Source: Flavobacterium sp. H122 (GTDB lineage: Bacteria; Bacteroidota; Bacteroidia; Flavobacteriales; Flavobacteriaceae). Taken from it: a stretch of 64,000 nucleotides of DNA. The notes below the pieces were generated by a model that had not been told where the DNA came from, searched no databases, and worked only from the letters and a program-made list of their open reading frames with translations. Location of the stretch: assembly GCF_004959765.1 (NCBI RefSeq), contig NZ_SJZD01000001.1, positions 1 through 64,000 on the forward strand. The letters are read 5' to 3'. Both the position numbers and the translations under genes were made by a program. This document shows, piece by piece, positions 1 to 64,000 of this stretch; the stretch's first letter is position 1; the number at the start of each line of letters is the position of its first letter.

Positions 1-654
1 ATTTTGTTTGCGGGTAAGCAGCCCCAGCTTGCGTGCCACATTACCCGAATGAACATCTAAAGGACATGATAGGGCAGAAGTGGGGATGTTTTTCCATAAC
101 CCAAAATCAACATTCCTATTGTCATTTCGTACCATCCATCTTAAATACATGTTGATTCTTTTTGCTGCAGAACCAATAGTGGGATTGGGTAAATGTTTCT
201 CCGTTCTTTGAAGGTGCGGTGTTTCAAAGAAAATGGTTTTGAAATTAGCAATGGCATTTTGGGTGGAATTATCAGTAACATGCTTGGTAAAAACAGCTTC
301 CAATCCGTTATGATTCATGTAAATGTGCTGCAGTCCTTTTACAAAGCCTATAAAATCCTGACCATTGAAAGTACGGTGGACAAAGTTTTCAAGGTTTTCC
401 AGATGATGTTCTTCATGCGACATGATAAAATCATAAGGCGTATTTCCCATGAGTTCCATCATTTTTTGGGCATTTTTGATAATCATCTTTCGGTTGCCCC
501 AGGCAATGACAGAGGCTAAAAATCCTGCAATTTCAATGTCTTCCTTTAAAGTAAACTGATGCGGAATCTGTATAGGGTCACTTTCTATAAAATCGGGACG
601 GTTGTACAAGTCGGTTTTTTCATCCAGAAAAGCCCGTAATTCATTAAAATCCAT
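1..654 (-). CDS. TIGR02757 (DUF2400) family protein, C-terminus cut by window edge
   Basis: Translating the minus strand from the ATG at 654 gives 218 uninterrupted codons that run off the left edge. The product begins MDFNELRAFLDEKTDLYNRP and contains GFLASVIAWGNRKMIIKNA and a C-terminal stretch with CPLDVHSGNVARKLGLL. These features are typical of the TIGR02757/DUF2400 family of Bacteroidota, a conserved family of unknown function distantly resembling helix-hairpin-helix DNA glycosylases. It lies one base upstream of lolD on the same strand and probably shares its transcript. Family assignment is from recognition; the function is unknown. Confidence 0.8.
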   Translation of the reverse strand, partial: MDFNELRAFLDEKTDLYNRPDFIESDPIQIPHQFTLKEDIEIAGFLASVIAWGNRKMIIKNAQKMMELMGNTPYDFIMSHEEHHLENLENFVHRTFNGQDFIGFVKGLQHIYMNHNGLEAVFTKHVTDNSTQNAIANFKTIFFETPHLQRTEKHLPNPTIGSAAKRINMYLRWMVRNDNRNVDFGLWKNIPTSALSCPLDVHSGNVARKLGLLTRKQN

Positions 655-655
655 T

Positions 656-1363
656 TTAACCTAAATTCACAAGGATGTTGTTAATGTCTTTAATGTTACC
701 GTCAACAATTGTAATTTTACGGTCGGCCATATTCGCCAGATCTTCATTATGTGTAACAATTACAAACGTTTGGTTGAGCTCATCACGAAGTTTAAAAAAC
801 AATTGGTGCAGATTCTCAGCTGTGGCAGTATCTAAATTCCCCGAAGGTTCGTCGGCAAAAATAACTTTAGGCTTGTTAATCATGGCTCTGGCAACGGCCA
901 CACGTTGTTGTTCACCACCGGAAAGTTCACTGGGTTTATGTTGCAAACGGTGTTCCAGTCCTAAATAACTTAAAAGACGTTTGGCTTCTGCTTCAACTTC
1001 AGCTTTTGGTCTTTTGGCAATAAAACCTGGGATACAAACATTTTCCAATGCAGTGAATTCAGGTAGTAACTGATGAAACTGAAAGATAAAGCCCAGGTTT
1101 AAGTTTCTGAATTTAGACAGCTCATTATCATTCATTTTCAAAATATCCTGACCATTGATTTCCAGAGAAGAACTCAAGGCAACACCTTTACGGTTCTTGA
1201 AACTTGGTTTGTCTAATGTTCCCAATATTTGAAGTAGTGTTGTTTTCCCGGCACCCGAAGCTCCAACTATAGAAACAATTTCTCCTTTTTGAATCTCAAG
1301 GTTGACACGTTTTAAAACTTTTAATTGGCCAAAATATTTATGAATGTTTACCGCTTTAATCAT
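656..1363 (-). CDS. lolD: ABC transporter ATP-binding protein, LolD-like
   Basis: A 235-residue ATPase of the MacB/LolD/FtsE type. Walker A is GASGAGKTT near residue 35, the signature is [14 protein letters not shown] near residue 148, and Walker B is [12 protein letters not shown]. The family powers lipoprotein release from the inner membrane with LolC/E-type permeases, or related export. No permease gene is adjacent, which is common in Flavobacteriia, so the partner must lie elsewhere. Its end abuts the following DUF2400 gene (stop at 656, next ATG at 654), suggesting translational coupling. LolD is the best call, but FtsE/MacB-type ATPases are hard to tell apart by sequence alone. Confidence 0.8.
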
Positions 1364-1431
1364 TTACCAAGTCTTTCCACAAATAAACAAAGAATTTCAT
1401 TGAACATCAAATAAAGTTTTGTTAACCCAAA

Positions 1432-2157
1432 ATGAAATTAGATTATCTTTTTTTAAATTTGAATATGGCAATAGTGGAAGTTTCAGAATTAGATAATCCT
1501 GTTTGGAGTTCATTAACACAAAAGCACAGAGAATTTGCAGTATCTTCTGATTCTGTTGCATTTTATCAACCAGAAATCTGTCCTTTTGGGGCCGTTAATT
1601 CAGATTTAGCGGATTCTGTAGCAATATCAGATTATGCGACCCGGTTGGAATCTTTTTTTATAGTCGGCAATCTGCCTCTTAAGCTGCCTGATGACATTGT
1701 TTTGGAAAATGAAGTAAAATGTTTTCAGATGATCTGCAATGAAAGAAACGCATTTGATCAAAAGGAGCAGATTATCCAATTAAAAGAAGAAAACTATCAG
1801 AAATTATATGATTTGGTCTGGTTATGCCTGCCGGGTTATTTTAATAAAAACACTCCTTTAATGGGAGATTACTATGGAATTTTTAAAGACAGTAAACTAG
1901 TAGCCGTAACCGGTGAACGAATGAAATTAAATAAATTTACAGAAATAAGTGCAGTGGTTACCCATCCTAATTACACAAGGAGGGGATATTCTGAACAATT
2001 AGTGACATATGTGACAAATAAAATATTTGATGAGAATAAAATTCCGTTTTTACATGTTTCTGTAACTAATCTGGGAGCAATAAAACTTTATGAAAAGCTT
2101 GGCTATTCTGTTAGAAGAGAGATGAGCTTCTGGAAATTTAAATCAACAGACAAATGA
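1432..2157 (+). CDS. GNAT family N-acetyltransferase (FR47-like)
   Basis: A 241-residue protein. The C-terminal 110 residues carry a GNAT/FR47-like acetyl-CoA fold, with KLVAVTGERMKLN, then the acetyl-CoA loop AVVTHPNYTRRGYSEQL and the closing LHVSVTNLGAIKLYEKLGY. The N-terminal 120 residues are the variable substrate-side half found in this subgroup. The substrate is unknown. The stop overlaps the start of msrA by 4 bases (ATGA), so the two are translationally coupled. It is transcribed divergently from lolD across a 68-base gap. Confidence 0.8.
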   Translation: MKLDYLFLNLNMAIVEVSELDNPVWSSLTQKHREFAVSSDSVAFYQPEICPFGAVNSDLADSVAISDYATRLESFFIVGNLPLKLPDDIVLENEVKCFQMICNERNAFDQKEQIIQLKEENYQKLYDLVWLCLPGYFNKNTPLMGDYYGIFKDSKLVAVTGERMKLNKFTEISAVVTHPNYTRRGYSEQLVTYVTNKIFDENKIPFLHVSVTNLGAIKLYEKLGYSVRREMSFWKFKSTDK

Positions 2158-2789
2158 AATCTTTAACTTTAATACTATTATCTGTATTCACAATATTTTG
2201 TGAGTCTAAAACCAAATCTATGGAGAAAATTGAGCCTATGGCTATGCAGTCTCAAAACGGGAAAGAAACAGCTGTTTTTGCCGGCGGATGCTTCTGGTGT
2301 ACCGAAGCTGTTTTTTTAGAACTTAAAGGAGTTGAAAGTGTTAAGCCCGGTTATATCGGAGGTAAAACAGAAAATCCTACGTATGAAGACGTTTGTTCAG
2401 GTTATACCGGGCATGCTGAAGCTATAAAAATAGTTTTTAATCCGGCACTGATTAGTTATGGGGAATTACTGGAAGTTTTTTTTGCGACACATGATCCAAC
2501 GACTATCAATAGACAAGGAGCTGATGTAGGATCACAATACAGAAGCGAGATCTTTACTGCAAATGCTAAACAAAAAGAACTGGCAGCAGCGTATATTGAT
2601 TTATTAAATGAAGAAAATACGTATGGTAAAAAAGTAGTGACTAAAGTAACTGATGCAACCACTTTTTATGTAGCCGAAGATTACCACCAGAATTATTACA
2701 ACCAAAACAAAGAAAAATCATATTGCACGTATGTAATTACACCTAAAATTGAAAAAGTACGTAAGGTTTTTAAAGACAAACTGAAATAA
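2154..2789 (+). CDS. msrA: peptide-methionine (S)-S-oxide reductase MsrA, exported form
   Basis: MsrA reduces methionine-S-sulfoxide in proteins. The catalytic motif GGCFWCTEAVF is at about residues 44-54, with Cys46 as nucleophile, followed by the conserved KPGYIGG, GHAEAIKI, DPTTINRQGADVGSQYRS and YHQNYYNQN blocks. The domain is full length. An N-terminal hydrophobic stretch ending IFCESK looks like a lipoprotein or secretion signal, so the enzyme is probably periplasmic and membrane-anchored. It overlaps the preceding GNAT gene by 4 bases. No MsrB domain is fused. Confidence 0.93.
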   Translation: MKSLTLILLSVFTIFCESKTKSMEKIEPMAMQSQNGKETAVFAGGCFWCTEAVFLELKGVESVKPGYIGGKTENPTYEDVCSGYTGHAEAIKIVFNPALISYGELLEVFFATHDPTTINRQGADVGSQYRSEIFTANAKQKELAAAYIDLLNEENTYGKKVVTKVTDATTFYVAEDYHQNYYNQNKEKSYCTYVITPKIEKVRKVFKDKLK

Positions 2790-2844
2790 CAAATCTGGCA
2801 TTGGATTTGATGAATTTAAACTGTTGAATCTTAAATTATAGAAA

Positions 2845-3162
2845 ATGACAAGCGAAGTTCATATTGAAGCCGGCAAGACTTTTAAAAAACAGGCTACAAC
2901 AGGTAAATTAATCGTTGGGCTATTGTTTGACGTTATAGGGATGATGTCTTACGGCATTCCTGTTATAGCAGAAATTACTGATATAGTTTGGGCACCTATT
3001 GCAGGTTTTGCCATGACTATGATGTATAAAGGCACTGTGGGTAAAGTAGCGGGGGTAATTGCAATAATAGAAGAGTTGGTACCGGGTCTTGATTTTATTC
3101 CATCGTTTACCCTGACATGGTTGTATGAATTGTACCAGGATAAGAAAAATAAAGCTATATAA
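2845..3162 (+). CDS. small hypothetical membrane protein
   Basis: 105 residues with two hydrophobic segments (about residues 20-55 and 60-85) and a charged, lysine-rich tail DKKNKAI. I do not recognise a named family with certainty; similar small proteins are common in Flavobacteriia. It begins 55 bases after msrA on the same strand. A continuous frame, a Bacteroidota-like composition and a clean intergenic boundary support a real gene. The function is unknown. Confidence 0.65.
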   Translation: MTSEVHIEAGKTFKKQATTGKLIVGLLFDVIGMMSYGIPVIAEITDIVWAPIAGFAMTMMYKGTVGKVAGVIAIIEELVPGLDFIPSFTLTWLYELYQDKKNKAI

Positions 3163-3173
3163 TACAACAGAAG

Positions 3174-3322
3174 CTGTCCGAATAGTAAATATCAACATCA
3201 GGTTTGTCACTCCGACGCAAGGAGGAGTCTTATAATCAATATTAAATGATTTCTTCCTTTGGCCGAATGAAATAATGCGGCCTAACGAAGTTAAAAGACA
3301 AGCCTGCAGACTTTTCGGACAG
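3174..3322. repeat. intergenic element bounded by 9-bp inverted repeats
   Basis: CTGTCCGAA at 3174-3182 is the exact reverse complement of TTCGGACAG at 3314-3322. The interior holds GTCACTCCGACGCAAGGAGG, a phrase resembling the noncoding repeats scattered in Flavobacterium genomes. A second partial copy of the left end (CTGTCCG...AGTAAA...TCAAC) is at 57008-57030 downstream of rtcB. It lies between convergent genes. Confidence 0.5.
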
Positions 3323-3333
3323 TTATTTTGTGT

Positions 3334-3786
3334 TTATTTTCCAAAACGTCTCTCCCTGCGGTTTTTAATCTGATTTAAAAGTTTTTGCTTGAATTCCACT
3401 TCAATTTGGCGCAGCATAAGTATTTTTTGATTAGGAATAATACCCTGCAGGTTTTTAACCAGTTGTTTTCTGTTATTTTGAAGTTCGGTTTCAATTCTTT
3501 CGTCGTCAGCCATTAACTGCGCCGATTCTTTCTCTGATAAATTACCTGTATTTGCAGGCTTTAACTTATGCAGCAACTGTCTTTTTTGACGTTGCAGCTC
3601 AAATTGTCTGTCATCAAACTGATTGAAAACTGGCCAGAATTTTTGAGCCTCTTCAGGGGTCAGGTTCAATCTGTCTGAAATATAAGCAACACGCAAAGCC
3701 TTCACACGTTCGATTCTGTCGTCCATATCCTGACTGAAAAGCAAAGAGGTAAAAAGAAGTAAAAATATAGTATATATGTATTTCAT
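3334..3786 (-). CDS. periplasmic Spy/CpxP-like protein (putative sensor in ECF sigma operon)
   Basis: 150 residues with a signal peptide (MKYIYTIFLLLFTSLLFSQ) followed by an all-helical, charge-rich domain containing the motif RLNLTPEEAQKFWPVFNQFD. This motif is typical of small periplasmic LTxxQ/Spy-like proteins of Flavobacteriia often annotated as sensor of an ECF-type sigma factor. It is the last gene of a three-gene operon with a membrane-anchored protein and an ECF sigma factor, and it starts 1 base after its neighbour. A role in envelope-stress signalling is inferred from this context. Confidence 0.7.
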   Translation of the reverse strand: MKYIYTIFLLLFTSLLFSQDMDDRIERVKALRVAYISDRLNLTPEEAQKFWPVFNQFDDRQFELQRQKRQLLHKLKPANTGNLSEKESAQLMADDERIETELQNNRKQLVKNLQGIIPNQKILMLRQIEVEFKQKLLNQIKNRRERRFGK

Positions 3787-3787
3787 A

Positions 3788-4177
3788 TTAATTCAAGTAA
3801 TCGTTAATGTAATTTTCTGTTTGGGTATCTATTTCAGTAATTTCGCTTTCTAAATGAGTTAAATCTTCATTGGTCAGAAGCATCGCAATTTCTTCAGTGG
3901 TGACATCTGCTTCATAGGTTAGATAATCCTGAGTCATTTCAATATTTTCTGTTGTTTTTTGCTCAAAATAAAGCCATGTTCCAATAGAAATCACTACAGC
4001 CGCCGCAATTCCTGAAATCCATTTAGATTTGCGTTGCCACAACGAAATTACTTTTACTGGCTTTTCTTCTTCTGAAATGCGTTGCATTAATCGGTCTTCA
4101 AAAGAATCGAAGTAGTTGTCAGGAATTTTAAAGCCTGATTCTATTTTTTCATCATTTTCTAAATCTATCTTTTTCAT
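3788..4177 (-). CDS. single-pass membrane protein, putative anti-sigma factor
   Basis: 129 residues: a cytoplasmic N-terminal half, one transmembrane segment (WISGIAAAVVISIGTWLYF, about residues 53-71) and an acidic C-terminal half. It sits 30 bases downstream of an ECF sigma factor on the same strand, the usual place for an anti-sigma factor. No zinc-binding HxxxCxxC motif is present, so it is not a ZAS-type anti-sigma factor. The assignment is positional. Confidence 0.6.
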   Translation of the reverse strand: MKKIDLENDEKIESGFKIPDNYFDSFEDRLMQRISEEEKPVKVISLWQRKSKWISGIAAAVVISIGTWLYFEQKTTENIEMTQDYLTYEADVTTEEIAMLLTNEDLTHLESEITEIDTQTENYINDYLN

Positions 4178-4207
4178 ATAAGTTGGACAAAATTAATGGG
4201 AAAAGGT

Positions 4208-4750
4208 TTAATTGGAATTTAAAAATTCTTCAATTTTTTTTACGGCATGAAAATAAGATGCTTTTAAGCCGCCTACCGAAGTTTCTAATATTTCACTCAT
4301 TTCTTCATATTTCATTTCTTCAAAGTATTTCATTTTAAATACCAGCTGCTGTTTTTCTGGGAGAGCGGCAACCGCTTTTTGTAATTTAAGCTGCATTTCG
4401 TCACCATCATAATCAATATCAGCCTCAAGATTTTTAATCATTTTATCCTGAAGTTCTTCATTTGAAATACCGCTTTTTCTGGCTCTGGTATTAATAAAAG
4501 TTATGGCTTCATTAGTGGCTATCCGGTACATCCAGGAGTACAATTTGCTTTCTCCTTTAAAGTTTTTCAAATGCTGAAAAATTTTAATAAAGGTATTTTG
4601 CAGCACATCATCTGTATCATCATGATTTAAAACAATAGTACGGATATGCATATACAAAGGGCGCTGGTATTCACGTACCAGTTTTTTAAACGCTTCATTT
4701 TGCGTTTCAGGGTTTAGTAATTCGGTTATAAATATTTTTTCGTCCTGCAA
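4208..4750 (-). CDS. RNA polymerase ECF-type sigma factor
   Basis: 180 residues with sigma region 2 (HDDTDDVLQNTFIKIFQHLK, then WMYRIATNEAITFIN) and a C-terminal region 4 with LPEKQQLVFKMKYFEEMKYEEMSEILETSVG. The two regions make the complete minimal ECF architecture. It heads the operon with the membrane protein and the Spy-like protein, so its targets probably include envelope functions. The ATG at 4750 gives a full-length N-terminus. Confidence 0.9.
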   Translation of the reverse strand: MQDEKIFITELLNPETQNEAFKKLVREYQRPLYMHIRTIVLNHDDTDDVLQNTFIKIFQHLKNFKGESKLYSWMYRIATNEAITFINTRARKSGISNEELQDKMIKNLEADIDYDGDEMQLKLQKAVAALPEKQQLVFKMKYFEEMKYEEMSEILETSVGGLKASYFHAVKKIEEFLNSN

Positions 4751-4812
4751 TTGAGGTAATTTAAACAGTAAGACTAAAGATATTTAAAAAGGTTTAATTA
4801 GGATGAAAAAAC

Positions 4813-4843
4813 TTTGTTCCTGCAATTTCGGACTGTATCTTTG
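4813..4843 (+). promoter_or_regulatory. canonical Bacteroidota promoter for the HAD gene
   Basis: TTTG at 4813-4816, a 19-base spacer, then TATCTTTG at 4836-4843, which matches the -33 TTTG / -7 TAnnTTTG consensus exactly. The ATG of the HAD gene is 18 bases downstream of the -7 box. Confidence 0.75.
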
Positions 4844-4860
4844 CACAATATAAAAAAACC

Positions 4861-5511
4861 ATGATAAAGACTGTAATTTTTGACATGGACGGCGTAATTG
4901 TAGATACCGAACCCGTTCACAAATATGCCTATTACCAGCATTTTATTGAATTGGGAATTGAAGTTTCTGAGGAAATGTATGCTTCTTTTACCGGAAATTC
5001 TACCCGGAATGTTTTTCAAAAACTGAAAGCACATTTTAATTTGGAACACGAAGTTGAGGATTTGATTCTGCGTAAACGTCATTTGTTCAATGAGGCATTT
5101 GATACCAAACCCGATTTGGAATTAATTGAAGGTGTTTTAGATTTAATCAAGAGACTGCATGTACACGGAATACAGCTTATTTTGGCTTCTTCGGCTTCAA
5201 ACAGTACTATTAACAGAGTTTTTAACCGTTTTGATCTGAATCAGTATTTTACCCATAAAGTGAGCGGGGAGGATTTCCCGAAATCAAAACCTGATCCGGC
5301 TATATTTTTACATGCCGCATCACTTTCTGTGGCTCCTAAAGAGAATTGCATTGTGATAGAAGACAGCACTAACGGAGTAAAAGCGGCAAATGCGGCAGGT
5401 ATTTTTTGTATAGGTTATGATAGTTTGAATTCAAAACATCAGGATTTGTCACTTGCAGAAAGGGTAATTAAGCATTTTGATGAAATTGATATAAAAAGTT
5501 TGAGTCTGTAG
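4861..5511 (+). CDS. HAD superfamily hydrolase, beta-phosphoglucomutase-like
   Basis: 216 residues. HAD motif I is FDMDGVIVDTEP (residues 8-19), motif II is LASSASN (about 108-114), motif III is the lysine in FPKSKPDPAIF and motif IV is IEDSTNGVKAA. The helical cap after motif I and the DGVIVDTEP signature place it in the beta-phosphoglucomutase/phosphatase-like subfamily. The substrate is a small phosphorylated metabolite, not determinable here. It has its own strong promoter and is transcribed divergently from the ECF sigma operon. Confidence 0.85.
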   Translation: MIKTVIFDMDGVIVDTEPVHKYAYYQHFIELGIEVSEEMYASFTGNSTRNVFQKLKAHFNLEHEVEDLILRKRHLFNEAFDTKPDLELIEGVLDLIKRLHVHGIQLILASSASNSTINRVFNRFDLNQYFTHKVSGEDFPKSKPDPAIFLHAASLSVAPKENCIVIEDSTNGVKAANAAGIFCIGYDSLNSKHQDLSLAERVIKHFDEIDIKSLSL

Positions 5512-5539
5512 TATAATCCCCTCTCAGCGGAGGGGAATA

Positions 5540-6826
5540 CTAACCCACAGCTTCTTTATACACTTTTAAACATTTTTCTCTTGCTTCTTTATGGTCAACC
5601 ATAGGAAGAGGATATTTTTTAGTTTCAAGTTCAGGAATCCATTTTTTGATATACTTTAAATCTTTGTCAAACTTTTTTATCTGCTCTGTTGGATTAAAAA
5701 TTCTGAAATACGGTGCCGCATCAACACCACTGCCTGCGGACCATTGCCAGTTGCCTACATTGCTCGATTGTTCGTAATCCAGAAGTTTGTTTGCAAAATA
5801 GGCTTCACCCCAGCGCCAGTCAATTAATAAATGCTTGCATAAAAAACTGGCTACAATCATTCGAACACGGTTGTGCATGTGTCCAGTTGCATTTAATTCG
5901 CGCATTCCGGCATCTACAAATGGGTAGCCCGTTTTGCCTTCACACCATTTTTGGAATTTGGCTTCATCATTCTCCCATTGGATGTAATCGTATTTTTCTT
6001 TAAAACTTTTCGTAACCGTATGTGGAAAATGCCAAAGAATCTGCATGAAAAATTCCCGCCATATCAATTCGTTTAAAAAAGTCTGATTCTGAAATTGCAG
6101 TGCATAAGTCACCATTTGCCTGATTGAAACACTTCCAAAACGAAGATGCGGTGCCAAACGGGAAGTGCCTTCAATTGCAGGGAAATTCCGCGTGTCCTGA
6201 TAATTGTTTATCAACGATTCCTCAATATTGCACTTGGGAACTTTTATTTCAGATTTGGTAAATCCAATATCTTCCAGTGAAAGAAACGGATAATCATGAT
6301 TAATTATTTTTTCAAGATATTCTTCGGAAGAAAAAGTTTTAATAACTGATTTACTGAGCTTTTCTTTCCATTTTTTAGAGTAGGGAGTATAAACGACATA
6401 AGGACTTCCATCATCTTTTACCACTTCATTTTTTTCAAAAATGACCTGATCTTTACAGGTTTTGAAGGAAATTCCGTTTGCTTTGAAAAACTCATTCATT
6501 TCTTTATCACGTTTGCGTGCATAAGGCTCGTAATCATGATTGGTATACACTGCGCTTATTTTATTTTCGGAAATGAGTTTCCCGAATACTTCTTTTGGAT
6601 TGCCTTGAAATACAGCTAGAGATTTTCCGTTGTTGTGTAATTTCTCTTGAATTTTGTGTAATAATTCGTGAATAAAAGTGACCCGTGCATCATTTTTTTC
6701 TAACTGGGACAAAATTGTTTTATCAAAAATAAATAACGGCAGCACTTTATCATTTTCAAACAATGAATGAAAAAGTCCCGTATTGTCTTCTAATCTTAAA
6801 TCACGTCTAAACCAGAAAATTGTCAT
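5540..6826 (-). CDS. phr: deoxyribodipyrimidine photolyase
   Basis: 428 residues. The N-terminal Rossmann-like DNA photolyase domain starts MTIFWFRRDLRLEDN, and the C-terminal FAD-binding domain carries TSRLAPHLRFGSVSIR, ELIWREFFMQ and WQWSAGSGVDAAPYFRIFNP. The enzyme uses light to split cyclobutane pyrimidine dimers through FADH-. The length is slightly short for class I photolyases (about 450-470) but all core motifs are present. It overlaps the upstream SRPBCC gene by 4 bases, so the two form an operon. Confidence 0.92.
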   Translation of the reverse strand: MTIFWFRRDLRLEDNTGLFHSLFENDKVLPLFIFDKTILSQLEKNDARVTFIHELLHKIQEKLHNNGKSLAVFQGNPKEVFGKLISENKISAVYTNHDYEPYARKRDKEMNEFFKANGISFKTCKDQVIFEKNEVVKDDGSPYVVYTPYSKKWKEKLSKSVIKTFSSEEYLEKIINHDYPFLSLEDIGFTKSEIKVPKCNIEESLINNYQDTRNFPAIEGTSRLAPHLRFGSVSIRQMVTYALQFQNQTFLNELIWREFFMQILWHFPHTVTKSFKEKYDYIQWENDEAKFQKWCEGKTGYPFVDAGMRELNATGHMHNRVRMIVASFLCKHLLIDWRWGEAYFANKLLDYEQSSNVGNWQWSAGSGVDAAPYFRIFNPTEQIKKFDKDLKYIKKWIPELETKKYPLPMVDHKEAREKCLKVYKEAVG

Positions 6827-7284
6827 AATGCTCCAAATATTTCGGTTAATTTTTGCTTTCTAAAGGAAAATATTTCTTCTAATTTTGGTCTGACCAATAA
6901 AGGATGAATAAGCTGACCAATTATTCCAAACGGGAGTTTGTAATGTACAATATCTTCCATAAAAACACCTCCTTCAACAGCAGTAAAAAAGTGCTTATGA
7001 TGCCAGAAGGAGTAAGGGCCAAAACGCTGTTCGTCTACAAAAAAATGTTGATTGGCAACATGTGTAATTTCAGTCACCCATTGCATTTTTATAAAAGGAA
7101 AAGGTGAAATTGTGTAATGAATAATTTGTCCGGCAAACATTCTCCTGTCATCACCGGAAAGTGTCTTGAATTTCATTGAATCAGGTGTGATAGTCTTTAA
7201 ATTTTCAGGATTGCTGAAAAAATCCCAGGCTTCATCCAATGAAATAGGTAATAATTGTTTTGTATATAAGGTATATAATTTCAT
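6823..7284 (-). CDS. SRPBCC family protein (cell-division-inhibitor-like)
   Basis: I place the start at the ATG at 7284 (MKLYTLYTKQLLPISLDEAWDFFSNP), which is in the family-typical position. The longer frame to 7326 adds a hydrophobic AT-rich stretch unlike the family. The 153-residue protein has the START/SRPBCC pattern: EAWDFFSNPENLKTITP, SPFPFIKMQWVTEITHV, FVDEQRFGPYSFWHHKHFF, then GGVFMEDIVHYKLPFG. Family members next to photolyases are often labelled cell division inhibitor; the ligand is unknown. It is co-transcribed and coupled with phr. Confidence 0.8.
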   Translation of the reverse strand: MKLYTLYTKQLLPISLDEAWDFFSNPENLKTITPDSMKFKTLSGDDRRMFAGQIIHYTISPFPFIKMQWVTEITHVANQHFFVDEQRFGPYSFWHHKHFFTAVEGGVFMEDIVHYKLPFGIIGQLIHPLLVRPKLEEIFSFRKQKLTEIFGAL

Positions 7285-7377
7285 TTGAAATAAATTGTTT
7301 AACAAAATAAAAAATAAATTAAACAAATTATTTTTTATTTTATACTTTTCTTAACAATTAAAAAAAATACAGAAACT

Positions 7378-7385
7378 TATCTTTG
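7378..7385 (+). promoter_or_regulatory. -7 box for DUF2911 gene
   Basis: TATCTTTG matches TAnnTTTG and lies 19 bases before the ATG at 7405, in a very AT-rich divergent intergenic region. No clear -33 TTTG is visible. Confidence 0.5.
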
Positions 7386-7404
7386 AATAACTAAAAAAAA
7401 TAAA

Positions 7405-8250
7405 ATGGTACGATTTATAATTGCAATAGCAGTATTTATTGCTTCATTATCTGTAGAAGCACAGATTAAAGTTCCTCAGGCCAGTCCTAAGGCAGTTGTA
7501 ACGCAAACTGTAGGTTTGACTGAAGTAGAAATTGAGTATTCAAGACCCAGTGCTAAAGGCCGTGTGATTTTTGGCGATTTAGTTCCTTTTGGAAAAGTAT
7601 GGAGAACCGGAGCAAATGCTAATACTACTATCTCTTTTTCTGAAGATGTAGTGATTAACGGGGCATCATTAAAAAAAGGAAAGTATGCGCTTTACATCAC
7701 ACCTAAAGCAGATGAATGGGAAGTTTTTTTCTATGCTGATACTAATAACTGGGGTAATCCTGAGAAATGGGATGACAGTAAAGTGGCTTTAAAAGCTTCT
7801 GCCAAGACAGAGTTGTTAAATAGAACAGTAGAAACTTTTACCATAGGAATTGCCAATACTGATTTGAATTCAGCCAATTTGGAATTTAGCTGGGAGAAGA
7901 CTTTGGTAGCTTTAAAGTTTGAAGTACCAACACAAAAAACAGCTTTGGCAAGTATAGATAAAGTACTTTCAGGACCTACAGCAGCTGATTACTATGCTGC
8001 GGCTCAGTATTATTTCAGTTCAAACGGTGATTTGAATAAAGCATTTGCTTATGTTACCAAAGCTTATGATATGCATGAGAAAAAACCTTACTGGTATTCC
8101 CGTTTAAAGTCACAAATTCAAGCTAAATTAGGAGATAAAAAAGGTGCGCTTGAAACTGCTAAGGTTTCATTGGAAGGAGCTAAAGCAGCGAACAATCCTG
8201 ATTATGTTAAGATGAATGAGGAAAGTATTAAAGAATGGAGTAAAAAATAA
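7405..8250 (+). CDS. DUF2911 domain-containing secreted protein
   Basis: 281 residues. A signal peptide (about residues 1-19, ending VEAQ) is followed by the DUF2911 domain with the hallmark block SAKGRVIFGDLVPFGKVWRT, then GKYALYITP and WEVFFYADTNNWG. The C-terminal 100 residues form helical TPR-like repeats (NKAFAYVTKAYDMHEKKPYW). DUF2911 is abundant in Bacteroidota and its function is unknown. The gene is monocistronic, with a strong terminator right after it. Confidence 0.85.
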   Translation: MVRFIIAIAVFIASLSVEAQIKVPQASPKAVVTQTVGLTEVEIEYSRPSAKGRVIFGDLVPFGKVWRTGANANTTISFSEDVVINGASLKKGKYALYITPKADEWEVFFYADTNNWGNPEKWDDSKVALKASAKTELLNRTVETFTIGIANTDLNSANLEFSWEKTLVALKFEVPTQKTALASIDKVLSGPTAADYYAAAQYYFSSNGDLNKAFAYVTKAYDMHEKKPYWYSRLKSQIQAKLGDKKGALETAKVSLEGAKAANNPDYVKMNEESIKEWSKK

Positions 8251-8307
8251 ATTATTAGAACTATAAAGCCGTCAAACCGACTTTGTAATGAGAAATATAT
8301 TTTACTG

Positions 8308-8345
8308 CAAGAGACCGTTTTATTAAACGGTCTCTTGTTATTTTA
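8308..8345 (+). terminator. rho-independent terminator of DUF2911 gene
   Basis: CAAGAGACCGTTT (8308-8320) pairs perfectly with AAACGGTCTCTTG (8325-8337) around a 4-base loop, and the hairpin is followed by a T-rich tract. Confidence 0.9.
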
Positions 8346-8434
8346 TATATTGCTGTAAGATTGCCGGATTTTTTAAAACTTAATATTGCGGTAATTCACA
8401 TCCTTTAAATAGTGGGAAAGATATTTTTTAGCTG

Positions 8435-9139
8435 TTAAACATCCAAATCAAATAATTTTCTTAAAGTTTCAAGAGCAGGATTAAGTTCTTTCATCCGCTC
8501 GAATTTTTCCTCGGCAGTAAAAGCTTTTTTGATTTCAATTGCTTCATTGACTTTGATTTCGATATTTATGTTGTGGTTGTGAAGTTTACCGCGTAAATAC
8601 CCTAATAAATCATGTTTGCCGCTTTCAAAATCTATCTTGGAGCTCTCATTGGGTAATTCGTGAATGATAGTTGTTCCTTCCAGGAAAGGATCGTTAATCA
8701 ACATTAAAGCTTCTAAAATTTTATAGCCTTTATCACCTAGACGACTGGCGTATTTAACCCACTGTTCCAGCATTTCTGTTTCAGTGAATGTCTCAGTAGG
8801 TAAATCATCATGATGTTTTTGCTCAGGTTTTAACTGAGCCTCCATTTCTTTTTTTGCTCTTATACTTGAAAGTGACAAAGCAGATACTTTTGGCTGATTT
8901 GAAACTACAGGAGCATTTGAATTATTATTGGAAACTTCCGTCGAATTGTCAACTTGAAGGGAAGGTTGATTTAAAACAGGGTTTTCTGTTTTCAATTCTT
9001 CAGCTTTGGTTGTTATTTGTTCAGAAACTTTTGAATTCGAAATTGAGGGTGTTGTTTTAACTTCAGTAATAGAAAAATCCGATTTTCTATAATAAGTTGG
9101 TGGAATTATAAAGGACTTAGCTTTTTTTTTTTTCTCCAT
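8435..9139 (-). CDS. dnaX: DnaX tau-specific C-terminal region, in the +1 frame after the 12-A run
   Basis: This frame continues dnaX beyond the 12-A run. After the lysines it reads AKSFIIPPTYYRKSDF, a proline/threonine-rich linker, then a conserved C-terminal domain (EMLEQWVKYASRLGDKGYKI ... LRKLFDLDV) of the kind that ends Bacteroidota tau subunits. It is therefore not an independent gene, although an ATG (9139) happens to precede the run. Read through with loss of one A or gain of two, the whole protein would be about 585 residues. A sequencing error in the homopolymer is the main alternative. Confidence 0.75.
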   Translation of the reverse strand: MEKKKKAKSFIIPPTYYRKSDFSITEVKTTPSISNSKVSEQITTKAEELKTENPVLNQPSLQVDNSTEVSNNNSNAPVVSNQPKVSALSLSSIRAKKEMEAQLKPEQKHHDDLPTETFTETEMLEQWVKYASRLGDKGYKILEALMLINDPFLEGTTIIHELPNESSKIDFESGKHDLLGYLRGKLHNHNINIEIKVNEAIEIKKAFTAEEKFERMKELNPALETLRKLFDLDV

Positions 9140-10193
9140 CAAAAGTGATAGAGGCCAGCTGCATAAGGCATAATTCAACAAGTAAACGTTGGTTTTGCGA
9201 AGCTTTATATTTTAAATCGCAATCATTTGCCAATTCGATTCCCTGTAATAAAAATTCTTGTGAAGCTTTTTGTGCCTGCTCACCAAAAAGTTTTTGGGCA
9301 TGCTCACCGGCTTCCAGTAAAATAAGTGTTGCAGGATTTCTGCAAACCAACAAATCTCTGAAATGGGAAGCAAGACCTGCAATAAAATGGTGTCCGTCAA
9401 AACCTTTAGCCAAAATATCATTATACGCTAAAAGTAATTCGGGTATTTTATTTTCTAGGATTAAATCAGTTACTTTTACATAATATTCAAAATCAAGAAC
9501 ATTAAGATTTTCAGTAACAGCCGTACGGGTCAGGTTAGTACCGCAGTACGAAACTACTCTGTCAAAAATTGAAAGTGCATCACGCATAGCTCCGTCAGCT
9601 TTTTGGGCTATAATGTGCAGTGCGTCATCTTCAAAAGTAATATTTTGGCTTTTAGCTACTTCAGCCAAATGTTCTTTTGCATCTTTAACTGTAATTCTTT
9701 TGAAATCAAATATCTGACAACGGGATAAAATAGTTGGAATAATTTTATGTTTTTCAGTAGTTGCCAAAATAAAAATAGCATGGCGCGGCGGTTCTTCCAA
9801 TGTTTTAAGAAATGCATTGAAAGCTGCTGTTGACAGCATATGTACCTCGTCAATAATATATACTTTGTATTTTCCTGTTTGGGGAGGAATCCTAACCTGG
9901 TCAATCAAATTACGTATGTCATCAACCGAGTTGTTTGATGCTGCATCCAATTCAAATACATTGAAAGCAAAATCTTCGTTAGGATCATCATAGCCCTCCT
10001 GGTTTATTTTTCGGGCTAAAATACGTGCACAAGTTGTTTTTCCAACACCTCTTGGTCCTGTAAACAATAACGCCTGAGCAAGGTGATTGCTTTCTATGGC
10101 ATTTAATAAAGTATTAGTAATAGCCTGTTGTCCAACTACATCTTTAAATGTTTGCGGACGGTACTTTCGGGCAGATACTATAAATTGTTCCAT
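9117..10193 (-). CDS. dnaX: DNA polymerase III subunit gamma/tau, gamma-length frame
   Basis: 358 residues of the clamp-loader ATPase. Walker A is GPRGVGKTT (about 45-53), the DEAH-like Walker B is IIDEVHMLS, and sensor 1 follows with ATTEKHKIIPTILSRCQ. The zinc-binding cysteines of the E. coli protein are missing, as is usual in Bacteroidota. The frame ends in GEKKKS followed by a stop, right at a run of 12 A. It thus yields a gamma-like short product, while the tau extension lies in the +1 frame. Confidence 0.93.
   Translation of the reverse strand: MEQFIVSARKYRPQTFKDVVGQQAITNTLLNAIESNHLAQALLFTGPRGVGKTTCARILARKINQEGYDDPNEDFAFNVFELDAASNNSVDDIRNLIDQVRIPPQTGKYKVYIIDEVHMLSTAAFNAFLKTLEEPPRHAIFILATTEKHKIIPTILSRCQIFDFKRITVKDAKEHLAEVAKSQNITFEDDALHIIAQKADGAMRDALSIFDRVVSYCGTNLTRTAVTENLNVLDFEYYVKVTDLILENKIPELLLAYNDILAKGFDGHHFIAGLASHFRDLLVCRNPATLILLEAGEHAQKLFGEQAQKASQEFLLQGIELANDCDLKYKASQNQRLLVELCLMQLASITFDGEKKKS
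9122..9133 (-). other. slippery 12-A homopolymer in dnaX (frameshift/transcriptional slippage site)
   Basis: On the coding strand the sequence is GGA GAA AAA AAA AAA AGC TAA: twelve A residues and an immediate stop. Dropping one A gives GAA AAA AAA AAA GCT AAG TCC and joins the conserved tau domain. In other bacteria dnaX makes gamma and tau by -1 ribosomal frameshifting (E. coli) or by transcriptional slippage on an A run (Thermus). The required +1 direction favours slippage or a sequence error. Confidence 0.7.
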
Positions 10194-10292
10194 AGAAAAT
10201 TATGAGTCGCAAATATAGGGTTTGCAGCGACAAATTACAACATGCAAATGATAATTTGTACTGTCATTTTTTGAAAACTGCGTGAAATAGTA

Positions 10293-10601
10293 TTAAAGTC
10301 CTTTCCGGCCCTTAATGGTGAGTCCAATTAAAAAGCGAGTTGACTCACATTCAGAATTTGCAGAAAATCCTGATACAAATATGCCTTTTTTATCATGATT
10401 TGATTTTGAACGTATTCCGTAGACTGTTGATTCATCATCAGCACTTGAATCGCCTTCATATCTGAAAATATGTACGATTTCAAAATCATGGGGGTTTTTT
10501 AAAAACTCATCATGATGAATGTTGTAATCATATATAAATCCCATTTCCTGCAGCTCTTTAAGAGCGTTTGATGTGTCTGCGTAATTGTAGGTATGTATCA
10601 T
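10293..10601 (-). CDS. small conserved Bacteroidota protein, unknown function
   Basis: 102 residues with no signal peptide. The pattern [20 protein letters not shown] followed by VYGIRS and GIFVSGF resembles small Bacteroidota proteins sometimes misnamed phosphoribosylpyrophosphate synthetase, in which FEIxxxYRFEGxSxPDDxxxxYAI is shared. No catalytic motif is evident, so I do not support that enzymatic name. It lies alone between dnaX and rnpB. Confidence 0.6.
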
Positions 10602-10673
10602 AGTATTGTTAATGAGGAGATTATAAAGTTAATAAAAAATATAATAATTATTGTTAAAAACTGATAAAACTAA

Positions 10674-10705
10674 TTTCGTATTAGATAATTATAATTGTAA
10701 TTTTG
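10674..10705 (+). promoter_or_regulatory. rnpB promoter
   Basis: TAATTTTG at 10698-10705 matches TAnnTTTG exactly. TTTCG at 10674-10678, 19 bases upstream, is a plausible -33 element. The RNase P RNA P1 helix starts 5 bases after the -7 box. Confidence 0.6.
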
Positions 10706-10708
10706 CAT

Positions 10709-11021
10709 CGCAGACCGCCTTATCGCTTCTTACTAATAAGAGGAGGAAAGTCCGGACACCACAGAGCAGGCATAGCGGGTAACGCCCGTCATTTCGTCTT
10801 TCGGGACGAGAGAGGACAAGTGCAACAGAAAGGATGTACAGGTAATGCTGTAGTGAAACCAGGTAAACTCTATGCGGTGAAATGCCATGTATATCAGTAA
10901 TTAAGGGCTGCTCGTCCGTTGCTGAGGGGTAGGCAGATAGATTTAGCTGGTAACAGCTAAGCAAGATAAATGATAAGGATTTCAATTTATTGAAATACAG
11001 AATCCGGCTTACAGGTCTGCA
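10709..11021 (+). ncRNA. rnpB: RNase P RNA (bacterial class A)
   Basis: The catalytic RNA of RNase P, which matures tRNA 5' ends. The universal core is visible: GAGGAAAGTCCGGACACCAC near 10740, ACAGAAA near 10822, GTGAAACCAGGTAAACTC near 10853, AGATAGAT near 10936 and ACAGAATCCGGCTTACAGG near 10997. The P1 ends pair exactly, GCAGACC (10710-10716) with GGTCTGC (11014-11020). A T-run follows and probably terminates it. Open frames across this stretch are spurious. Confidence 0.97.
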
Positions 11022-11058
11022 TTTTTTTATTATATTCGAATTTAAATATTCTGTATCT

Positions 11059-11928
11059 ATGAAATTAAATTTGACTGAAATAGAAAGAGTAAAAACAATC
11101 TCTAAAGAAGACTTTTATAATAATTACGTCAAAAAACAAAAACCACTTGTTATTGAGCAACTTACTGCTGACTGGCCTGCTTATGCAAAATGGAAGTTAG
11201 AATACATAAAAGAAATTGCGGGTAATGAAATAGTTCCTTTGTATGATGACCGACCGGTATCACACAAAGACGGGTTTAATGAGGCCCATGCTAAAATGAA
11301 AATGAGTGATTATGTTGATTTGCTGTTGACGAAACCAACAAACTACAGAATTTTTGCGTATAATTTCATGAGTAAAATTCCAAGTTTGCAAAATGATTTT
11401 CTCTGGCCAAGCATTGGTCTGCATTTAATAAAACAATTGCCTATGTTGTTTTTTGGAGGTGAAAATTCAAAAGTATTCATGCATTATGATATTGATTATC
11501 CTAATATTCTGCATTTTCATTTTCATGGAAAAAAACAATGTATCTTGTTTGCGCCATCAGAAACTCCCTACTTGTATAAAGTACCTCACTCTTTAATTGC
11601 CAGAGAAGATATCGATTTTGACAATCCTGATTTTGAAAAATGGCCGGCATTACAGCATGCAAAGGGTTTAATATGCAACTTAAATCACGGAGAAATGCTT
11701 TATATGCCTGAAGGTTACTGGCATTACATGAAATATCTTACGCCTGGTTTTTCAATGAGTTTAAGGACTTTTCCTAGAAAAATAGCGAGTTTGATCAAAG
11801 CACTTTATAATATTGGGGTAATGCGTCATTATGATGTATTAATGCGTAAATGGAAAGGGCAGGATTGGATAGATTATAAAAATAAAAGAGCTGTTACAGA
11901 CACGCATAAAGCTTTGGGTATAAAATAA
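11059..11928 (+). CDS. cupin-like (JmjC-type) domain protein
   Basis: I choose the ATG at 11059 (MKLNLTEIERVKTISKEDFY). The longer frame from 10990 would overlap the 3' end of rnpB. The resulting 289 residues show the Cupin_8/JmjC pattern: KPLVIEQLTADWPAYAKWKL, then the metal-binding HYDIDYPNILHFHFHGKKQ (HxD) and a distal GEMLYMPEGYWHYMKYL with the last metal-binding histidine. Such proteins are 2-oxoglutarate/Fe(II) oxygenases or their relatives; the substrate is unknown. Confidence 0.85.
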   Translation: MKLNLTEIERVKTISKEDFYNNYVKKQKPLVIEQLTADWPAYAKWKLEYIKEIAGNEIVPLYDDRPVSHKDGFNEAHAKMKMSDYVDLLLTKPTNYRIFAYNFMSKIPSLQNDFLWPSIGLHLIKQLPMLFFGGENSKVFMHYDIDYPNILHFHFHGKKQCILFAPSETPYLYKVPHSLIAREDIDFDNPDFEKWPALQHAKGLICNLNHGEMLYMPEGYWHYMKYLTPGFSMSLRTFPRKIASLIKALYNIGVMRHYDVLMRKWKGQDWIDYKNKRAVTDTHKALGIK

Positions 11929-12010
11929 ATGAAATTGTTTTAACGAAGTTTTTCAGTCTTTAAATTATCTCTTTCTGATATTAATTTTCCTAAGAATCTT
12001 AAGCTGTATT

Positions 12011-12050
12011 AAAAAAAGCAGTCACAAATTTAATTTGAGACTGCTTTTTT
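12011..12050. terminator. bidirectional terminator between cupin-like gene and OmpA-like gene
   Basis: AAAAAAAGCAGTC (12011-12023) pairs with GACTGCTTTTTT (12039-12050). A-run and T-run arms let it serve both converging genes. Confidence 0.85.
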
Positions 12051-12090
12051 GATGATGTCAAAAATGGAAATTTTAAAAACCCAAATCAGA

Positions 12091-12945
12091 CTATTTACTC
12101 ATAGTTTTCATTTCCTTTTCGATCATATCGTAGAACTGATCAATTTTAGGCATAATGATAATACGTGTTCTTCTGTTTTTTGCTCTGTTTTCCGGAGTGT
12201 CGTTTTCTGCTAATGGAATGTAAGAACTTCTTCCGGCAGGAATTAACTGTTTTGGATTAACCCCTAAATCATTTTGTAATACACGGACAATTGAAGTCGA
12301 TCTTTTTACAGATAAATCCCAGTTGTCAAGTAACACAGCGTTTTTAATCGGCACATTGTCTGTATGACCTTCAACCATACATTCAAAATCAGGTTTGCTG
12401 TTAATTACTTTGGCAACTTTGCCTAAAACACCTTTAGCTCTGTCGCTTACATCATAACTTCCTGATTTGAAAAGTAAGTTGTCAGCTATTGAAATCATTA
12501 CAACTCCCTTTTCTACATTAATGTTAATGTCCGGATCATCAATTCCAACTTCTCTTTTTAAGCTGGTAACTAAAGCAAGTGTAACCGAATCTTTTTTAGT
12601 TAAGGCATCCTGCAACCTTGATATTTTAAGGTCTTTTTCTCTTAAGCTTTCTAACGATTTTTCAAGATTCTGAGCGCCTTTTGTAGTCAGGACAGTCATT
12701 TCTTTTGAAGAATTTATCAAATCTGAATTGTTCTTTTTTAAATTCTCATTTTCATTTTGCAAAGCTGCTAAAGAAGCATTTAAGCCTGATTTTTCTTCTA
12801 AACATGAATTTAATTTAACTGTAGCTGTATTTAATAAATCCTGTGTTTCTTTGTTTTTAGCCTCTAATTCGGCAAATTTTTTCTTTGACACACAAGAGGT
12901 TGCAGTAAGTGCAAGGGCTGATAATACTAAAATTGATTTTCTCAT
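12091..12945 (-). CDS. OmpA-family lipoprotein with coiled coil
   Basis: 284 residues. A lipoprotein signal (LALTATSC, acylated Cys18) is followed by a coiled coil (about residues 22-125, heptad-rich, KKKFAELEAKNKETQ) and a C-terminal OmpA peptidoglycan-binding domain (about 150-275) with VEGHTDNVPI and RRTRIIIMP. The protein probably tethers the outer membrane to peptidoglycan. It is near, and possibly transcribed with, the glycosyltransferase upstream of it (17-base gap). Confidence 0.88.
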   Translation of the reverse strand: MRKSILVLSALALTATSCVSKKKFAELEAKNKETQDLLNTATVKLNSCLEEKSGLNASLAALQNENENLKKNNSDLINSSKEMTVLTTKGAQNLEKSLESLREKDLKISRLQDALTKKDSVTLALVTSLKREVGIDDPDININVEKGVVMISIADNLLFKSGSYDVSDRAKGVLGKVAKVINSKPDFECMVEGHTDNVPIKNAVLLDNWDLSVKRSTSIVRVLQNDLGVNPKQLIPAGRSSYIPLAENDTPENRAKNRRTRIIIMPKIDQFYDMIEKEMKTMSK

Positions 12946-12962
12946 ATTTTGATTTTGATTTT

Positions 12963-13952
12963 CTATAAGTCCGCAAATAGCTTGCCATTCTTAACAAAAT
13001 AACGGTAAACAACCGACTTTATTTTGTAATAATTTTCCTGTTGGGTTAATCCTCTTTTACTTAGATAGTTATTTAGATAAATGTAAAAATAAAAATGCGA
13101 TTTTAAGACCGCCCAAAAATGTTTTGGTTTTCCTTCGGTTAAAAATTTCAAACCTGCAGCTCCATCCAGCATTAAACGGAATAATAAAACCGGGAATAAT
13201 TTACGTGCCGGAAGATTTTTGAGCATCATCCATAATGAATTTCTGAAGTTTAAAAAGGTTTTCATCGGGCTTCCTGTCTGCAAAGTAGCACCGCCTACGT
13301 GATAAACTGTTGATTTTCCGCAATATTTGGCCAGATATCCTTTATTATGTGCACGCCAGCACAAATCGATTTCTTCCTGATGTGCAAAAAAATCGGAATC
13401 AAATCCTTTTAATTCTCTAAAAACATCTTTTCGGATAAACAGACAGGCACCGGTAGCCCAGAAAATATCTATAATATCGTTATATTGACCTTTGTCTTCT
13501 TCCAAAGTTTCAAATATGCGTCCACGGCAAAAAGGGAATCCGTATTTATCAATAAAACCACCTGCCGCACCGGCATACTCAAACATTTTTTTGTCTTTAT
13601 AGTCTAAAATTTTTGGTTGAGCAATAGCAACTTTTTCATCGCTGAAAAGTTCAATGATGGGTTGAAGCCAATTTTCTGTTACTTCGATGTCTGAATTTAC
13701 CAAAGCATAAATTTCTTCTTCAACAAATTGTAAAGCTTCATTATATCCTTTGGCATAGCCAAAATTTCCTGAGTTTTGAATTATCTTAATTGACGGATAT
13801 TGGTTTTTTACAAATTGAACCGAATCATCTGTCGAGGCATTGTCAGCCACATAAATAACAGCTTCCTGAGAATATTGGACTACAGAAGGTAAAAACTGTT
13901 CCAATAATTTTTTTCCGTTCCAGTTAAGTATGACTACAGCTATTTTTTTCAT
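12963..13952 (-). CDS. glycosyltransferase family 2 (rhamnosyl-type)
   Basis: 329 residues starting MKKIAVVILNWNGKKLLEQF. It has YVADNASTDDSVQF, NFGYAKGYNEAL and the metal-binding LVNSDIEVTENW (DxD-like NSD), then GFDSDFFAHQEEIDLCWRAH with the catalytic ED-type acidic pair. Family 2 glycosyltransferases of this subgroup add sugars to cell-surface polysaccharide; donor and acceptor are unknown. The ATG overlaps the stop of the upstream membrane-protein gene by one base. Confidence 0.88.
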   Translation of the reverse strand: MKKIAVVILNWNGKKLLEQFLPSVVQYSQEAVIYVADNASTDDSVQFVKNQYPSIKIIQNSGNFGYAKGYNEALQFVEEEIYALVNSDIEVTENWLQPIIELFSDEKVAIAQPKILDYKDKKMFEYAGAAGGFIDKYGFPFCRGRIFETLEEDKGQYNDIIDIFWATGACLFIRKDVFRELKGFDSDFFAHQEEIDLCWRAHNKGYLAKYCGKSTVYHVGGATLQTGSPMKTFLNFRNSLWMMLKNLPARKLFPVLLFRLMLDGAAGLKFLTEGKPKHFWAVLKSHFYFYIYLNNYLSKRGLTQQENYYKIKSVVYRYFVKNGKLFADL

Positions 13953-14506
13953 TAATTGCTTTTGTGAAGAATTTTTTTGTATCCTAATTTTAGAAGCACA
14001 AAAATAAGTACAAGAAAATAAAGAGTAGTTAATATGCTCTTAATAATTGTAAAATTACTGGCAAAAATGACTAAATTTTGAGAAACTTCTGGAAAAGAGC
14101 GCAGCATTGCAATTATACTGAAGTTCTCCAGATAATCAAAACCACCTGAAATTAAAGGTAAAATTGTCAGATAAATTAATTTAGTATTCAGTAGATTTAA
14201 TTTATTTAAAAAAAATGCCAAAATCAAACAAAAACTAATTCCGAATAAGCCCGGGTAAATTAAGTCTAATGGGATTTGACGATACAAATAGATGTTTCTG
14301 CCTTCTGCACCAAGATTGTTTAAAAGTTCAATTGCCTCCTGATAAGTATAACCAAATTGCCTGATATCGAAAATTTTAAGATTATCTGCAAACCCGGCAA
14401 CTTTTGGAATTGTGACCAATATCATTGTAAAATAAACAACCTGTGTAATTGCAAAAAACCAAAAGACTTTTTTCCCCTGTAGGTTTTCTTTAATTATCGT
14501 AAACAT
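13952..14506 (-). CDS. hypothetical integral membrane protein
   Basis: 184 residues with about four transmembrane segments (roughly 15-35, 83-103, 112-130 and 150-175) and a lysine-rich C-terminus. No family recognised with certainty; it resembles uncharacterised Flavobacteriia proteins. It is sandwiched with no spacing between an HsdR_N-like gene and the glycosyltransferase, so it belongs to that operon. Confidence 0.65.
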   Translation of the reverse strand: MFTIIKENLQGKKVFWFFAITQVVYFTMILVTIPKVAGFADNLKIFDIRQFGYTYQEAIELLNNLGAEGRNIYLYRQIPLDLIYPGLFGISFCLILAFFLNKLNLLNTKLIYLTILPLISGGFDYLENFSIIAMLRSFPEVSQNLVIFASNFTIIKSILTTLYFLVLIFVLLKLGYKKILHKSN

Positions 14507-14956
14507 TTATAAAGTTTTAAAATTAGGCAGATCTGTTAGAAAAGTATATTTTTCATTTTCAAAATCCATTTGACAAAAATAATGATTCAGACCATTTGTC
14601 ACCATTAAATTTTCTGCTTTCAAAACCAAATTATAACGTGCTATCTGATCAAAAGTCTGCTGTGTAATCTGAACTTCGGGAGCTTTACATTCAATTAATA
14701 AAAATATAGAGCCATCTGGTTGAAAAACAGCTATATCGTAGCGTTTAGTTAAATCGTTTATTTTGATTAATTTTTCAACATTTACGTAGGATTTCGGGTA
14801 TTTTTTTTCTTCCAGTAAAAACCGGACTACATTTTGACGTACCCATTCCTCTGGAGTGAGAATCACAAATTTTTTCCTGATTTCATCAAAAATAGCGACT
14901 TTATTTTCACTATTTTTGAACCGAAACGAATATGTTGGAAAGTTTAATTTTTGCAT
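14507..14956 (-). CDS. HsdR_N_2-type nuclease-fold protein (type I restriction enzyme R N-terminal domain)
   Basis: 149 residues comprising only the HSDR_N/PD-(D/E)xK-like domain: TPEEWVRQNVVRFLLEEKKYP, RYDIAVFQPDGSIFLLIECK with the D...E-x-K catalytic triad, then RYNLVLKAENLMVTNG. Stand-alone copies are conserved in Bacteroidota and are not part of a restriction system here, as no hsdM or hsdS lies nearby. A DNA-maintenance role is possible but unproven. It is transcribed divergently from holA. Confidence 0.8.
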   Translation of the reverse strand: MQKLNFPTYSFRFKNSENKVAIFDEIRKKFVILTPEEWVRQNVVRFLLEEKKYPKSYVNVEKLIKINDLTKRYDIAVFQPDGSIFLLIECKAPEVQITQQTFDQIARYNLVLKAENLMVTNGLNHYFCQMDFENEKYTFLTDLPNFKTL

Positions 14957-14992
14957 AGAACAAAAATAGTTATTTGTTAATAACTGCCAACG

Positions 14993-15013
14993 GTTACTGA
15001 ATACTGAAAACTG
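14993..15013. repeat. copy 1 of ACTGAATACTGAAAACTG repeat
   Basis: GTTACTGAATACTGAAAACTG lies just before the holA start. The same phrase recurs at 21602-21634, where ACTGAATACT appears twice. It looks like an intergenic simple repeat of Flavobacteriia. Confidence 0.5.
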
Positions 15014-15016
15014 GAA

Positions 15017-16021
15017 ATGGACGAAGTTTTAAAAATCATTAAAGACATACAAGCCGGCAATATAAAACCTATTTATTTTTTAATGGGTGAGGAGCCATAT
15101 TATATAGATAAGCTTTCGGAATATATAGAAGAAAATATATTACAGGAACACGAACGCGATTTTAATCAAACCATTTTATACGGGCGTGATGTTACTGTTG
15201 AAGATGTTGTAGGAAATGCCAAGCGTTATCCAATGATGGCAGACCGGCAGGTTGTTATTGTTAAAGAAGCGCAGGAATTATCAAGAACTATTGATAAGTT
15301 AGAATCGTATGCCGAAAATCCGCAGGATACAACTGTTTTAGTAGTATGTTATAAATATAAAACACTCGATAAGCGTAAAAAGGTAACCAAAGTTTTAGAA
15401 AAGAACGGACTCGTTTTTGAAAGTAAGAAACTCTATGAAAATCAAGTCGGGACATGGTTGACCAGAGTTTTACAAGGAAAAAAACTTCAGATAGAACCTA
15501 AAGCCGTACAGATGTTTGTTGACTTTTTAGGAACAGATTTAAGCAGAATTGCGAACGAAATTGACAAGCTGGCTATTATATTAAAACCGGGAGAAGTTAT
15601 CACACCTGCAATTATTGAGGAAAATATAGGATTTAGCAAGGATTTCAATCCTTTTGAATTGCGTAAAGCCATTGGTGAACGAAATCAATTGCAGGCATAT
15701 AAAATAGCAGATCATTTTGCGCAAAATCCTAAAGACAATCCTATTGTTTTAACTATTGGATTGGTTTTTAGTTTCTTCTCACAATTGCTGCAGTATCATG
15801 GACTTAAGGATAAAAATCCTAAAAATGTGGCTTCTGCATTAAAAGTAAATCCGTATTTTGTTAAGGATTATGAATTGGCAGCAAGAAACTATCCAATGAA
15901 AAAAGTAAGCGGGATTGTAGCAACTTTAAAAGATATTGATTTGAAAAGCAAAGGTGTAGGAGCTTCAAATCTGCCACAATCAGATTTGTTAAAAGAAATG
16001 CTTGTAAAATTTTTTAATTAA
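15017..16021 (+). CDS. holA: DNA polymerase III subunit delta
   Basis: 334 residues starting MDEVLKIIKDIQAGNIKPIY, with the HolA pattern FLMGEEPYYIDKLSEYIEEN, RYPMMADRQVVIVKEAQEL, DLSRIANEIDKLAI and a C-terminal helical collar domain. Delta opens the sliding clamp within the clamp loader, working with the DnaX subunits encoded at 8.4-10.2 kb. Length is normal for the family. It is followed 11 bases later by a membrane-protein gene. Confidence 0.92.
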   Translation: MDEVLKIIKDIQAGNIKPIYFLMGEEPYYIDKLSEYIEENILQEHERDFNQTILYGRDVTVEDVVGNAKRYPMMADRQVVIVKEAQELSRTIDKLESYAENPQDTTVLVVCYKYKTLDKRKKVTKVLEKNGLVFESKKLYENQVGTWLTRVLQGKKLQIEPKAVQMFVDFLGTDLSRIANEIDKLAIILKPGEVITPAIIEENIGFSKDFNPFELRKAIGERNQLQAYKIADHFAQNPKDNPIVLTIGLVFSFFSQLLQYHGLKDKNPKNVASALKVNPYFVKDYELAARNYPMKKVSGIVATLKDIDLKSKGVGASNLPQSDLLKEMLVKFFN

Positions 16022-16032
16022 ATAATTTATAT

Positions 16033-16452
16033 ATGAATCCAATCATCAAAAATATTTTGGCGGTAATCGCCGGTCTTTTTATAGGAAGTATAGTTAATAT
16101 GGGGATAATTTTAATGGGTGGTTTTGTTATAAGTTTACCCGAAGGAATTGACCCGTCCAATATGGAGAGTCTAAAAGCAGGAATGCATTTATTTGAACCA
16201 AAACATTTTGTTTTTCCTTTTCTGGCACACGCTTTCGGGACATTGACAGGTAGTTTTACAGCATCAAGGTTTGGAGCTTCCTATAAATTTGGATTAGCTA
16301 TGTTTGTAGGTTGTTTTTTTCTGCTGGGAGGTATATCAAATGTATTTGCTTTGCCTGCGCCTATGTGGTTCAGCGCTTTGGATTTGAGTCTGGGGTATAT
16401 TCCTATGGCTTATTTAGGATGGAAACTGGGAGTAAAGAAAAAATTAGAATAA
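16033..16452 (+). CDS. hypothetical membrane protein
   Basis: 139 residues with four hydrophobic segments (about 5-33, 57-75, 86-106 and 117-132), conserved glycines and an FGLAMFVGCFFLLGGI core. It resembles widespread uncharacterised Bacteroidota membrane proteins. The 11-base gap to holA suggests co-transcription. The function is unknown. Confidence 0.7.
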   Translation: MNPIIKNILAVIAGLFIGSIVNMGIILMGGFVISLPEGIDPSNMESLKAGMHLFEPKHFVFPFLAHAFGTLTGSFTASRFGASYKFGLAMFVGCFFLLGGISNVFALPAPMWFSALDLSLGYIPMAYLGWKLGVKKKLE

Positions 16453-16529
16453 GAATAAGTTTCTAATTAAATTTTAAAATGCCGATATTTGCATTCCAAA
16501 TTTTATAAACCAAACAAAACGTAAAGATT

Positions 16530-16718
16530 ATGAGTGTAGGAATGAATAAAAATACTGTATTAGGCTGGGCAACATTAATAATGGTTGTAATGGGGTTTCT
16601 TTTAATTGGTTTAGGAGTATATCGTTATGCAGATGTAGCCGGCTGGGGGTTTGGAGCCGTTGGTATAGGATTTTTAGCTAATGCCTGGGTATTCAATGCT
16701 TTAAAAGGAAGGGTTTAA
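16530..16718 (+). CDS. CAL67264-family small membrane protein
   Basis: 62 residues, two transmembrane segments, starting MSVGMNKNTVLGWATLIMVV and containing DVAGWGFGAVGIGFLANAWVF. The N-terminal MNKNTVLGWAT block matches the flavobacterial family named CAL67264. No function is known. An internal Met5 is an alternative start. Confidence 0.7.
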   Translation: MSVGMNKNTVLGWATLIMVVMGFLLIGLGVYRYADVAGWGFGAVGIGFLANAWVFNALKGRV

Positions 16719-16725
16719 TTTCCTT

Positions 16726-18219
16726 TTAAAGCGCTTTATATTGCTTCATTACTTCTAATGGTTCTATTGAAATGTGATTATCCCATATTTTAGAATTGTA
16801 TTGCTTTAAGTTAATATAATTGAATTCTTTTTCTTTGAGACCATCAAAAGTATTTTGAGCAATTTCATCTTTTGATATTGATAATAATTCTGTTTTAGTA
16901 ATTAAATCTCCTTCAATTTTCAAATCAAAATCCAAAACGTCTTTTTCACCTTCTTTTAATTCAACAAACTTTACAGGTCTGTTTAAATAAAAATATTGTC
17001 CGTTTTCTTCTAAGGCATATTGAAGTTCGTATGCTTTTTTATCAGTTGTTTTTTTGAATATTAAAGTACCATTGCTAATGTTTTCTTTGACTTTAATACC
17101 AAATAACATTTTTAAATTTAAACCGTCTACAATTTTTCCTTCTGCTAAATAGTAATTGCATTTTACAACAGCATAATCCGAACCAGACACGTATAATTTT
17201 CCTGTATATTTAGCTTTGCTTTTTTTAGGAGAAAAACTTAAAATATAAACTAAATCATCAGTCTCATCATCATATAATTTACCATTATAGCTATACTCAT
17301 ATAGTTCAGGGTTATAGATAAAATCAAATTTTGATTTATCTGAAAACTTTTGTTCAAAAAGAAAAGTATTTACTTTCAATTTTGTATTTGCCAAATTCGA
17401 AATTTTGTCTTCCTCTTTTTTTGAATCACTTTTAAAACTGATAGTGTCTCTTGATCCAAACCAACCACTTTTTATTCTATAAAACTTAGTAGAATCCAAA
17501 TGTTTTAATAATATTGAAAGCCCCTTTTTTTGAAAATCTTCCATTGAAGTTGAAGATCCATCTCCTTTAATACTGGTTGCTTTTATGACATTAATCTTTG
17601 AATCAATTTTAGGCTTATTTGACTGATAGTAATCTAAAAGTAAATCTTCATATTTTTTTGATGGATTTGATTTTAGATTATTGCAAAACGAATTAACTTC
17701 TCTATCCACTTCTTTCAATTTTTTTTTTGAAAAGCCAGTCGATTTATTGATATCAACATTTATTTGTGAAGGATTAAAATGGATTCCCTCTCTTAAAAAA
17801 AATGATCTTTTGATAGTGTTATCATTAGTTGCATAATTGTCGTTTAAACGCTTTTTTACCTCTGACATTATTGTGCCGGGGTTTGGCTTAGCATTATTTA
17901 CTGCAACTTCATTAAGCTGATAAACAACTTCAGTTAGTTTTACAGTTAAATTTTGCTGTTTTAAATCTTTAACGGATATTTTTTGAGTTTGATAACCTAA
18001 ATAGCTTACTGTTATACTATTATAATCAGCTTTTTGCTCTGCTGATAAATTAAAAACACCTTCATCGTTTGAAATTAAATCAATGTTATTACTCAATTTA
18101 ATATTTACATGAGGTAATGGCAAATCATTTTTTGAATCAATTATTTTAATTGAAATGCTTTGTGCAGAAACAACTAAAACAAAAAAGAATAGGAACAATA
18201 TAAACTTGATTTTCGCCAT
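16726..18219 (-). CDS. carboxypeptidase-like regulatory domain protein, exported
   Basis: 497 residues. A signal peptide (about residues 1-19, VVSAQ) precedes a carboxypeptidase-regulatory-like beta-sandwich (about 20-95, SIKIIDSKNDLPLPHVNIKL ... VSYLGYQTQKISVKDL) of the type that begins many TonB-dependent receptors. The rest is a beta-rich region with no plug or barrel motif, as in Bacteroidota proteins of the DUF5686-like type. Probably periplasmic or outer-membrane associated. Alone on the minus strand, divergent from ettA. Confidence 0.75.
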   Translation of the reverse strand: MAKIKFILFLFFFVLVVSAQSISIKIIDSKNDLPLPHVNIKLSNNIDLISNDEGVFNLSAEQKADYNSITVSYLGYQTQKISVKDLKQQNLTVKLTEVVYQLNEVAVNNAKPNPGTIMSEVKKRLNDNYATNDNTIKRSFFLREGIHFNPSQINVDINKSTGFSKKKLKEVDREVNSFCNNLKSNPSKKYEDLLLDYYQSNKPKIDSKINVIKATSIKGDGSSTSMEDFQKKGLSILLKHLDSTKFYRIKSGWFGSRDTISFKSDSKKEEDKISNLANTKLKVNTFLFEQKFSDKSKFDFIYNPELYEYSYNGKLYDDETDDLVYILSFSPKKSKAKYTGKLYVSGSDYAVVKCNYYLAEGKIVDGLNLKMLFGIKVKENISNGTLIFKKTTDKKAYELQYALEENGQYFYLNRPVKFVELKEGEKDVLDFDLKIEGDLITKTELLSISKDEIAQNTFDGLKEKEFNYINLKQYNSKIWDNHISIEPLEVMKQYKAL

Positions 18220-18338
18220 TTTTAGTTTTTTTCAAATGTATGGTAAAACTTACAGAAATTAATTTATTAAATTGAATTTTTCCAAAATGAATGTATAGAA
18301 ATAAAAGCTCTATACATCATTAAAACTCATTTAATCTT

Positions 18339-18346
18339 TATATTTG
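18339..18346 (+). promoter_or_regulatory. -7 box for ettA
   Basis: TATATTTG matches TAnnTTTG, 41 bases before the ettA ATG at 18388. The leader between them is very A-rich, as is usual for Bacteroidota. Confidence 0.5.
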
Positions 18347-18387
18347 CATAAATTTTTTCACAAATAAAGAATAATAATTTTTGAAAT

Positions 18388-20076
18388 ATGTCAGACGATA
18401 AGAAAGTAATATTTTCCATGTCGAGGGTAAGTAAAACGTACTCTTCAACAAACAAACAGGTTTTAAAAGATATTTATCTGAGTTTTTTCTATGGTGCCAA
18501 AATTGGTATCCTTGGTTTAAATGGTTCAGGTAAATCATCTTTATTGAAAATTATTGCCGGAGTTGATAAAAACTACCAGGGAGATGTTGTTTTTGCTCCA
18601 GGATACACTGTAGGCTATTTAGAGCAGGAACCCCAACTTGACGAAAACAAAACAGTTATTGAAATTGTTCGTGAAGGAGCTGCGGAAGCGGTTAGATTGT
18701 TAGAAGAATTTAACACCATAAATGATCAATTTGGGTTACCGGAAGTTTATGAAGATGCAGATAAAATGCAGAAACTTATGGACCGTCAGGCAGAATTGCA
18801 GGATAAAATTGATGCTTGCGGTGCCTGGGAATTAGATACAAAACTGGAAATTGCTATGGATGCGCTTCGTTGTCCGGATGCTGATACACCTATTAAAGTT
18901 TTGTCAGGAGGAGAGCGCCGTCGTGTGGCTTTATGCCGTTTATTATTACAGGAACCGGATGTATTATTATTGGATGAGCCTACCAACCACTTGGATGCTG
19001 AGTCGGTTCATTGGTTGGAACAACATTTACAACAATACAAAGGAACCATTATTGCAGTAACACACGACCGTTATTTCTTAGATAATGTTGCCGGATGGAT
19101 TTTAGAATTGGATAGAGGAGAGGGTATTCCTTGGAAAGGAAACTATTCTTCATGGCTGGATCAAAAATCAAGTCGTATGGCATTAGAAGAAAAAGTAGCT
19201 TCCAAGCGCCGTAAAACTTTAGAGCGAGAGTTGGATTGGGTACGTCAGGGAGCTAAAGGCCGTCAGACTAAACAAAAAGCCCGTTTACAAAACTACGATC
19301 GTTTATTAAATGAAGATCAAAAAGAACTTGACGAAAAATTGGAATTATATATCCCTAACGGTCCGCGTTTGGGAACTAATGTAATTGATGCCAAAAGTGT
19401 AGCGAAAGCTTACGGAGATAAAATTCTTTATGATGATTTGAATTTTACATTGCCTCAGGCTGGTATTGTTGGGATTATTGGTCCAAACGGAGCTGGTAAA
19501 ACTACCATTTTTAAAATGATTATGGATGAGTTGCAACCTGACAGTGGTGAGTTTACTACCGGAGAAACTGTTAAAATAGCATACGTAGATCAGTCTCATG
19601 CCAATATTGATCCTGAAAAATCTATTTGGGAAAACTTCTGTGATGGTCAGGAATTAATTATGATGGGTGGCCGTCAGGTAAATTCAAGAGCCTATTTATC
19701 CCGTTTCAATTTTGGTGGAAGTGATCAAAATAAAAAAGTAAACACTCTTTCAGGAGGGGAACGTAACCGTTTACACTTAGCAATGACTTTACGTGAGGAA
19801 GGTAACGTATTGTTACTGGATGAGCCTACGAATGATTTAGATATTAATACACTTCGTGCTTTAGAAGAAGGTTTAGAGAATTTTGCAGGTTGTGCGGTGG
19901 TAATCTCTCACGACCGTTGGTTCCTGGATAGAATTTGTACTCATATCTTAGCTTTTGAAGGAGATTCACAAGTTTACTTCTTTGAAGGTGGATTCTCTGA
20001 TTATGAAGAAAACCGTAAGAAACGTTTAGGTGATGTAGCGCCAACAAAACTTAAGTATAAAAAATTAGTTAGATAA
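18388..20076 (+). CDS. ettA: energy-dependent translational throttle protein EttA (ABC-F)
   Basis: 562 residues with tandem ABC cassettes. Walker A is GLNGSGKSS then GPNGAGKTT, signatures are LSGGERRRVALCR and LSGGERNRLHLAM, and Walker B is LLLDEPTNHLD and LLLDEPTNDLD. The interdomain P-site-tRNA-interaction linker is present (about 245-320, KRRKTLERELDWVRQGAKGR). EttA binds the ribosomal E site and gates translation in response to ADP/ATP ratio. Length and start match the family. Confidence 0.95.
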   Translation: MSDDKKVIFSMSRVSKTYSSTNKQVLKDIYLSFFYGAKIGILGLNGSGKSSLLKIIAGVDKNYQGDVVFAPGYTVGYLEQEPQLDENKTVIEIVREGAAEAVRLLEEFNTINDQFGLPEVYEDADKMQKLMDRQAELQDKIDACGAWELDTKLEIAMDALRCPDADTPIKVLSGGERRRVALCRLLLQEPDVLLLDEPTNHLDAESVHWLEQHLQQYKGTIIAVTHDRYFLDNVAGWILELDRGEGIPWKGNYSSWLDQKSSRMALEEKVASKRRKTLERELDWVRQGAKGRQTKQKARLQNYDRLLNEDQKELDEKLELYIPNGPRLGTNVIDAKSVAKAYGDKILYDDLNFTLPQAGIVGIIGPNGAGKTTIFKMIMDELQPDSGEFTTGETVKIAYVDQSHANIDPEKSIWENFCDGQELIMMGGRQVNSRAYLSRFNFGGSDQNKKVNTLSGGERNRLHLAMTLREEGNVLLLDEPTNDLDINTLRALEEGLENFAGCAVVISHDRWFLDRICTHILAFEGDSQVYFFEGGFSDYEENRKKRLGDVAPTKLKYKKLVR

Positions 20077-20080
20077 TTTT

Positions 20081-20115
20081 AAAAGGCTGTCTCAAAAGTG
20101 AGACAGCCTTTTTTT
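20081..20115 (+). terminator. ettA rho-independent terminator
   Basis: AAAAGGCTGTCTC (20081-20093) pairs with GAGACAGCCTTTT (20100-20112) and is followed by more T. Confidence 0.9.
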
Positions 20116-20202
20116 ATTGAATTATAGCTTTATAATTTGAGTATAAGCTTTTATAGATTGAAAAAAAAGAGTCGTTACTTTAAAATGAATCTGAAAAGCA
20201 GG

Positions 20203-20234
20203 AGAGACTTTCTTTTAAAGAAGTCTCTTTTTTT
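20203..20234. terminator. second hairpin terminator downstream of ettA
   Basis: AGAGACTT(T)CTTT pairs with AAAGAAGTCTCT with one bulged T, followed by seven T. It probably isolates the downstream T9SS gene. Confidence 0.7.
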
Positions 20235-20302
20235 GTTTTTAGATCTCTGATTTATAGCTTTTTATATGTAAATTTATAGGTGAATTTTTAAAGCTCTTTG
20301 TC

Positions 20303-21172
20303 ATGAGAAATAGATTACTTTTTTTGTTGCTTGCTCCAAATTTATTTTCTCAGAATATTATCACTCAAAATTTTGACAATGTCAGTTCATTATCCAGCTG
20401 GACTTTTATTAATTCCAGTAATCCGCCCGGAAGCAGTCTCTGGCATCAAGGTGATGACACTGCTTATTTAAGTGCCCATGAAGGAAATCCGAATGCTTAT
20501 ATTGCCTGTGATTTTTATTCAACCGGCACAAACGGTACTATAAGTAATTGGCTCATAACTCCGTCATTGCAATTAAATAACGGAGATATAGTGAAATTTT
20601 ATACTTTTAAAGGAGATAATCCTGAAAGTCAAGGTGTATATCCTGACCGGCTCCAGTTACGGTTAAATAAAAATAATGGGGCAAACCCTTCAACTGATCC
20701 TGAGGATGTTGGAGGTTTTACCGATTTATTGCTTGACATTAATCCAAATTTAACCACCACAGATTATCCTTTGAACTGGACTGAATATTCTGTCAGTATA
20801 TCCGGACTGGCAGGACCTGTAAATTGTAAAATTGGTTTTAGATATTATGTGACAGATGGAGGGTTGTATGGAGCTAATTCTGAATATATTGGTTTAGACA
20901 CATTCTCAGTAGACAGAACATTGTCATCGTCTGCATTCTTAGCCGCTAAATTGAAAATTTATCCAAATCCGGTTGAAGATTTACTTTATATAGTAAACTC
21001 TGAAGGCCTAGAAATCAATACTATTTCGATAATTGACCTAAACGGAAAAGTTATTGCTGTTTACAATTCAATTGATGCAGGTATTGATGTCTCTGATTTA
21101 CAATCCGGGATTTATTATCTGAAAATCGTTACTTCAAAAGGTGTTATTGGTAAAAAAATAGTCAAGAAATAA
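20303..21172 (+). CDS. T9SS type A sorting domain protein with choice-of-anchor J domain
   Basis: 289 residues. A signal peptide (about 1-17) is followed by a cleaved-adhesin/choice-of-anchor J jelly-roll (about 20-205: TQNFDNVSSLSSWTFINSSN, SNWLITPSLQLNNGD, GLDTFSVD). The C-terminal type IX secretion sorting domain (about 218-289) has the standard KIYPNPVEDLLYI, DLNGKVI and LQSGIYYLKI blocks. It should be exported through the T9SS and attached to or released from the cell surface. The substrate or adhesion partner is unknown. Confidence 0.92.
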   Translation: MRNRLLFLLLAPNLFSQNIITQNFDNVSSLSSWTFINSSNPPGSSLWHQGDDTAYLSAHEGNPNAYIACDFYSTGTNGTISNWLITPSLQLNNGDIVKFYTFKGDNPESQGVYPDRLQLRLNKNNGANPSTDPEDVGGFTDLLLDINPNLTTTDYPLNWTEYSVSISGLAGPVNCKIGFRYYVTDGGLYGANSEYIGLDTFSVDRTLSSSAFLAAKLKIYPNPVEDLLYIVNSEGLEINTISIIDLNGKVIAVYNSIDAGIDVSDLQSGIYYLKIVTSKGVIGKKIVKK

Positions 21173-21175
21173 CTA

Positions 21176-21586
21176 TTATAAAAACTTAGCTTTAATTTCC
21201 GGAGTGGGCATCATGCAGCTTTCTTTTTTACCATACCATTTGTAACGATTTTTAGCTATATAATCATAAATTGGATCACGCAACCATGAAGGAAAAATTT
21301 TAAAAATGGTTAACCAGTTTAAGTAAGGCAATTCTTTTGCAATCTCTATGGCTGCATTAGATTTGATGTAATATGCTTTATTAGGAACATAAAGCACAAT
21401 ACTGTCAATATTTCTATTTTGAATTCCGATGTGTTTTTGAATTTCCTGACCCAAATCACTTTGTAATGACACAAACCTGAAAACATCCTTTGTGTCTTTT
21501 TTAATAATGTATTGCACAGCGTTATCGCATAAATTGCAGACACCGTCAAATAGAATGATTTGTTTGTCTTTGGGAAGTTTTTCCAT
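21176..21586 (-). CDS. thiol-disulfide oxidoreductase DCC family protein
   Basis: 136 residues with the DCC motif in IILFDGVCNLCDNAVQYII (CxxC with DGxCxxC). Downstream are FRFVSLQSDLGQEI, the conserved block VLYVPNKAYYIKSNAAIEIA and a C-terminal W-rich segment. The DCC family is a thioredoxin-like fold of poorly known function, often in respiratory or membrane contexts. It lies downstream of mutS2, separated by a short repeat. Confidence 0.9.
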   Translation of the reverse strand: MEKLPKDKQIILFDGVCNLCDNAVQYIIKKDTKDVFRFVSLQSDLGQEIQKHIGIQNRNIDSIVLYVPNKAYYIKSNAAIEIAKELPYLNWLTIFKIFPSWLRDPIYDYIAKNRYKWYGKKESCMMPTPEIKAKFL

Positions 21587-21601
21587 TTTATAAAATTTAT
21601 A

Positions 21602-21634
21602 AAAACTGAATACTGAAAACTGTTACTGAATACT
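21602..21634. repeat. copy 2 of ACTGAATACTGAAAACTG repeat
   Basis: Two ACTGAATACT phrases and one ACTGAAAACTG lie at the end of mutS2, overlapping its stop codon. The same phrase occurs at 14993-15013. Confidence 0.5.
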
Positions 21635-23801
21635 ATTTTGGTTGAATATATTCTAATTGATCTAAACTCACTTTTGATGTAAAAATGCCATAATTTACAA
21701 TCGCATTATTTTTTTCAATTTTGTCAATTGTACCTATTGATTTCCCATCTATCATACGAACTCGGTCACCTACTTTAAGTATTACTTTAGGTTTGTTTTG
21801 TTCTTCAATTTTGGCTTTTTCTTTCTTTTCTTTTTTCTCTTTGCGAATTTCTTCTACTTTTTCTTTTACTTCTTCAATGACTTGCTTTTCTACTTTTTCT
21901 TTTACTTTTTTCTCTTTGGCTGTAATCTTTTTCCGTTTGGAATTTTCTATTTCAACCATTTTTAAAAACTCTCCAATCAAGTCTTTTTTGTTCTTATCAT
22001 TAAAATATTTCTCTGAAATATCATCAATTTTTTGACCCATGTAAATCAAACGCTGATTAGCATCGTATAATTCCTGATAACGTTCTAATTTATCCTGAAT
22101 TTTAGTGTTGATGGTTTCCATTTTTTTACTTTCTTCACGCGCTTTGCTTTCTTCTTCTTTCAGGTTTTGTGAAGTTTTTTCCAACTTGGAACGTTCTTTC
22201 TGCAAGGAAGCAATAGTTTTATCAAAACGGATTTTACCGACTTCTATTTTCTTTTTGGCACGGTTTATTAATCCGTAAGGAATTCCGTTTTTTTGCGCGA
22301 CTTCAAATGTGAAGGAGCTACCTGCCTGGCCTAATACCAATTTGTACATTGGTTCCAATGATTTTTCATCAAAAAACATGTTGGCATTTGTGGCAAATGG
22401 CAATTCATTTGCCAATATTTTCAAGTTGGCGTAATGTGTTGTAATAATGCCAAAAGCCTCTCGATGATAAAACTCTTCCAGAAATACTTCGGCTAATGCT
22501 CCACCAAGTTCCGGGTCAGAACCTGTACCAAACTCATCTATAAGAAATAAGGTTTTAGAATTACATTTTTTTAAAAAGTAATTCATGTTTTTCAATCGGT
22601 AGCTATAGGTACTTAAATGATTTTCAATAGATTGATTATCTCCAATATCTGTTAAAATTCTATCAAATAAACAAGTTTCGCTTCGTTCGTGAACAGGGAT
22701 AAGCATTCCCGATTGCAGCATTAATTGAAGTAAACCAACAGTCTTCATTGAAATGGTTTTACCTCCGGCATTAGGTCCGGAAATTACCACGATTCTATTT
22801 TCTGAATTAAATTCAAAAGTTTGCGGATACGTAGTTTCCCCTTTTTCTTTATTAGTCAGATAAAGAATAGGATGGTAGGCATCACGCAAAAATATTCTTC
22901 GCTCCTGAGTTATTCTTGGCAATAAACCATTTATTTTTCTGGCATATTTGGCTTTGGCCGAAACAACATCGATATCGCTTAAAAATTCCTGATATTGAAT
23001 AAGCAATGGTAAATAAGGACGAATGGTATTTGTTAATTGCTTTAGAATTTTAATAATCTCTTCGCGTTCTTCATATTCTAAATTGGCCAATTCACGTGAA
23101 TAACGCAAAGTAGCTTCAGGTTCAATATAAGCGATACTTCCAGTTTTTGAACTACCTAAAATTGTTCCTTTCACTTTACGGCGATACATTGCAAGAACCG
23201 CTAGAACACGTCTGTTCTCAACAACAGTCTCGCGAATTTCGTCCAAATAACCTAACGAATTGTACTGACTCAAAGCCATTCCAAAACTTTGATTGACTTT
23301 ACCGCGGATTACATTCATACTACGGCGGATTTCCAATAAATCAGGCGTGGCATCGTCTTTTATTTCTCCGTATTTATCAAAAACTGCTTCGATAGCTTTA
23401 GTAACGGCTTTTGTAATTTCAATTTCACTGGCTTTTTGTGCCAGAGCAGGATAATAGTCTTCAAACTTTTTTAAGAACAACAATAACGTATTCGTGTTTT
23501 CGGCTATGGAATGAATTTTTTTAAAACTTATGGCTTCCAAAAAACTGTCTTCGATTGCCAAAAATTTAAGTTCATTATTTATGGTTTCAAAACTATGACT
23601 TGGCAGTGCATTATTATTATCAAAAGATGATCTGTACTCTGAAGTCTGCAATAAAGATTGCATTAATTCCTCTTCTGTCCTTATTGGTTGAATAGCAAAT
23701 ACTTTTTCAATTCCAATATCAGTAATACAATAGTTAGAAATGGTTTCTAAAATTGTTTGAAATTGTAAGTCTTGTAAAGTTTTATTATTTATTGAAATCA
23801 T
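21633..23801 (-). CDS. mutS2: MutS2-family ATPase, without Smr nuclease domain
   Basis: 722 residues. The MutS core and lever domains are N-terminal, then Walker A GPNAGGKTISMKTVG (about residue 337), LFLIDEFGTGSDPELGG (Walker B) and ITTHYANLK. These are followed by a long charged coiled coil (about 510-690) and a KOW-like end, VGDRVRMIDGKSIGTI. The C-terminal Smr endonuclease domain of the Bacillus protein (785 residues) is missing, which is common in Flavobacteriia. The likely role is sensing branched DNA or collided ribosomes. Confidence 0.9.
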   Translation of the reverse strand: MISINNKTLQDLQFQTILETISNYCITDIGIEKVFAIQPIRTEEELMQSLLQTSEYRSSFDNNNALPSHSFETINNELKFLAIEDSFLEAISFKKIHSIAENTNTLLLFLKKFEDYYPALAQKASEIEITKAVTKAIEAVFDKYGEIKDDATPDLLEIRRSMNVIRGKVNQSFGMALSQYNSLGYLDEIRETVVENRRVLAVLAMYRRKVKGTILGSSKTGSIAYIEPEATLRYSRELANLEYEEREEIIKILKQLTNTIRPYLPLLIQYQEFLSDIDVVSAKAKYARKINGLLPRITQERRIFLRDAYHPILYLTNKEKGETTYPQTFEFNSENRIVVISGPNAGGKTISMKTVGLLQLMLQSGMLIPVHERSETCLFDRILTDIGDNQSIENHLSTYSYRLKNMNYFLKKCNSKTLFLIDEFGTGSDPELGGALAEVFLEEFYHREAFGIITTHYANLKILANELPFATNANMFFDEKSLEPMYKLVLGQAGSSFTFEVAQKNGIPYGLINRAKKKIEVGKIRFDKTIASLQKERSKLEKTSQNLKEEESKAREESKKMETINTKIQDKLERYQELYDANQRLIYMGQKIDDISEKYFNDKNKKDLIGEFLKMVEIENSKRKKITAKEKKVKEKVEKQVIEEVKEKVEEIRKEKKEKKEKAKIEEQNKPKVILKVGDRVRMIDGKSIGTIDKIEKNNAIVNYGIFTSKVSLDQLEYIQPK

Positions 23802-23861
23802 TTTATTACTTGGAAAAGGTCAAAGTTACAAAGTTTCAAAGAAGCAAAGAATCAAAGTAAT

Positions 23862-23869
23862 TATATTTG
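23862..23869 (+). promoter_or_regulatory. -7 box for ung
   Basis: TATATTTG matches TAnnTTTG exactly, 13 bases before the ung ATG at 23883. No obvious -33 element is visible. Confidence 0.5.
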
Positions 23870-23882
23870 TCAAAAATATAGC

Positions 23883-24551
23883 ATGGAAATTACTATTCAT
23901 AAATCCTGGAAAAATTTATTTGAAGCGGAAAGCAATAAAGACTATTTTAAAAATTTGATTGTTCAAGTTGATGAAGAGTACCAAAATTTCACCTGTTTCC
24001 CTCCCAAAGATTTGATTTTTAATGCTTTTAACCAATTCCCTGTAAGCGATTTAAAAGTGGTTATCATTGGTCAGGATCCTTATCATGGTGAAGGGGAGGC
24101 AAATGGTTTGTGTTTCTCAGTAAATGATGGTGTTGCTATTCCACCTTCGTTAAAGAATATTTTTTCTGAAATTAATAATGAGTATGACCGATTGTTTTTT
24201 CCTGCAACAGGTAATTTAGAGCATTGGGCAAAACAGGGTATTCTATTGTTGAATGCTTCTTTAACAGTCCGAAAAGATCTAGCCAACAGTCATAAGCATT
24301 TGAAATGGAATGTATTTACAGATGCGGTGATTCAATATATTTCTGATAACAACGAAAATGTTGTTTTTTTGCTATGGGGCAGTTTTGCACAAAAAAAAGG
24401 GAGCAAAATTGACAGAGAAAAACATTTTGTTCTGGAAACCGGTCATCCATCACCTTTGAGTGCAAACAGAGGACTTTGGTTTGGGAATAATCATTTTTTG
24501 AAAACGAATGAGTATTTAATTTCTAAAAACAAAGACAAAATTGAATGGTAA
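23883..24551 (+). CDS. ung: uracil-DNA glycosylase
   Basis: 222 residues of the UDG family 1. The water-activating motif is VVIIGQDPYHGEGEANGLCF (Asp at about residue 66), then VAIPPSLKNIF, LEHWAKQGILLLNASLTV and the DNA-intercalation loop GHPSPLSANRG. It excises uracil from DNA. Full length for the family. It is divergent from mutS2, so two DNA-maintenance genes share an intergenic region. Confidence 0.97.
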   Translation: MEITIHKSWKNLFEAESNKDYFKNLIVQVDEEYQNFTCFPPKDLIFNAFNQFPVSDLKVVIIGQDPYHGEGEANGLCFSVNDGVAIPPSLKNIFSEINNEYDRLFFPATGNLEHWAKQGILLLNASLTVRKDLANSHKHLKWNVFTDAVIQYISDNNENVVFLLWGSFAQKKGSKIDREKHFVLETGHPSPLSANRGLWFGNNHFLKTNEYLISKNKDKIEW

Positions 24552-24592
24552 TTTATGTTTTAAACTAAATCTATAATACAACTGTAAATGAT

Positions 24593-24850
24593 ATGAATGA
24601 AAATTTTAAACAAAATGGTTCTGATGAAAACAACAATGAGTTGTCGCAAAATTATCAAATATTAATCTTTATTTATTGTATAATATGTTTTATCACCAGC
24701 TTTTTTGAACTTCCTCCAACTTCATATTTAATTCGTTTTTATTCTTTTATTTTTAATACGGATGAATATTCGCCAATGTTGACGGCTTCATTAATGATTT
24801 TATTAGTTTTAATACCAATTTTATATTTGAGAAAAAGAAATAAATTTTGA
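24593..24850 (+). CDS. small hypothetical membrane protein
   Basis: 85 residues with a hydrophilic Asn-rich N-terminus, two predicted transmembrane segments (about 26-47 and 58-77) and a basic end LRKRNKF. No family recognised. It starts 41 bases after ung on the same strand. Codon composition fits its neighbours, but it is short and the call is tentative. Confidence 0.45.
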   Translation: MNENFKQNGSDENNNELSQNYQILIFIYCIICFITSFFELPPTSYLIRFYSFIFNTDEYSPMLTASLMILLVLIPILYLRKRNKF

Positions 24851-24853
24851 ATT

Positions 24854-25801
24854 TTAATCACTTAATGTTAATTGTCCTAAAATTGATTCACTCATGAATT
24901 TTCCACCGGGATAATTAGCGGTGTAATCCAGATTCAGCCAGATATGGCCACGCTCGTCTATATGATAATGGATTTGTTTGTTTTTGCTTTCTTCCACAAA
25001 TAATACTTTGCGGATTAAAAAAGTAACATTTTCCAAATCACGTTTTGTACCAATATACATTTCGGGATAAATGTGTGCATCAGTGTGTATTAAACGGGGA
25101 ATGCCTCCTACCGATTTTACTCCGGCGGCCATTAAAACAGCATGATCATCACAATCACCTGAAAAATGCTGCAGGGATTCTGAAGCGCTTGCTATGTAGT
25201 TGTTTCCAATGGGATCACTGACATAATTCCAACGGCTTTTGATTTCTTTAAAAACGGCAAATGCCTGAATAATTGATCTGTATTCCTGATAACCTTTAAT
25301 TTTTTTAGCTTCTTTAAAATGTTCAGTAGTAGCATACAGAGCAAAATTTCTGACTTTCGGGTTAGAAAAATCGATAGCCTTTAAAACTTTGAACTTATTA
25401 GGGAAAGGAAGTAACTTGTCAATAATAATATCCTGCGGATAAGGATTATCGCCCATGGTGTACATCATCGAGCGGTAATCATCATACATTCTGTAAAATC
25501 CATAACTACCCAAAATTGTCCCGTAACTTAAAATCACTAAGTAGAAGAATACGCCAATAAGGATGTATTTTTTAATTTTTACAAAAACAAAATGAAATCC
25601 TGAAAGTATCGCAATGAAAATGAATATTCTGTCGATTGGGATGCGCCATTCGGTATCTAATAAATTGTGATGTGCAATAATAAAAGTTGGAATGGTGAGT
25701 AAAATGCTCAAAATAAAAATGACTACTGTATCCCAAGGCTTCGGTAATGAAAGCTTGTTTTTATATTTGGCATATAAATCTTGGAAAACGTTTGTAGTCA
25801 T
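24854..25801 (-). CDS. transglutaminase-like membrane protein
   Basis: 315 residues. Two to three transmembrane segments occupy the first 110 residues (VVIFILSILLTIPTFIIAHH, HFVFVKIKKYILIGVFFYLV). A transglutaminase-like cysteine-protease fold follows, with SGDCDDHAVLMAAGVKSVGG (Cys nucleophile), LIHTDAHIYPEMYIG (His) and IWLNLDYTANYPGG (Asp). Substrate unknown. Its start is 25 bases downstream of a substrate-binding protein gene on the same strand. Confidence 0.75.
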   Translation of the reverse strand: MTTNVFQDLYAKYKNKLSLPKPWDTVVIFILSILLTIPTFIIAHHNLLDTEWRIPIDRIFIFIAILSGFHFVFVKIKKYILIGVFFYLVILSYGTILGSYGFYRMYDDYRSMMYTMGDNPYPQDIIIDKLLPFPNKFKVLKAIDFSNPKVRNFALYATTEHFKEAKKIKGYQEYRSIIQAFAVFKEIKSRWNYVSDPIGNNYIASASESLQHFSGDCDDHAVLMAAGVKSVGGIPRLIHTDAHIYPEMYIGTKRDLENVTFLIRKVLFVEESKNKQIHYHIDERGHIWLNLDYTANYPGGKFMSESILGQLTLSD

Positions 25802-25826
25802 TGCATCAAAACGATAAAAATAAGTA

Positions 25827-26672
25827 TTATTTTACAACCGTTTCAAAATTCACTTTATTTTCAATTAAATTTAACTCTAATAATTGGTTTTGAACTTTAT
25901 CAAAAGTGTTTTTATCTAATTTTTTCTGCGACCATCTTGTTAATTTTAACCATTCCTGGATATCTTCCAGTTTTTGATTGTATCGCGAAGCCAAAGTTCT
26001 GTCGATACTAGGTATGTCTTTAAATTCAATTGTGGTATTATTAATGATATCCAAAATTAAATCAACAGTAGAAGTATTGTTTTTTAAAAACTCATTTCTA
26101 ATAGCAATCACAAAACAAGGCCAGGGAGTAGGGCAGTCGGCAATTCTTCTGAAAGTACCGTTATCTACTAATGGTTTAGTCATAAAACGCTCCCACATAA
26201 AATAATCGGCTTTGCCATTTTGTAATGCTTCAACTGCTCCATCGATAGTGTTAACAATTTCAAATTTCAAATTAAAAGTATCCCAATTTTGTTGCTTTGC
26301 ATTGACAAAACTCATCAAGTGTGAACCTGAACCAATTCTTGAAATAGCTGACGTAGTGTTTTCTAAATCAGATAATTGATTGTATTTAGAATTAGTATCA
26401 ACATGAATACCCCAAATTAAAGGCGATTGTACATAGACCTGAACAATTGAAGAATTATTACCTGCTGTAATATCTTTAATAATGCCTTCAGTAAGAATAA
26501 CTGCTATATCAGTTTCTTCATTACGAAGCATCTGACACATTTTACCGGTACCTTCAGGAACATCTGTCCATTGCAGATCAATACCAACTTGGTCAAATTC
26601 GCCATTTTCGATACATAAATGCCAAGGAAGATTAAAATGTTCTGGAACACCAGCTATTTTTACTGATTTCAT
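25827..26672 (-). CDS. substrate-binding (NMT1/SsuA-like) protein without signal peptide
   Basis: 281 residues beginning MKSVKIAGVPEHFNLPWHLC and showing the type II periplasmic-binding fold of nitrate/thiamine-type binding proteins (GTGKMCQMLRNEETDIAVILTEGI, ISRIGSGSHLMSF, VEALQNGKADYFMWERFM). There is no export signal and no ABC permease or ATPase nearby, so it may be a cytosolic ligand-binding or enzyme-like member. Family recognised, role not. Confidence 0.75.
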   Translation of the reverse strand: MKSVKIAGVPEHFNLPWHLCIENGEFDQVGIDLQWTDVPEGTGKMCQMLRNEETDIAVILTEGIIKDITAGNNSSIVQVYVQSPLIWGIHVDTNSKYNQLSDLENTTSAISRIGSGSHLMSFVNAKQQNWDTFNLKFEIVNTIDGAVEALQNGKADYFMWERFMTKPLVDNGTFRRIADCPTPWPCFVIAIRNEFLKNNTSTVDLILDIINNTTIEFKDIPSIDRTLASRYNQKLEDIQEWLKLTRWSQKKLDKNTFDKVQNQLLELNLIENKVNFETVVK

Positions 26673-26703
26673 ATTTTTAGATTATAAGTTTAAAGGTATA
26701 TGT

Positions 26704-27237
26704 TTAGTCTTTTGAAAGTTCGGAAATACAATTTTCTCTGATATTCCAAATTTCCTCAAAGGATTTTGATTGTTTAGTGTCTTTTATCCAATTTTTAATA
26801 TAGTTTTTATGATAATTTACTTTAAATTGAGAAACCTGATACGGCTCAATTTCTATTTCTTCTAAAATATCATTTTCAATTTTTGGATATAAAGGATTTT
26901 CAACTGTGAAATCGAAATAAGCATTATCAATTTTTAAATAGCAATGCGCTTCAGGAATATATTCTATTTTGTTTTCTTTCAGAATTCTTTCTAAAATCGG
27001 CATATTCTCATAATTCATTTTAAAAATTCCTATGATAAGTTTTACTTCTTTAGTTGTAAATTCTGATGCCAAAGATTTTAATAAAGCGTGTTTTGAGCTG
27101 CAGGTTCCTTTTTTTTCAGTCAAAACCAAGGTGAAATCTTCCCGATTGCTATTTCTGCCGTATGGAATGTTTTTGATGTAATATGTCAAATCTTCCCAAT
27201 TAGTAATGTTATTTTGTTTTAAAATGTCTTGAACCAT
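26704..27237 (-). CDS. transglutaminase-like cysteine-peptidase-fold protein
   Basis: 177 residues. The catalytic-like Cys is in LTEKKGTCSSKHALLKSLA (about residue 46), followed by YIPEAHCYLKI (His) and AYFDFTVENP (Asp), the Cys-His-Asp order of transglutaminase folds. No signal peptide or other domain is seen. It is the next gene upstream (31-base gap) of the substrate-binding protein on the same strand. Confidence 0.55.
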   Translation of the reverse strand: MVQDILKQNNITNWEDLTYYIKNIPYGRNSNREDFTLVLTEKKGTCSSKHALLKSLASEFTTKEVKLIIGIFKMNYENMPILERILKENKIEYIPEAHCYLKIDNAYFDFTVENPLYPKIENDILEEIEIEPYQVSQFKVNYHKNYIKNWIKDTKQSKSFEEIWNIRENCISELSKD

Positions 27238-27287
27238 ACTATATATTTAGAAATATAATTATTACGAATAATTTCTGGATTCTACAT

Positions 27288-27821
27288 TCAAAATTCTGAA
27301 TTTACAATTTTCCACCAATTCCATTGAATACCATCTTCTGCGGTATATTCTTCCATGAAATTAAAACCGGATTTCTTTAAAATATGATTGGAGGCATCAT
27401 TTTGACTATGTGTATAAGCATTCATGTTTTCTATTTTCATGTCATTAAATGCATGTTTTATCCAAAATTGTGTGGCTTCGGTTGCATAACCTTTTCCCCA
27501 AAAACGTTCGTCTAAACGATAACCATAATCATAAAAATTTGTATTACCGTTTTCTGTATGATCATCAACAAATTTAATTCCTGTCCAGCCTATTAACTCT
27601 CCTGTTTCTTTCAGAACAGTTGCATAGCGTCCAACCTTATTTCTTTCGTATTGAGCATGAACATATTCAATTACCTTAATTACTTCTTCAATTTGTTGTG
27701 CAGGTTTTTGCCAAAGATATTTGTGTACATTGGGATTTTTATCCATAATGAACATATTCCCGGCATCACTCATTTCAAGCGGACGAAGCAGTAATCTTTC
27801 AGTTTCAAAAACAGAGTCCAT
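27288..27821 (-). CDS. GNAT family N-acetyltransferase (RimJ/RimL-like)
   Basis: 177 residues starting MDSVFETERLLLRPLEMSDAGNMF, the typical RimJ/RimL-type entry. The acetyl-CoA site is YRLDERFWGKGYATEATQFW, and the end has NDASNHILKKSGF. It is a close paralogue of the next gene upstream (27833-28351), with the same ETERL..LRP, PNVHKYL and FIGWTGIKF blocks, so the pair arose by tandem duplication. Acceptor unknown; could be a ribosomal protein or small molecule. Confidence 0.88.
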   Translation of the reverse strand: MDSVFETERLLLRPLEMSDAGNMFIMDKNPNVHKYLWQKPAQQIEEVIKVIEYVHAQYERNKVGRYATVLKETGELIGWTGIKFVDDHTENGNTNFYDYGYRLDERFWGKGYATEATQFWIKHAFNDMKIENMNAYTHSQNDASNHILKKSGFNFMEEYTAEDGIQWNWWKIVNSEF

Positions 27822-27832
27822 AGTTTAGTCTT

Positions 27833-28351
27833 TTAATTTGAAGCATACCAAACGCTTGGTACTTCTTTATTCCAAATAAATTCGTTTTTTAGTTTAAGTC
27901 CGATTTTTTCCAAAATCCGTCTTGAACCAGCATTGTCAATATGTGCCGAAGCATATAAAGTATCTACTTTTAATTCGTTAATGGCATAATCATACCATGC
28001 TTTAGCGGCTTCGTAAGCAAAACCTTTACCCCAATATTCTTCTCGAAGGCGATAACCAATTTCATAAAAATTGATATGTTTGTTTTCTTCTTCAGTAATA
28101 AATTTTATACCGCTCCAGCCTATGAACTCTCCGGATTCTTTAAGGATAACCGCAAAACGGCCTATTCCGTTATTTTTATACTGATTTTGCAGACTTACAA
28201 TATAAGCAGTGCTTTCTTCTAAGGATTTTACAGGATGGTTTCCTAAATATTTATGTACATTAGGATTACTTTCCAATAAAAACAAACTTTCTGCATCATT
28301 CATTTCGATTGGGCGTAAAATCAATCTTTCGGTTTCCAGTATTACATTCAT
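27833..28351 (-). CDS. GNAT family N-acetyltransferase, tandem paralogue
   Basis: 172 residues with the same architecture as its downstream neighbour: ETERLILRPIEMNDAESLFL, NPNVHKYLGNHPVKSLEE, acetyl-CoA site YRLREEYWGKGFAYEAAKAW, IDNAGSRRILEKIGLK. The ATG overlaps the stop of the DinB gene (TAATG), so they are translationally coupled. Acceptor unknown. Confidence 0.88.
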   Translation of the reverse strand: MNVILETERLILRPIEMNDAESLFLLESNPNVHKYLGNHPVKSLEESTAYIVSLQNQYKNNGIGRFAVILKESGEFIGWSGIKFITEEENKHINFYEIGYRLREEYWGKGFAYEAAKAWYDYAINELKVDTLYASAHIDNAGSRRILEKIGLKLKNEFIWNKEVPSVWYASN

Positions 28352-28797
28352 TATTCAAATATTTGCTTCAAATGATGCTTTAGATGTGTTATATAATCTT
28401 CTATTAAAAACTCTAAATCACAAATTGAGAAATCATATAGGTTTATTTTTGTTTTTAATTGTTCTTCTGAAATATCTTTTAAAATAAAGGCAATTTGCTT
28501 ATTAAGATGGCACCATAATTTTAATAAATCATCAAACTTTTTTTCCTGATATTTATTAATCTTTACTAATTCATCCTGATTATAAGCTGTAACCAAATAA
28601 GGTTCATCAGAGAACTGGGATTCTGTAAACCTTTTAAGATTGTTGACTGCAGAATCAACCAAATGACCCAATATTTCACTTTTTGACCATTTGTCAGGCG
28701 AAGATTTAAAGCTGTAATCCCAATTGATGTTCATGAAATACAGCTTTTTAGTTTCTTTTATAAGCTCTTCGAGTTGAAAGGAATAAAAATGAACCAT
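28351..28797 (-). CDS. DinB family protein
   Basis: 148 residues of the DinB/DfsB four-helix fold: DKWSKSEILGHLVDSAVNNLKRF with the first metal-binding His, and YITHLKHHLKQIF with the distal His pair. DinB-like proteins are metal-binding, sometimes thiol-dependent transferases. The start overlaps the nucleoside phosphorylase stop, and the stop overlaps the GNAT start, making a compact operon from 29669 to 27833. Confidence 0.85.
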   Translation of the reverse strand: MVHFYSFQLEELIKETKKLYFMNINWDYSFKSSPDKWSKSEILGHLVDSAVNNLKRFTESQFSDEPYLVTAYNQDELVKINKYQEKKFDDLLKLWCHLNKQIAFILKDISEEQLKTKINLYDFSICDLEFLIEDYITHLKHHLKQIFE

Positions 28798-29669
28798 TAT
28801 TCAGTCAATTTTTTCAAGGTATAGGCTATCAATTCATCAACTGCTTTATACGGATCAGCACTAAAAGTTCCATTAGCACGATTTGCAATAATAGCGTTTA
28901 ATGATAATGTTTCGTGTCCTAATAGTTTTCCAAGCCCATAAATAGCCGCCGTTTCCATTTCAAGATTTGTCATTTGTGTACCGTTGAAATTGAAAGCATC
29001 CATTTTGCTGTTCAAATCAGTATCTTGAATATTTAAACGAAGTACACGACCTTGAGGTCCGTAAAATCCACCTGCAGTTCCGGTAAAACCTTTATGGATT
29101 TCATCACTTTCAATGATTTTTTCCAATGTTTCAGAACAAGCAATTACATAAGGTCTTCCTTTGCGTAAATCCCAATTGGTTTGCTGGATAAATGCATCCT
29201 CAATTTCTTTTTCTGAAATATCATCAATCAAATAGGAACGAAGCATGTTGTCCAATCCTAATCCATATTTAGACATTACAAAACTATCACAAGGAATATC
29301 AGCCTGTAAAGAACCCGAAGTTCCAATACGAATGATGTTTAGTTTGGTCAGATTTTCTTTTGGCTGGCGTGTTTCCAAATCTATGTTTACCAGTGCATCT
29401 AATTCATTCATTACAATGTCAATATTGTCAGGACCTATACCTGTAGACATTACTGTAATGCGTTTTCCTTTCAAGGTTCCGGTTTGTGTCTTAAATTCTC
29501 TCTTTTGTGTTGAAAATTCAATTGAATCAAAGAACTTAGTAATTTTTTCAACTCTGTTTTGATCACCAACAAAGATGATGTCATGAGCAATATGCTCAGG
29601 TTTTAAATTTAAGTGGTAAACACTTCCGTCTGGGTTCAGAATTAATTCTGATGATTTAATCTCGCTCAT
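28797..29669 (-). CDS. nucleoside phosphorylase (PNP/UDP family)
   Basis: 290 residues. DIIFVGDQNRVEKITKFFDS at the N-terminus, TVMSTGIGPDNIDIVMNELD (phosphate/ribose site), IRIGTSGSLQADIPCDSFV and NLEMETAAIYGLGKLLGHE (MEMET-type ribose-binding glutamate). The enzyme cleaves a nucleoside with phosphate in nucleoside salvage; the base preference cannot be read from sequence. It begins the tightly overlapping group with DinB and the GNATs, 12 bases after the SUI1 gene. Confidence 0.88.
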   Translation of the reverse strand: MSEIKSSELILNPDGSVYHLNLKPEHIAHDIIFVGDQNRVEKITKFFDSIEFSTQKREFKTQTGTLKGKRITVMSTGIGPDNIDIVMNELDALVNIDLETRQPKENLTKLNIIRIGTSGSLQADIPCDSFVMSKYGLGLDNMLRSYLIDDISEKEIEDAFIQQTNWDLRKGRPYVIACSETLEKIIESDEIHKGFTGTAGGFYGPQGRVLRLNIQDTDLNSKMDAFNFNGTQMTNLEMETAAIYGLGKLLGHETLSLNAIIANRANGTFSADPYKAVDELIAYTLKKLTE

Positions 29670-29681
29670 TGTATCGATATT

Positions 29682-30014
29682 TTATCCGCCTACGCGTTTT
29701 ACTTTAAATCCTTTTTCTTTTAAAATATTCATTATTTTATCACGGTAATCCCCTTGGATAATGATTTCACCATCTTTAAAACTACCGCCAACAGCTAATT
29801 TATTTTTGATTTCTTTAGCTAAGATTTTAAAGTCTTCGTCTTCGCCTTCATAACCTGCTATGATAGTTGTTGGTTTTCCTTTTCTTTTTTCGTACTTACA
29901 AATCATAGGTTCTTTTTGAACGAATAATTCATGTTCAGACTCCTTAATTTCTTCCGGTTCATTTGAAGGAATATGGTCAGGGAATAAATTTTTTAATTGG
30001 TCTTTTAAATCCAT
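29682..30014 (-). CDS. SUI1/eIF1-like translation initiation factor
   Basis: 110 residues. An acidic linker (about 15-30) leads to a SUI1 domain (about 40-110) with TTIIAGYEGEDEDFKILAKE, KLAVGGSFKDGEIIIQGDYR and EKGFKVKRVGG. The family is homologous to eukaryotic eIF1 and to E. coli YciH; a role in start-site discrimination is presumed but not established in Bacteroidota. It is the first gene of the operon running down to the GNATs. Confidence 0.93.
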   Translation of the reverse strand: MDLKDQLKNLFPDHIPSNEPEEIKESEHELFVQKEPMICKYEKRKGKPTTIIAGYEGEDEDFKILAKEIKNKLAVGGSFKDGEIIIQGDYRDKIMNILKEKGFKVKRVGG

Positions 30015-30040
30015 CTTTTTAAAATTTCAATTTTAAAACC

Positions 30041-30115
30041 CCAAAATACAAATAATTTTAAAAAAACTAAATTCCAAATCCCGTCTTTGTTTGGGATTTG
30101 GAATTTGTATTTTGG
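30041..30115. repeat. long two-part inverted repeat between SUI1 and oxygenase genes
   Basis: The inner stem is AAATTCCAAATCCC (30069-30082) with GGGATTTGGAATTT (30093-30106). The outer arms are CCAAAATACAAAT (30041-30053) and ATTTGTATTTTGG (30103-30115). The structure could terminate the minus-strand oxygenase transcript. Confidence 0.6.
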
Positions 30116-30128
30116 TATTTTAAAAAAA

Positions 30129-31082
30129 TTACTTCTTAATTAATCCTAAATCAACCAAACGTTCATATAAGAAATCACCGGCAGTGATATCTTCATAAAG
30201 TTTAGGATTGTTTTCATCAATACATTCAGGTAAGCAATTTAATGACATATCGCTCACTGGGTGCATAAAGAATGGAATTGAGAAACGGGAAGTTCCCCAC
30301 AATTCCCTTGGCGGATTAACTACCTGGTGAATAGTAGATTTTAATTTATTGTTTGTATGACGGGATAACATATCTCCCACATTAATCATTAATTCATCTT
30401 CTTGAGCAATGGCATCAATCCATTCTCCTGCATGATTTTGTACTTGTAAACCTTTACCCTGAGCTCCCATTAATAATGTAATCAAGTTGATATCACCATG
30501 GGCAGCGGCACGAACAGCACCGTCTTTAGGTTCGTCAGTAATAGGAGGGTAGTGGATAGGGCGTAAGATTGAATTTCCATCTTTAATGAATTTATCAAAG
30601 TAAAATTCATCCAATCCGATATAAATTGCTAAAGCTCTTAACACATACACACCTGTTTTTTCAAGCATTTGGTATGCTTCTTTTCCTACTTCATTAAAAT
30701 GAGGTAATTCGGTAACTGTTACGTTGTCAGGATATTCTCCGGCCCATTTAGAACCTTCAGAAACATACTGACCAAAATGCCAGAATTCTTTTAAATCACC
30801 AGCTGAACGGCCTTTAGCATGTTCTTTTCCAAAAGAAACATAACCTCTTTGCCCTCCAATACCTGGAATTTCATATTTTTCTTTCACTTCAAGAGGTAAG
30901 TTAAAGAAGTTACGTACTTCACTGTACAAGTCTCCAACTAATTTGTCATCTAAAAAGTGGCCTTTTAATGCTACGAAACCAATCTCTTCGTAGGCTTTTC
31001 CGATTTCATTTACAAAATTTTGTTTACGTACCGGGTCGTCCGATAGGAAATCACGTAAGTCAACACTAGGAATTTTTTGCAT
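30129..31082 (-). CDS. isopenicillin-N-synthase-family 2OG-Fe(II) oxygenase
   Basis: 317 residues. An N-terminal DIOX_N segment (IPSVDLRDFLSDDPVRKQNF, GFVALKGH) is followed by the double-stranded beta-helix with the HxD...H iron triad (AAAHGDINLITLLMGAQGKG and SRHTNNKLKSTIHQVV) and the 2-oxoglutarate-binding RFSIPFF arginine/serine. The family includes diverse oxygenases; substrate unknown. Monocistronic. Confidence 0.85.
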   Translation of the reverse strand: MQKIPSVDLRDFLSDDPVRKQNFVNEIGKAYEEIGFVALKGHFLDDKLVGDLYSEVRNFFNLPLEVKEKYEIPGIGGQRGYVSFGKEHAKGRSAGDLKEFWHFGQYVSEGSKWAGEYPDNVTVTELPHFNEVGKEAYQMLEKTGVYVLRALAIYIGLDEFYFDKFIKDGNSILRPIHYPPITDEPKDGAVRAAAHGDINLITLLMGAQGKGLQVQNHAGEWIDAIAQEDELMINVGDMLSRHTNNKLKSTIHQVVNPPRELWGTSRFSIPFFMHPVSDMSLNCLPECIDENNPKLYEDITAGDFLYERLVDLGLIKK

Positions 31083-31223
31083 TGTCTTAGTTTTTGTTAA
31101 TAACTTTTATTAAGGCAAAGCCTTATAAATACAAATATATAGAATTATTTAGTTAGGAATTGACGAAAGTTATCAACAATTCAAAAAAATACAACTTATT
31201 TTACTAATACTGTTATTTTTTTA

Positions 31224-31231
31224 TACATTTG
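31224..31231 (+). promoter_or_regulatory. -7 box for the E1 dehydrogenase gene
   Basis: TACATTTG matches TAnnTTTG, 24 bases before the ATG at 31256. Confidence 0.5.
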
Positions 31232-31255
31232 AGATAAAGCCAAACTAATAAAAAA

Positions 31256-33232
31256 ATGAATTTTGAACGAAAAAATTTATCTAATGATCAATTGTTAGAT
31301 TTATATAGAAAACTATTAAAACCAAGATTAGTCGAAGAAAAAATGCTGATCTTAATTCGTCAGGGAAAAGTTTCTAAATGGTTTTCTGGGATAGGACAAG
31401 AAGCTATTGCTGTTGGAATTACTGCCGCATTTGATAAAGACGAATATATTTTACCAATGCACCGTAATTTAGGTGTGTTTACCACAAGAGAAATTCCATT
31501 ACATCGTTTATTCTCTCAATGGCAGGGAAAAAGTAACGGATTTACAAAAGGCAGAGATAGAAGTTTTCATTTTGGAACTCAAGAATATAAAATCATTGGG
31601 ATGATTTCTCACTTGGGGCCTCAGATGGGAGTAGCCGATGGTATTGCCTTAGCAAATAAGTTATCTCAAAATGGTAAGATAACTGCTGTTTTTACAGGTG
31701 AAGGTGCTACAAGTGAAGGAGACTTTCATGAAGCATTAAATGTTGCATCAGTTTGGGATTTACCTGTTCTGTTTGTAATTGAAAATAACGGTTATGGATT
31801 ATCGACACCTACAAATGAGCAATACCGTTGTGAAAATTTAGCCGATAGAGGAATAGGATATGGTATAGAAAGTCATGTCGTTAACGGAAACAATATTTTA
31901 GAAGTTTTTAATTTAATCACAGAATTAAAAGCATCAATGATTGATAATCCAAGACCTATACTATTGGAGTTTAAAACATTCCGCATGCGTGGTCATGAGG
32001 AGGCAAGTGGCACAAAATATGTTCCGCAAGAATTGATGGATATATGGGCTACTAAAGATCCAGTAGAAAATTACAGAAAGTATTTGAAAATGACCATGGT
32101 ACTTTCGGATGAAGAAGATGATGCCATTCATGCAGAAATTAAAAAAGAAATTGATGCTGATTGGGCTAAAGTTCAAGACGAACCTGCTATTATTGCTGAT
32201 TTAGACGAAGAATTAAACGATGTTTATTGTCCTTGGGAATATGAACAGATTGATCATTTTGATAAGCTTGAAAACATTCGTTTGATTGATGCTATTTCAC
32301 AAGGCCTGAGTCAATCCATGGAACGTCACTCTAATTTAGTGATTATGGGGCAGGACATAGCCGAATATGGTGGTGCTTTTAAAATAACGGAAGGTTTTGT
32401 AGAAAAGTTTGGTAAAGAACGTGTACGCAATACACCTATATGTGAGAGTGTGATTGTATCTGCAGCTAACGGATTATCTATAAACGGACATAAAGCAGTG
32501 GTAGAAATGCAGTTTGCCGATTTCGTTTCGACTGGATTTAACCCTATTGTAAATTTATTGGCCAAACAGCATTACCGTTGGTGTGAAAAATCAGATGTTG
32601 TGGTTCGTATGCCTTGTGGCGGCGGCACTCAGGCAGGACCTTTCCACTCACAGACAAATGAGGCCTGGTTTACGAAAACACCTGGTTTGAAAGTCGTATA
32701 TCCCGCATTTCCCTACGATGCAAAAGGATTATTGGCAACAGCAATAAACGATCCTAATCCCGTAATGTTCTTCGAGCACAAACAATTGTACAGAAGCGTG
32801 TATCAGGATGTTCCTAAAGATTATTATACTTTGCCTTTTGGAAAAGCTTCTTTGTTGAAAGAAGGTAAGAATGTTACCATTATTTCTTTTGGTGTAGGCG
32901 TACACTGGGCTTTGGAGACGTTGAAAAACAATCCTGAAATTTCAGCTGACTTATTGGATTTAAGAACCTTACAACCATTGGACTGGGAAGCAATTTATAC
33001 TTCGGTTAAGAAAACAAGCCGAGTAATCATTCTTCAGGAAGATACATTGTTTGGTGGTATTGCGAGTGATATTTCTTCCATGATTATGGAAAACTGTTTT
33101 GAGTATTTGGACGCTCCGGTCCGCCGTGTAGGGAGCTTGGAATCCGCCATTCCTTTTATGAAATCGTTGGAAGACCAGTATTTGCCAAAAGAGCGATTTG
33201 AAAAAGAGTTGAAGGAATTATTGGAGTATTAA
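31256..33232 (+). CDS. 2-oxoacid dehydrogenase E1, alpha and beta subunits fused
   Basis: 658 residues. The N-terminal half is an E1-alpha with the thiamine-diphosphate motif TGEGATSEGDFHEALN (about 147-162), then FVIENNGYGLST. The C-terminal half from about residue 340 is an E1-beta transketolase domain (LSQSMERHSNLVIMGQDIAE, GGTQAGPFHSQ, then the C-terminal DLLDLRTLQPLDWE). It decarboxylates a 2-oxoacid, probably branched-chain or related. The fusion is common in Bacteroidota; E2/E3 lie elsewhere. Confidence 0.92.
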   Translation: MNFERKNLSNDQLLDLYRKLLKPRLVEEKMLILIRQGKVSKWFSGIGQEAIAVGITAAFDKDEYILPMHRNLGVFTTREIPLHRLFSQWQGKSNGFTKGRDRSFHFGTQEYKIIGMISHLGPQMGVADGIALANKLSQNGKITAVFTGEGATSEGDFHEALNVASVWDLPVLFVIENNGYGLSTPTNEQYRCENLADRGIGYGIESHVVNGNNILEVFNLITELKASMIDNPRPILLEFKTFRMRGHEEASGTKYVPQELMDIWATKDPVENYRKYLKMTMVLSDEEDDAIHAEIKKEIDADWAKVQDEPAIIADLDEELNDVYCPWEYEQIDHFDKLENIRLIDAISQGLSQSMERHSNLVIMGQDIAEYGGAFKITEGFVEKFGKERVRNTPICESVIVSAANGLSINGHKAVVEMQFADFVSTGFNPIVNLLAKQHYRWCEKSDVVVRMPCGGGTQAGPFHSQTNEAWFTKTPGLKVVYPAFPYDAKGLLATAINDPNPVMFFEHKQLYRSVYQDVPKDYYTLPFGKASLLKEGKNVTIISFGVGVHWALETLKNNPEISADLLDLRTLQPLDWEAIYTSVKKTSRVIILQEDTLFGGIASDISSMIMENCFEYLDAPVRRVGSLESAIPFMKSLEDQYLPKERFEKELKELLEY

Positions 33233-33292
33233 TCAATGAATACATTATCATAAAAACTTATACAGCATAAACATAAGGCGTAGCTTTTTAAT

Positions 33293-33337
33293 AAACTGAT
33301 TTTTACAGACTGATTTATGTCTGTAAAAATCAGTTTT
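33293..33337 (+). terminator. terminator of the E1 dehydrogenase gene
   Basis: An 18-bp stem, AAACTGATTTTTACAGAC (33293-33310) with GTCTGTAAAAATCAGTTT (33319-33336), followed by more T. Confidence 0.85.
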
Positions 33338-33683
33338 TCATTGTAAGAAAAGGTGTTGTATCAAAAGTTATAGTTTATGTTAAAAAATGTCTCAAAAATG
33401 TTGATAAGACTATATGTAAGAAAGTTTCTTTTTTCTTAAATTGGCAAAATTATTTCCGCTTTTTTGTAATAAAAATTTTCACAAAATAAATACAGGTCAA
33501 GATTACTGTAATAAAAAATAATAATTTATTTTTGAATGTTCTGTGGTTGTTTTTACAATTGCGTATGGAGTATTTTTACTGGTTTAGAAATTTTTAAAGT
33601 TAATAAACGCTGTAAAAATGTATGTTTACAGAAAATATCTTTTTAATTGATTAATAAAAAATAAAATTTGACTTTACGATAAT
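33338..33683 (+). other. AT-rich leader/promoter region of the ter operon
   Basis: No gene here. AAAATTTG at 33663-33670, 13 bases before the terD ATG, may be a degenerate -7 box with TTG at 33647. The half-site TTGCGTA at 33559-33565 lacks the second arm of the 19-bp palindrome described at 52280, so I do not assign it to that regulon. Confidence 0.35.
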
Positions 33684-34259
33684 ATGGCAATTAATTTACA
33701 GAAGGGACAAAAAATTGATATTGGATTATCAAAAATAACTGTCGGATTAGGATGGGATCCAAATGAAGGAACTGGTTTTGATTTTGATTTGGATGCTTCG
33801 GCAATTATGATTGATGTAAACAGGAAGCTATTAGGTGAAGAGTATTTTATTTTCTATAACAATCTTAAATCACCGGATGGCTCGCTTGAGCATACCGGAG
33901 ATGATCCTAATGGGAAAAGCAGCAACGGAGATGATGATGAAGCAATCAAAGTTGATCTGGATAAAATCAGCAATGAAGTTAATGAAGTTTTGTTTGTTGT
34001 TACAATTGAAGATTTTGAAAGAAGAAAACAGAATTTTGGTCAGGTAAGAAATTCATATATCCGTATTGTGGATGATTCTAACGGACAGGAAATCGCAAAA
34101 TATGAACTTGATGAAGATTTTTCGATAGAAACCGGAGTTGAATTTGGACGTTTGTATAAAAGGAATGACCAGTGGAAATTTGAAGCTTCAGGTATTGGTT
34201 ACAGAGCTGATCTGGGGTTCTTTTTGGAAAAATATTATTCGGGACAAATCATTAAATAA
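33684..34259 (+). CDS. TerD family protein (first of five)
   Basis: 191 residues. MAINLQKGQKIDIGLSKITV is the family N-terminus. The calcium-binding beta-sandwich signatures follow: GFDFDLDASAIMID, HTGDDPNGKSSNGDDDEAIK and RRKQNFGQVRNSYIRIVDD. TerD domains bind Ca2+ and probably scaffold membrane-linked stress complexes. It opens a plus-strand operon running to terC. Confidence 0.93.
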   Translation: MAINLQKGQKIDIGLSKITVGLGWDPNEGTGFDFDLDASAIMIDVNRKLLGEEYFIFYNNLKSPDGSLEHTGDDPNGKSSNGDDDEAIKVDLDKISNEVNEVLFVVTIEDFERRKQNFGQVRNSYIRIVDDSNGQEIAKYELDEDFSIETGVEFGRLYKRNDQWKFEASGIGYRADLGFFLEKYYSGQIIK

Positions 34260-34266
34260 GTAACTT

Positions 34267-34929
34267 TTGGAAATTAATTACAAAGATTACAGTCATTTTT
34301 CATTTGATTTATGGCTGACACTTATCCGTTCGAATCCTGAATTTAAAAATAAGAGAAATCAGTTGTTCAGAGACTTTTTTGAAGCCGATTGTCCTTTGGA
34401 TAAAGTGGCTGAGATTGTACGTTACTATGATGTTTTAACCAATAATATCAATGAAAAGACTGGATTGAATTTAGATACTTACGAGATATATTACCTCATT
34501 TTGAGTGCAATGGGTTTAGATATCAGGGAAATAAGCACTAAACGTCTGCAAGAATTTTATAACGAGACTGAGTCGTTGTTTTTGGAATACAAGCCGGAAT
34601 TGCTTAATCCGGATATTCAGGTTTTATTTAAAAAAATAAGAGAAGAGGAAAAAACAATGAACATCTTGAGCAATACTGCATTTATCAAAGGACTGACTTT
34701 GAGAAAAATACTTTCACATTATGAATTGGAAGATTATTTCTCATTTCAGATTTATTCAGATGAAGTTGGTTTTTCTAAACCAAATCACGCTATTTTTCAG
34801 ATGGTTTACGATTCAATCAGTGATGAAAAAAGAATAGAGAAAAAGAAGGTACTGCACGTAGGTGATAATGTAATTGCAGATTATAACGGTGCCAGAAATT
34901 TTGGCTTTGAAGCCTATTTATTAAAATAA
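34267..34929 (+). CDS. HAD superfamily hydrolase of the ter operon
   Basis: 220 residues starting with TTG at 34267, the only in-frame start that keeps the N-terminal HAD motif (HFSFDLWLTLIRSN, FDLW replacing the usual DxDxT/V). Then come the motif II-like LSNTAFIKGLT, the lysine SKPNHAIFQMV and HVGDNVIADYNGA. Motif I keeps the Asp but has WLT after it. Ter-associated HAD and PRTase genes form a predicted nucleotide-like biosynthetic module. It is 7 bases after terD and 5 before the PRTase gene. Confidence 0.8.
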   Translation: MEINYKDYSHFSFDLWLTLIRSNPEFKNKRNQLFRDFFEADCPLDKVAEIVRYYDVLTNNINEKTGLNLDTYEIYYLILSAMGLDIREISTKRLQEFYNETESLFLEYKPELLNPDIQVLFKKIREEEKTMNILSNTAFIKGLTLRKILSHYELEDYFSFQIYSDEVGFSKPNHAIFQMVYDSISDEKRIEKKKVLHVGDNVIADYNGARNFGFEAYLLK

Positions 34930-34934
34930 GAAAA

Positions 34935-35741
34935 GTGAATATACGATATAGTTTACATAAAATTAATAAAAAGGAAAACTGTCCTTTTAACGAAGAAGAA
35001 TACAGTTGGTTTAAATTTGGGGATAAATATTATGCTGAAAAATTTGCAGCTGAATTATTTGAAGGGTTTATAAAAGAGCACGGTGAACTGCTTTTGTCGA
35101 AAGAGGAAATAGTGATATTGCCAAGTCCTTTTTTATCAATACCTACAGCGTCTAATTTCTTATGCGCTTATTTCAAAAAACATTTGAACAGTTATTTGTT
35201 TGTTAATGATAAGAAATCGAGCATAGAATCAAAAATATACAGAAATCAAACCTATGTGACTGATTATGGTAATTTAGGATTTGAAGACAGGGTAAAACTG
35301 ATATCCAATGATACCTATTACATAGACAGAAGTTTTATCGCGGGTAAGCTGTGTATTTTTGTTGATGACATAAAGATTACCGGAAGTCATGAACATACGA
35401 TCAATAAAATATTGAATCAGTATAATGTGGAAGGTGATTTTGTATTTGTTTATTATGCTGAGCTGATGAATAAAGAAATACATCCAAATATTGAAAATTA
35501 TTATAATTATTTTGCTGTAAAAGGGGTTGAAGAAATCATTGCATTGGTAAACAGAAAAAGCTTTCAGTTTAACACCCGAATTGTCAAGTATATTTTGAAC
35601 CTGGAGCAGGATAAGTTTTGTCTGTTGCTGGACAGCATGACAAATGAGCGAAAAGACGAGCTGTTTCATCTAGCAATCAGTAATAATTACCATCAAATTA
35701 CCGAATATAAGTATAACATAAACGCAATTAAATTAGATTAA
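34935..35741 (+). CDS. phosphoribosyltransferase-like protein of the ter operon
   Basis: 268 residues, GTG start at 34935. The PRPP-binding loop is IFVDDIKITGSHEHTINKIL (acidic pair then TGS), preceded by VILPSPFLSIPTASNFL. The pattern fits type I PRTases linked to the Ter systems, where they are proposed to build a nucleoside-like metabolite together with the HAD protein next to it. The C-terminal third is helical and unrecognised. It is 2 bases before the next terD. Confidence 0.7.
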   Translation: MNIRYSLHKINKKENCPFNEEEYSWFKFGDKYYAEKFAAELFEGFIKEHGELLLSKEEIVILPSPFLSIPTASNFLCAYFKKHLNSYLFVNDKKSSIESKIYRNQTYVTDYGNLGFEDRVKLISNDTYYIDRSFIAGKLCIFVDDIKITGSHEHTINKILNQYNVEGDFVFVYYAELMNKEIHPNIENYYNYFAVKGVEEIIALVNRKSFQFNTRIVKYILNLEQDKFCLLLDSMTNERKDELFHLAISNNYHQITEYKYNINAIKLD

Positions 35742-35743
35742 AC

Positions 35744-36298
35744 ATGGCTATTAATTTACAAAAAGGGCAACGTGAAAATATCAATGCGCCTAAATTCACC
35801 ATTGGTTTAGGCTGGGACACTAACAGCAGTTCTACTGGTGTTGATTTTGACCTTGATGCTTCAGTTTTTATTTTAGGGGAAAACAAAAAAATATTGTCAG
35901 ATTCACACTTTGTTTTTTATAATAACTTAAAAGCTCCGGATGAATCAGTAATCCATACCGGGGATAATTTGACAGGTGAAGGTGACGGTGATGATGAGCA
36001 AATCAAGATTGATCTTACAAAAATCAATCCAGCAGCCAAAGAAGTTTGTGTTGTGGTTACCATTCATGACGCTGACGGCAGAAAGCAAAATTTTGGTCAG
36101 GTACGTAATTCATTCATTAGAGTAATTGATGACAGTAACAACAGTGAACTGGTTAAGTATGAACTGGAAGAAGATTTTTCTATTGAAACCGCTGTAGAAT
36201 TCGGTAGAATTTACAACAAAGACGGTCAGTGGAAATTCGAGGCTATCGGAATGGGGATGAAAGGCGGATTAGAAGATTATTTAAATAAATACAATTAA
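35744..36298 (+). CDS. TerD family protein (second)
   Basis: 184 residues. MAINLQKGQRENINAPKFTI, GVDFDLDASVFILG, HTGDNLTGEGDGDDEQIK and RKQNFGQVRNSFIRVID show a canonical TerD calcium-binding fold, closest in sequence to the fourth copy at 39013. Spacing to the upstream PRTase gene is only 2 bases. Confidence 0.93.
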   Translation: MAINLQKGQRENINAPKFTIGLGWDTNSSSTGVDFDLDASVFILGENKKILSDSHFVFYNNLKAPDESVIHTGDNLTGEGDGDDEQIKIDLTKINPAAKEVCVVVTIHDADGRKQNFGQVRNSFIRVIDDSNNSELVKYELEEDFSIETAVEFGRIYNKDGQWKFEAIGMGMKGGLEDYLNKYN

Positions 36299-36303
36299 AA
36301 AAT

Positions 36304-36912
36304 ATGGCAATCAATTTAGAAAAAGGACAACGTATCAATTTAGAAAAAAGTAACGGCAGTAAATTACAGAATGTTTGTGTTGGAATCAACTGGGGAGCTA
36401 TGGAAAAGAAAGGGCTTTTCGGAACAAAAAAAGAAGCCGTTGATTTAGATGCCAGCTGTGCAGTATATGATGAAAATAAAACTCATATTGATTCTGTAAA
36501 CTTTAGAAAATTGCAGTCAAACGACAGAGCCATCAAACATAGCGGTGATGATTTGACAGGTGATTTGAATGGTGATGACGGATTAGATAATGAAGTAATA
36601 ACACTGGACTTATCACAATTGTCTCCATCGGCTAATTATGTTGGTTTTTTTATCAACAGTTTCAGAGGACAGGATTTTAAAGATATTCCTTTTGCATCTA
36701 TCCGTATTTATGAAGGTACACCTAAACATGTTAACGAAGTGTTTGCAAAATACGATATTGCAAATGACACTACTTTCGCCGGAAATGTGTCAATGGTGTT
36801 AGGTGTTTTTTATAAAAGAAACAACGAATGGAAATTTAATGCTGTTGGAGTTCCAACGAGAGACAGAAAATTAGAAGAGACCATTGTTACAATCCAACAA
36901 AACCATTTATAG
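36304..36912 (+). CDS. TerD-like protein, divergent (TerA/TerZ type)
   Basis: 202 residues with an insert of KKGLFGTKKEAVDLDASCAV, HSGDDLTGDLNGDDGLDNEV for the metal loop and SFRGQDFKDIPFASIRIYEG. It differs from the short TerD copies by the VGINWG start and the FKDIPFASIRIYEG block, and it forms a second subfamily with the 39578 gene. Predicted cytosolic. Confidence 0.88.
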   Translation: MAINLEKGQRINLEKSNGSKLQNVCVGINWGAMEKKGLFGTKKEAVDLDASCAVYDENKTHIDSVNFRKLQSNDRAIKHSGDDLTGDLNGDDGLDNEVITLDLSQLSPSANYVGFFINSFRGQDFKDIPFASIRIYEGTPKHVNEVFAKYDIANDTTFAGNVSMVLGVFYKRNNEWKFNAVGVPTRDRKLEETIVTIQQNHL

Positions 36913-36923
36913 TCTTTATAACC

Positions 36924-38012
36924 ATGACAGAAAACCAAGTAGTGGTGCAGGATACCACAAGTTTGATTGATAAAGACGGTAATGTTAATCTGACCAATAT
37001 TACCGAAACTCAGGCTGCCAATTATAAAACAATGGGTAATCAGCTGAATGAGAATGATGTGAACTCGATTTTGAATTACGGTGCTGAGATTCAGAATACA
37101 ATTTCAAAACAAAGTGATACCTTTTTATCGAATGTAAGAACATACAATTCAGGTGAAGTAGGAACATTGATTAATGATTTGCTGACAGAGTTGAACTATG
37201 TTGACGTAGATCAGTTGGAACAGGGACCTTTTAAAAAGTTTTTGTCTAAAATTCCATTGGTTAACAAATTAGTTGTTGATGTAAAAAAATTATTCCAGCA
37301 ATATGATAAAATCACGGTAAACGTAGAAAAGATCAGTAACAAAGTGAAAGCTGGAATGATTAATTCAGTAAAAGACAACACTTCTCTGCAAACAATGTTC
37401 GACAGTAATGTGAGTCTGATTAAAGAAATGGAGAATCATATTATTGCTGGTCAAATCCGTTTTAAAGAACTTAATGAAGAACTTGCTGTAATGGAAGGTA
37501 ATCCATCCCAGTATCAGGATTATCAGATTTCTGATAAGAAGAATTTCATCAACCGTCTTGATAAACGTTTAGCGGATATGAAGATTGTACGTTTCATTAT
37601 GTTGCAGTCATTAGCTCAAATCCGTGTGGTTCAGAACAACAATACATCCATAGCTGAAAAAGCACAGTCTATTTTAACTACTACAATGCCGGTATGGAAA
37701 AACCAGCTGACATTAGCTGTAGCATTACAAAGACAAAAACAGAATATTGAAGTTCAACGAAGAGTATCAGAAACTACCAATACTATTTTACAGAAAAATG
37801 CTGAAATGCTCAAACAGAATAGTATTGAAGTAGCCAGAGAAAATGAAAACACAATCGTTTCTCTTGATACATTAAGAATGACTACCAAGTCATTGATTGA
37901 TACTCTTACTGAAGTAAAACAAATTCACGAGCAGGGTGCAGAAACCAGAAGGCAGCTTGATGCCGGGTTGCAAAGCCTTGAAAGCGAATTAAAAAAAGGA
38001 GTGGTAAGTTAG
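36924..38012 (+). CDS. telA: TelA-like toxic anion resistance protein
   Basis: 362 residues, mostly alpha-helical. The TelA pattern is DLLTELNYVDVDQL, FLSKIPLVNKLVV, DNTSLQTMFDSNVSLIKEME, TTMPVWKNQLTLAVALQRQK and VSETTNTILQKNAEML. TelA proteins are linked to tellurite and other stress resistance through TerD-family and TerC partners; the mechanism is not settled. Lies in the middle of the operon. Confidence 0.9.
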   Translation: MTENQVVVQDTTSLIDKDGNVNLTNITETQAANYKTMGNQLNENDVNSILNYGAEIQNTISKQSDTFLSNVRTYNSGEVGTLINDLLTELNYVDVDQLEQGPFKKFLSKIPLVNKLVVDVKKLFQQYDKITVNVEKISNKVKAGMINSVKDNTSLQTMFDSNVSLIKEMENHIIAGQIRFKELNEELAVMEGNPSQYQDYQISDKKNFINRLDKRLADMKIVRFIMLQSLAQIRVVQNNNTSIAEKAQSILTTTMPVWKNQLTLAVALQRQKQNIEVQRRVSETTNTILQKNAEMLKQNSIEVARENENTIVSLDTLRMTTKSLIDTLTEVKQIHEQGAETRRQLDAGLQSLESELKKGVVS

Positions 38013-38037
38013 ATTGAATACATTGTAGACAGGGTTG

Positions 38038-39009
38038 ATGCAAGAGGAGGACGAACTGTTTGTTCAGGTAATAAAGGATAGCAAAAAAAGGATACAGGTT
38101 TTGAGATTGCTTGGCAATTTTTTTAACCATGCAGATTTTGTTGGCGTAACAATACGTACGCAAATCATTCATGATCTTTTTGAAACCAACAGGCAATTGG
38201 ATTTTAATAAGTTGGAATTGTTTCATATACAATATACCAACAGTCTTATTGATTTATTTCAAAAGCTGAAAAAATCCAAGGAACAACAATATCTTTTGGT
38301 TTCCAATGAAATTTATATCAATGAGGATTATATCAAAAGATTAAGTTCAGGATTAGAGGAAACAAAGTTTCCTGAGCTGATGAAATCCCATGCGCAGCAG
38401 ATGTCCCATAAAATTGAGAAGCTGTATAAAATACTGGCGCTTGATCTGACAGAACATTTCAGTTGGGAAGAAATTACCAATGTTTCGAATTCAGTACAAA
38501 AAGAATATTACCGTTCAATTCCGGTTGAACAGTATGAACAGTTGACCTGTCAAAACAGAAAAGTGTATGAAAACGCTTTCTGTAAATTTGAGCGTAAGCT
38601 TTTGGGTAAATTGAACATATTGAAATTCAGAATAAAATTTTTATGTGGTTTGGAATGTAACGACCATGTGATTGAAGTATATGAATTCCGGGATTCGAAT
38701 GATAAATTTATTTTCATAGCAAATGAAAAGGCTTTTTATCTCTTGGATGAAAAAGATGTTAATGGTATTGATTTATCAAAAAACCATTCGTCCCAGAATC
38801 AGATAATTACTCAGCTGAAAATAAAGAACGAAGCATTGAAAGAGCAATTAGGGAAAATAAAAACCACCTTACCTGATGATGTGGAAGAAGTATTGAAGAG
38901 TTATCTTGATAAAATATCAACGGTAGATTTTCTGGAAGAACTGCAAAATGTGGACGAGCAGACCAATATTTTAAAAGCAATGTTAAACATAAATATTAAT
39001 TCAAAATAA
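38038..39009 (+). CDS. unrecognised protein within the ter operon
   Basis: About 323 residues from the ATG at 38038 (a TTG codon immediately precedes it). It is helical and rich in Lys/Glu/Gln, with a coiled-coil-like end (LKIKNEALKEQLGKIKTTL) and DDVEEVLKSYLDKISTVDFL. No family recognised and no transmembrane segment. It sits between telA and a terD with short gaps (25 and 3 bases), so it is probably a functional partner. Confidence 0.7.
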   Translation: MQEEDELFVQVIKDSKKRIQVLRLLGNFFNHADFVGVTIRTQIIHDLFETNRQLDFNKLELFHIQYTNSLIDLFQKLKKSKEQQYLLVSNEIYINEDYIKRLSSGLEETKFPELMKSHAQQMSHKIEKLYKILALDLTEHFSWEEITNVSNSVQKEYYRSIPVEQYEQLTCQNRKVYENAFCKFERKLLGKLNILKFRIKFLCGLECNDHVIEVYEFRDSNDKFIFIANEKAFYLLDEKDVNGIDLSKNHSSQNQIITQLKIKNEALKEQLGKIKTTLPDDVEEVLKSYLDKISTVDFLEELQNVDEQTNILKAMLNININSK

Positions 39010-39012
39010 AAA

Positions 39013-39564
39013 ATGGCAATTAATTTAGAAAAAGGACAAAGACAGGCAATCGATGCACCTAAATTCACAGTTGGCCTGGGCTGGGACAGTAATAACAGCA
39101 GTACAGGAGAAGCTTTTGATTTAGATGCTTCGGTGTTTCTTGTAGGTGCTAACGGTAAAATTATTAATGACAATCATTTTGTATACTATAATAACTTAAA
39201 ATCTCCGGACGGCGCAGTGATTCACGTAGGAGATAATCTAACTGGTGCCGGCGACGGTGATGATGAGAAAATCACAGTGGATTTATCACTGATTTCAGCA
39301 GATGTTCATGAAATCTGTTTTGTAGTAACAATTCATCATGCTGATACCAGAAGACAAAACTTCGGTCAGGTAAGAAATTCGTTTATCAGAGTCATTGACC
39401 AAAACAATACTGAATTAGTAAAATACGAATTGGACGAAGATTTCTCAATTGAAACCGCAGTTGAATTCGGCCGTCTTTACAAAAGAAATAATGAATGGAA
39501 ATTTGAGGCTGTTGGACAGGGAATGAAAGGCGGTTTACAAGATTATCTGACAAAGTATAACTAA
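39013..39564 (+). CDS. TerD family protein (fourth)
   Basis: 183 residues. MAINLEKGQRQAIDAPKFTV, AFDLDASVFLVG, HVGDNLTGAGDGDDEKIT and RRQNFGQVRNSFIRVID are canonical TerD. It is near-identical in organisation to the 35744 copy, indicating duplication inside the operon. Confidence 0.93.
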   Translation: MAINLEKGQRQAIDAPKFTVGLGWDSNNSSTGEAFDLDASVFLVGANGKIINDNHFVYYNNLKSPDGAVIHVGDNLTGAGDGDDEKITVDLSLISADVHEICFVVTIHHADTRRQNFGQVRNSFIRVIDQNNTELVKYELDEDFSIETAVEFGRLYKRNNEWKFEAVGQGMKGGLQDYLTKYN

Positions 39565-39577
39565 TAACAAATTTATT

Positions 39578-40240
39578 ATGGCTATTAACCTGACCAAAGG
39601 ACAAAAAATTGATTTAAGAAAAACCTCAGGAGAAACATTGACCAATTTCTGTGTTGGGGTAAACTGGGGAGCAATCGAAAAAAAAGGAGGACTGTTTGGT
39701 CTTTCAAAAACTGTACAGGATATCGACTTGGATTTAAGCTGTGTTTTGATTGATGAACAGAATAACGTATGCGATCATTTATATTCACCGTTATACAGAG
39801 TGGAAGTTTTACAGCAATTTGGATTGCCAAAAGGTAAATTAATTACTGTTGACAGTGCTTTAAAACATACAGGTGATGATCTTGCAGGTGATACTGGAGG
39901 TGATGACGGATTGGATAATGAGATTATCACGGTAGATCTTTCCAAGCTGAATGCAAATGTATCCCAGATTTTCTTCTTTTTAAATAATGCTGGTCGTGAA
40001 GACTTTTCACAAATCCCTTATGCTAAAATCAGAATGTATGAAGGTACGCCTACAAGAGTAAATTCTGTTTTTGCTGATTATAATGTCTCAGCCGAAAACC
40101 AATATGCAGGTAAAAGCTCGATTATCATGGGTAAACTGTATAAACGCAATGGTGAATGGAAGTTCAGTGCCATTGGTGACCCAACTGAAGACAGCTTTTT
40201 AGGGCAGACTATTCACAGAATTGTAAGATCGTATCTATAA
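39578..40240 (+). CDS. TerD-like protein, larger subfamily (fifth)
   Basis: 220 residues. It shares with the 36304 gene the VGVNWG start, a KKGGLFGLSKTVQDIDLDLS insert, HTGDDLAGDTGGDDGLDNEI and DFSQIPYAKIRMYEG. Relative to that copy it has an extra loop (about 65-90, VLIDEQNNVCDHLYSPLYRV). It probably pairs with the short TerDs in a multi-subunit scaffold. Confidence 0.88.
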   Translation: MAINLTKGQKIDLRKTSGETLTNFCVGVNWGAIEKKGGLFGLSKTVQDIDLDLSCVLIDEQNNVCDHLYSPLYRVEVLQQFGLPKGKLITVDSALKHTGDDLAGDTGGDDGLDNEIITVDLSKLNANVSQIFFFLNNAGREDFSQIPYAKIRMYEGTPTRVNSVFADYNVSAENQYAGKSSIIMGKLYKRNGEWKFSAIGDPTEDSFLGQTIHRIVRSYL

Positions 40241-40243
40241 ACC

Positions 40244-40654
40244 ATGCGTATAAATAATATTGAAGGATTGAGTGTTTCTCAAATCAGGGAGATGGTCAAT
40301 AATGGAGGAAAATTTGTGTTTTTCCCATTTACAATATCGATTCTTATAATGACTTTTCAAAGAACTTCCGATATTTATTTTATCCGTCCCGGAGAAAGCA
40401 CTGTTAAATATTCATATGGTTATATACTGCTGAATTTATTTTTTGGCTGGTGGGGTTTTCCTTGGGGGCCAATCTACACGATAGGCTGTATTTACAGGCA
40501 TATAGTTGGAGGTAAAGATATTACACAGCCGGTTTTAAGTGATTTGATCCAAAATGACCCGGATGCAGATACAGCAGCTTATGGGATTAACAACATGATT
40601 AATCCTATTGAAGAAACAACTGCAGCTGGACAAACGTATAATATTCCAAGATAA
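40244..40654 (+). CDS. small membrane protein of the ter operon
   Basis: 136 residues with hydrophobic segments (about 24-40 and 60-90, LNLFFGWWGFPWGPIYTIGC) and a soluble Asp-rich tail (DPDADTAAYGINNMINP). No named family recognised; such proteins recur in Ter operons. It follows the fifth TerD by 3 bases, so co-translation is likely. Confidence 0.65.
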   Translation: MRINNIEGLSVSQIREMVNNGGKFVFFPFTISILIMTFQRTSDIYFIRPGESTVKYSYGYILLNLFFGWWGFPWGPIYTIGCIYRHIVGGKDITQPVLSDLIQNDPDADTAAYGINNMINPIEETTAAGQTYNIPR

Positions 40655-40665
40655 TCAGTAAAAAA

Positions 40666-41301
40666 ATGAGAAGACTCCCTGTATATTTTTTATTGGACAC
40701 TTCGGGTTCCATGTATGGTGAACCCATTCAGGCATTAAATAATGCTTTAAGCGGAATGATCAATATCTTACGTTCAGATGCCCAGGCTTTGGATTCACTT
40801 TGGATCAGTATTATTACATATGATAAAGAAGTCAAAGAAATAGTGTCACTTACTGAGTTGGTTAATTTTCAATTGCCTGAAATTACATGTCCTCAGAGTG
40901 GCCCCACCAATACCGGAGCTGGTCTTGATTTTGTTATTCAAAGAGTTGAAAGAGACGTTGTCAAAGGTTCAGCTACCCAAAAAGGGGACTGGAAACCGTT
41001 GTTGTTTCTTTTTACTGATGGTAAACCTTCTGATATACAATTTTACAGGGAAAAAGTTTCGGAGATCAAAAAATTAAACTTCGGAACTATAGTAGGTTGT
41101 GCAGCCGGACCTAAAGCAAATAATGAAATACTGAAAGAACTTACAGAACATGTTGTCCACTTAGACTCTGCCGACAGTCAAACTCTGAAATCCTTTTTCA
41201 GATGGGTTTCAGAAACCATTGAACAGGGCAATAAAAGTCAGGGGACAGGAGAGAGTGTTTTATTGCCGCTTCCGCCAAGTGAAATCACTGTTATCATTTA
41301 A
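40666..41301 (+). CDS. TerY-like vWA protein, short
   Basis: 211 residues, a von Willebrand factor A domain with the MIDAS DTSGS in YFLLDTSGSMYGEPI, then TNTGAGLDFVI and LFLFTDGKPSD. TerY proteins form the TerY-P triad with a PP2C phosphatase and a protein kinase, both encoded downstream. There is no zinc ribbon, unlike the next gene. Metal-dependent substrate or partner binding is inferred. Confidence 0.9.
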   Translation: MRRLPVYFLLDTSGSMYGEPIQALNNALSGMINILRSDAQALDSLWISIITYDKEVKEIVSLTELVNFQLPEITCPQSGPTNTGAGLDFVIQRVERDVVKGSATQKGDWKPLLFLFTDGKPSDIQFYREKVSEIKKLNFGTIVGCAAGPKANNEILKELTEHVVHLDSADSQTLKSFFRWVSETIEQGNKSQGTGESVLLPLPPSEITVII

Positions 41302-41353
41302 TTATCCGGTCAAAAATTACAGGAATTTGTTTTTTACAGTTTAACTAAAAAGT

Positions 41354-42406
41354 ATGAGAAGATTACCTATATATTTCCTTATTGATGTTTCTGAATCTAT
41401 GGTGGGAGAACCCATTCAACAGGTTGAAGAAGGACTTGCAACAATTATTCAGGCGTTAAAAACGGATCCTCATGCCCTTGAGACAGTTTATATATCTATA
41501 ATTGTTTTTGCAGGACAGCCTAAGACATTGGTTCCTCTTCAGGAAATCGTTACTTTTTATCCTCCTAAATTTCCAATTGGAAGCGGTACCTCATTAAGTA
41601 AAGGTTTAGGACATTTAATGTATGAGCTTAGAAATAATATAGTTAAAACTACTTATGAGGTAAAAGGAGACTGGAAGCCAATCGTATTTTTATTTACTGA
41701 TGGTGTACCTACAGATGATACTAAAGCGGCGATTCAGGAATGGAAAGACAATTGGCAGCGGACAGCGAATCTTGTAGCGATTTCATTTGGCGATGAAACA
41801 GACACAAAACTGTTAGGGGAACTGACAGAACATGTGCTTCATTTCAAGAATGCTACAGTCCAATCCTATAAAGAGTTTTTCAGATGGGTAACAGATTCAA
41901 TAAAAACAAGCAGTATCAGTGTTGAGAGCAGTGTTACAGGATTTGAACTGGCTAAGCTTGAAGGAGATACGCTGAGTAAGATTGATTTAACTAAACCGGA
42001 GCCGGTACGTCAGTATGTAGATGATAATTTTGTGGTTTTAAACGGAAAATGTCAGAATACAAAGCGACCGTACTTAATGAAATATCGAAAATCAGTAATG
42101 CCTTCTATTTATGCTGGGGTGGAATTGTCATCTAAAAATTACAGATTAGTAGGCGCTTATCAGGTAGATCAGTCTTATTTTGAATTGGCTGACAGCAACA
42201 ATTTTGATAAAATGATCAATACAGATGAGTTGATTGGCGGTTCGAATTGTCCGTGTTGCGGTAACCAAATTGGTTTTGCGATGTGCGTATGCGGAAAAAT
42301 TCACTGTATAGGAGAAGATGAAATCAATACCTGTCCATGGTGCAATAATGTAGGGAGTTATGTTGGAGGAGACGGTGGATTTGATGTTAACAGAACGCAA
42401 GGATAA
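41354..42406 (+). CDS. TerY-like vWA protein with zinc-ribbon tail
   Basis: 350 residues. The N-terminal vWA domain has FLIDVSESMVGEPI (MIDAS DxSxS with Glu in place of Gly) and VFLFTDGVPTDD. A C-terminal TerY-C metal-binding region has SNCPCCGNQIGFAMCVCG and NTCPWCNN. The Cys clusters suggest Zn or other metal binding. Paralogue of the preceding gene, coupled closely to the PP2C gene (1 base between). Confidence 0.88.
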   Translation: MRRLPIYFLIDVSESMVGEPIQQVEEGLATIIQALKTDPHALETVYISIIVFAGQPKTLVPLQEIVTFYPPKFPIGSGTSLSKGLGHLMYELRNNIVKTTYEVKGDWKPIVFLFTDGVPTDDTKAAIQEWKDNWQRTANLVAISFGDETDTKLLGELTEHVLHFKNATVQSYKEFFRWVTDSIKTSSISVESSVTGFELAKLEGDTLSKIDLTKPEPVRQYVDDNFVVLNGKCQNTKRPYLMKYRKSVMPSIYAGVELSSKNYRLVGAYQVDQSYFELADSNNFDKMINTDELIGGSNCPCCGNQIGFAMCVCGKIHCIGEDEINTCPWCNNVGSYVGGDGGFDVNRTQG

Positions 42407-42407
42407 A

Positions 42408-43817
42408 ATGGAAGAAACCAGAAAATATGTTGAAGCATTTTTAATGCAGCACAAAATTTCGATTTCACCAGAAAAACGTACGTTGTTAGACGGTTTTATT
42501 GCTGACAAAAACACTGTTGATGCTGTAAAAACGATTAAAGAAAATCAAAAAAATATGCTTGATAAATGGATTATTAAAAACAGAATTGACGACATCGAGC
42601 GTCAATCGGTTTTTCTGCCCAATGCCATAGTAGGAAAAAAGTACGAGGCAAAAATCGATTTTTCCGAGTTGGAGTGGCAGGATATCGTTTTTTTTGAGCT
42701 TTTGAATTTAGAAAATAGCGGACTTGATTATGACAGCGAAAAAAGTATAATCAAAGGAATACCCAGAACCAGTGGTGATTTAAAACTGCGTTTTTTATTC
42801 AGGCTTGAAGGTGAGCCTGATAACGCTGCGTTGCATGAAAAAATGCTGCAGCTGATTATCAACCCTGATCCTAAATCACTTTGGAAAGACATACCAAGCG
42901 ACCGTAATGATTTGTACTGGAAAGATGAAAATGTGGCTGTATCAGACCGTTTTCTGGATAAGAGAATTGTAATTTCATCTAAAAGAGGCCGTAGTCATGC
43001 AAATGTTGGTTCATTTCGTGACGATGATTTTGCCTATAAAAATTTTGAAACCAGCGGATGGAGCGTTCTGGCGGTATCTGACGGGGCAGGAGGATACCCT
43101 GTTACCCGTAAAGGATCCCAATTAGCCTGCGAAGCCGTAGTGGATTATTTTGATAAAAACTTTACTCCTGATTTTTTAGCTGATTTTGATAAAACTATTT
43201 CAGAATATAATTATAAAAAGGACAAAACCACTTTAGAAAAAATAAACACCTTTGTTTTTACAAATCTTTCAAAAGCTGCGAAGTATGCCAATGAGAGCAT
43301 TGCTTCATTTGCTGTAAAAGAAAACAGGTCTATAAGTGATTTTCATTCGACACTGATTTTTACTTTGGTAAAGAAATATTCTTTCGGTTATGCGGTTATG
43401 ACTTTCAGTGTAGGGGATTGCCCTATCGGATTGGTGAATAAAGATTTTTCAGAAGTAAGACTGATGAACTGGCTCGATGTAGGCGAATTTGGTGGCGGGA
43501 CACGTTTTGTAACCATGCCTGAAATATTTGCACATGATAATTATGCCAGCCGTTTCGGTTTTACACTCACAGATGATTTCTCCTATTTGATGCTTATGAC
43601 AGATGGAATCTATGACCCTAAATTTGTTGTGGAAGCCAATCTGGAAAGTATAGAAAAATGGAAAGATTTAGTTGAAGACATGAAGGGGAAAAATGAGGAA
43701 GGTATTTGTGTGGATTTCAGTTATGAAAATGAAAAAATAGCAGCACAACTTTCCAATTGGATGGATTTTTGGAGCCCAGGGAATCATGATGACAGAACTT
43801 TAGCCATAATTTACTAA
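42408..43817 (+). CDS. PP2C-type serine/threonine phosphatase with Ig-like N-terminus
   Basis: I place the start at the ATG at 42408 (MEETRKYVEAFLMQHKI), because the longer frame would overlap the vWA gene. About 469 residues. An Ig-like domain (about 70-145, LPNAIVGKKYEAKID ... LEGEPDNAAL) precedes the PP2C domain (about 180-469) with VSDGAGGYPVTRKGSQLACE, TFSVGDCPIGLV and LMTDGIYDP, giving the metal-binding Asp residues. It belongs to the TerY-P triad and reverses the kinase encoded next. Confidence 0.88.
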   Translation: MEETRKYVEAFLMQHKISISPEKRTLLDGFIADKNTVDAVKTIKENQKNMLDKWIIKNRIDDIERQSVFLPNAIVGKKYEAKIDFSELEWQDIVFFELLNLENSGLDYDSEKSIIKGIPRTSGDLKLRFLFRLEGEPDNAALHEKMLQLIINPDPKSLWKDIPSDRNDLYWKDENVAVSDRFLDKRIVISSKRGRSHANVGSFRDDDFAYKNFETSGWSVLAVSDGAGGYPVTRKGSQLACEAVVDYFDKNFTPDFLADFDKTISEYNYKKDKTTLEKINTFVFTNLSKAAKYANESIASFAVKENRSISDFHSTLIFTLVKKYSFGYAVMTFSVGDCPIGLVNKDFSEVRLMNWLDVGEFGGGTRFVTMPEIFAHDNYASRFGFTLTDDFSYLMLMTDGIYDPKFVVEANLESIEKWKDLVEDMKGKNEEGICVDFSYENEKIAAQLSNWMDFWSPGNHDDRTLAIIY

Positions 43818-43820
43818 TCT

Positions 43821-45332
43821 ATGAGAACCATTACAGTTAAATCAGTACATGACGTTTCCAAAACGTACCAGTATGTTGACAATGGTGAACCCATGAAAGG
43901 AGGAGTAAAGGATGTGTATTTCAGTCCTGACAGACAATATGTTGTCGCTTTTTTCAGGGATAAATTAGATGCCAACCAAAAAGAACGCTTACAGAAAATC
44001 ACCAATCTATACCTTCCACAGATACAAAACAGGGAAGCAAGTGATTATTATCTTAATGAAATCTACCGCTGGCCTACAGATGTAGTAGAGCATAACGGGC
44101 TGACCGGTATTATTGTACCTGTTTATAATCAAAATTTTTTCTTTGCAAAAGGAAATGCTGTTGGCGATGCCATCAAAGGAAAAGAAAAAAACGGATTATG
44201 GTTTTCGAGCGCTAAGTTTAGAAACCCTAATTTTCCTTTACGGATTGCTAAAGAAGAGTTGGGAAATTGGCTGAGTTATTTTCAGATATGTATCAATTTG
44301 ACCCGTGGAGTTAAGAAGATGCATGCCATGGGATTAGCACATTCCGATTTATCTCATAACAATGTCTTGGTTGATCCTGTCGAAAAGTCAGCGTGTATGA
44401 TTGATTTGGACGGCTTGGTCGTGCCAGGTTTGTTTCCCGCTGAAGTGATTGGGACACCGGGATTTATAGCACCTGAAGTATTGGCGACTAAACATCTTAA
44501 AAAAGATGATCCCGAAAGAAAACTGCCAAGCAGATTAACTGATTTGCATGCGCTTCCGGTTTTAATTTATATGTTTTTGCTGCACAGGCATCCGTTAAAA
44601 GGAGGAAAAGTGCATGATTTGGATGCAGAAATTGATGATTTATTATCGATGGGATCCAAAGCCATGTTTATCGAACATCCGGAAAATGACTCGAACCGGC
44701 CAAAAACGGATCAAATTTCAAAATGGGATTTACCGTGGGGAGATATCAATAAATTGCCTTATACAATTACCGGGCCCTATCTTAAGACTTTGTTTGACAG
44801 GGCTTTTATTGATGGACTGCATAATCCTATGCAAAGACCAACAGCAGAAGAATGGGAAATAGCTTTGTTGAAGACTACCGATTTGATGCAGAAATGTTCC
44901 AATAGTTATTGCGAGCAGCAATGGTATGTTTTTGATAATACAAATACACCAAGATGCCCATTTTGTAATACATCGCATAAAGGAACTTTACCGGTACTGG
45001 ATTTATATTATCAATTCAAGGAATCTACCTGGAAACCGGAAAACCACCGTTTGATGGTATACGATAACCAATATTTATTTCAATGGCATGTAAACAGAAA
45101 TATAACCAGAAATGAACGTTTAACCGATGAACAAAAAAAACCGCTGGGCTATTTTGCTTTTTATGACGGTAAATGGGTTCTGGTAAACCAAAAAATGGAG
45201 TCGTTAAAGGATTTAACAGAAGAAAAAGAGGTTCCTGTTGGAGAAATGGTTGAACTGACTCACGAAAAAAAACTACTTTTGTCGAAAGAAGAAGGCGGCA
45301 GGGTAGTCGTAATTACAATGGCAAATCAATAA
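43821..45332 (+). CDS. protein kinase with zinc ribbon (TerY-P triad)
   Basis: 503 residues. A eukaryotic-type kinase fold is recognised by HSDLSHNNVLVDPV (catalytic loop, HRD-like HSD), MIDLDGLVVPG (DFG-like DLDG), GTPGFIAPEVL (APE) and a lysine N-lobe. After it come a zinc-ribbon-like CSNSYCEQQWYVFDNTNTPR with CPFCN, and an SH3-like tail. It completes the vWA-PP2C-kinase set; phosphorylation of the TerD or vWA partners is inferred. Confidence 0.85.
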   Translation: MRTITVKSVHDVSKTYQYVDNGEPMKGGVKDVYFSPDRQYVVAFFRDKLDANQKERLQKITNLYLPQIQNREASDYYLNEIYRWPTDVVEHNGLTGIIVPVYNQNFFFAKGNAVGDAIKGKEKNGLWFSSAKFRNPNFPLRIAKEELGNWLSYFQICINLTRGVKKMHAMGLAHSDLSHNNVLVDPVEKSACMIDLDGLVVPGLFPAEVIGTPGFIAPEVLATKHLKKDDPERKLPSRLTDLHALPVLIYMFLLHRHPLKGGKVHDLDAEIDDLLSMGSKAMFIEHPENDSNRPKTDQISKWDLPWGDINKLPYTITGPYLKTLFDRAFIDGLHNPMQRPTAEEWEIALLKTTDLMQKCSNSYCEQQWYVFDNTNTPRCPFCNTSHKGTLPVLDLYYQFKESTWKPENHRLMVYDNQYLFQWHVNRNITRNERLTDEQKKPLGYFAFYDGKWVLVNQKMESLKDLTEEKEVPVGEMVELTHEKKLLLSKEEGGRVVVITMANQ

Positions 45333-45359
45333 TAATAAAGTAACTTAATTAAATAAATA

Positions 45360-46358
45360 ATGAATCAACACCCAATTTTTACAGAACATCCAGGGCTTAT
45401 TGCAATATTTGCGGTTGCCGTAATTATTATGTTATTACTGGATTTAGGAATTTTTAATAAAAAAAGCCACGAAGTAAGCAATAAAGAAGCTGTAAGCTGG
45501 TCTGTAGTATGGATCACTTTGGCAATGATCTTTAGTGGTTTGGTATATTATTTCGCCGGACCTGCAAAATTCTTCGAATTTCAATCGGCTTACTGGATTG
45601 AAAAAGCACTTTCAGTAGACAATCTTTTTGTATTTATTCTGGTATTCAAATTTTTCGATGTTGCGAACCAAAACAAGCATAAAGTACTTTTTTGGGGTAT
45701 TATAGGTGCATTGGTGCTTAGAGCTATTTTCATCTTTTCCGGAGCTTATTTAATTGAATTGACTTATTTGAATAAATTATTAAGTCTTGTTGGGGTTCAA
45801 GGATTCAAATATGATATCAATTTAATCATGACACTGTTTGGTTTGTTTCTTGTATATGCGGGGATTAAATCATGGTCTTCAGGTGATGAGGACGATGATG
45901 AGGACTACAACAATACAAGAGGAGCAAGACTGATCAGAAAGTTTTTCAGTGTTACTGATAAATATGACGGCGACAAATTTTTTACATTTGAAAATGGTAA
46001 AAAAATGGCGACTCCTTTATTGGTGGTAGTAGCGGTAATTGAATTTACAGACTTGCTTTTTGCAGTGGATTCAATCCCAGCTATTTTTGCTATTTCGAGT
46101 GATCCGTTTATCCTGTATACCTCTAATATCTTTGCTATTTTAGGACTAAGAGCATTATTTTTCTTATTGGATAATTTTATCCATTTGTTCAGCAAATTGC
46201 AGTATGGATTGGCAATCATTTTATCATTTATTGGTGCTAAGATGATTATTGCGCCATTCTACCACATTGAATCAGTATATTCATTATTAGTAATCGGCAG
46301 TGTATTATTAATCTCTGTAATTGCTTCAATAATGATTCCTGAGCCTAAAGAAGCATAA
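45360..46358 (+). CDS. terC: TerC family integral membrane protein
   Basis: 332 residues, about nine transmembrane segments. Conserved acidic residues lie within the membrane segments: IMLLLDLGIFNKKSHEVS, YWIEKALSVDNLFVFILVFK and VVAVIEFTDLLFAVDSIPAI. TerC/Alx proteins handle metal ions (Mn2+/Ca2+) and are the membrane partner of the TerD proteins. It ends the operon and is followed by a strong terminator. Confidence 0.95.
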   Translation: MNQHPIFTEHPGLIAIFAVAVIIMLLLDLGIFNKKSHEVSNKEAVSWSVVWITLAMIFSGLVYYFAGPAKFFEFQSAYWIEKALSVDNLFVFILVFKFFDVANQNKHKVLFWGIIGALVLRAIFIFSGAYLIELTYLNKLLSLVGVQGFKYDINLIMTLFGLFLVYAGIKSWSSGDEDDDEDYNNTRGARLIRKFFSVTDKYDGDKFFTFENGKKMATPLLVVVAVIEFTDLLFAVDSIPAIFAISSDPFILYTSNIFAILGLRALFFLLDNFIHLFSKLQYGLAIILSFIGAKMIIAPFYHIESVYSLLVIGSVLLISVIASIMIPEPKEA

Positions 46359-46400
46359 TCAGATAAGTTGTATTTTTTAAAAACTAAAATTACAGATTTT

Positions 46401-46447
46401 TAAATACTAAAAAGCAGACTAATTACAGTCTGCTTTTTTAGTATTTA
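46401..46447. terminator. bidirectional terminator after terC
   Basis: TAAATACTAAAAAGCAGACT pairs with AGTCTGCTTTTTTAGTATTTA around a short loop. Poly-A and poly-T arms serve both terC and the converging gene. Confidence 0.88.
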
Positions 46448-46455
46448 GAATTACC

Positions 46456-47946
46456 TTAGATTTTTCTTTTGCCTTTTTTGATTTTAGATGTTGATGGGTA
46501 TTTAGCTGCAGAAATGGCAAAACTAAAATCCCCAAAAACATTGTTGTTTATAGTGTCTTTATTATAAGGCGCAATTGTACTATACACATGGCAACTTATG
46601 CAAGTGTTTTTATTTTGCACATAACTTTCCATTGTTGAGTTGGCAACTATTGTTTTACCGCTCAGCATTGATGAATTATTCAATTTACGTGGTGCCTGTA
46701 TAGGAGTTGTTGGATCTGGTTGCGGTAATTGTGACCAAATAACATCAACCAATTGATAGTATTGAAATACTGAATTAGGATAAAAGCTTTGAATACTGTT
46801 TTGCATTTTTGCATTTATAGGTGCCGCATCTTCAGAATCAATGCTGTTTACCCTTGTCAATTGTATAGGAACCGGTTGTGCCTGTGTTAAGTAATAGGGA
46901 GGGGATACATTGGCGGTACAGTCAACGGAAGCAGTTCCTCCGCCTTTTAAATTAACTTGTTTTGAAGTACAATTTTTATTGTAAAAATTATACCCATAAG
47001 GAGGCGGTGTTTCGGTAGTACTGTTTGGAACATTATCAATGTGTTCAAAAGTAGCCCAAACCCACGTAGGCTGATTTTGTGTTTTGTGTAATATATGTAA
47101 TCCCACAAGAGCAACGGTAGTATTTCGTAATTGACCGGTATAGGCATCCATTACTACAGCTTTTGACAATTTATAGCGCTGCCATTTAGGCGATTGAATG
47201 CTGTCAACTTCCATCCAGGCTGCTTTTAACTCAATAGCTCCCACCGCTCCATTGTAAACACCTTGAGGAAAATTTATCGGACTCCCTTTTTGTACAGAAT
47301 CATGTTGCACAATAGCATTGTAATAACCGTTATTTACTACAAAATCATAATAATCTTTGTTTAACATAATTTCATACCAAACATTAGTGCCATTCTGAGC
47401 GCCAAGCCAGTTGGGTTTACCAAAAGGTGCAGCCTGATTAGGATCAAGCCCTTTAATTGTATCTGTATCTGCAAATTTTGCCGAAAAAGTTAAAAGTTTA
47501 GTTTTATTACTTTTCATTAAAATTTTTTGAGTTTTAAATTTCGCTGCATAAGCCGGTGAAACAAGCGTTCCCCATGAAGGAGGTTTTATTCCGTTAGGTT
47601 GAAACAAAACATCTTTGGGCATATAAGTTTCCCATGCGACCGGCGAAAAATCACCGGGCTGGCCAAAATTACTGCCATTTGTGGGCCAGTTTAAAGCGAT
47701 GAATTCCTGCCATGCAAAACAATCAGCCTGTGATTGATTGTTGAAAGAGGGAAGATCTCCTGGAACATTGTTGTTGAAATTAATCTTTACATTGTATAAT
47801 GATGATGTAGAATAGCAGTCACAAGTATTATCTGTTTTAGGGACTTTTATATACTTGTTATTATCAAAATTGATACCTGACAATAAAATACATGATGTTA
47901 AAATAATAAATAAAATTATTAAAAATTTATATTTCTGACTTTTCAT
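46456..47946 (-). CDS. unrecognised lipoprotein-like protein with one CxxCH haem motif
   Basis: 496 residues. A lipobox-like LTSC at about residues 16-19 is followed by a Trp/Tyr-rich body (FAWQEFIALNWPTNGSNFGQ near 80, GAQNGTNVWYEIM) and a single CISCH cytochrome-c-type haem site (about residue 457). I do not recognise a named family, although similar proteins occur in diverse bacteria. It lies 105 bases downstream of the 48052 gene on the same strand and probably forms a pair with it. The haem points to a periplasmic redox role. Confidence 0.55.
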   Translation of the reverse strand: MKSQKYKFLIILFIILTSCILLSGINFDNNKYIKVPKTDNTCDCYSTSSLYNVKINFNNNVPGDLPSFNNQSQADCFAWQEFIALNWPTNGSNFGQPGDFSPVAWETYMPKDVLFQPNGIKPPSWGTLVSPAYAAKFKTQKILMKSNKTKLLTFSAKFADTDTIKGLDPNQAAPFGKPNWLGAQNGTNVWYEIMLNKDYYDFVVNNGYYNAIVQHDSVQKGSPINFPQGVYNGAVGAIELKAAWMEVDSIQSPKWQRYKLSKAVVMDAYTGQLRNTTVALVGLHILHKTQNQPTWVWATFEHIDNVPNSTTETPPPYGYNFYNKNCTSKQVNLKGGGTASVDCTANVSPPYYLTQAQPVPIQLTRVNSIDSEDAAPINAKMQNSIQSFYPNSVFQYYQLVDVIWSQLPQPDPTTPIQAPRKLNNSSMLSGKTIVANSTMESYVQNKNTCISCHVYSTIAPYNKDTINNNVFGDFSFAISAAKYPSTSKIKKGKRKI

Positions 47947-47982
47947 TAGGAAGGGTTAATAGGTTATAGATGTTTTTTTATA

Positions 47983-48026
47983 ATCAAAAGACCTAAATTG
48001 TAAAAAATACAATTTAGGCTTTTGAT
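47983..48026. repeat. hairpin between the two unrecognised genes
   Basis: ATCAAAAG(A)CCTAAATTGTA pairs with TACAATTTAGGCTTTTGAT, about 19 bp with one bulged A. It could attenuate or terminate transcription of the upstream gene. Confidence 0.6.
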
Positions 48027-48051
48027 AAAGGTTATTATTTATAAGAAATAG

Positions 48052-50139
48052 CTATTGAACATCAATTGATACAACTATTGATCCCAGGTTATCAGTCAAT
48101 CCGGCTCCATATTCACCATTTAAATCATCATTAATGCACAATTGTATTTCTCCTGAAAGATTTGAAGGCAAAGTTGTACCCATTCCCACTAAAAAAACAG
48201 TGTTGCCTACTTTGCCAATTAAAGCCCCTTCATTTTGTCCAGGCATTGTATAACCCGGTTTGGCTGCTATGAAATTTGGGTTGCCATTTGCGTCGTATAA
48301 CTGACCGTTGTTGTCTTGAGGATTTGCGGTCCATAAACCCGAAACATAGCTTATTTTTGCGGTATTGTTTGCAGATATGACAACCCCTGTATTTTGCCAG
48401 GCAATATCTGCCTGCACGGTTACCGGAGTTACTAAAAACAGTGCTGGCATTGCTGCGTTGCCGCTTTGTCCCGGATTAGTAACATATACGCTTTTTTGAC
48501 CAATGGCTGCGTTTGAATTTACAGTAACTGTAATGTATAAAGCTGTATTAGTGCTTGGCTGGCTATTTCCTGGTACTGCATAAAAGATGTTTTCTTTTAC
48601 TGAAGTTACAACGGCACTAATATTAGGATCATTAAATGTTATGCTGGGATATGTAGAAGGATCATTTTCTTTTGCAGTACATGTTCCTGCAACAACAACC
48701 ATTTGAGTGGCTGATGTCCCAACGTTTACTGATAGAGGTACATAAGTACTGTTGCTTAATAATGAAATTGGGTTGTTTACCGGATTTGGCACAAGGGTAT
48801 TGTACATCTGATCGAAATAATCCTGATAGAATATTTGAAGTGGTTGTGCAAAAGTATTTTCTGGTGTTGGAGTTCCTACTGGTCCATAACCTTGAGGTGT
48901 GGTGCCGGTATATGCAGAAGCTACGATTTGCATTTTAAAAGTAGCGGCAATTTGAGAAGCCCAATCAATATATTGTTCGGAAATCTTTATATCACTTACC
49001 GTATAGCCTTTATCTTCCGGAACTTCAAAGACAGCATGTAGTATGAAGTTGCCGGGTAATGAACCGCCATTTTGATCATTTAATGTCTCACAACCTCTTT
49101 TTATAGTCCAAAAAGCTGATGCATTTGTACCATCGGGTGTTTCATAATTTGAGAAATCCGGCATCTGAATATATAGTCCGGGAGGATCAGCCAAAGTCAC
49201 CATGTTTCCGCCTGTTACAAAATTATTTACATTTCCACCAATATTTGGATCGCTATTGCGGAAACGCTGGCCAAAAACTCCCACACAAATTAAATCATTG
49301 TATTGAGATGAAGGCCACATAGTACTGCCACTGGTGTTTGTTGGCGGGTTAAATCGCTGTACCGTTGAAGTAGTTGCTAAACCTATTTCAGTTTGTAAAG
49401 TGTTAGGTGTGCTGGTAAGATGCATGGCTCCACCCTGAGTATCGCTAGATACGGTTCCTGAGTTCCATTTATTTAAAGGATTATATACAGGCTGGTTTGT
49501 AATTGGATTTACAACTCCTGGTAAACTAAGGTCTTCAAGTGTTATTTGTGGTTTACCTAAAACGGTTTGATATAATTCCAAAACTTTATTAGGATCTATT
49601 TTCCATAGAGTATTCCAGTATTCCGGATTTTCACAAGTAAAATCAATTCTGATAATTTTGTTCTGGGCATTACGGGTTACCGACCATTCACAGTACTCGT
49701 CCTGCCATCCACGTGGACCGTAAGGAAAGTAAGCTACTTGCTGCCCGTCAGTACTGCAAGGTGAATTGGTAATCTGACCGCTAATATCACCTGTATCGGC
49801 CATTTCATTCAGTTGTGCTTGAGTTGCATTGGGAAAATTAAAACCTAGTCTGCCGGGAAATGCCATCCATTTAATACTGGCTGTTTCACTGGTTGGGTTA
49901 TTTTCAATTGGATTATAATAATTGGTGGTTTTTGGCGTGTTGGTCGAATTCCATGGATTGTTCAACATACCTTGCTGGGTAAATCCATCAAGGTTATTAC
50001 TCCAAAATTTATTCATTTCATCTTGTTTGATTGGGTTGTCTCCAAAATCTTGAACCCCGGCCGGTGTCCGAAATTGAAAAGTTGTACTTTGTACCTCTTT
50101 AATTTCCTGGAGGGTTTCATTGTTCTCAAATGTTTTCAT
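48052..50139 (-). CDS. large unrecognised protein (CTD-like beta-rich repeats)
   Basis: 695 residues, no signal peptide. The N-terminal two-thirds are Trp/Tyr/Asn-rich (WQDEYCEWSVTRNAQNKIIR, FTCENPEYWNTLWKIDPNKV) with an odd motif set I do not recognise. The last third is beta-rich with Ig-like spacing (SVNVGTSATQMVVVAGTCTA, VTVNSNAAIGQKSVYVTNPG). The gene forms a pair with the haem-protein gene downstream. The function is unknown. Confidence 0.5.
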   Translation of the reverse strand: MKTFENNETLQEIKEVQSTTFQFRTPAGVQDFGDNPIKQDEMNKFWSNNLDGFTQQGMLNNPWNSTNTPKTTNYYNPIENNPTSETASIKWMAFPGRLGFNFPNATQAQLNEMADTGDISGQITNSPCSTDGQQVAYFPYGPRGWQDEYCEWSVTRNAQNKIIRIDFTCENPEYWNTLWKIDPNKVLELYQTVLGKPQITLEDLSLPGVVNPITNQPVYNPLNKWNSGTVSSDTQGGAMHLTSTPNTLQTEIGLATTSTVQRFNPPTNTSGSTMWPSSQYNDLICVGVFGQRFRNSDPNIGGNVNNFVTGGNMVTLADPPGLYIQMPDFSNYETPDGTNASAFWTIKRGCETLNDQNGGSLPGNFILHAVFEVPEDKGYTVSDIKISEQYIDWASQIAATFKMQIVASAYTGTTPQGYGPVGTPTPENTFAQPLQIFYQDYFDQMYNTLVPNPVNNPISLLSNSTYVPLSVNVGTSATQMVVVAGTCTAKENDPSTYPSITFNDPNISAVVTSVKENIFYAVPGNSQPSTNTALYITVTVNSNAAIGQKSVYVTNPGQSGNAAMPALFLVTPVTVQADIAWQNTGVVISANNTAKISYVSGLWTANPQDNNGQLYDANGNPNFIAAKPGYTMPGQNEGALIGKVGNTVFLVGMGTTLPSNLSGEIQLCINDDLNGEYGAGLTDNLGSIVVSIDVQ

Positions 50140-50582
50140 GTTTAGTCAGTTTAATTGATTAGTAATTATTAAAATCTGTTTTTATGTTCGTTTTACTATA
50201 TTTTAAGCATGATTATTAAATTCAAATCGAATGTTTTGGACTTCAGGTTTTGAAATTTACATAAAGCTATAGCACTGATTTTGAATTTTTATAAAGCAAA
50301 AACCAACAAAAGGTTAATAAATTTTAAACTTATAAAGCTTGAATATTAATCTTTTAGCTTTTATCTAAGTTAGGGATAGTGCTAAAGAGTAAATTACGGA
50401 TTTACCATAATTTTTGTTAATTCTTTTGATAAAGATGAAAAAGTGATACTAAATCAAAAATCTATTTGATTAATATATAACGATGTATTAGCGGGAACCT
50501 TATTATAGTGGTTGCCGCTATCTAAATAACTCTGTAAAGTGAGTTTAGAAAAGTAAAGTGTTGTTAGAGAAAAAAACAGTAT
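50140..50582. other. 443-base intergenic region without a gene
   Basis: It is AT-rich and contains no open frame of note. It must hold the promoter of the 48052 gene. No hairpin or repeat stands out on reading. Confidence 0.4.
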
Positions 50583-51602
50583 TCAGGAAGGGTCATTATA
50601 TACTAATGACGCATTGTTTATAACAGTTCTCATTCTCTGACGCAATCGTTCAGGTTTTAAAACTTCTAAACCGTCACCAAAACCTAATAAAATGCGTTCT
50701 AATTCATAATTTTCTATTAAAAATAAATTGATGACGATACTCCCGTCTTCATTTTGCTGTAATAGTCTTTGTGTATGATGAATGGGTTTGGTAATGACAT
50801 AAGGAGCATTGTAAGCATCTATCCATAATTGAATGACACGTGGTTTTAATCCTGCATTAACCGTTACACCTACAACATTGTTATAATAAGCTTCTGCATC
50901 AAACTTTTCAGTTAAGAAAGGCATGGAAAAATCATAATCAATTTTTACAATTCTGTCCAATGCTAAATTGGTAATAGGCTGGCTTTCTTTCTTTTTTCCA
51001 ACAACAAACCAGCGGTTGTTAAATTCTTTCAGAATAAAAGGATGAAAATTAAATTTTGTTTCGTCTCTGGATTTGAATGACTTATATGTAATTACCAAAA
51101 CTACTTTTTTAATTATAGCCTGATAGATTTCATCCAAAAGATGTAGCCCTTTCAGATTATCGTTTTTATCCAAATGAATTACAGGCTGTGTATGTGATTT
51201 TTCAGCGTAAATTTTATCTTCCAATCGCTGCAGTATATCCGAAACATCATTAAACAGTGAAAAATCTTTGAATTGCTTCAACATGGAAACCGTTTCTGTT
51301 AATACATTAATATCGGTTTCTGTCAGTGGAATATCAGTAATAGAGAAATCTTCTTCAGCATAATGGTAGTATTTTTTGTCATAGACTTCAATAGGCGCGT
51401 TGTAGCCTAACTTGTCACTGCGCATCAGTTGGATATCCAGCTGAATCGTTCTTTTGCTTACCGAAGAATCTTTCCCTTCATATTCATACAAAGCTTCAGA
51501 ACAAGCCTGCATTAAGTCTTCCAGTGTCCATTGGCGGTACTTGTTTTGCAGACATTTATCAATGGTTTTATAGCGGATGAGTGCGTTTTTGTTTTGAGCC
51601 AC
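50583..51602 (-). CDS. WYL-domain transcriptional regulator (YafY-type)
   Basis: 339 residues. An N-terminal helix-turn-helix (about 10-60, RYKTIDKCLQNKYRQWTLED) is followed by an extended WYL domain (about 150-250) whose signature is RWFVVGKKKESQPITNLALD. WYL domains bind ligands such as nucleic-acid or nucleotide species, and several regulate DNA- or RNA-damage responses. It lies downstream of the HD gene, divergent from ro60, and is the best candidate for the factor that reads the 19-bp palindrome. Confidence 0.88.
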   Translation of the reverse strand: MAQNKNALIRYKTIDKCLQNKYRQWTLEDLMQACSEALYEYEGKDSSVSKRTIQLDIQLMRSDKLGYNAPIEVYDKKYYHYAEEDFSITDIPLTETDINVLTETVSMLKQFKDFSLFNDVSDILQRLEDKIYAEKSHTQPVIHLDKNDNLKGLHLLDEIYQAIIKKVVLVITYKSFKSRDETKFNFHPFILKEFNNRWFVVGKKKESQPITNLALDRIVKIDYDFSMPFLTEKFDAEAYYNNVVGVTVNAGLKPRVIQLWIDAYNAPYVITKPIHHTQRLLQQNEDGSIVINLFLIENYELERILLGFGDGLEVLKPERLRQRMRTVINNASLVYNDPS

Positions 51603-51630
51603 GGTTTTGAATTATGAGTTATGATTTTTT

Positions 51631-52242
51631 TTAAAGAAGCTCTATTTCTTGTTTAATGTTTTGTCTTGCTTGTTGTTCATATAAATCCCGAAAAACTTTG
51701 GTTTGGTAAATGAATTCGTTTTCCAGAAAATGCAGTAATGCTTTTTTACGCCCGGGATTGTATAGAAAATCAGGATAAATCTTGTATTCTTTTCGTATTT
51801 GCTTAAAATAGGCTGTATAATCATCCCATTCCTTTGCAAGAATCTTTAAATCGAAATCAATCAGCCATTTTTCGTCTTCATTTTGGCTTGGCTGATGATT
51901 CTTGGTAGCCATGATCAATTGATAGATTCTGTCTTTATTTAATGCAGTATTTTCCGGAAGAATTTGTATAGCAAATTCGGCGCTTTTTTGTTCGTTGTCC
52001 TTTCGGCTGGATTTATATATATAATCGTGATAAAAAATTGCATACAGAACTTCATCAGGAAACTGAAGCTCATCGCGATACTTTTCAAAGCAGGCAATCA
52101 TCTCTTTTAAATGATTCAGGTTGTGATAATGCCTTGATTTATGCGAATAGGCTTTTTGAAGTTCATTCCATCTACTAAAAATTTCATTATTACTAAAGCC
52201 AATGTTTTCAAGGAGTCTATTGAATAATTGTTGCAATTCCAT
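51631..52242 (-). CDS. HD-superfamily metal-dependent phosphohydrolase (COG4339-like)
   Basis: 203 residues. Metal-ligand pattern HYHNLNHLKEMIACF, then AIFYHDYIYKSSRKDNEQKS (HD) and WLIDFDLKIL (distal Asp). These match predicted small HD phosphohydrolases. The in vivo substrate is unknown. The position next to the Ro60/RtcB locus suggests a nucleotide or RNA-end phosphate, which is inference only. It is the first gene of the minus-strand pair with the WYL regulator. Confidence 0.75.
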   Translation of the reverse strand: MELQQLFNRLLENIGFSNNEIFSRWNELQKAYSHKSRHYHNLNHLKEMIACFEKYRDELQFPDEVLYAIFYHDYIYKSSRKDNEQKSAEFAIQILPENTALNKDRIYQLIMATKNHQPSQNEDEKWLIDFDLKILAKEWDDYTAYFKQIRKEYKIYPDFLYNPGRKKALLHFLENEFIYQTKVFRDLYEQQARQNIKQEIELL

Positions 52243-52279
52243 TATAAAAGTTTTCTCAAAAATAGCATTCTTTTTTTAC

Positions 52280-52316
52280 TACGCAAAATAATTGCGTACA
52301 CGACTATGCATCTTTG
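52280..52316 (+). promoter_or_regulatory. palindromic operator and promoter, ro60 side (site 1)
   Basis: TACGCAAAATAATTGCGTA at 52280-52298 is a perfect 7-bp inverted repeat around AATAA. Ten bases later is CATCTTTG (52309-52316), a -7-like box. On the other strand the complement of 52257-52264 reads TATTTTTG, so the site could also serve the HD-WYL pair. There is no normal -33 TTTG at the right spacing. The arrangement fits an activated promoter. Confidence 0.75.
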
Positions 52317-52334
52317 CCATCTCGAAAGGAACAA

Positions 52335-53876
52335 ATGTTTAATTTAAAAGTAACCGAGATGAAATTTAATTATTTTAAAAGAGAAAAAAATGTAGTGACC
52401 AACTACGAAGGTGCAAAAGCATACAGCTTGACACCGGAAATGGAATTGTATTCAGCTGTGGTGACTTCGGGATTAAATGATGTTACTTACGAAAAAGGCA
52501 GTGACCGTTTAAAAAGAATCCAAAACCTGATTCAGAAATGTGATCCTGAGTTTACCGCTAAGTTGGCTGTATACGTTCGTAATGAAATGTATATGCGTTC
52601 TGTTCCAATGGTATTGACAGTGGAGTTGGCAAAAATCAATTCAGGCAATGGTTTAGTGAACAAAACGGTTCAGAAAGTTATTCAACGTGCTGATGAAATT
52701 ACAGAGCTTTTGGCTTATTATCAAGTTGCAAATAATCGTACTGAAACTAAAAAACTAAACCGTTTGTCGAAACAAATTCAAAAAGGATTATCTGAATCAT
52801 TCAACCGATTTGATGAATATCAGTTTGCAAAATATAACCGACAAGGTGAGGTGAAATTGCGTGATGCTTTGTTTTTGGTACATCCAAAAGCAAAAGATGA
52901 AGCACAGCAAGTAATTTTCAATAAAATTGCTGATAATAATCTGGCTGTTCCTTACACTTGGGAAACGGAGTTGTCACAAGTAGGTCAGCGTTCGTTTAAA
53001 AACGATGCAGAAAAGAAACAAGCCTTCAAAAAAAAGTGGGAAGAATTGATTGATAGCAACCGAGTGGGTTATATGGCGATGATGCGTAACCTACGCAACA
53101 TTATCGAGGCCGAAGTTTCATTCCAGCACATAGAAAAAGTTTGTCAGCATTTGAGTAATGCCAATGCAGTAGCGAATTCAAAACAATTGCCATTCCGGTT
53201 TCTGGCTGCCTATCGTGAGATCAAGGCCTTGAAATCCCGTTATACAGCAACGATTTTGGATGCTTTGGAAGATGCGGTAATGTACAGTGCGCAAAATATT
53301 AAAGGTTTTGATGGTAATACATCAGTAGTAATTGCTTGTGACGTTTCGGGTTCTATGCAGCAACCAATTTCTAAAAAGAGTAAAATACTATTGTATGATA
53401 TTGGTTTGATGTTGGGTATGCTGATGCAGTCGCGTTGTAAAAATGTGATAAGCGGTATGTTTGGTGATAAATGGAAAGTGATCAACATGTCAAAACGTAA
53501 TGTTTTGGCAAATGTTCAGGAGTTTTACCGACGTGAAGGTGAGGTAGGTTATTCTACAAACGGTTATTTGGTAATCGAGGATTTGATCAAGCGAAAAGAA
53601 ATCGTTGATAAAGTTATGTTATTTACCGATGTTCAAATGTGGAACAGTAATAGTACTGCTCATTCTTTTGAAAATTCATGGAATCGTTATAAAGCCATAG
53701 CACCAAATGCAAAATTGTATTTGTTCGATTTGGCGGGTCATGGTAACACACCATTGGATATAAAACAAAATGACGTACACTTGATTGCTGGTTGGTCAGA
53801 CAAAGTGTTTGACATATTGCATGCTTTGGAAAATAAAACCTCTGCTTTGCAATATATCAATAGTATTGGATTGTAA
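52335..53876 (+). CDS. rsr: Ro60/Rsr (TROVE and vWA domains)
   Basis: Ro60 is a ring-shaped RNA chaperone that binds Y RNAs and misfolded or damaged RNAs. I choose the ATG at 52335 (513 residues, MFNLKVTEMKFNYFKREKN), which follows an AAAGGA stretch; the frame from TTG at 52314 starts inside the -7 box. The TROVE HEAT-like repeats fill about residues 40-310 (TSGLNDVTYEKGSDRLKRI, FTAKLAVYVRNEMYMRSVPM). The vWA domain follows from about 325 with the MIDAS VVIACDVSGSMQQP and VMLFTDVQMW. It is transcribed from operator site 1. Confidence 0.95.
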   Translation: MFNLKVTEMKFNYFKREKNVVTNYEGAKAYSLTPEMELYSAVVTSGLNDVTYEKGSDRLKRIQNLIQKCDPEFTAKLAVYVRNEMYMRSVPMVLTVELAKINSGNGLVNKTVQKVIQRADEITELLAYYQVANNRTETKKLNRLSKQIQKGLSESFNRFDEYQFAKYNRQGEVKLRDALFLVHPKAKDEAQQVIFNKIADNNLAVPYTWETELSQVGQRSFKNDAEKKQAFKKKWEELIDSNRVGYMAMMRNLRNIIEAEVSFQHIEKVCQHLSNANAVANSKQLPFRFLAAYREIKALKSRYTATILDALEDAVMYSAQNIKGFDGNTSVVIACDVSGSMQQPISKKSKILLYDIGLMLGMLMQSRCKNVISGMFGDKWKVINMSKRNVLANVQEFYRREGEVGYSTNGYLVIEDLIKRKEIVDKVMLFTDVQMWNSNSTAHSFENSWNRYKAIAPNAKLYLFDLAGHGNTPLDIKQNDVHLIAGWSDKVFDILHALENKTSALQYINSIGL

Positions 53877-53880
53877 AAAA

Positions 53881-53911
53881 GCCGCAGTTGCAAAGGCTGC
53901 GGTAATTTTTA
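53881..53911 (+). terminator. ro60 terminator
   Basis: GCCGCAG (53881-53887) pairs with CTGCGGT (53897-53903), followed by AATTTTTAG. Confidence 0.8.
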
Positions 53912-53916
53912 GATAC

Positions 53917-53952
53917 TGCGTAAAATAATTGCGTAATAGGTATAAACTTTTG
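53917..53952 (+). promoter_or_regulatory. palindromic operator and promoter of the Y RNA array (site 2)
   Basis: TGCGTAAAATAATTGCGTA at 53917-53935 carries the same core AAAATAATTGCGTA as site 1; its left arm is TGCGTA, the reverse complement of TACGCA. Nine bases later AACTTTTG (53945-53952) is a -7-like box. The first Y RNA begins about 27 bases downstream. Confidence 0.75.
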
Positions 53953-53978
53953 TATCATAAAGTTAATTGAAAAATATA

Positions 53979-54123
53979 AACAAGTGCCGTAGATAAGTGT
54001 TACTTCGATTTTAACGACGGGGTCGCGGGTTCGAATCCCGTCTCTTCCACTAAGCATATAGAAAATGGGAGAGTAGCTCAGAGGTTAGAGCACGTAAATT
54101 TCATTTATCGTTTTTGCCTTGTT
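53979..54123 (+). ncRNA. Y RNA 1, with circularly permuted tRNA-like module
   Basis: By hand folding: terminal stem AACAAG/CTTGTT (53979-53984, 54118-54123), bulged T, GC/GC, internal loop, then GATAAGTG (53992-53999) paired with CATTTATC (54102-54109), then TTACTTCG. The inner module is a tRNA-like domain in permuted order: T-arm GCGGG-TTCGAAT-CCCGT (54025-54041), acceptor 3' strand CTCTTCC (54042-54048), a short loop, acceptor 5' strand GGGAGAG (54067-54073, with one G-T pair), D-arm GCTC-AGAGGTTA-GAGC (54076-54091). Ro60 partner RNAs of this kind are known to mimic tRNA (YrlA). It is the first RNA after site 2. Confidence 0.8.
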
Positions 54124-54129
54124 ATATTG

Positions 54130-54243
54130 TCAGGTGTTGTAAAAAAGAGTTACTTCGATTAAGATTCGTCAATTCAGGTTCGATTCCTGATTAATCGTCT
54201 AATGGTAAGACTACGGAAAGTCTATTTTTGATTGTTACCCTGA
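54130..54243 (+). ncRNA. Y RNA 2, T-arm and D-arm without acceptor stem
   Basis: Terminal stem TCAGG/CCTGA (54130-54134, 54239-54243), bulged T, GT/AC, stem AAAAAGAG/CTATTTTT with one G-A mismatch (54142-54149, 54222-54229), then TTACTTCG (54150-54157). T-arm TCAGG-TTCGATT-CCTGA (54174-54190); D-arm GTCT-AATGGTA-AGAC (54197-54211). Only six bases separate the T-arm and D-arm, so the acceptor stem has been lost. It begins 6 bases after Y RNA 1. Confidence 0.75.
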
Positions 54244-54328
54244 TTAATAAAAGAAATCATGAGATATTATAAAACAACACGTAAAGGAGCATTCTATAGA
54301 GCTATAAATCAATAGAATTGCAATTGAA

Positions 54329-54465
54329 AAAAAGAATGCCGTAGTGGCGTGTTACTTCGTCACCATTTAGGGGAGGAATAGCGAAGTTGTAAAACCAGCA
54401 AGGCTATCCGGTTCGACTCCGGCTTTGACTAGCCCCGTTTCATGCTACGATTTTTGCTTCTTTTT
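54329..54465 (+). ncRNA. Y RNA 3, T-arm with altered tRNA-like module
   Basis: Terminal stem AAAAAGAA/TTCTTTTT (54329-54336, 54458-54465), bulged T, GC/GC, then GTGGCGTG (54344-54351) paired with CATGCTAC (54441-54448) and TTACTTCG (54352-54359). The T-arm is CCGG-TTCGACT-CCGG (54408-54422). A GGGG/CCCC closing pair (54370-54373 with 54433-54436) bounds the module, but I find no D-arm. Confidence 0.75.
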
Positions 54466-54470
54466 AAAAA

Positions 54471-54558
54471 ATAAGATGCCGGTTATAAGTGTTACTTCGT
54501 TGGTTGATTTTACATAGGTTCGAGTCCTATAGAAACATTTATAAATCATTGCTCTTAT
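54471..54558 (+). ncRNA. Y RNA 4, T-arm only
   Basis: Terminal stem ATAAGA/TCTTAT (54471-54476, 54553-54558), bulged T, GC/GC, then TTATAAGTG (54483-54491) paired with CATTTATAA (54536-54544) and TTACTTCG (54492-54499). The inner module is reduced to a single T-arm hairpin ATAGG-TTCGAGT-CCTAT (54514-54530). Confidence 0.78.
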
Positions 54559-54562
54559 ATAT

Positions 54563-54634
54563 AAAGAGTGTCGTACTGTATAGTTACTTCGTATTCCAAA
54601 TGAACTCCAGACTATGCAGACCTGTTACCTCTTT
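54563..54634 (+). ncRNA. Y RNA 5, minimal, no tRNA-like module
   Basis: Terminal stem AAAGAG/CTCTTT (54563-54568, 54629-54634), bulged T, GT/AC, then CTGTATAG (54576-54583) paired with CTATGCAG (54612-54619) and TTACTTCG (54584-54591). Only 20 bases lie inside. T-run after the terminal stem may end the array transcript. Confidence 0.75.
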
Positions 54635-54705
54635 TTAAAATAAAATATACTATGTAAATTAATCGTGTAGTAATTTTAAAAATCGTTTTAAAAAAATTAA
54701 TAGAT

Positions 54706-55266
54706 ATGAAAAATTCAGAATTTGAAATCCATCCTTTTAATGAAGTTTTTTATATAGAATCTTTATTAAACAAAACACGTTCAATTTTGGATGATGTTGA
54801 AGCATTAAACGATTTTTGGAAGAACGGAAATCATGATTGTCAATTTGATGATGTCATTTTGGATATGTTTCAAAATATCATTCTTAATGCAGCAGGAATT
54901 TCCCGTTTTTTTTGGCCTTCAAAGAATACTGGATATCATAAAATTAGAGCGAAAAAGTTACGCGAAGTTTATAGTGTTAGCAATTCAAGTGTTTTGAAAA
55001 ATCGAGAAATGAGGAATCTTATCGAACATTTTGATGAGAAATTAGATGATTTTTTAAAAGAATTTGTTGCTGGAAAAGTCATGCCAAAATACGTGGGGCC
55101 AATGTTCTTTTCATATAAAACTACAATATTTTTTAGAGCATTTATTTTTGATAAATTCATTTTTAAGATTTTCAATGTGGAATATGAAATAAATCCAATA
55201 ATAGCTGAAATTAAAAGAATTCATGAGATTTTATTACTACAACTAGAAAATGGTGGTCGATTTTAA
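54706..55266 (+). CDS. HEPN-like protein between Y RNA array and rtcB
   Basis: 186 residues, all helical, with REMRNLIEHFDEKLDDF near residues 100-115. RNLIEH is an Rx4H motif typical of HEPN ribonucleases. HEPN nucleases cut RNA leaving 2',3'-cyclic phosphate ends, which RtcB can reseal. The context therefore fits a nuclease or an RNA-binding relative in this RNA-repair locus; that is inference. No toxin/antitoxin partner is visible. It precedes operator site 3 by a few bases. Confidence 0.5.
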   Translation: MKNSEFEIHPFNEVFYIESLLNKTRSILDDVEALNDFWKNGNHDCQFDDVILDMFQNIILNAAGISRFFWPSKNTGYHKIRAKKLREVYSVSNSSVLKNREMRNLIEHFDEKLDDFLKEFVAGKVMPKYVGPMFFSYKTTIFFRAFIFDKFIFKIFNVEYEINPIIAEIKRIHEILLLQLENGGRF

Positions 55267-55270
55267 AATC

Positions 55271-55306
55271 CACGCAAAATAATTGCGCAGTAACTTTTCA
55301 ACTTTG
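55271..55306 (+). promoter_or_regulatory. palindromic operator and promoter of the rtcB leader (site 3)
   Basis: CACGCAAAATAATTGCGCA at 55271-55289 matches the shared 19-bp palindrome with one change in each end, preserving the core AAAATAATT. CAACTTTG (55299-55306) follows after 9 bases as a -7-like box. Confidence 0.75.
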
Positions 55307-55370
55307 TATCATCAAAATGAAACAACCCAGTAATGTAAATAAAATTGCCGGGAATAAAATAAAAAAACAA

Positions 55371-55563
55371 GACCTTGTAGCTTAAAAGGAAAAGCCTATA
55401 GCAAAATTACGTACTATAGAGTTTACGGATATTCCGGTTAGACCTGCGCGGACTAATGGGTAGAATTTACAGAGGCACCGAAATCGTGAGGGAAAGTAGG
55501 GAAGCGTATTTAGAGCCGTAATGCCCGGGAGGGAATGTGAGTTCGAATCTCACCAAGGCCACA
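55371..55563 (+). ncRNA. tRNA-like RNA with large insert, in the rtcB leader
   Basis: In normal tRNA order: acceptor 5' strand GACCTTG (55371-55377), TA, D-arm GCTT-AAAAGGAA-AAGC (55380-55395), an anticodon-like hairpin CTATAG-12-base loop-CTATAG (55396-55419), a 117-base insert (55420-55536) partly closed by TTACGG/CCGTAA (55423-55428, 55516-55521), T-arm GTGAG-TTCGAAT-CTCAC (55537-55553), acceptor 3' strand CAAGGCC (55554-55560). There is one A-C mismatch in the acceptor. The end is ACA rather than CCA, and rtcB starts 15 bases later. Not a conventional tRNA. Confidence 0.65.
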
Positions 55564-55577
55564 AAAAAAATTGAATT

Positions 55578-56999
55578 ATGAACACACCCATCAACAGAAA
55601 CGATTTACTAGCCATTGGTTATGAATCAAGTGAGGCATTAGGAATTGCCTTGAGAATCAACAAAAAAAGACTTGGTTTTACCCGTGAGCAAATGATGGCG
55701 CATTATAAAAATGTCCTAGAATCACCTGAAAATTATCTGGACGATAAGAATTTCAGCAAATTGGCTTCGGCTTTAATTGAAAAGGCAAACCATAAACCGA
55801 AAGATTTTATCAGTTTTAATCCAAATCCGAAAGATTATACGCTTTTCGGTGCCGCACATATCGAGGAAGGAGCCAAAAAACAAATGGAAGTTGCCATGAA
55901 GTTACCGGTTACGGTTGCCGGTGCCTTAATGCCCGATGCTCACCAAGGTTATGGATTGCCAATCGGTGGTGTATTAGCTACCAACAATGCCATCATACCA
56001 TATGGTGTTGGTGTCGATATTGGTTGCAGAATGGCATTATCGGTTTATGATATTCCGGAACTATTTTATTATGAAAACGAATCCAAATTCAAACGTGAGT
56101 TGACAGCACATTCAAAATTTGGTGCCGGACATGGTTTCCACGGACAGTACAAATCAGACCATGAAGTATTGGAAAGAAAAGAGTTTGACGACCACTCGTT
56201 TATTAAAAATCTGAAGGATAAGGCCTGGTCGCAACTGGGGACTTCGGGAGGCGGAAATCATTTTGTGGAGTTTGGTATTATGGAATTCATGGAAGATGAT
56301 GCCGAATTGAATATTCCCAAAGGGAAGTACGTTGCTTTACTGACACATTCCGGTTCAAGAGGATTGGGAGCCACCATTGCCGGTCATTATACCAAAATGG
56401 CAAAACAGGTTTGTAAACTGCCTTATGAAGCGCAAAACTTAGCGTATTTGGATTTAAATTCAGAATTGGGTCAGGAATACTGGATTGCCATGAATCTGGC
56501 TGGAGATTATGCCTCTGCCTGTCATGAAATCATTCACGATAAAATGAAAAAAGCTTTAGGAGCAACCGTTTTGGCTAAAGTAGAAAACCATCATAATTTC
56601 GCATGGAAAGAAATCTGGAACGGAGAGGAAGTGATTGTTCATAGAAAAGGAGCCACACCGGCAGGAAAAGGTGTGATGGGAATTATTCCTGGAAGTATGA
56701 CTGCGCCGGGATTCTTAGTGAGAGGAAAAGGCGAGGAGCAAGCGATTAATTCAGCTTCGCACGGGGCAGGCCGTCAAATGAGCCGAACAAAAGCCATTCA
56801 AAATATAACGAAAAATGATATGCAGGCCATATTAAAAGATCATGGCGTAACTTTAATTGGTGCCGGTTTAGATGAAGCACCTATGGCGTACAAAGACATT
56901 AATCTAGTCATGGAATCCCAAAAGGATTTGGTTGATGTGGTTGCTAAGTTTACACCAAAGATGGTACGTATGGCAGATGACGGAAGCAGGGAGGATTAA
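55578..56999 (+). CDS. rtcB: RNA-splicing ligase RtcB
   Basis: RtcB joins 2',3'-cyclic phosphate or 3'-phosphate ends to 5'-OH ends with GTP and Mn2+. 473 residues. Metal- and GTP-binding motifs: GVGVDIGCRM (Asp and Cys), GTSGGGNHFVEFG, LTHSGSRGLGATI, KVENHHNFAW and the nucleophile SHGAGRQMSR (H of HGxGR). The protein is full length. No RtcA or archease gene lies beside it. Its leader carries a tRNA-like RNA and operator site 3. Confidence 0.95.
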   Translation: MNTPINRNDLLAIGYESSEALGIALRINKKRLGFTREQMMAHYKNVLESPENYLDDKNFSKLASALIEKANHKPKDFISFNPNPKDYTLFGAAHIEEGAKKQMEVAMKLPVTVAGALMPDAHQGYGLPIGGVLATNNAIIPYGVGVDIGCRMALSVYDIPELFYYENESKFKRELTAHSKFGAGHGFHGQYKSDHEVLERKEFDDHSFIKNLKDKAWSQLGTSGGGNHFVEFGIMEFMEDDAELNIPKGKYVALLTHSGSRGLGATIAGHYTKMAKQVCKLPYEAQNLAYLDLNSELGQEYWIAMNLAGDYASACHEIIHDKMKKALGATVLAKVENHHNFAWKEIWNGEEVIVHRKGATPAGKGVMGIIPGSMTAPGFLVRGKGEEQAINSASHGAGRQMSRTKAIQNITKNDMQAILKDHGVTLIGAGLDEAPMAYKDINLVMESQKDLVDVVAKFTPKMVRMADDGSRED

Positions 57000-57050
57000 G
57001 AAGAAAACTGTCCGGAAAGTAAAAAATCAACGCTCGTTTTGTTGCTCTAA

Positions 57051-57094
57051 AACAGGATAAATTACACAATCAAAGTTGTGTGATTTATCCTGTT
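57051..57094. terminator. 19-bp hairpin downstream of rtcB
   Basis: AACAGGATAAATTACACAA (57051-57069) pairs with TTGTGTGATTTATCCTGTT (57076-57094) with one G-T pair. It probably terminates rtcB, although no T-run follows. The region just upstream holds a partial copy of the repeat at 3174. Confidence 0.7.
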
Positions 57095-57209
57095 GATTGA
57101 TGCGACAGTAATTTGGTATCTAGAACTGATTCTTCTTTTAGATGGATAAAATTGTAAGAATAGTAAGCGTTTTTATTTTATATTTGAAGAGATACAAACT
57201 AAAAACGAA

Positions 57210-58304
57210 ATGAAAAAAATATTCTTATTTGCCTTGCTGGCAACATTGTCATGCAGGAAAGAAGAAACCGCTGACTATGCAAAGGTTCACAAGCCAAAAG
57301 ATACAATTCAAAAAACTGAAGAAAAAAAAGTAACACTTGACTTCCCTGAAGCCTATGGATTTCTTGAAAAGCTTATAAAAGAAGATATCGACGGACAGGA
57401 ATATGATGATTTGCAAATCAAAAAAATTCCTTTCTCAGTGCATTATCCTAATGACGGAGATTCTTACACAGTGTCTTTTTCTATTGTCCAAAAAAGTGAT
57501 TTCAACAAAGACGGCATAACCGATTATATTGTAAAAAGAAATTCAGAAGGGATGTTGGGAGGTAATGTCAACACGAATCAAAGTCTTATTTTTTATATTA
57601 TGGGAGATAAGACAAATTCAAAAGAAGAACATACGATTTACGGATATGCTCCATTTTCTTATAATGTAATTGATTCAACCTATTGCAAGAACAACAGATT
57701 TGTTGCGGATATTATACAAAATTACAGAGTTTATGATACAGAAGACCTGCAGTCAGCTACCGTGTCTTTTGTTTATAAAAACAATAATATATATGAAGAA
57801 TCGTATTTGACCGATTGTAAATTAGCTCAATTAAAATCAAAAACGATTTTTAAGACTGTTCCTAATATCTCAAATAGAAAAAGGACAATTGACGGACATA
57901 ACTATACCGAGATTATTTCAGAAACCTATAAAAATAAAGATACTCTGATTACAGCAGATTTGACAGGCTGTGATAATTTGCTGCTGACTTTTGAAACAAG
58001 TTACAATGTGCAGGAACAGCAAATGGATAATGAGGATTTTAAAAAAACAACCGCATTGCAGTTGCTTGATTTTTTATCATTGAACACATTGTTTTCAAAA
58101 GATATTTCAGCCGTTAAAAATTATTTCAATGAGAATCCAATGACCAATGAATATATTAAAAATCACAAAGGCTATAATTTCAGAATATTGATTGATAAAA
58201 ATGAAGGACGAAAAAATCAATTACGCTTTTTAGTCAATATTGATAAAATCAATAATGAAAATCAAATCGAGAATTGGGAAATCGTAACACGTAAAAAGAG
58301 ATAA
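57210..58304 (+). CDS. hypothetical lipoprotein
   Basis: 364 residues with a lipobox (LATLSC, Cys15 then RKEE), a charged linker and a beta-rich body (SDFNKDGITDYIVKRNSEGM near residue 105, an EF-hand-like DxNxDG motif). No family recognised. It has its own -7-like box (TATATTTG at 57179-57186). Relationship to rtcB is doubtful because a hairpin separates them. Confidence 0.6.
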   Translation: MKKIFLFALLATLSCRKEETADYAKVHKPKDTIQKTEEKKVTLDFPEAYGFLEKLIKEDIDGQEYDDLQIKKIPFSVHYPNDGDSYTVSFSIVQKSDFNKDGITDYIVKRNSEGMLGGNVNTNQSLIFYIMGDKTNSKEEHTIYGYAPFSYNVIDSTYCKNNRFVADIIQNYRVYDTEDLQSATVSFVYKNNNIYEESYLTDCKLAQLKSKTIFKTVPNISNRKRTIDGHNYTEIISETYKNKDTLITADLTGCDNLLLTFETSYNVQEQQMDNEDFKKTTALQLLDFLSLNTLFSKDISAVKNYFNENPMTNEYIKNHKGYNFRILIDKNEGRKNQLRFLVNIDKINNENQIENWEIVTRKKR

Positions 58305-58411
58305 GCATCTATTCAAAGATTCAACCTATTGTAAAAGTAACCGATTTTCAATCCAAAAAATAGTTGTACAACAGTAGTTAAAAATAACCACATCACATGT
58401 TAGATATAATC

Positions 58412-58439
58412 TTGTATTAAGCTTATTACTTTATATTTG
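58412..58439 (+). promoter_or_regulatory. promoter of the glycosyltransferase gene
   Basis: TTG at 58412-58414, 17 bases, then TATATTTG at 58432-58439, an exact TAnnTTTG. The ATG follows at 58460. Confidence 0.6.
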
Positions 58440-58459
58440 TAGTAATCAACTAAACACCA

Positions 58460-59515
58460 ATGAACATTTTATACGGAGTACCAGGCGAGGGGATGGGGCA
58501 CGCCACGAGAAGCAAAGTAATCATCGATTTTTTACTACAAGAAGGTCATAATGTTCAAGTGGTTTCAAGTTCAAGAGCCTACCTATTTTTAAATAAAAAT
58601 TTCCCCAAACGAGTACACGAAATTGAAGGAATGCATTTTTCGTTCAAAGAGTCTAAAGTTTCTAAAACGGGTACGGTGTTATTGAATATAAAAAATGCCT
58701 CTAAACTGCTTTTTCAAAATTTTGCTGAGTATTTAGAGTTAAAAAAGAATTTTAAGCCTGATGTAGTTATAAGCGATTTTGAAACGTTTACGACATTGTT
58801 TGCTAAAAAGCACGATTTACCGTTACTAAGCATCGATAATATGCAGGTGATTAATAGATGTAAATTGGATATTCCTATTCCAAGCTCAGAAAAGAATAAT
58901 TATACCATCTCTAAATCGATCGTTAAAGTAAAAGTCCCTAATGCCCAACATTATTTTATTAGTAGTTTCTTTGAGGCACAAGTAGTAAAAGAGAATACCA
59001 CGTTAGTTCCGCCCATTGTTAGACAAGCAATCATTAACGCAGTTCCTAAAGAAGGTAATCATATTTTGATGTATCAAAGTTCGAGTACTATTGCTAAAGT
59101 AACCGAAGTCTTACACCAAATCCCAGAATATACCTTTTACGTCTACGGATTCAATAAAGATTTGGTCAATAAAAACATCGTTTTCAAAACCTTTAGCGAG
59201 GAAGGATTTGTAGCTGATTTAGCCACTGCTAGAGCCGTAATTGCAAATGGAGGTTTTTCGTTTATTTCGGAAGCGGTGTATTTAAAAAAGCCAATTTATT
59301 CTTTTCCGTTGCAAGACCAGTTCGAGCAATTTGTCAATGCAAGTTATATACAAAAACTAGGTTACGGCAGACAATTTGAACAACTCACAGCCGATAATCT
59401 GAAAGCTTTTTTATTTGATATTTCAAAGTTTAATAAAAAACTAGGGAATTATTCTCAAAATGGAAATGCCGTTTTGTTTGAAATGCTCAAAACCTATTTA
59501 GATGCTTATAATTGA
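58460..59515 (+). CDS. glycosyltransferase (MJ1255/Glyco_tran_28_C type)
   Basis: 351 residues of a GT-B fold. MNILYGVPGEGMGHATRSKV is the N-terminal nucleotide-sugar Rossmann entry, and the C-terminal domain has ILMYQSSSTIAKVTEVLHQI and FVADLATARAVIANGGFSFI, then PIYSFPLQDQFEQFVNASYI, the MurG-like donor site. The donor and acceptor are unknown. It follows the lipoprotein gene by 155 bases and is not obviously part of the RNA-repair regulon. Confidence 0.82.
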   Translation: MNILYGVPGEGMGHATRSKVIIDFLLQEGHNVQVVSSSRAYLFLNKNFPKRVHEIEGMHFSFKESKVSKTGTVLLNIKNASKLLFQNFAEYLELKKNFKPDVVISDFETFTTLFAKKHDLPLLSIDNMQVINRCKLDIPIPSSEKNNYTISKSIVKVKVPNAQHYFISSFFEAQVVKENTTLVPPIVRQAIINAVPKEGNHILMYQSSSTIAKVTEVLHQIPEYTFYVYGFNKDLVNKNIVFKTFSEEGFVADLATARAVIANGGFSFISEAVYLKKPIYSFPLQDQFEQFVNASYIQKLGYGRQFEQLTADNLKAFLFDISKFNKKLGNYSQNGNAVLFEMLKTYLDAYN

Positions 59516-59546
59516 TTTTACACATGACAGATGTAATAAAATTAAC

Positions 59547-59582
59547 TACGCAAAATAATTACGTAGTTAGAATTCATCTTTG
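59547..59582 (+). promoter_or_regulatory. palindromic operator and promoter of an orphan gene (site 4)
   Basis: TACGCAAAATAATTACGTA at 59547-59565 differs from site 1 only at base 61 of the line (G to A) and lies in a wider AACTACG...CGTAGTT inverted repeat. CATCTTTG (59575-59582) follows after 9 bases, identical to the site 1 box. Confidence 0.75.
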
Positions 59583-59596
59583 CTCCAAAAATTGAA

Positions 59597-59941
59597 ATGA
59601 TGCAAAATCGTTATAACAAAGGTAGGTTTAGAGGACATGAATATGGAAAAATTCCACCGTACTTGAAAAAGCTAGGGAATAAAAAATGGAGACGAACTCC
59701 AATTGAGGAAACAAAGCTATTACCCACTGAATTATTCTTTGAAACAAAAGTACAGCTGCCTACAAAAGCATCCAAATCAAAAGAACGTATAAAAGTCAAG
59801 ATAACTTTTCTAGAATTCAACCAAGTTAAGTCAACAAAACACGTGACTTATAAAAACATAAAATCTCTAAAGGATAGCATTAAAAGAAATAATGTAATTA
59901 ATGTGGTAGATACAAACAAAAAAATACAAATACACAAATGA
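59597..59941 (+). CDS. small basic protein of unknown function, under the shared operator
   Basis: 114 residues, very rich in Lys/Arg/Asn (MMQNRYNKGRFRGHEYGKIP, KLGNKKWRRTPIEETKLLP) with KERIKVKITFLEF and HVTYKNIKSLKDSIKRNNV. No family recognised. Its composition would suit nucleic-acid binding. It has no other gene in its unit and is driven by operator site 4, so it is placed in the same regulon as ro60, the Y RNAs and rtcB. Confidence 0.6.
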   Translation: MMQNRYNKGRFRGHEYGKIPPYLKKLGNKKWRRTPIEETKLLPTELFFETKVQLPTKASKSKERIKVKITFLEFNQVKSTKHVTYKNIKSLKDSIKRNNVINVVDTNKKIQIHK

Positions 59942-59981
59942 CATGTACTTGTATATTTATAGAATACGGAGTAATCAATTA

Positions 59982-61001
59982 TTATACTTCATTATCTATA
60001 CAAATAGGCTTTAAGGCTAAACCTTCTATAATTCGGATGATTTTATTGTTTTCTTGTTCTGATCCGATTGTTATTCGAAAAAAATCAGGATAATTTCTAA
60101 CTTTACCAATCATTATTTCTGAATCAGTACATCGCTGTATAAATTCATTCTTTAAACTTTCATTGTAAAACCGAATTGGAATAAAATTTCCATGAGATTT
60201 AGAAACCTTAACATCCCCCTCTAAAAGCATTTCATTTAAAGTATGAAACATTTTTTCACGGGCTTCAATAATTCTATCAATTCTAGGCTGAATAACTTTC
60301 TCAAAATTATTTAGTAACACTTTAGCCGAAATAATAGTAAACGGCGAGAACTTAAAGGGAAGATCATTTTTTATCAATTGGCTCTTGATAGTATTTGAAC
60401 ACATAGCATACCCTAATCTAATGGCTGCGGCTCCTAAAGCTTTCGAGAATGTTTTCAAAACAATGACATTGTCATATTTTTGAGTCAAATGTGCGTATGA
60501 ATCATTCGCAAATTCTCCATATGCCTCATCGATTAAAAAAACACTCGATGGATCGTTAGCTATTTCAGTTTCTACAAATAGTGGATCAATTAAAGTTCCT
60601 GTTGGATTGTTTGGTGTACAAAACACATAAATTGAATTCTCACCTCTAGGAAACCTAGCATAATCGTAATCTAATTCATTAGTAAAATCCCAATTAATAT
60701 GATTTAGATTGAATAATTTTGGACAAATATCAAATAGTTCAAAACTTGGAGTTGGTGTAACAATTCTAGTATAGTGCTTTGAAAGCTCTCCTAAGAATCT
60801 CATAATTAAGCCAGAAGATCCATTTCCAAGAATCAATGAATCAATAGGAACACCATTCATTTGAGCAATTAATGCCATAAGCTCCTGTGACTCTGCAACT
60901 GGATACCTGTTCCAATCAGAATTTAGTAGCTCATTAATTACTTCTTCCTTGATACTTTTGGGGAAATCAGACGGGAACTCATTTTTATCTAAAAAAATCA
61001 T
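59982..61001 (-). CDS. HisC-like class I/II aminotransferase
   Basis: 339 residues, PLP-dependent fold type I. LGNGSSGLIMRFLGELSKH, VFCTPNNPTGTLIDP (substrate-aspartate region), FLIDEAYGEFAND, then VLKTFSKALGAAAIRLGYAM (PLP lysine in SKALG) and NDLPFKFSPFT. It resembles histidinol-phosphate aminotransferases, but no his genes lie nearby. It is the last gene of the minus-strand cluster with the FAD oxidase (18-base gap), so it probably aminates an intermediate of that pathway. Confidence 0.85.
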   Translation of the reverse strand: MIFLDKNEFPSDFPKSIKEEVINELLNSDWNRYPVAESQELMALIAQMNGVPIDSLILGNGSSGLIMRFLGELSKHYTRIVTPTPSFELFDICPKLFNLNHINWDFTNELDYDYARFPRGENSIYVFCTPNNPTGTLIDPLFVETEIANDPSSVFLIDEAYGEFANDSYAHLTQKYDNVIVLKTFSKALGAAAIRLGYAMCSNTIKSQLIKNDLPFKFSPFTIISAKVLLNNFEKVIQPRIDRIIEAREKMFHTLNEMLLEGDVKVSKSHGNFIPIRFYNESLKNEFIQRCTDSEIMIGKVRNYPDFFRITIGSEQENNKIIRIIEGLALKPICIDNEV

Positions 61002-61019
61002 ACTATTTATTGAACTATT

Positions 61020-62447
61020 CTAGTTATGGAATATATTTAACATAGAGCGAAAGGTATTTTTAGGGTCAAACTTTAGTTTACCAGCTGTCATATCTTGCCA
61101 TTGATCCCCAAAATGTACCGCCCATTCTTCTGGGTTTCCAGGTTTATTAATACTGTCACAAGGATATCTGTTGCCCCCATATTTTAAGGCAATTTCATAC
61201 AATTTGTTATTCAATTCACTTAAATATTCTACGCGCTCTCTTGTATTAGGGTACGCATTTCTTAATATTCCAATAAAATAAAAATCCTCCTCAGGCTTTA
61301 CAAATAAAGGAGTTTGTATGCTTGACGATTTCATTGGGATAAAAAGCACAGGTCCATCGCTCATGTCTTCGTCTTTATGCATCAATTGAAATTCATTCAT
61401 AAAACCAGAAAACTGTGAAAAGGGGATAAAAGTAGCTAACTCAGGATGAGCTGTTTTCCCTTTCTCTTTTTCAGTAATTATTAAAGGTGGCTCTTTGGTT
61501 ACATAGCTAAAAAAATCTTCTTGATAATTATGTTTTAAACCATTCAAAGGAAGTTCCTTTTTTAAAAAAGGTTGACCTTCATATTCATACTGTACCAATT
61601 CTACAAAAAAGGTAAACTCCTCTTCGTTTTTGCACTTTTCAGCAAAGTAATCGGAATTTTCTGTAACAACGGTTTGCCCCATTTTCTTTCCAAATTCAAC
61701 CCTTGTATTGGGAATTAAAAAAGCATGTATGCATTCAAAATCAGGTTCTTTTAGTAGTTGAGTACTTAAATCATGAAACTCCTTAGCATTATCAATAAGT
61801 AATTTTGTAACGTGCATTATTTTTGGAGCACGATTTAATTTCATTTTAACCTTTGTAATTACTCCAAACTGTCCTAATCCAGACCTTACAAGATTAAAAA
61901 GATCAATATTCTCAGTACGCGAACATATTCTAATTTGACCATCGCCAGTTACAACTTCCAATTCAAGAACATTATCTGCTTGGATTCCAGAATTATGACT
62001 CATAAAACCTAAACCTCCAGTTGAAATGGTGCCTCCTACAGTCAATTTTTGCCAATCGGTAAGGGTAGGTGGCGTTGCATTTACCTTTAGCGTTTCTCTT
62101 ACAAGATTTTCCCAAGTAATACCACCTTCTACAACAACAGAACCCGTTTTTCCATCAAAATCTATTGAAAGAATCTTATTCATAGTCTTGATATTAATAA
62201 CGATACCTTGATCTGCTAAACACTGACCACTTGCTGAATGAGACATTCCTCGTGTGTTCACTGGAATTTCGTTAGTATTACAATAATTTATTAGCTTTTG
62301 TACATCTTCTGTTGATTTAGGGTTCAAACACCCAACAGAATTTACAGTAATTATTTGTCCAAAATCTGTTTTCACTTTGGCTAAGGCATCTTCTTCGTTA
62401 CTAAATTTTCCTTCAAATTTAGGTAACACTTGCTCCGTCATTAACAT
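61020..62447 (-). CDS. FAD-binding PCMH oxidoreductase (cytokinin-dehydrogenase-like)
   Basis: 475 residues. The PCMH-type FAD-binding domain is VNTRGMSHSASGQCLADQGI, GSVVVEGGITWENLVRETLK, LTVGGTISTGGLGFMSHNSG and GLGQFGVITKVKMKL. The C-terminal cytokinin-binding-like region (PFSQFSGFMNEFQLMHKDED, GGNRYPCDSI) follows. The first codon may be ATG at 62447 or 62441. It overlaps the upstream gene by about 29 bases. The substrate is probably an amine or alcohol. Confidence 0.85.
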   Translation of the reverse strand: MLMTEQVLPKFEGKFSNEEDALAKVKTDFGQIITVNSVGCLNPKSTEDVQKLINYCNTNEIPVNTRGMSHSASGQCLADQGIVINIKTMNKILSIDFDGKTGSVVVEGGITWENLVRETLKVNATPPTLTDWQKLTVGGTISTGGLGFMSHNSGIQADNVLELEVVTGDGQIRICSRTENIDLFNLVRSGLGQFGVITKVKMKLNRAPKIMHVTKLLIDNAKEFHDLSTQLLKEPDFECIHAFLIPNTRVEFGKKMGQTVVTENSDYFAEKCKNEEEFTFFVELVQYEYEGQPFLKKELPLNGLKHNYQEDFFSYVTKEPPLIITEKEKGKTAHPELATFIPFSQFSGFMNEFQLMHKDEDMSDGPVLFIPMKSSSIQTPLFVKPEEDFYFIGILRNAYPNTRERVEYLSELNNKLYEIALKYGGNRYPCDSINKPGNPEEWAVHFGDQWQDMTAGKLKFDPKNTFRSMLNIFHN

Positions 62448-62892
62448 ATTTATTATGGTATTCTTTCATTATTTTTTTATCAGATTCCGTAAGTTCGTAT
62501 TTTCCATCCTTTAGAAGCTGTTCCAATATTTTAAATTCAACACTTAATAAATTTTGAAGGTCTATTATCTTTTGACTTAAAATTGGGGAAGGAATAAATA
62601 CTTCTATAGTGATTTTTCCATTATCCCCATTTCTTATTGAAAACCGAAATTGTTTTTTAATTTTTTTTTCTAAAATCCACGTAAAATCTAGGAAATCATC
62701 TAAATAATGATTTGTGTAAGTAATATTTATTTCCGTTTTTTCTCCAGTGTGATTGGTAATTTCATAGCATACATCTTCAATTACAACCAAATTGGTATGT
62801 ACAGTCCAATAAGAAAGATTAATAGGATTTTTTAAAAATTCCATTAATCTTTCTTTTTCTACTAAAAGCATTACGCTAAAAATATTAGTCAT
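62419..62892 (-). CDS. SRPBCC-like small protein of the cluster
   Basis: 157 residues. A START/SRPBCC-like pattern (EKERLMEFLKNPINLSYWTV, EITNHTGEKTEINITYTNHY, FRFSIRNGDNGKITIEVFIP) is visible but weak. It could be a cyclase or aromatase of a small-molecule pathway, or a binding protein. It overlaps both neighbours (start 8 bases into the VOC gene's end, end 29 bases into the FAD gene). Confidence 0.55.
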   Translation of the reverse strand: MTNIFSVMLLVEKERLMEFLKNPINLSYWTVHTNLVVIEDVCYEITNHTGEKTEINITYTNHYLDDFLDFTWILEKKIKKQFRFSIRNGDNGKITIEVFIPSPILSQKIIDLQNLLSVEFKILEQLLKDGKYELTESDKKIMKEYHNKYVNDGASVT

Positions 62893-63832
62893 GCAACAAG
62901 GTTAATGGATAACCAGCATATTCTTTCTCTAACCTAATGGCATCCCCTTCAAATTCAAAATCTAAATTCAAGGATTCAAGTATATTTTTGCTTTTCTCAA
63001 AATTGACTGTTTTCAATGTTAATTCTACTGGAATAACTCCGTTTTGATATTCCTGAATTTCACTTAAGCTCAAAAACTTATCCTTTTCATTAGGGTTAAT
63101 TATTTTTTCACCTTCTATACTAAACCCTAAAACGCTGTTTAGGAAATTTTTTGCACTTTGCACTTCAGCAACGTTAATTTGAATATTATCAATTCTATCA
63201 ACTTCAATAGATTCTAAAACTTCAAAATAATTTGTTTTATCTAAAGACTTAATATCATCATCGTGTTTCAAGTTAGGATCATCTAAATAGGACTTCATAG
63301 TATTTGCTAATCCTGACATATTATCATGTGTAAAGAAACCTTGCTTCTCAGAAGTTTTATCCTCCGTCTCACTTTTCCTTTCTATCAACTCAATGAAAAC
63401 ACCTATATATTTATTTGAAATAAAAAATTGTCTCAATCCTGATAATGGATCTCTTAATATCTTATCTGACGTAATTTCAATTCCTTTAGAAACAAATAGT
63501 TCAAAAATATCTTCAATATCATCCACTTCAAAAGCTACATGGTGTATACCTTGTCCAAACTTCTCATAAAACTTATGAAAAATAGACTCCTTAGTTAAGC
63601 CTTCAGTTACCACCATTACACCTTTTTCATTATTTGGCCACCCAAGAACATAGTTCAGCATATCATGCTTACCTTCTGAAGCTGAACCGGCATTAACTAA
63701 AATTGTGTTTATTAGCTTGTACCCAAGCACATTTTGATGAAAGTCAGAAACAACTTTCGCATTAGGGACAATCAAAGTATAATGATCTATATTAAAACAT
63801 TTAATAGGAAAATCTAATTTTGGCTTAGTCAT
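62885..63832 (-). CDS. VOC-family dioxygenase, 4-hydroxyphenylpyruvate dioxygenase-like
   Basis: 315 residues with two VOC half-domains: FNIDHYTLIVPNAKVVSDFH, HDMLNYVLGWPNNEKGVMVV, GQGIHHVAFEVDDIEDIFEL (His metal ligand), then YIGVFIELIERK (Glu ligand). A second module follows from about residue 215 (VDRIDNIQINVAEVQSAKNF). It resembles HPPD/hydroxymandelate synthase relatives, which act on 2-oxoacids. Spacing to the DsbA-like gene is 43 bases. Confidence 0.7.
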   Translation of the reverse strand: MTKPKLDFPIKCFNIDHYTLIVPNAKVVSDFHQNVLGYKLINTILVNAGSASEGKHDMLNYVLGWPNNEKGVMVVTEGLTKESIFHKFYEKFGQGIHHVAFEVDDIEDIFELFVSKGIEITSDKILRDPLSGLRQFFISNKYIGVFIELIERKSETEDKTSEKQGFFTHDNMSGLANTMKSYLDDPNLKHDDDIKSLDKTNYFEVLESIEVDRIDNIQINVAEVQSAKNFLNSVLGFSIEGEKIINPNEKDKFLSLSEIQEYQNGVIPVELTLKTVNFEKSKNILESLNLDFEFEGDAIRLEKEYAGYPLTLLHD

Positions 63833-63875
63833 TAGCTGTATGTTTTTATTTGATTATAATCTTTTCTATAGTAGT

Positions 63876-64000
63876 TTACTCTTGTTTCGCATATAGCTGA
63901 CTCCTAACTTTATCTATCATGAGCTCACTTTTTGAAAACCCTCGGGAAATAATTGTAAATTGACCATTTGACTCTAGCAACACTGTAGGAAACGCTGTAA
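63876..64000 (-). CDS. DsbA-family protein, C-terminal fragment at window edge
   Basis: Reading the minus strand from the right edge gives 40 codons and a stop: TAFPTVLLESNGQFTIISRG then FSKSELMIDKVRSQLYAKQE. The cis-Pro loop AFPTVLLE and the ISRGF block match the C-terminus of DsbA/FrnE-type thioredoxin-fold proteins. It is cut at the right edge. It is the first visible gene of the minus-strand cluster. Confidence 0.65.
   Translation of the reverse strand, partial: TAFPTVLLESNGQFTIISRGFSKSELMIDKVRSQLYAKQE

Follow-up and report, generated by a model that had tools for sequence, protein, structure and literature searches.

The window analysed here is a stretch of 64,000 nucleotides from Flavobacterium sp. 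H122, in which the original prediction, made from the letters alone, had described a block of Ro60, Y RNAs and RtcB at 50583-57000 with a divergent WYL/HD pair. Both the block and the pair are real, as Pfam matches (TROVE, RtcB and the WYL and WCX domains) and a PHROG phosphohydrolase match bear out. Ro60/Rsr (52335..53876, plus strand) has the TROVE and vWA domains of the bacterial protein (PF05731, 3.5e-31; vWA_Ro60, 1.4e-6) and matches solved TROVE-domain proteins (6e-31), while its 24 bits miss the NCBIfam Rsr equivalog cutoff of 900. A TTG start at 52314 lies inside the −7 box of the promoter (TTTG, 52313-52316), so the start is more likely 52335 or 52359. The RtcB RNA ligase (55578..56999, plus strand) is identified by its family match (PF01139, 4.1e-83), by alignment to solved RtcB and by the motif HGAGR, whose histidine we take to be catalytic; RtcA gave no Pfam match among the block ORFs searched. 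On the minus strand, the WYL-WCX transcription factor (50583..51602; PF13280, 1.1e-9; PF25583, 2e-12) has an N-terminal helical DNA-binding region and is, from Pfam and fold search, the predicted regulator of the set. Between it and the divergent promoter lies the HD-superfamily phosphohydrolase (51631..52242, minus strand), assigned through PHROG 19425 (5.4e-28) with a weak Pfam HD_3 match below cutoff (0.17). Of the named Ro60 loci (the best 80 of 439 relatives), 20 include this gene.

The five-copy Y RNA array that had been claimed was recovered by an explicit stem-and-motif detector, which returned five members here and 399 matches in 81 sources, against 1 in reverse complements and 4 in reversed sequence. 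All five are on the plus strand. Y RNA 1 (53979..54123) joins a Ro60-type stem to a circularly permuted tRNA in the order T arm, acceptor 3′ strand, loop, acceptor 5′ strand, D arm. Y RNA 2 (54129..54244) represents a second permuted-tRNA class and Y RNA 3 (54331..54463) a class of 47 members with a GGGG..CCCC insert and a T arm, unpermuted, both read by eye; Y RNA 4 (54471..54558) has a T-arm hairpin insert and Y RNA 5 (54563..54634) is a minimal stem-loop, the insert classes being named from few examples per cluster. Folded alone, Y RNAs 1 and 5 gave z-scores of −2.6 and −2.76; the values for 2, 3 and 4 (−0.42, −0.74 and −1.44, the last equalled by 15 of 200 shuffles) are not significant, and for this reason we relied on comparison. 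For Y RNA 1, 24 of 30 pairs changed on both sides among 41 aligned sequences (60 were eligible), where helices 1 and 2 were partly selected by the detector and helices 3-5 were unselected for pairing. The array shows what is expected of bacterial Y RNAs, namely a bulged Ro60-type terminal stem near a Ro60 gene and a tRNA-like domain, whose permuted helices covary. The permuted insert is probably of the known YrlA kind; Y RNA 1 scores 32.7 bits with the Rfam YrlA model, short of the gathering score of 69.

Before rtcB, a HEPN-motif protein had been proposed. The 186-residue ORF found there (54706..55266, plus strand), which adjoins rtcB in the two relatives checked, carries RNLIEH, and the form RN[LH]IEH is invariant in six sequences and agrees with the Rx4-6H signature of HEPN ribonucleases. 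The putative HEPN assignment comes from this motif; the AlphaFold model is poor (pLDDT 50) and Pfam gave no HEPN match. The gene occurs at 66% identity or more in 5 of 150 genus genomes, this one included, and at 30-37% in three others, and was found at none of the 80 named Ro60 loci (again the best 80 of 439 relatives). It is an accessory of the set. Between this ORF and rtcB the original prediction had left unseparated a tRNA-like RNA (55371..55560, plus strand), recognised by comparison, with an acceptor stem, a D arm and a T arm, 141 nt separating the two arms. Its 15 sequences, own included (13 distinct from acceptor to acceptor), have 84% mean column identity and both-sided changes in 11 of 45 predicted pairs. 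Rfam gave for it just a chance match and a tRNA match confined to the T arm, and over the whole window RNase P was the sole Rfam match at gathering threshold; ARAGORN reported zero tRNAs in the window, which sets the tRNA-like RNAs apart from ordinary tRNA genes. Imitation of rRNA by this RNA was considered and rejected, the rRNA comparison giving short chance matches of at most 14 nt.

What ties these features together is a palindrome, TACGCAAAATAATTGCGTA, of the form TRCGYA-N7-TRCGYA, which occurs four times in the window at up to 3 mismatches (0.02 expected from shuffles) and five times in the 3.33-Mb genome at up to 2. On the plus strand, copies lie before Ro60 (52280..52298), the Y RNA array (53917..53935; −7 TTTG at 53949-53952), the tRNA-like RNA with rtcB (55271..55289; TTTG at 55303-55306) and a 114-residue ORF (59547..59565; TTTG at 59579-59582). 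That ORF (59597..59941, plus strand) has no Pfam match, and a 46% relative in another genome (L080) likewise stands behind a palindrome. The fifth copy, outside the window at contig position 71716, precedes a 130-residue ORF, permuted tRNA-like RNA in tandem and a protein of the SPFH kind. The limits first drawn for the block were consequently too narrow, since the set extends to 59547-59941 and to 71716. A degenerate copy (54648..54669, plus strand; direct repeat D4, 77%) lies before the HEPN-motif ORF. We read these promoters with what we take to be the Bacteroidota consensus of −33 and −7 boxes. In 238 oriented sites the TTTG −7 box lies 23 or 24 nt from the palindrome, and none of the 238 has TTTG at the −33 spacing because the palindrome occupies that stretch; the site centre shifts between clades. 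Upstream of Ro60, a site lies within 400 nt at every one of the 80 named loci, and 79 of these show TTTG at 23/24; shuffled regions gave 7 of 1600. As the loci are the best 80 of 439 relatives, the result speaks for near relatives.

The palindrome and the WYL gene keep company across genomes. Among 150 genus genomes, 50 have both a close WYL protein and a site, 1 the WYL protein only, 10 a site only and 89 neither (Fisher 2e-28), a fragmented genome (G031) with a WYL piece of just 64 residues and no site being left out of the table; the WYL-only genome (G141) has zero sites under the pattern used. All 43 genus genomes with at least two sites carry the WYL gene, and the 10 site-only genomes have one site each. 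In Chryseobacterium and Epilithonimonas a WYL relative (49-52%) is found in 13 of 13 searched genomes, away from the Ro60 flanks; 10 of these 13 WYL loci have a site, 9 of the 10 with an RtcB-type gene, and 3 lack one. In Chryseobacterium, WYL and Ro60 lie apart, mostly with sites at each. Over the phylum, the WYL protein was found in 61 of 395 genomes, spread over 31 of the 170 genera; 21 of 30 loci have the site with a −7 box, none has reversed arms, and 9 are without a site, 3 of them beside Ro60. The order WYL-(HD)-palindrome followed by Ro60 or RtcB is also seen in Flavobacterium, Pedobacter, Taibaiella and others, and is therefore no peculiarity of this strain. Genes led by the site in relatives include Hen1, a T4-type RNA ligase, RlaP and an SPFH protein with a tandem permuted tRNA-like RNA. 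In our catalogue, which is non-exhaustive and annotated from representatives, the recognised genes behind sites are largely RNA-repair genes, and many site-led ORFs have no assigned function.

The WYL protein has the WYL-WCX fold of activators such as PafBC and DriD. The solved folds nearest to its model are DriD (1e-12), PafBC (6e-11) and CapW/BrxR (2e-7), with whole-chain TM-scores below 0.5 by query length and 13-17% identity to the full-length DriD and PafBC chains in structural alignment; the predicted structure, made from an alignment of 27 sequences, is middling (pLDDT 77, pTM 0.49). On this model, activators would be its nearest relatives by fold. In Caulobacter, DriD sites are reported to overlap the −35 at a fixed distance from the −10 (PMC12340889), much as the sites here cover the −33 region at a fixed distance from the −7 box and would be bound by the WYL protein; a divergent partner operon is a further likeness to DriD. 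Unlike DriD and PafBC, the factor here has RNA-repair genes behind its sites, and both its dimer and its ligand are predicted.

From comparative genomics we infer that the set is co-regulated. A ligase, Ro60 and tRNA-imitating RNAs, all behind a palindrome that travels with a WYL protein, look like an alarm system devoted to broken RNA, and we consider it fairly probable (roughly 70%) that the block represents, in this genome, an RNA-damage regulon of the Bacteroidota, in which the WYL protein would bind the sites and activate them on a damage signal. A WYL dimer would activate the housekeeping polymerase as DriD and PafBC do, once its WYL domains have bound a fragment of nucleic acid indicative of RNA damage. 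RtcB would then seal RNAs that have been cut, and Ro60 rings carrying Y RNA would handle or sort tRNA-like and rRNA-like molecules that are damaged. The imitations of tRNA and of 23S helix 69 could serve as a platform or a decoy for enzymes whose targets are the real molecules, be they nucleases, modification enzymes or exonucleases. Carried furthest, and tentatively, this would be an SOS-like response to RNA damage, with one WYL activator, switched by RNA fragments, opening all palindrome promoters together to make ligases, end-protecting enzymes and Ro60-held imitations of tRNA (permuted or unpermuted) and helix 69 that capture or divert nucleases directed at these same sites.

The signal could instead be DNA damage, since PafBC is reported to respond to ssDNA but not to ssRNA (PMC11804915); the WYL protein would sense ssDNA like DriD, PafBC and SiwR, and RNA repair would be one arm of the response. 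For this possible but doubtful reading speak the ssDNA ligand shown for the nearest folds, the reported induction of the Salmonella RNA repair operon by mitomycin C (PMC7790460), and one site that leads a TatD-type nuclease (PF01026, 5.6e-70). Against it, our non-exhaustive catalogue annotated from representatives holds, besides TatD, zero recognised DNA-repair genes. We think it unlikely that the WYL protein acts as a repressor, obstructing the −33 region until a ligand relieves the block. The palindrome does cover that region, BrxR and CapW, both ligand-relieved repressors, are among the fold matches, and at six loci whose WYL relative has 42-50% identity a site also stands ahead of that WYL gene. 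A precedent is TrcR of Anabaena, a repressor of another family (PMC10272220). However, the lack of any −33 TTTG in 238 promoters and the shifting site centre make the promoters look weak unaided, the −7 box keeps a fixed spacing from the site, and the best fold matches are activators. That another factor binds the palindrome beside a WYL gene that is a mere neighbour is quite improbable. For it speak a site with an SPFH gene and its RNA in a genome with undetectable WYL (G090), a site at Ro60 where the genome gave a weak partial WYL match (L110, 29%) and the remaining site-only genomes, whose single sites may be chance; against it stands the co-occurrence in 150 genomes and at the separate Chryseobacterium loci.

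The RNA-damage regulon would offer a possible route by which bacteria lacking RtcR could switch on RNA repair, and a readable DNA site that links scattered RNA-repair genes could be used to list more candidate genes for such a response among the Bacteroidota already sequenced. Its partnership of Ro60, Y RNA, SPFH and RtcB resembles systems already known: Burroughs and Aravind reportedly described, in 2016, associations of Ro/TROVE and SPFH RNA-repair genes with Y RNA and a tRNA-like RNA, which may be one of those found here, and Chen is said to have described tRNA-like bacterial Y RNAs in 2014. To our knowledge neither work has the WYL palindrome regulon or a 23S-like Y insert, and neither feature was found in the open-licence texts we searched. 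The block shares Ro60, Y RNAs with a tRNA-like domain and RtcB with the Salmonella rsr-yrlBA-rtcBA operon, which is RtcR-controlled (PMC7790460). It differs in having a WYL protein and a repeated palindrome at three promoters within the block, in that relatives have as many as 11 detected Y RNAs at a locus, and in that Pfam showed no RtcA among the block ORFs searched. A search of 150 genus genomes for RtcR (PF06956) gave no match, the E. coli control being positive. The proposal of a control logic other than RtcR is supported by these counts and by the co-occurrence; the palindrome, which had been taken as private, is found at a set of promoters and not at the divergent one alone. The TrcR regulon likewise puts rtcB, a hypothetical-slipin pair and a tRNA array or operon under a single regulator, but TrcR represses, and the term WYL is absent from the main text of that report (PMC10272220).

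In nine relatives one Y RNA opens with helix 69 of 23S rRNA; one of these (L104) was spotted by eye and escaped the detector. Y RNAs can, then, hold parts of rRNA besides parts of tRNA, and the old question of what the inserts partner with can be asked of the array module by module. A rather improbable alternative is that the stretch was left behind by a homing element or intron once located at 23S site 1923 and is no functional mimic. It presumably coincides with the I-CeuI target, and the rest of the insert, compared with 16S and 23S in five of the nine sequences, gave nothing above the highest shuffle. Against a relic, the stretch sits within a Ro60-type stem at all nine loci, the whole RNA has 87% mean column identity, and a small CGU/ACG hairpin is paired in 9 of 9.

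Judged by its nearest relatives, the genome is of the Flavobacterium type. The first site in the locus, a palindrome of the form TRCGYA-N7-TRCGYA, lies between Ro60 (start 52335 or 52359, end 53876) and two minus-strand genes, those for an HD protein (51631–52242) and for the predicted WYL-WCX regulator, here called WYL (50583–51602). A second palindrome separates Ro60 from five Y RNAs (53979–54634), which are followed by an ORF with a HEPN-like motif (54706–55266), a third palindrome, a tRNA-like RNA (about 55371–55560) and rtcB (55578–56999). The fourth (59547) precedes a 114-aa ORF. The fifth (contig position 71716) stands ahead of an ORF of 130 aa, a tRNA-like RNA in tandem permuted form and a protein of the SPFH/Band-7 family (PF01145, 1.3e-28). 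These five are the only palindromes within two mismatches in the 3.33-Mb genome, which holds another three copies at three mismatches. Four tRNA genes (Arg-acg, Arg-tct, Asp-gtc, Pro-tgg) at 10342–10675 of L009, our stretch of this genome beyond the window, end immediately ahead of the fifth palindrome.

Across 150 genomes of the genus, a close WYL orthologue (at least 60% identity; genome G172 counted in pieces) occurs in 51 and sites in 60, with both in 50, WYL only in one (G141), and a site only in ten, each with a single site; the remaining 89 have neither (Fisher p 1.7e-28). A close WYL is present in every one of the 43 genomes with at least two sites, and the pattern read backwards gave 3 matches against 170. 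When 13 genomes (those ten with only a site, plus G141, G024 and G153) were searched with a profile, eight gave WYL relatives, and G090, G060, G095, G127 and G155 gave none. Four of the ten site-only genomes have a more distant full-length WYL (G022, G027 and G130 at 48%, G017 at 36%). G090, with a site and the SPFH gene with its RNA and WYL undetected by the profile search, looks like a true exception. Ro60 is found in 11 of the 150 genomes, nine with close WYL and two (G024, G153) with a 46% WYL.

The 80 named Ro60 loci, the best 80 of 439 relatives, all carry a site in the 400 nt ahead of Ro60, accompanied in 79 by the -7 box, TTTG (shuffled regions, 7/1600). In these same best 80, WYL is present in 36 (33 within 3 kb of Ro60), RtcB in 24, HD in 20 and the HEPN-motif gene in none. 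The latter has four close relatives (66–73%) among the 150 genomes, adjoining rtcB in G076 and G135. In G076 the gene follows a site at a distance of 70 nt, in G135 and G159 at 38 nt.

We catalogued 253 site-plus-box promoters in 101 sources (the window, L009, these 80 loci and 19 unnamed loci), with annotation on representatives. The first ORF is Ro60 at 83 sites in 80 sources, RtcB at 17, a T4-type RNA ligase at 8 (representative PF09511, 9.4e-20), DUF6584 at 7, an RNase-T-type exonuclease at 6, a Hen1-like protein at five sites in four sources (PF22032, 1.5e-64), the 130-aa ORF at 4, a SUKH-type protein at 3, RlaP at 2 (PF10127, 3.1e-77) and a TatD-type nuclease at one (PF01026, 5.6e-70). 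WYL itself is led by six, all in loci with WYL 42–50% identical to that of the window. At 27 sites the first ORF encodes a small protein inside the Y arrays; small proteins there that contain an FPHG stretch and have no family match (e.g. L078:12294–12554) account for 25 site-led ORFs in 16 sources. At 74 of the 253 there is no ORF within 400 nt, and the remaining first ORFs are without recognised function. Further exceptions to the pattern are L110, a Flavobacteriales MAG that has the site at Ro60 and whose sole WYL match is weak and partial (29%); G031, left out of the close-WYL count, which lacks a site and has a WYL piece of 64 residues (67%); and the TatD-led site. The TatD-type gene (L104:2927–3712) stands behind a palindrome and -7 box about 6 kb upstream of Ro60, and no second such gene was recognised in the catalogue.

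Bacteroidota promoters carry TAnnTTTG at -7 and TTTG at -33. Judged from sequence, the palindrome is a promoter element: among 561 distinct oriented sites from the 101 sources, both orientations of each being counted, the distance from the centre to TTTG is 23 nt in 155 and 24 nt in 83, any other distance occurring in at most 37. None of these 238 has TTTG at the -33 spacing, since the palindrome occupies that stretch. DriD sites are reported to overlap the -35 at a fixed distance to the -10, the same geometry as here (PMC12340889), and the PafBC arrangement at -26 is similar (PMC11804915). In more distant Bacteroidota (L117, L118, L135, L154) the centres vary and the arms are kept, which suggests a possible clade-wise co-evolution of the site with its regulator.

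WYL and Ro60 can also lie apart. The covered Ro60 flanks of Chryseobacterium and Epilithonimonas loci contain no WYL; all 13 genomes searched have one elsewhere (49–52%), with a site at 10 of the 13 loci and an RtcB-type gene (27–32%) in nine of those ten. Phylum-wide, the WYL profile matched in 61 of 395 genomes, and 21 of 30 fetched loci have site and -7 box (reversed-arm control, 0); the nine without include three beside Ro60.

The Y RNA detector, an explicit stem-and-motif search, found 399 in 81 sources (controls, 1 and 4), with at least one in 79 of the 80 named loci (median 5, maximum 11). A T loop is present in 214 of the 399 inserts, and clusters classed as permuted tRNA have members in 67 of the 81 sources. 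The class of Y1, the first in the window's array (41 sequences), has 95.3% paired cells versus 79.3% shuffled and 39–49% slid, and both-side changes in 24 of 30 pairs (permuted acceptor stem 7/7, T arm 4/5). For the tRNA-like RNA ahead of rtcB, there are 15 aligned sequences (13 distinct acceptor to acceptor; the 3' half diverges in L117). Of its 45 predicted pairs, 11 show both-side changes; these belong to the acceptor stem and to inner helices. The RNA of the fifth palindrome (L009:11165–11740), flanked by the palindrome and the 130-aa ORF on one side and the SPFH gene on the other, is conserved; it has relatives in L231, L217, L136, L128 and L143 and, by eye, two tandem permuted tRNA modules with anticodon-like hairpins.

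In nine relatives one Y RNA, about 220 nt long, has an insert that opens with 23S rRNA helix 69–71 sequence, eight among the 399 detector finds (L132:13607–13830, L133:14525–14746, L140:13841–14060, L143:13298–13517, L129:13416–13635, L131:13548–13767, L141:14331–14550, L081:13009–13227) and one found by eye (L104:12353–12576); the window's own array has none. By BLAST, the start of the L132 insert is identical to E. coli 23S rRNA 1911–1941 (31/31), and that of the other seven matched inserts is 87–97% identical over 24–31 nt. The Rfam large-subunit model scores the L132 stretch at 15.2 bits, under its cutoff of 50. The consensus fold includes a 3-bp hairpin bearing the helix-69 loop, which is shorter in L081 and L104.

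Partnerships of Ro60, Y RNA, RtcB and SPFH, and tRNA-like Y RNAs, are already known, and one of the tRNA-like RNAs here may be that of Burroughs and Aravind. In the literature searched (full texts open-licence only) we found neither the WYL palindrome regulon nor helix-69 Y RNAs. Site–regulator–gene co-occurrence, promoter geometry and RNA architectures are shown from the sequences; beyond these, WYL would bind the palindrome and activate, broken RNA would be the signal and the Y RNAs might act as platform or decoy. The regulon of the Anabaena repressor TrcR is reported to have similar parts, grouped independently: rtcB, a hypothetical–slipin pair and a tRNA operon, with repression lifted by translation-targeting antibiotics (PMC10272220).

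Eleven Y RNAs of cluster 6 (e.g. L104:11955–12076) share an insert that forms a hairpin, mostly GAATAACAGTAAGGA among the examples viewed, and matched neither E. coli rRNA nor the two tRNAs tested. Five loci (L210, L211, L215, L223, L235), from genomes in which Ro60 was not found, have a short Y-like stem (GTTACTTC ... ATTACC) behind a palindrome.
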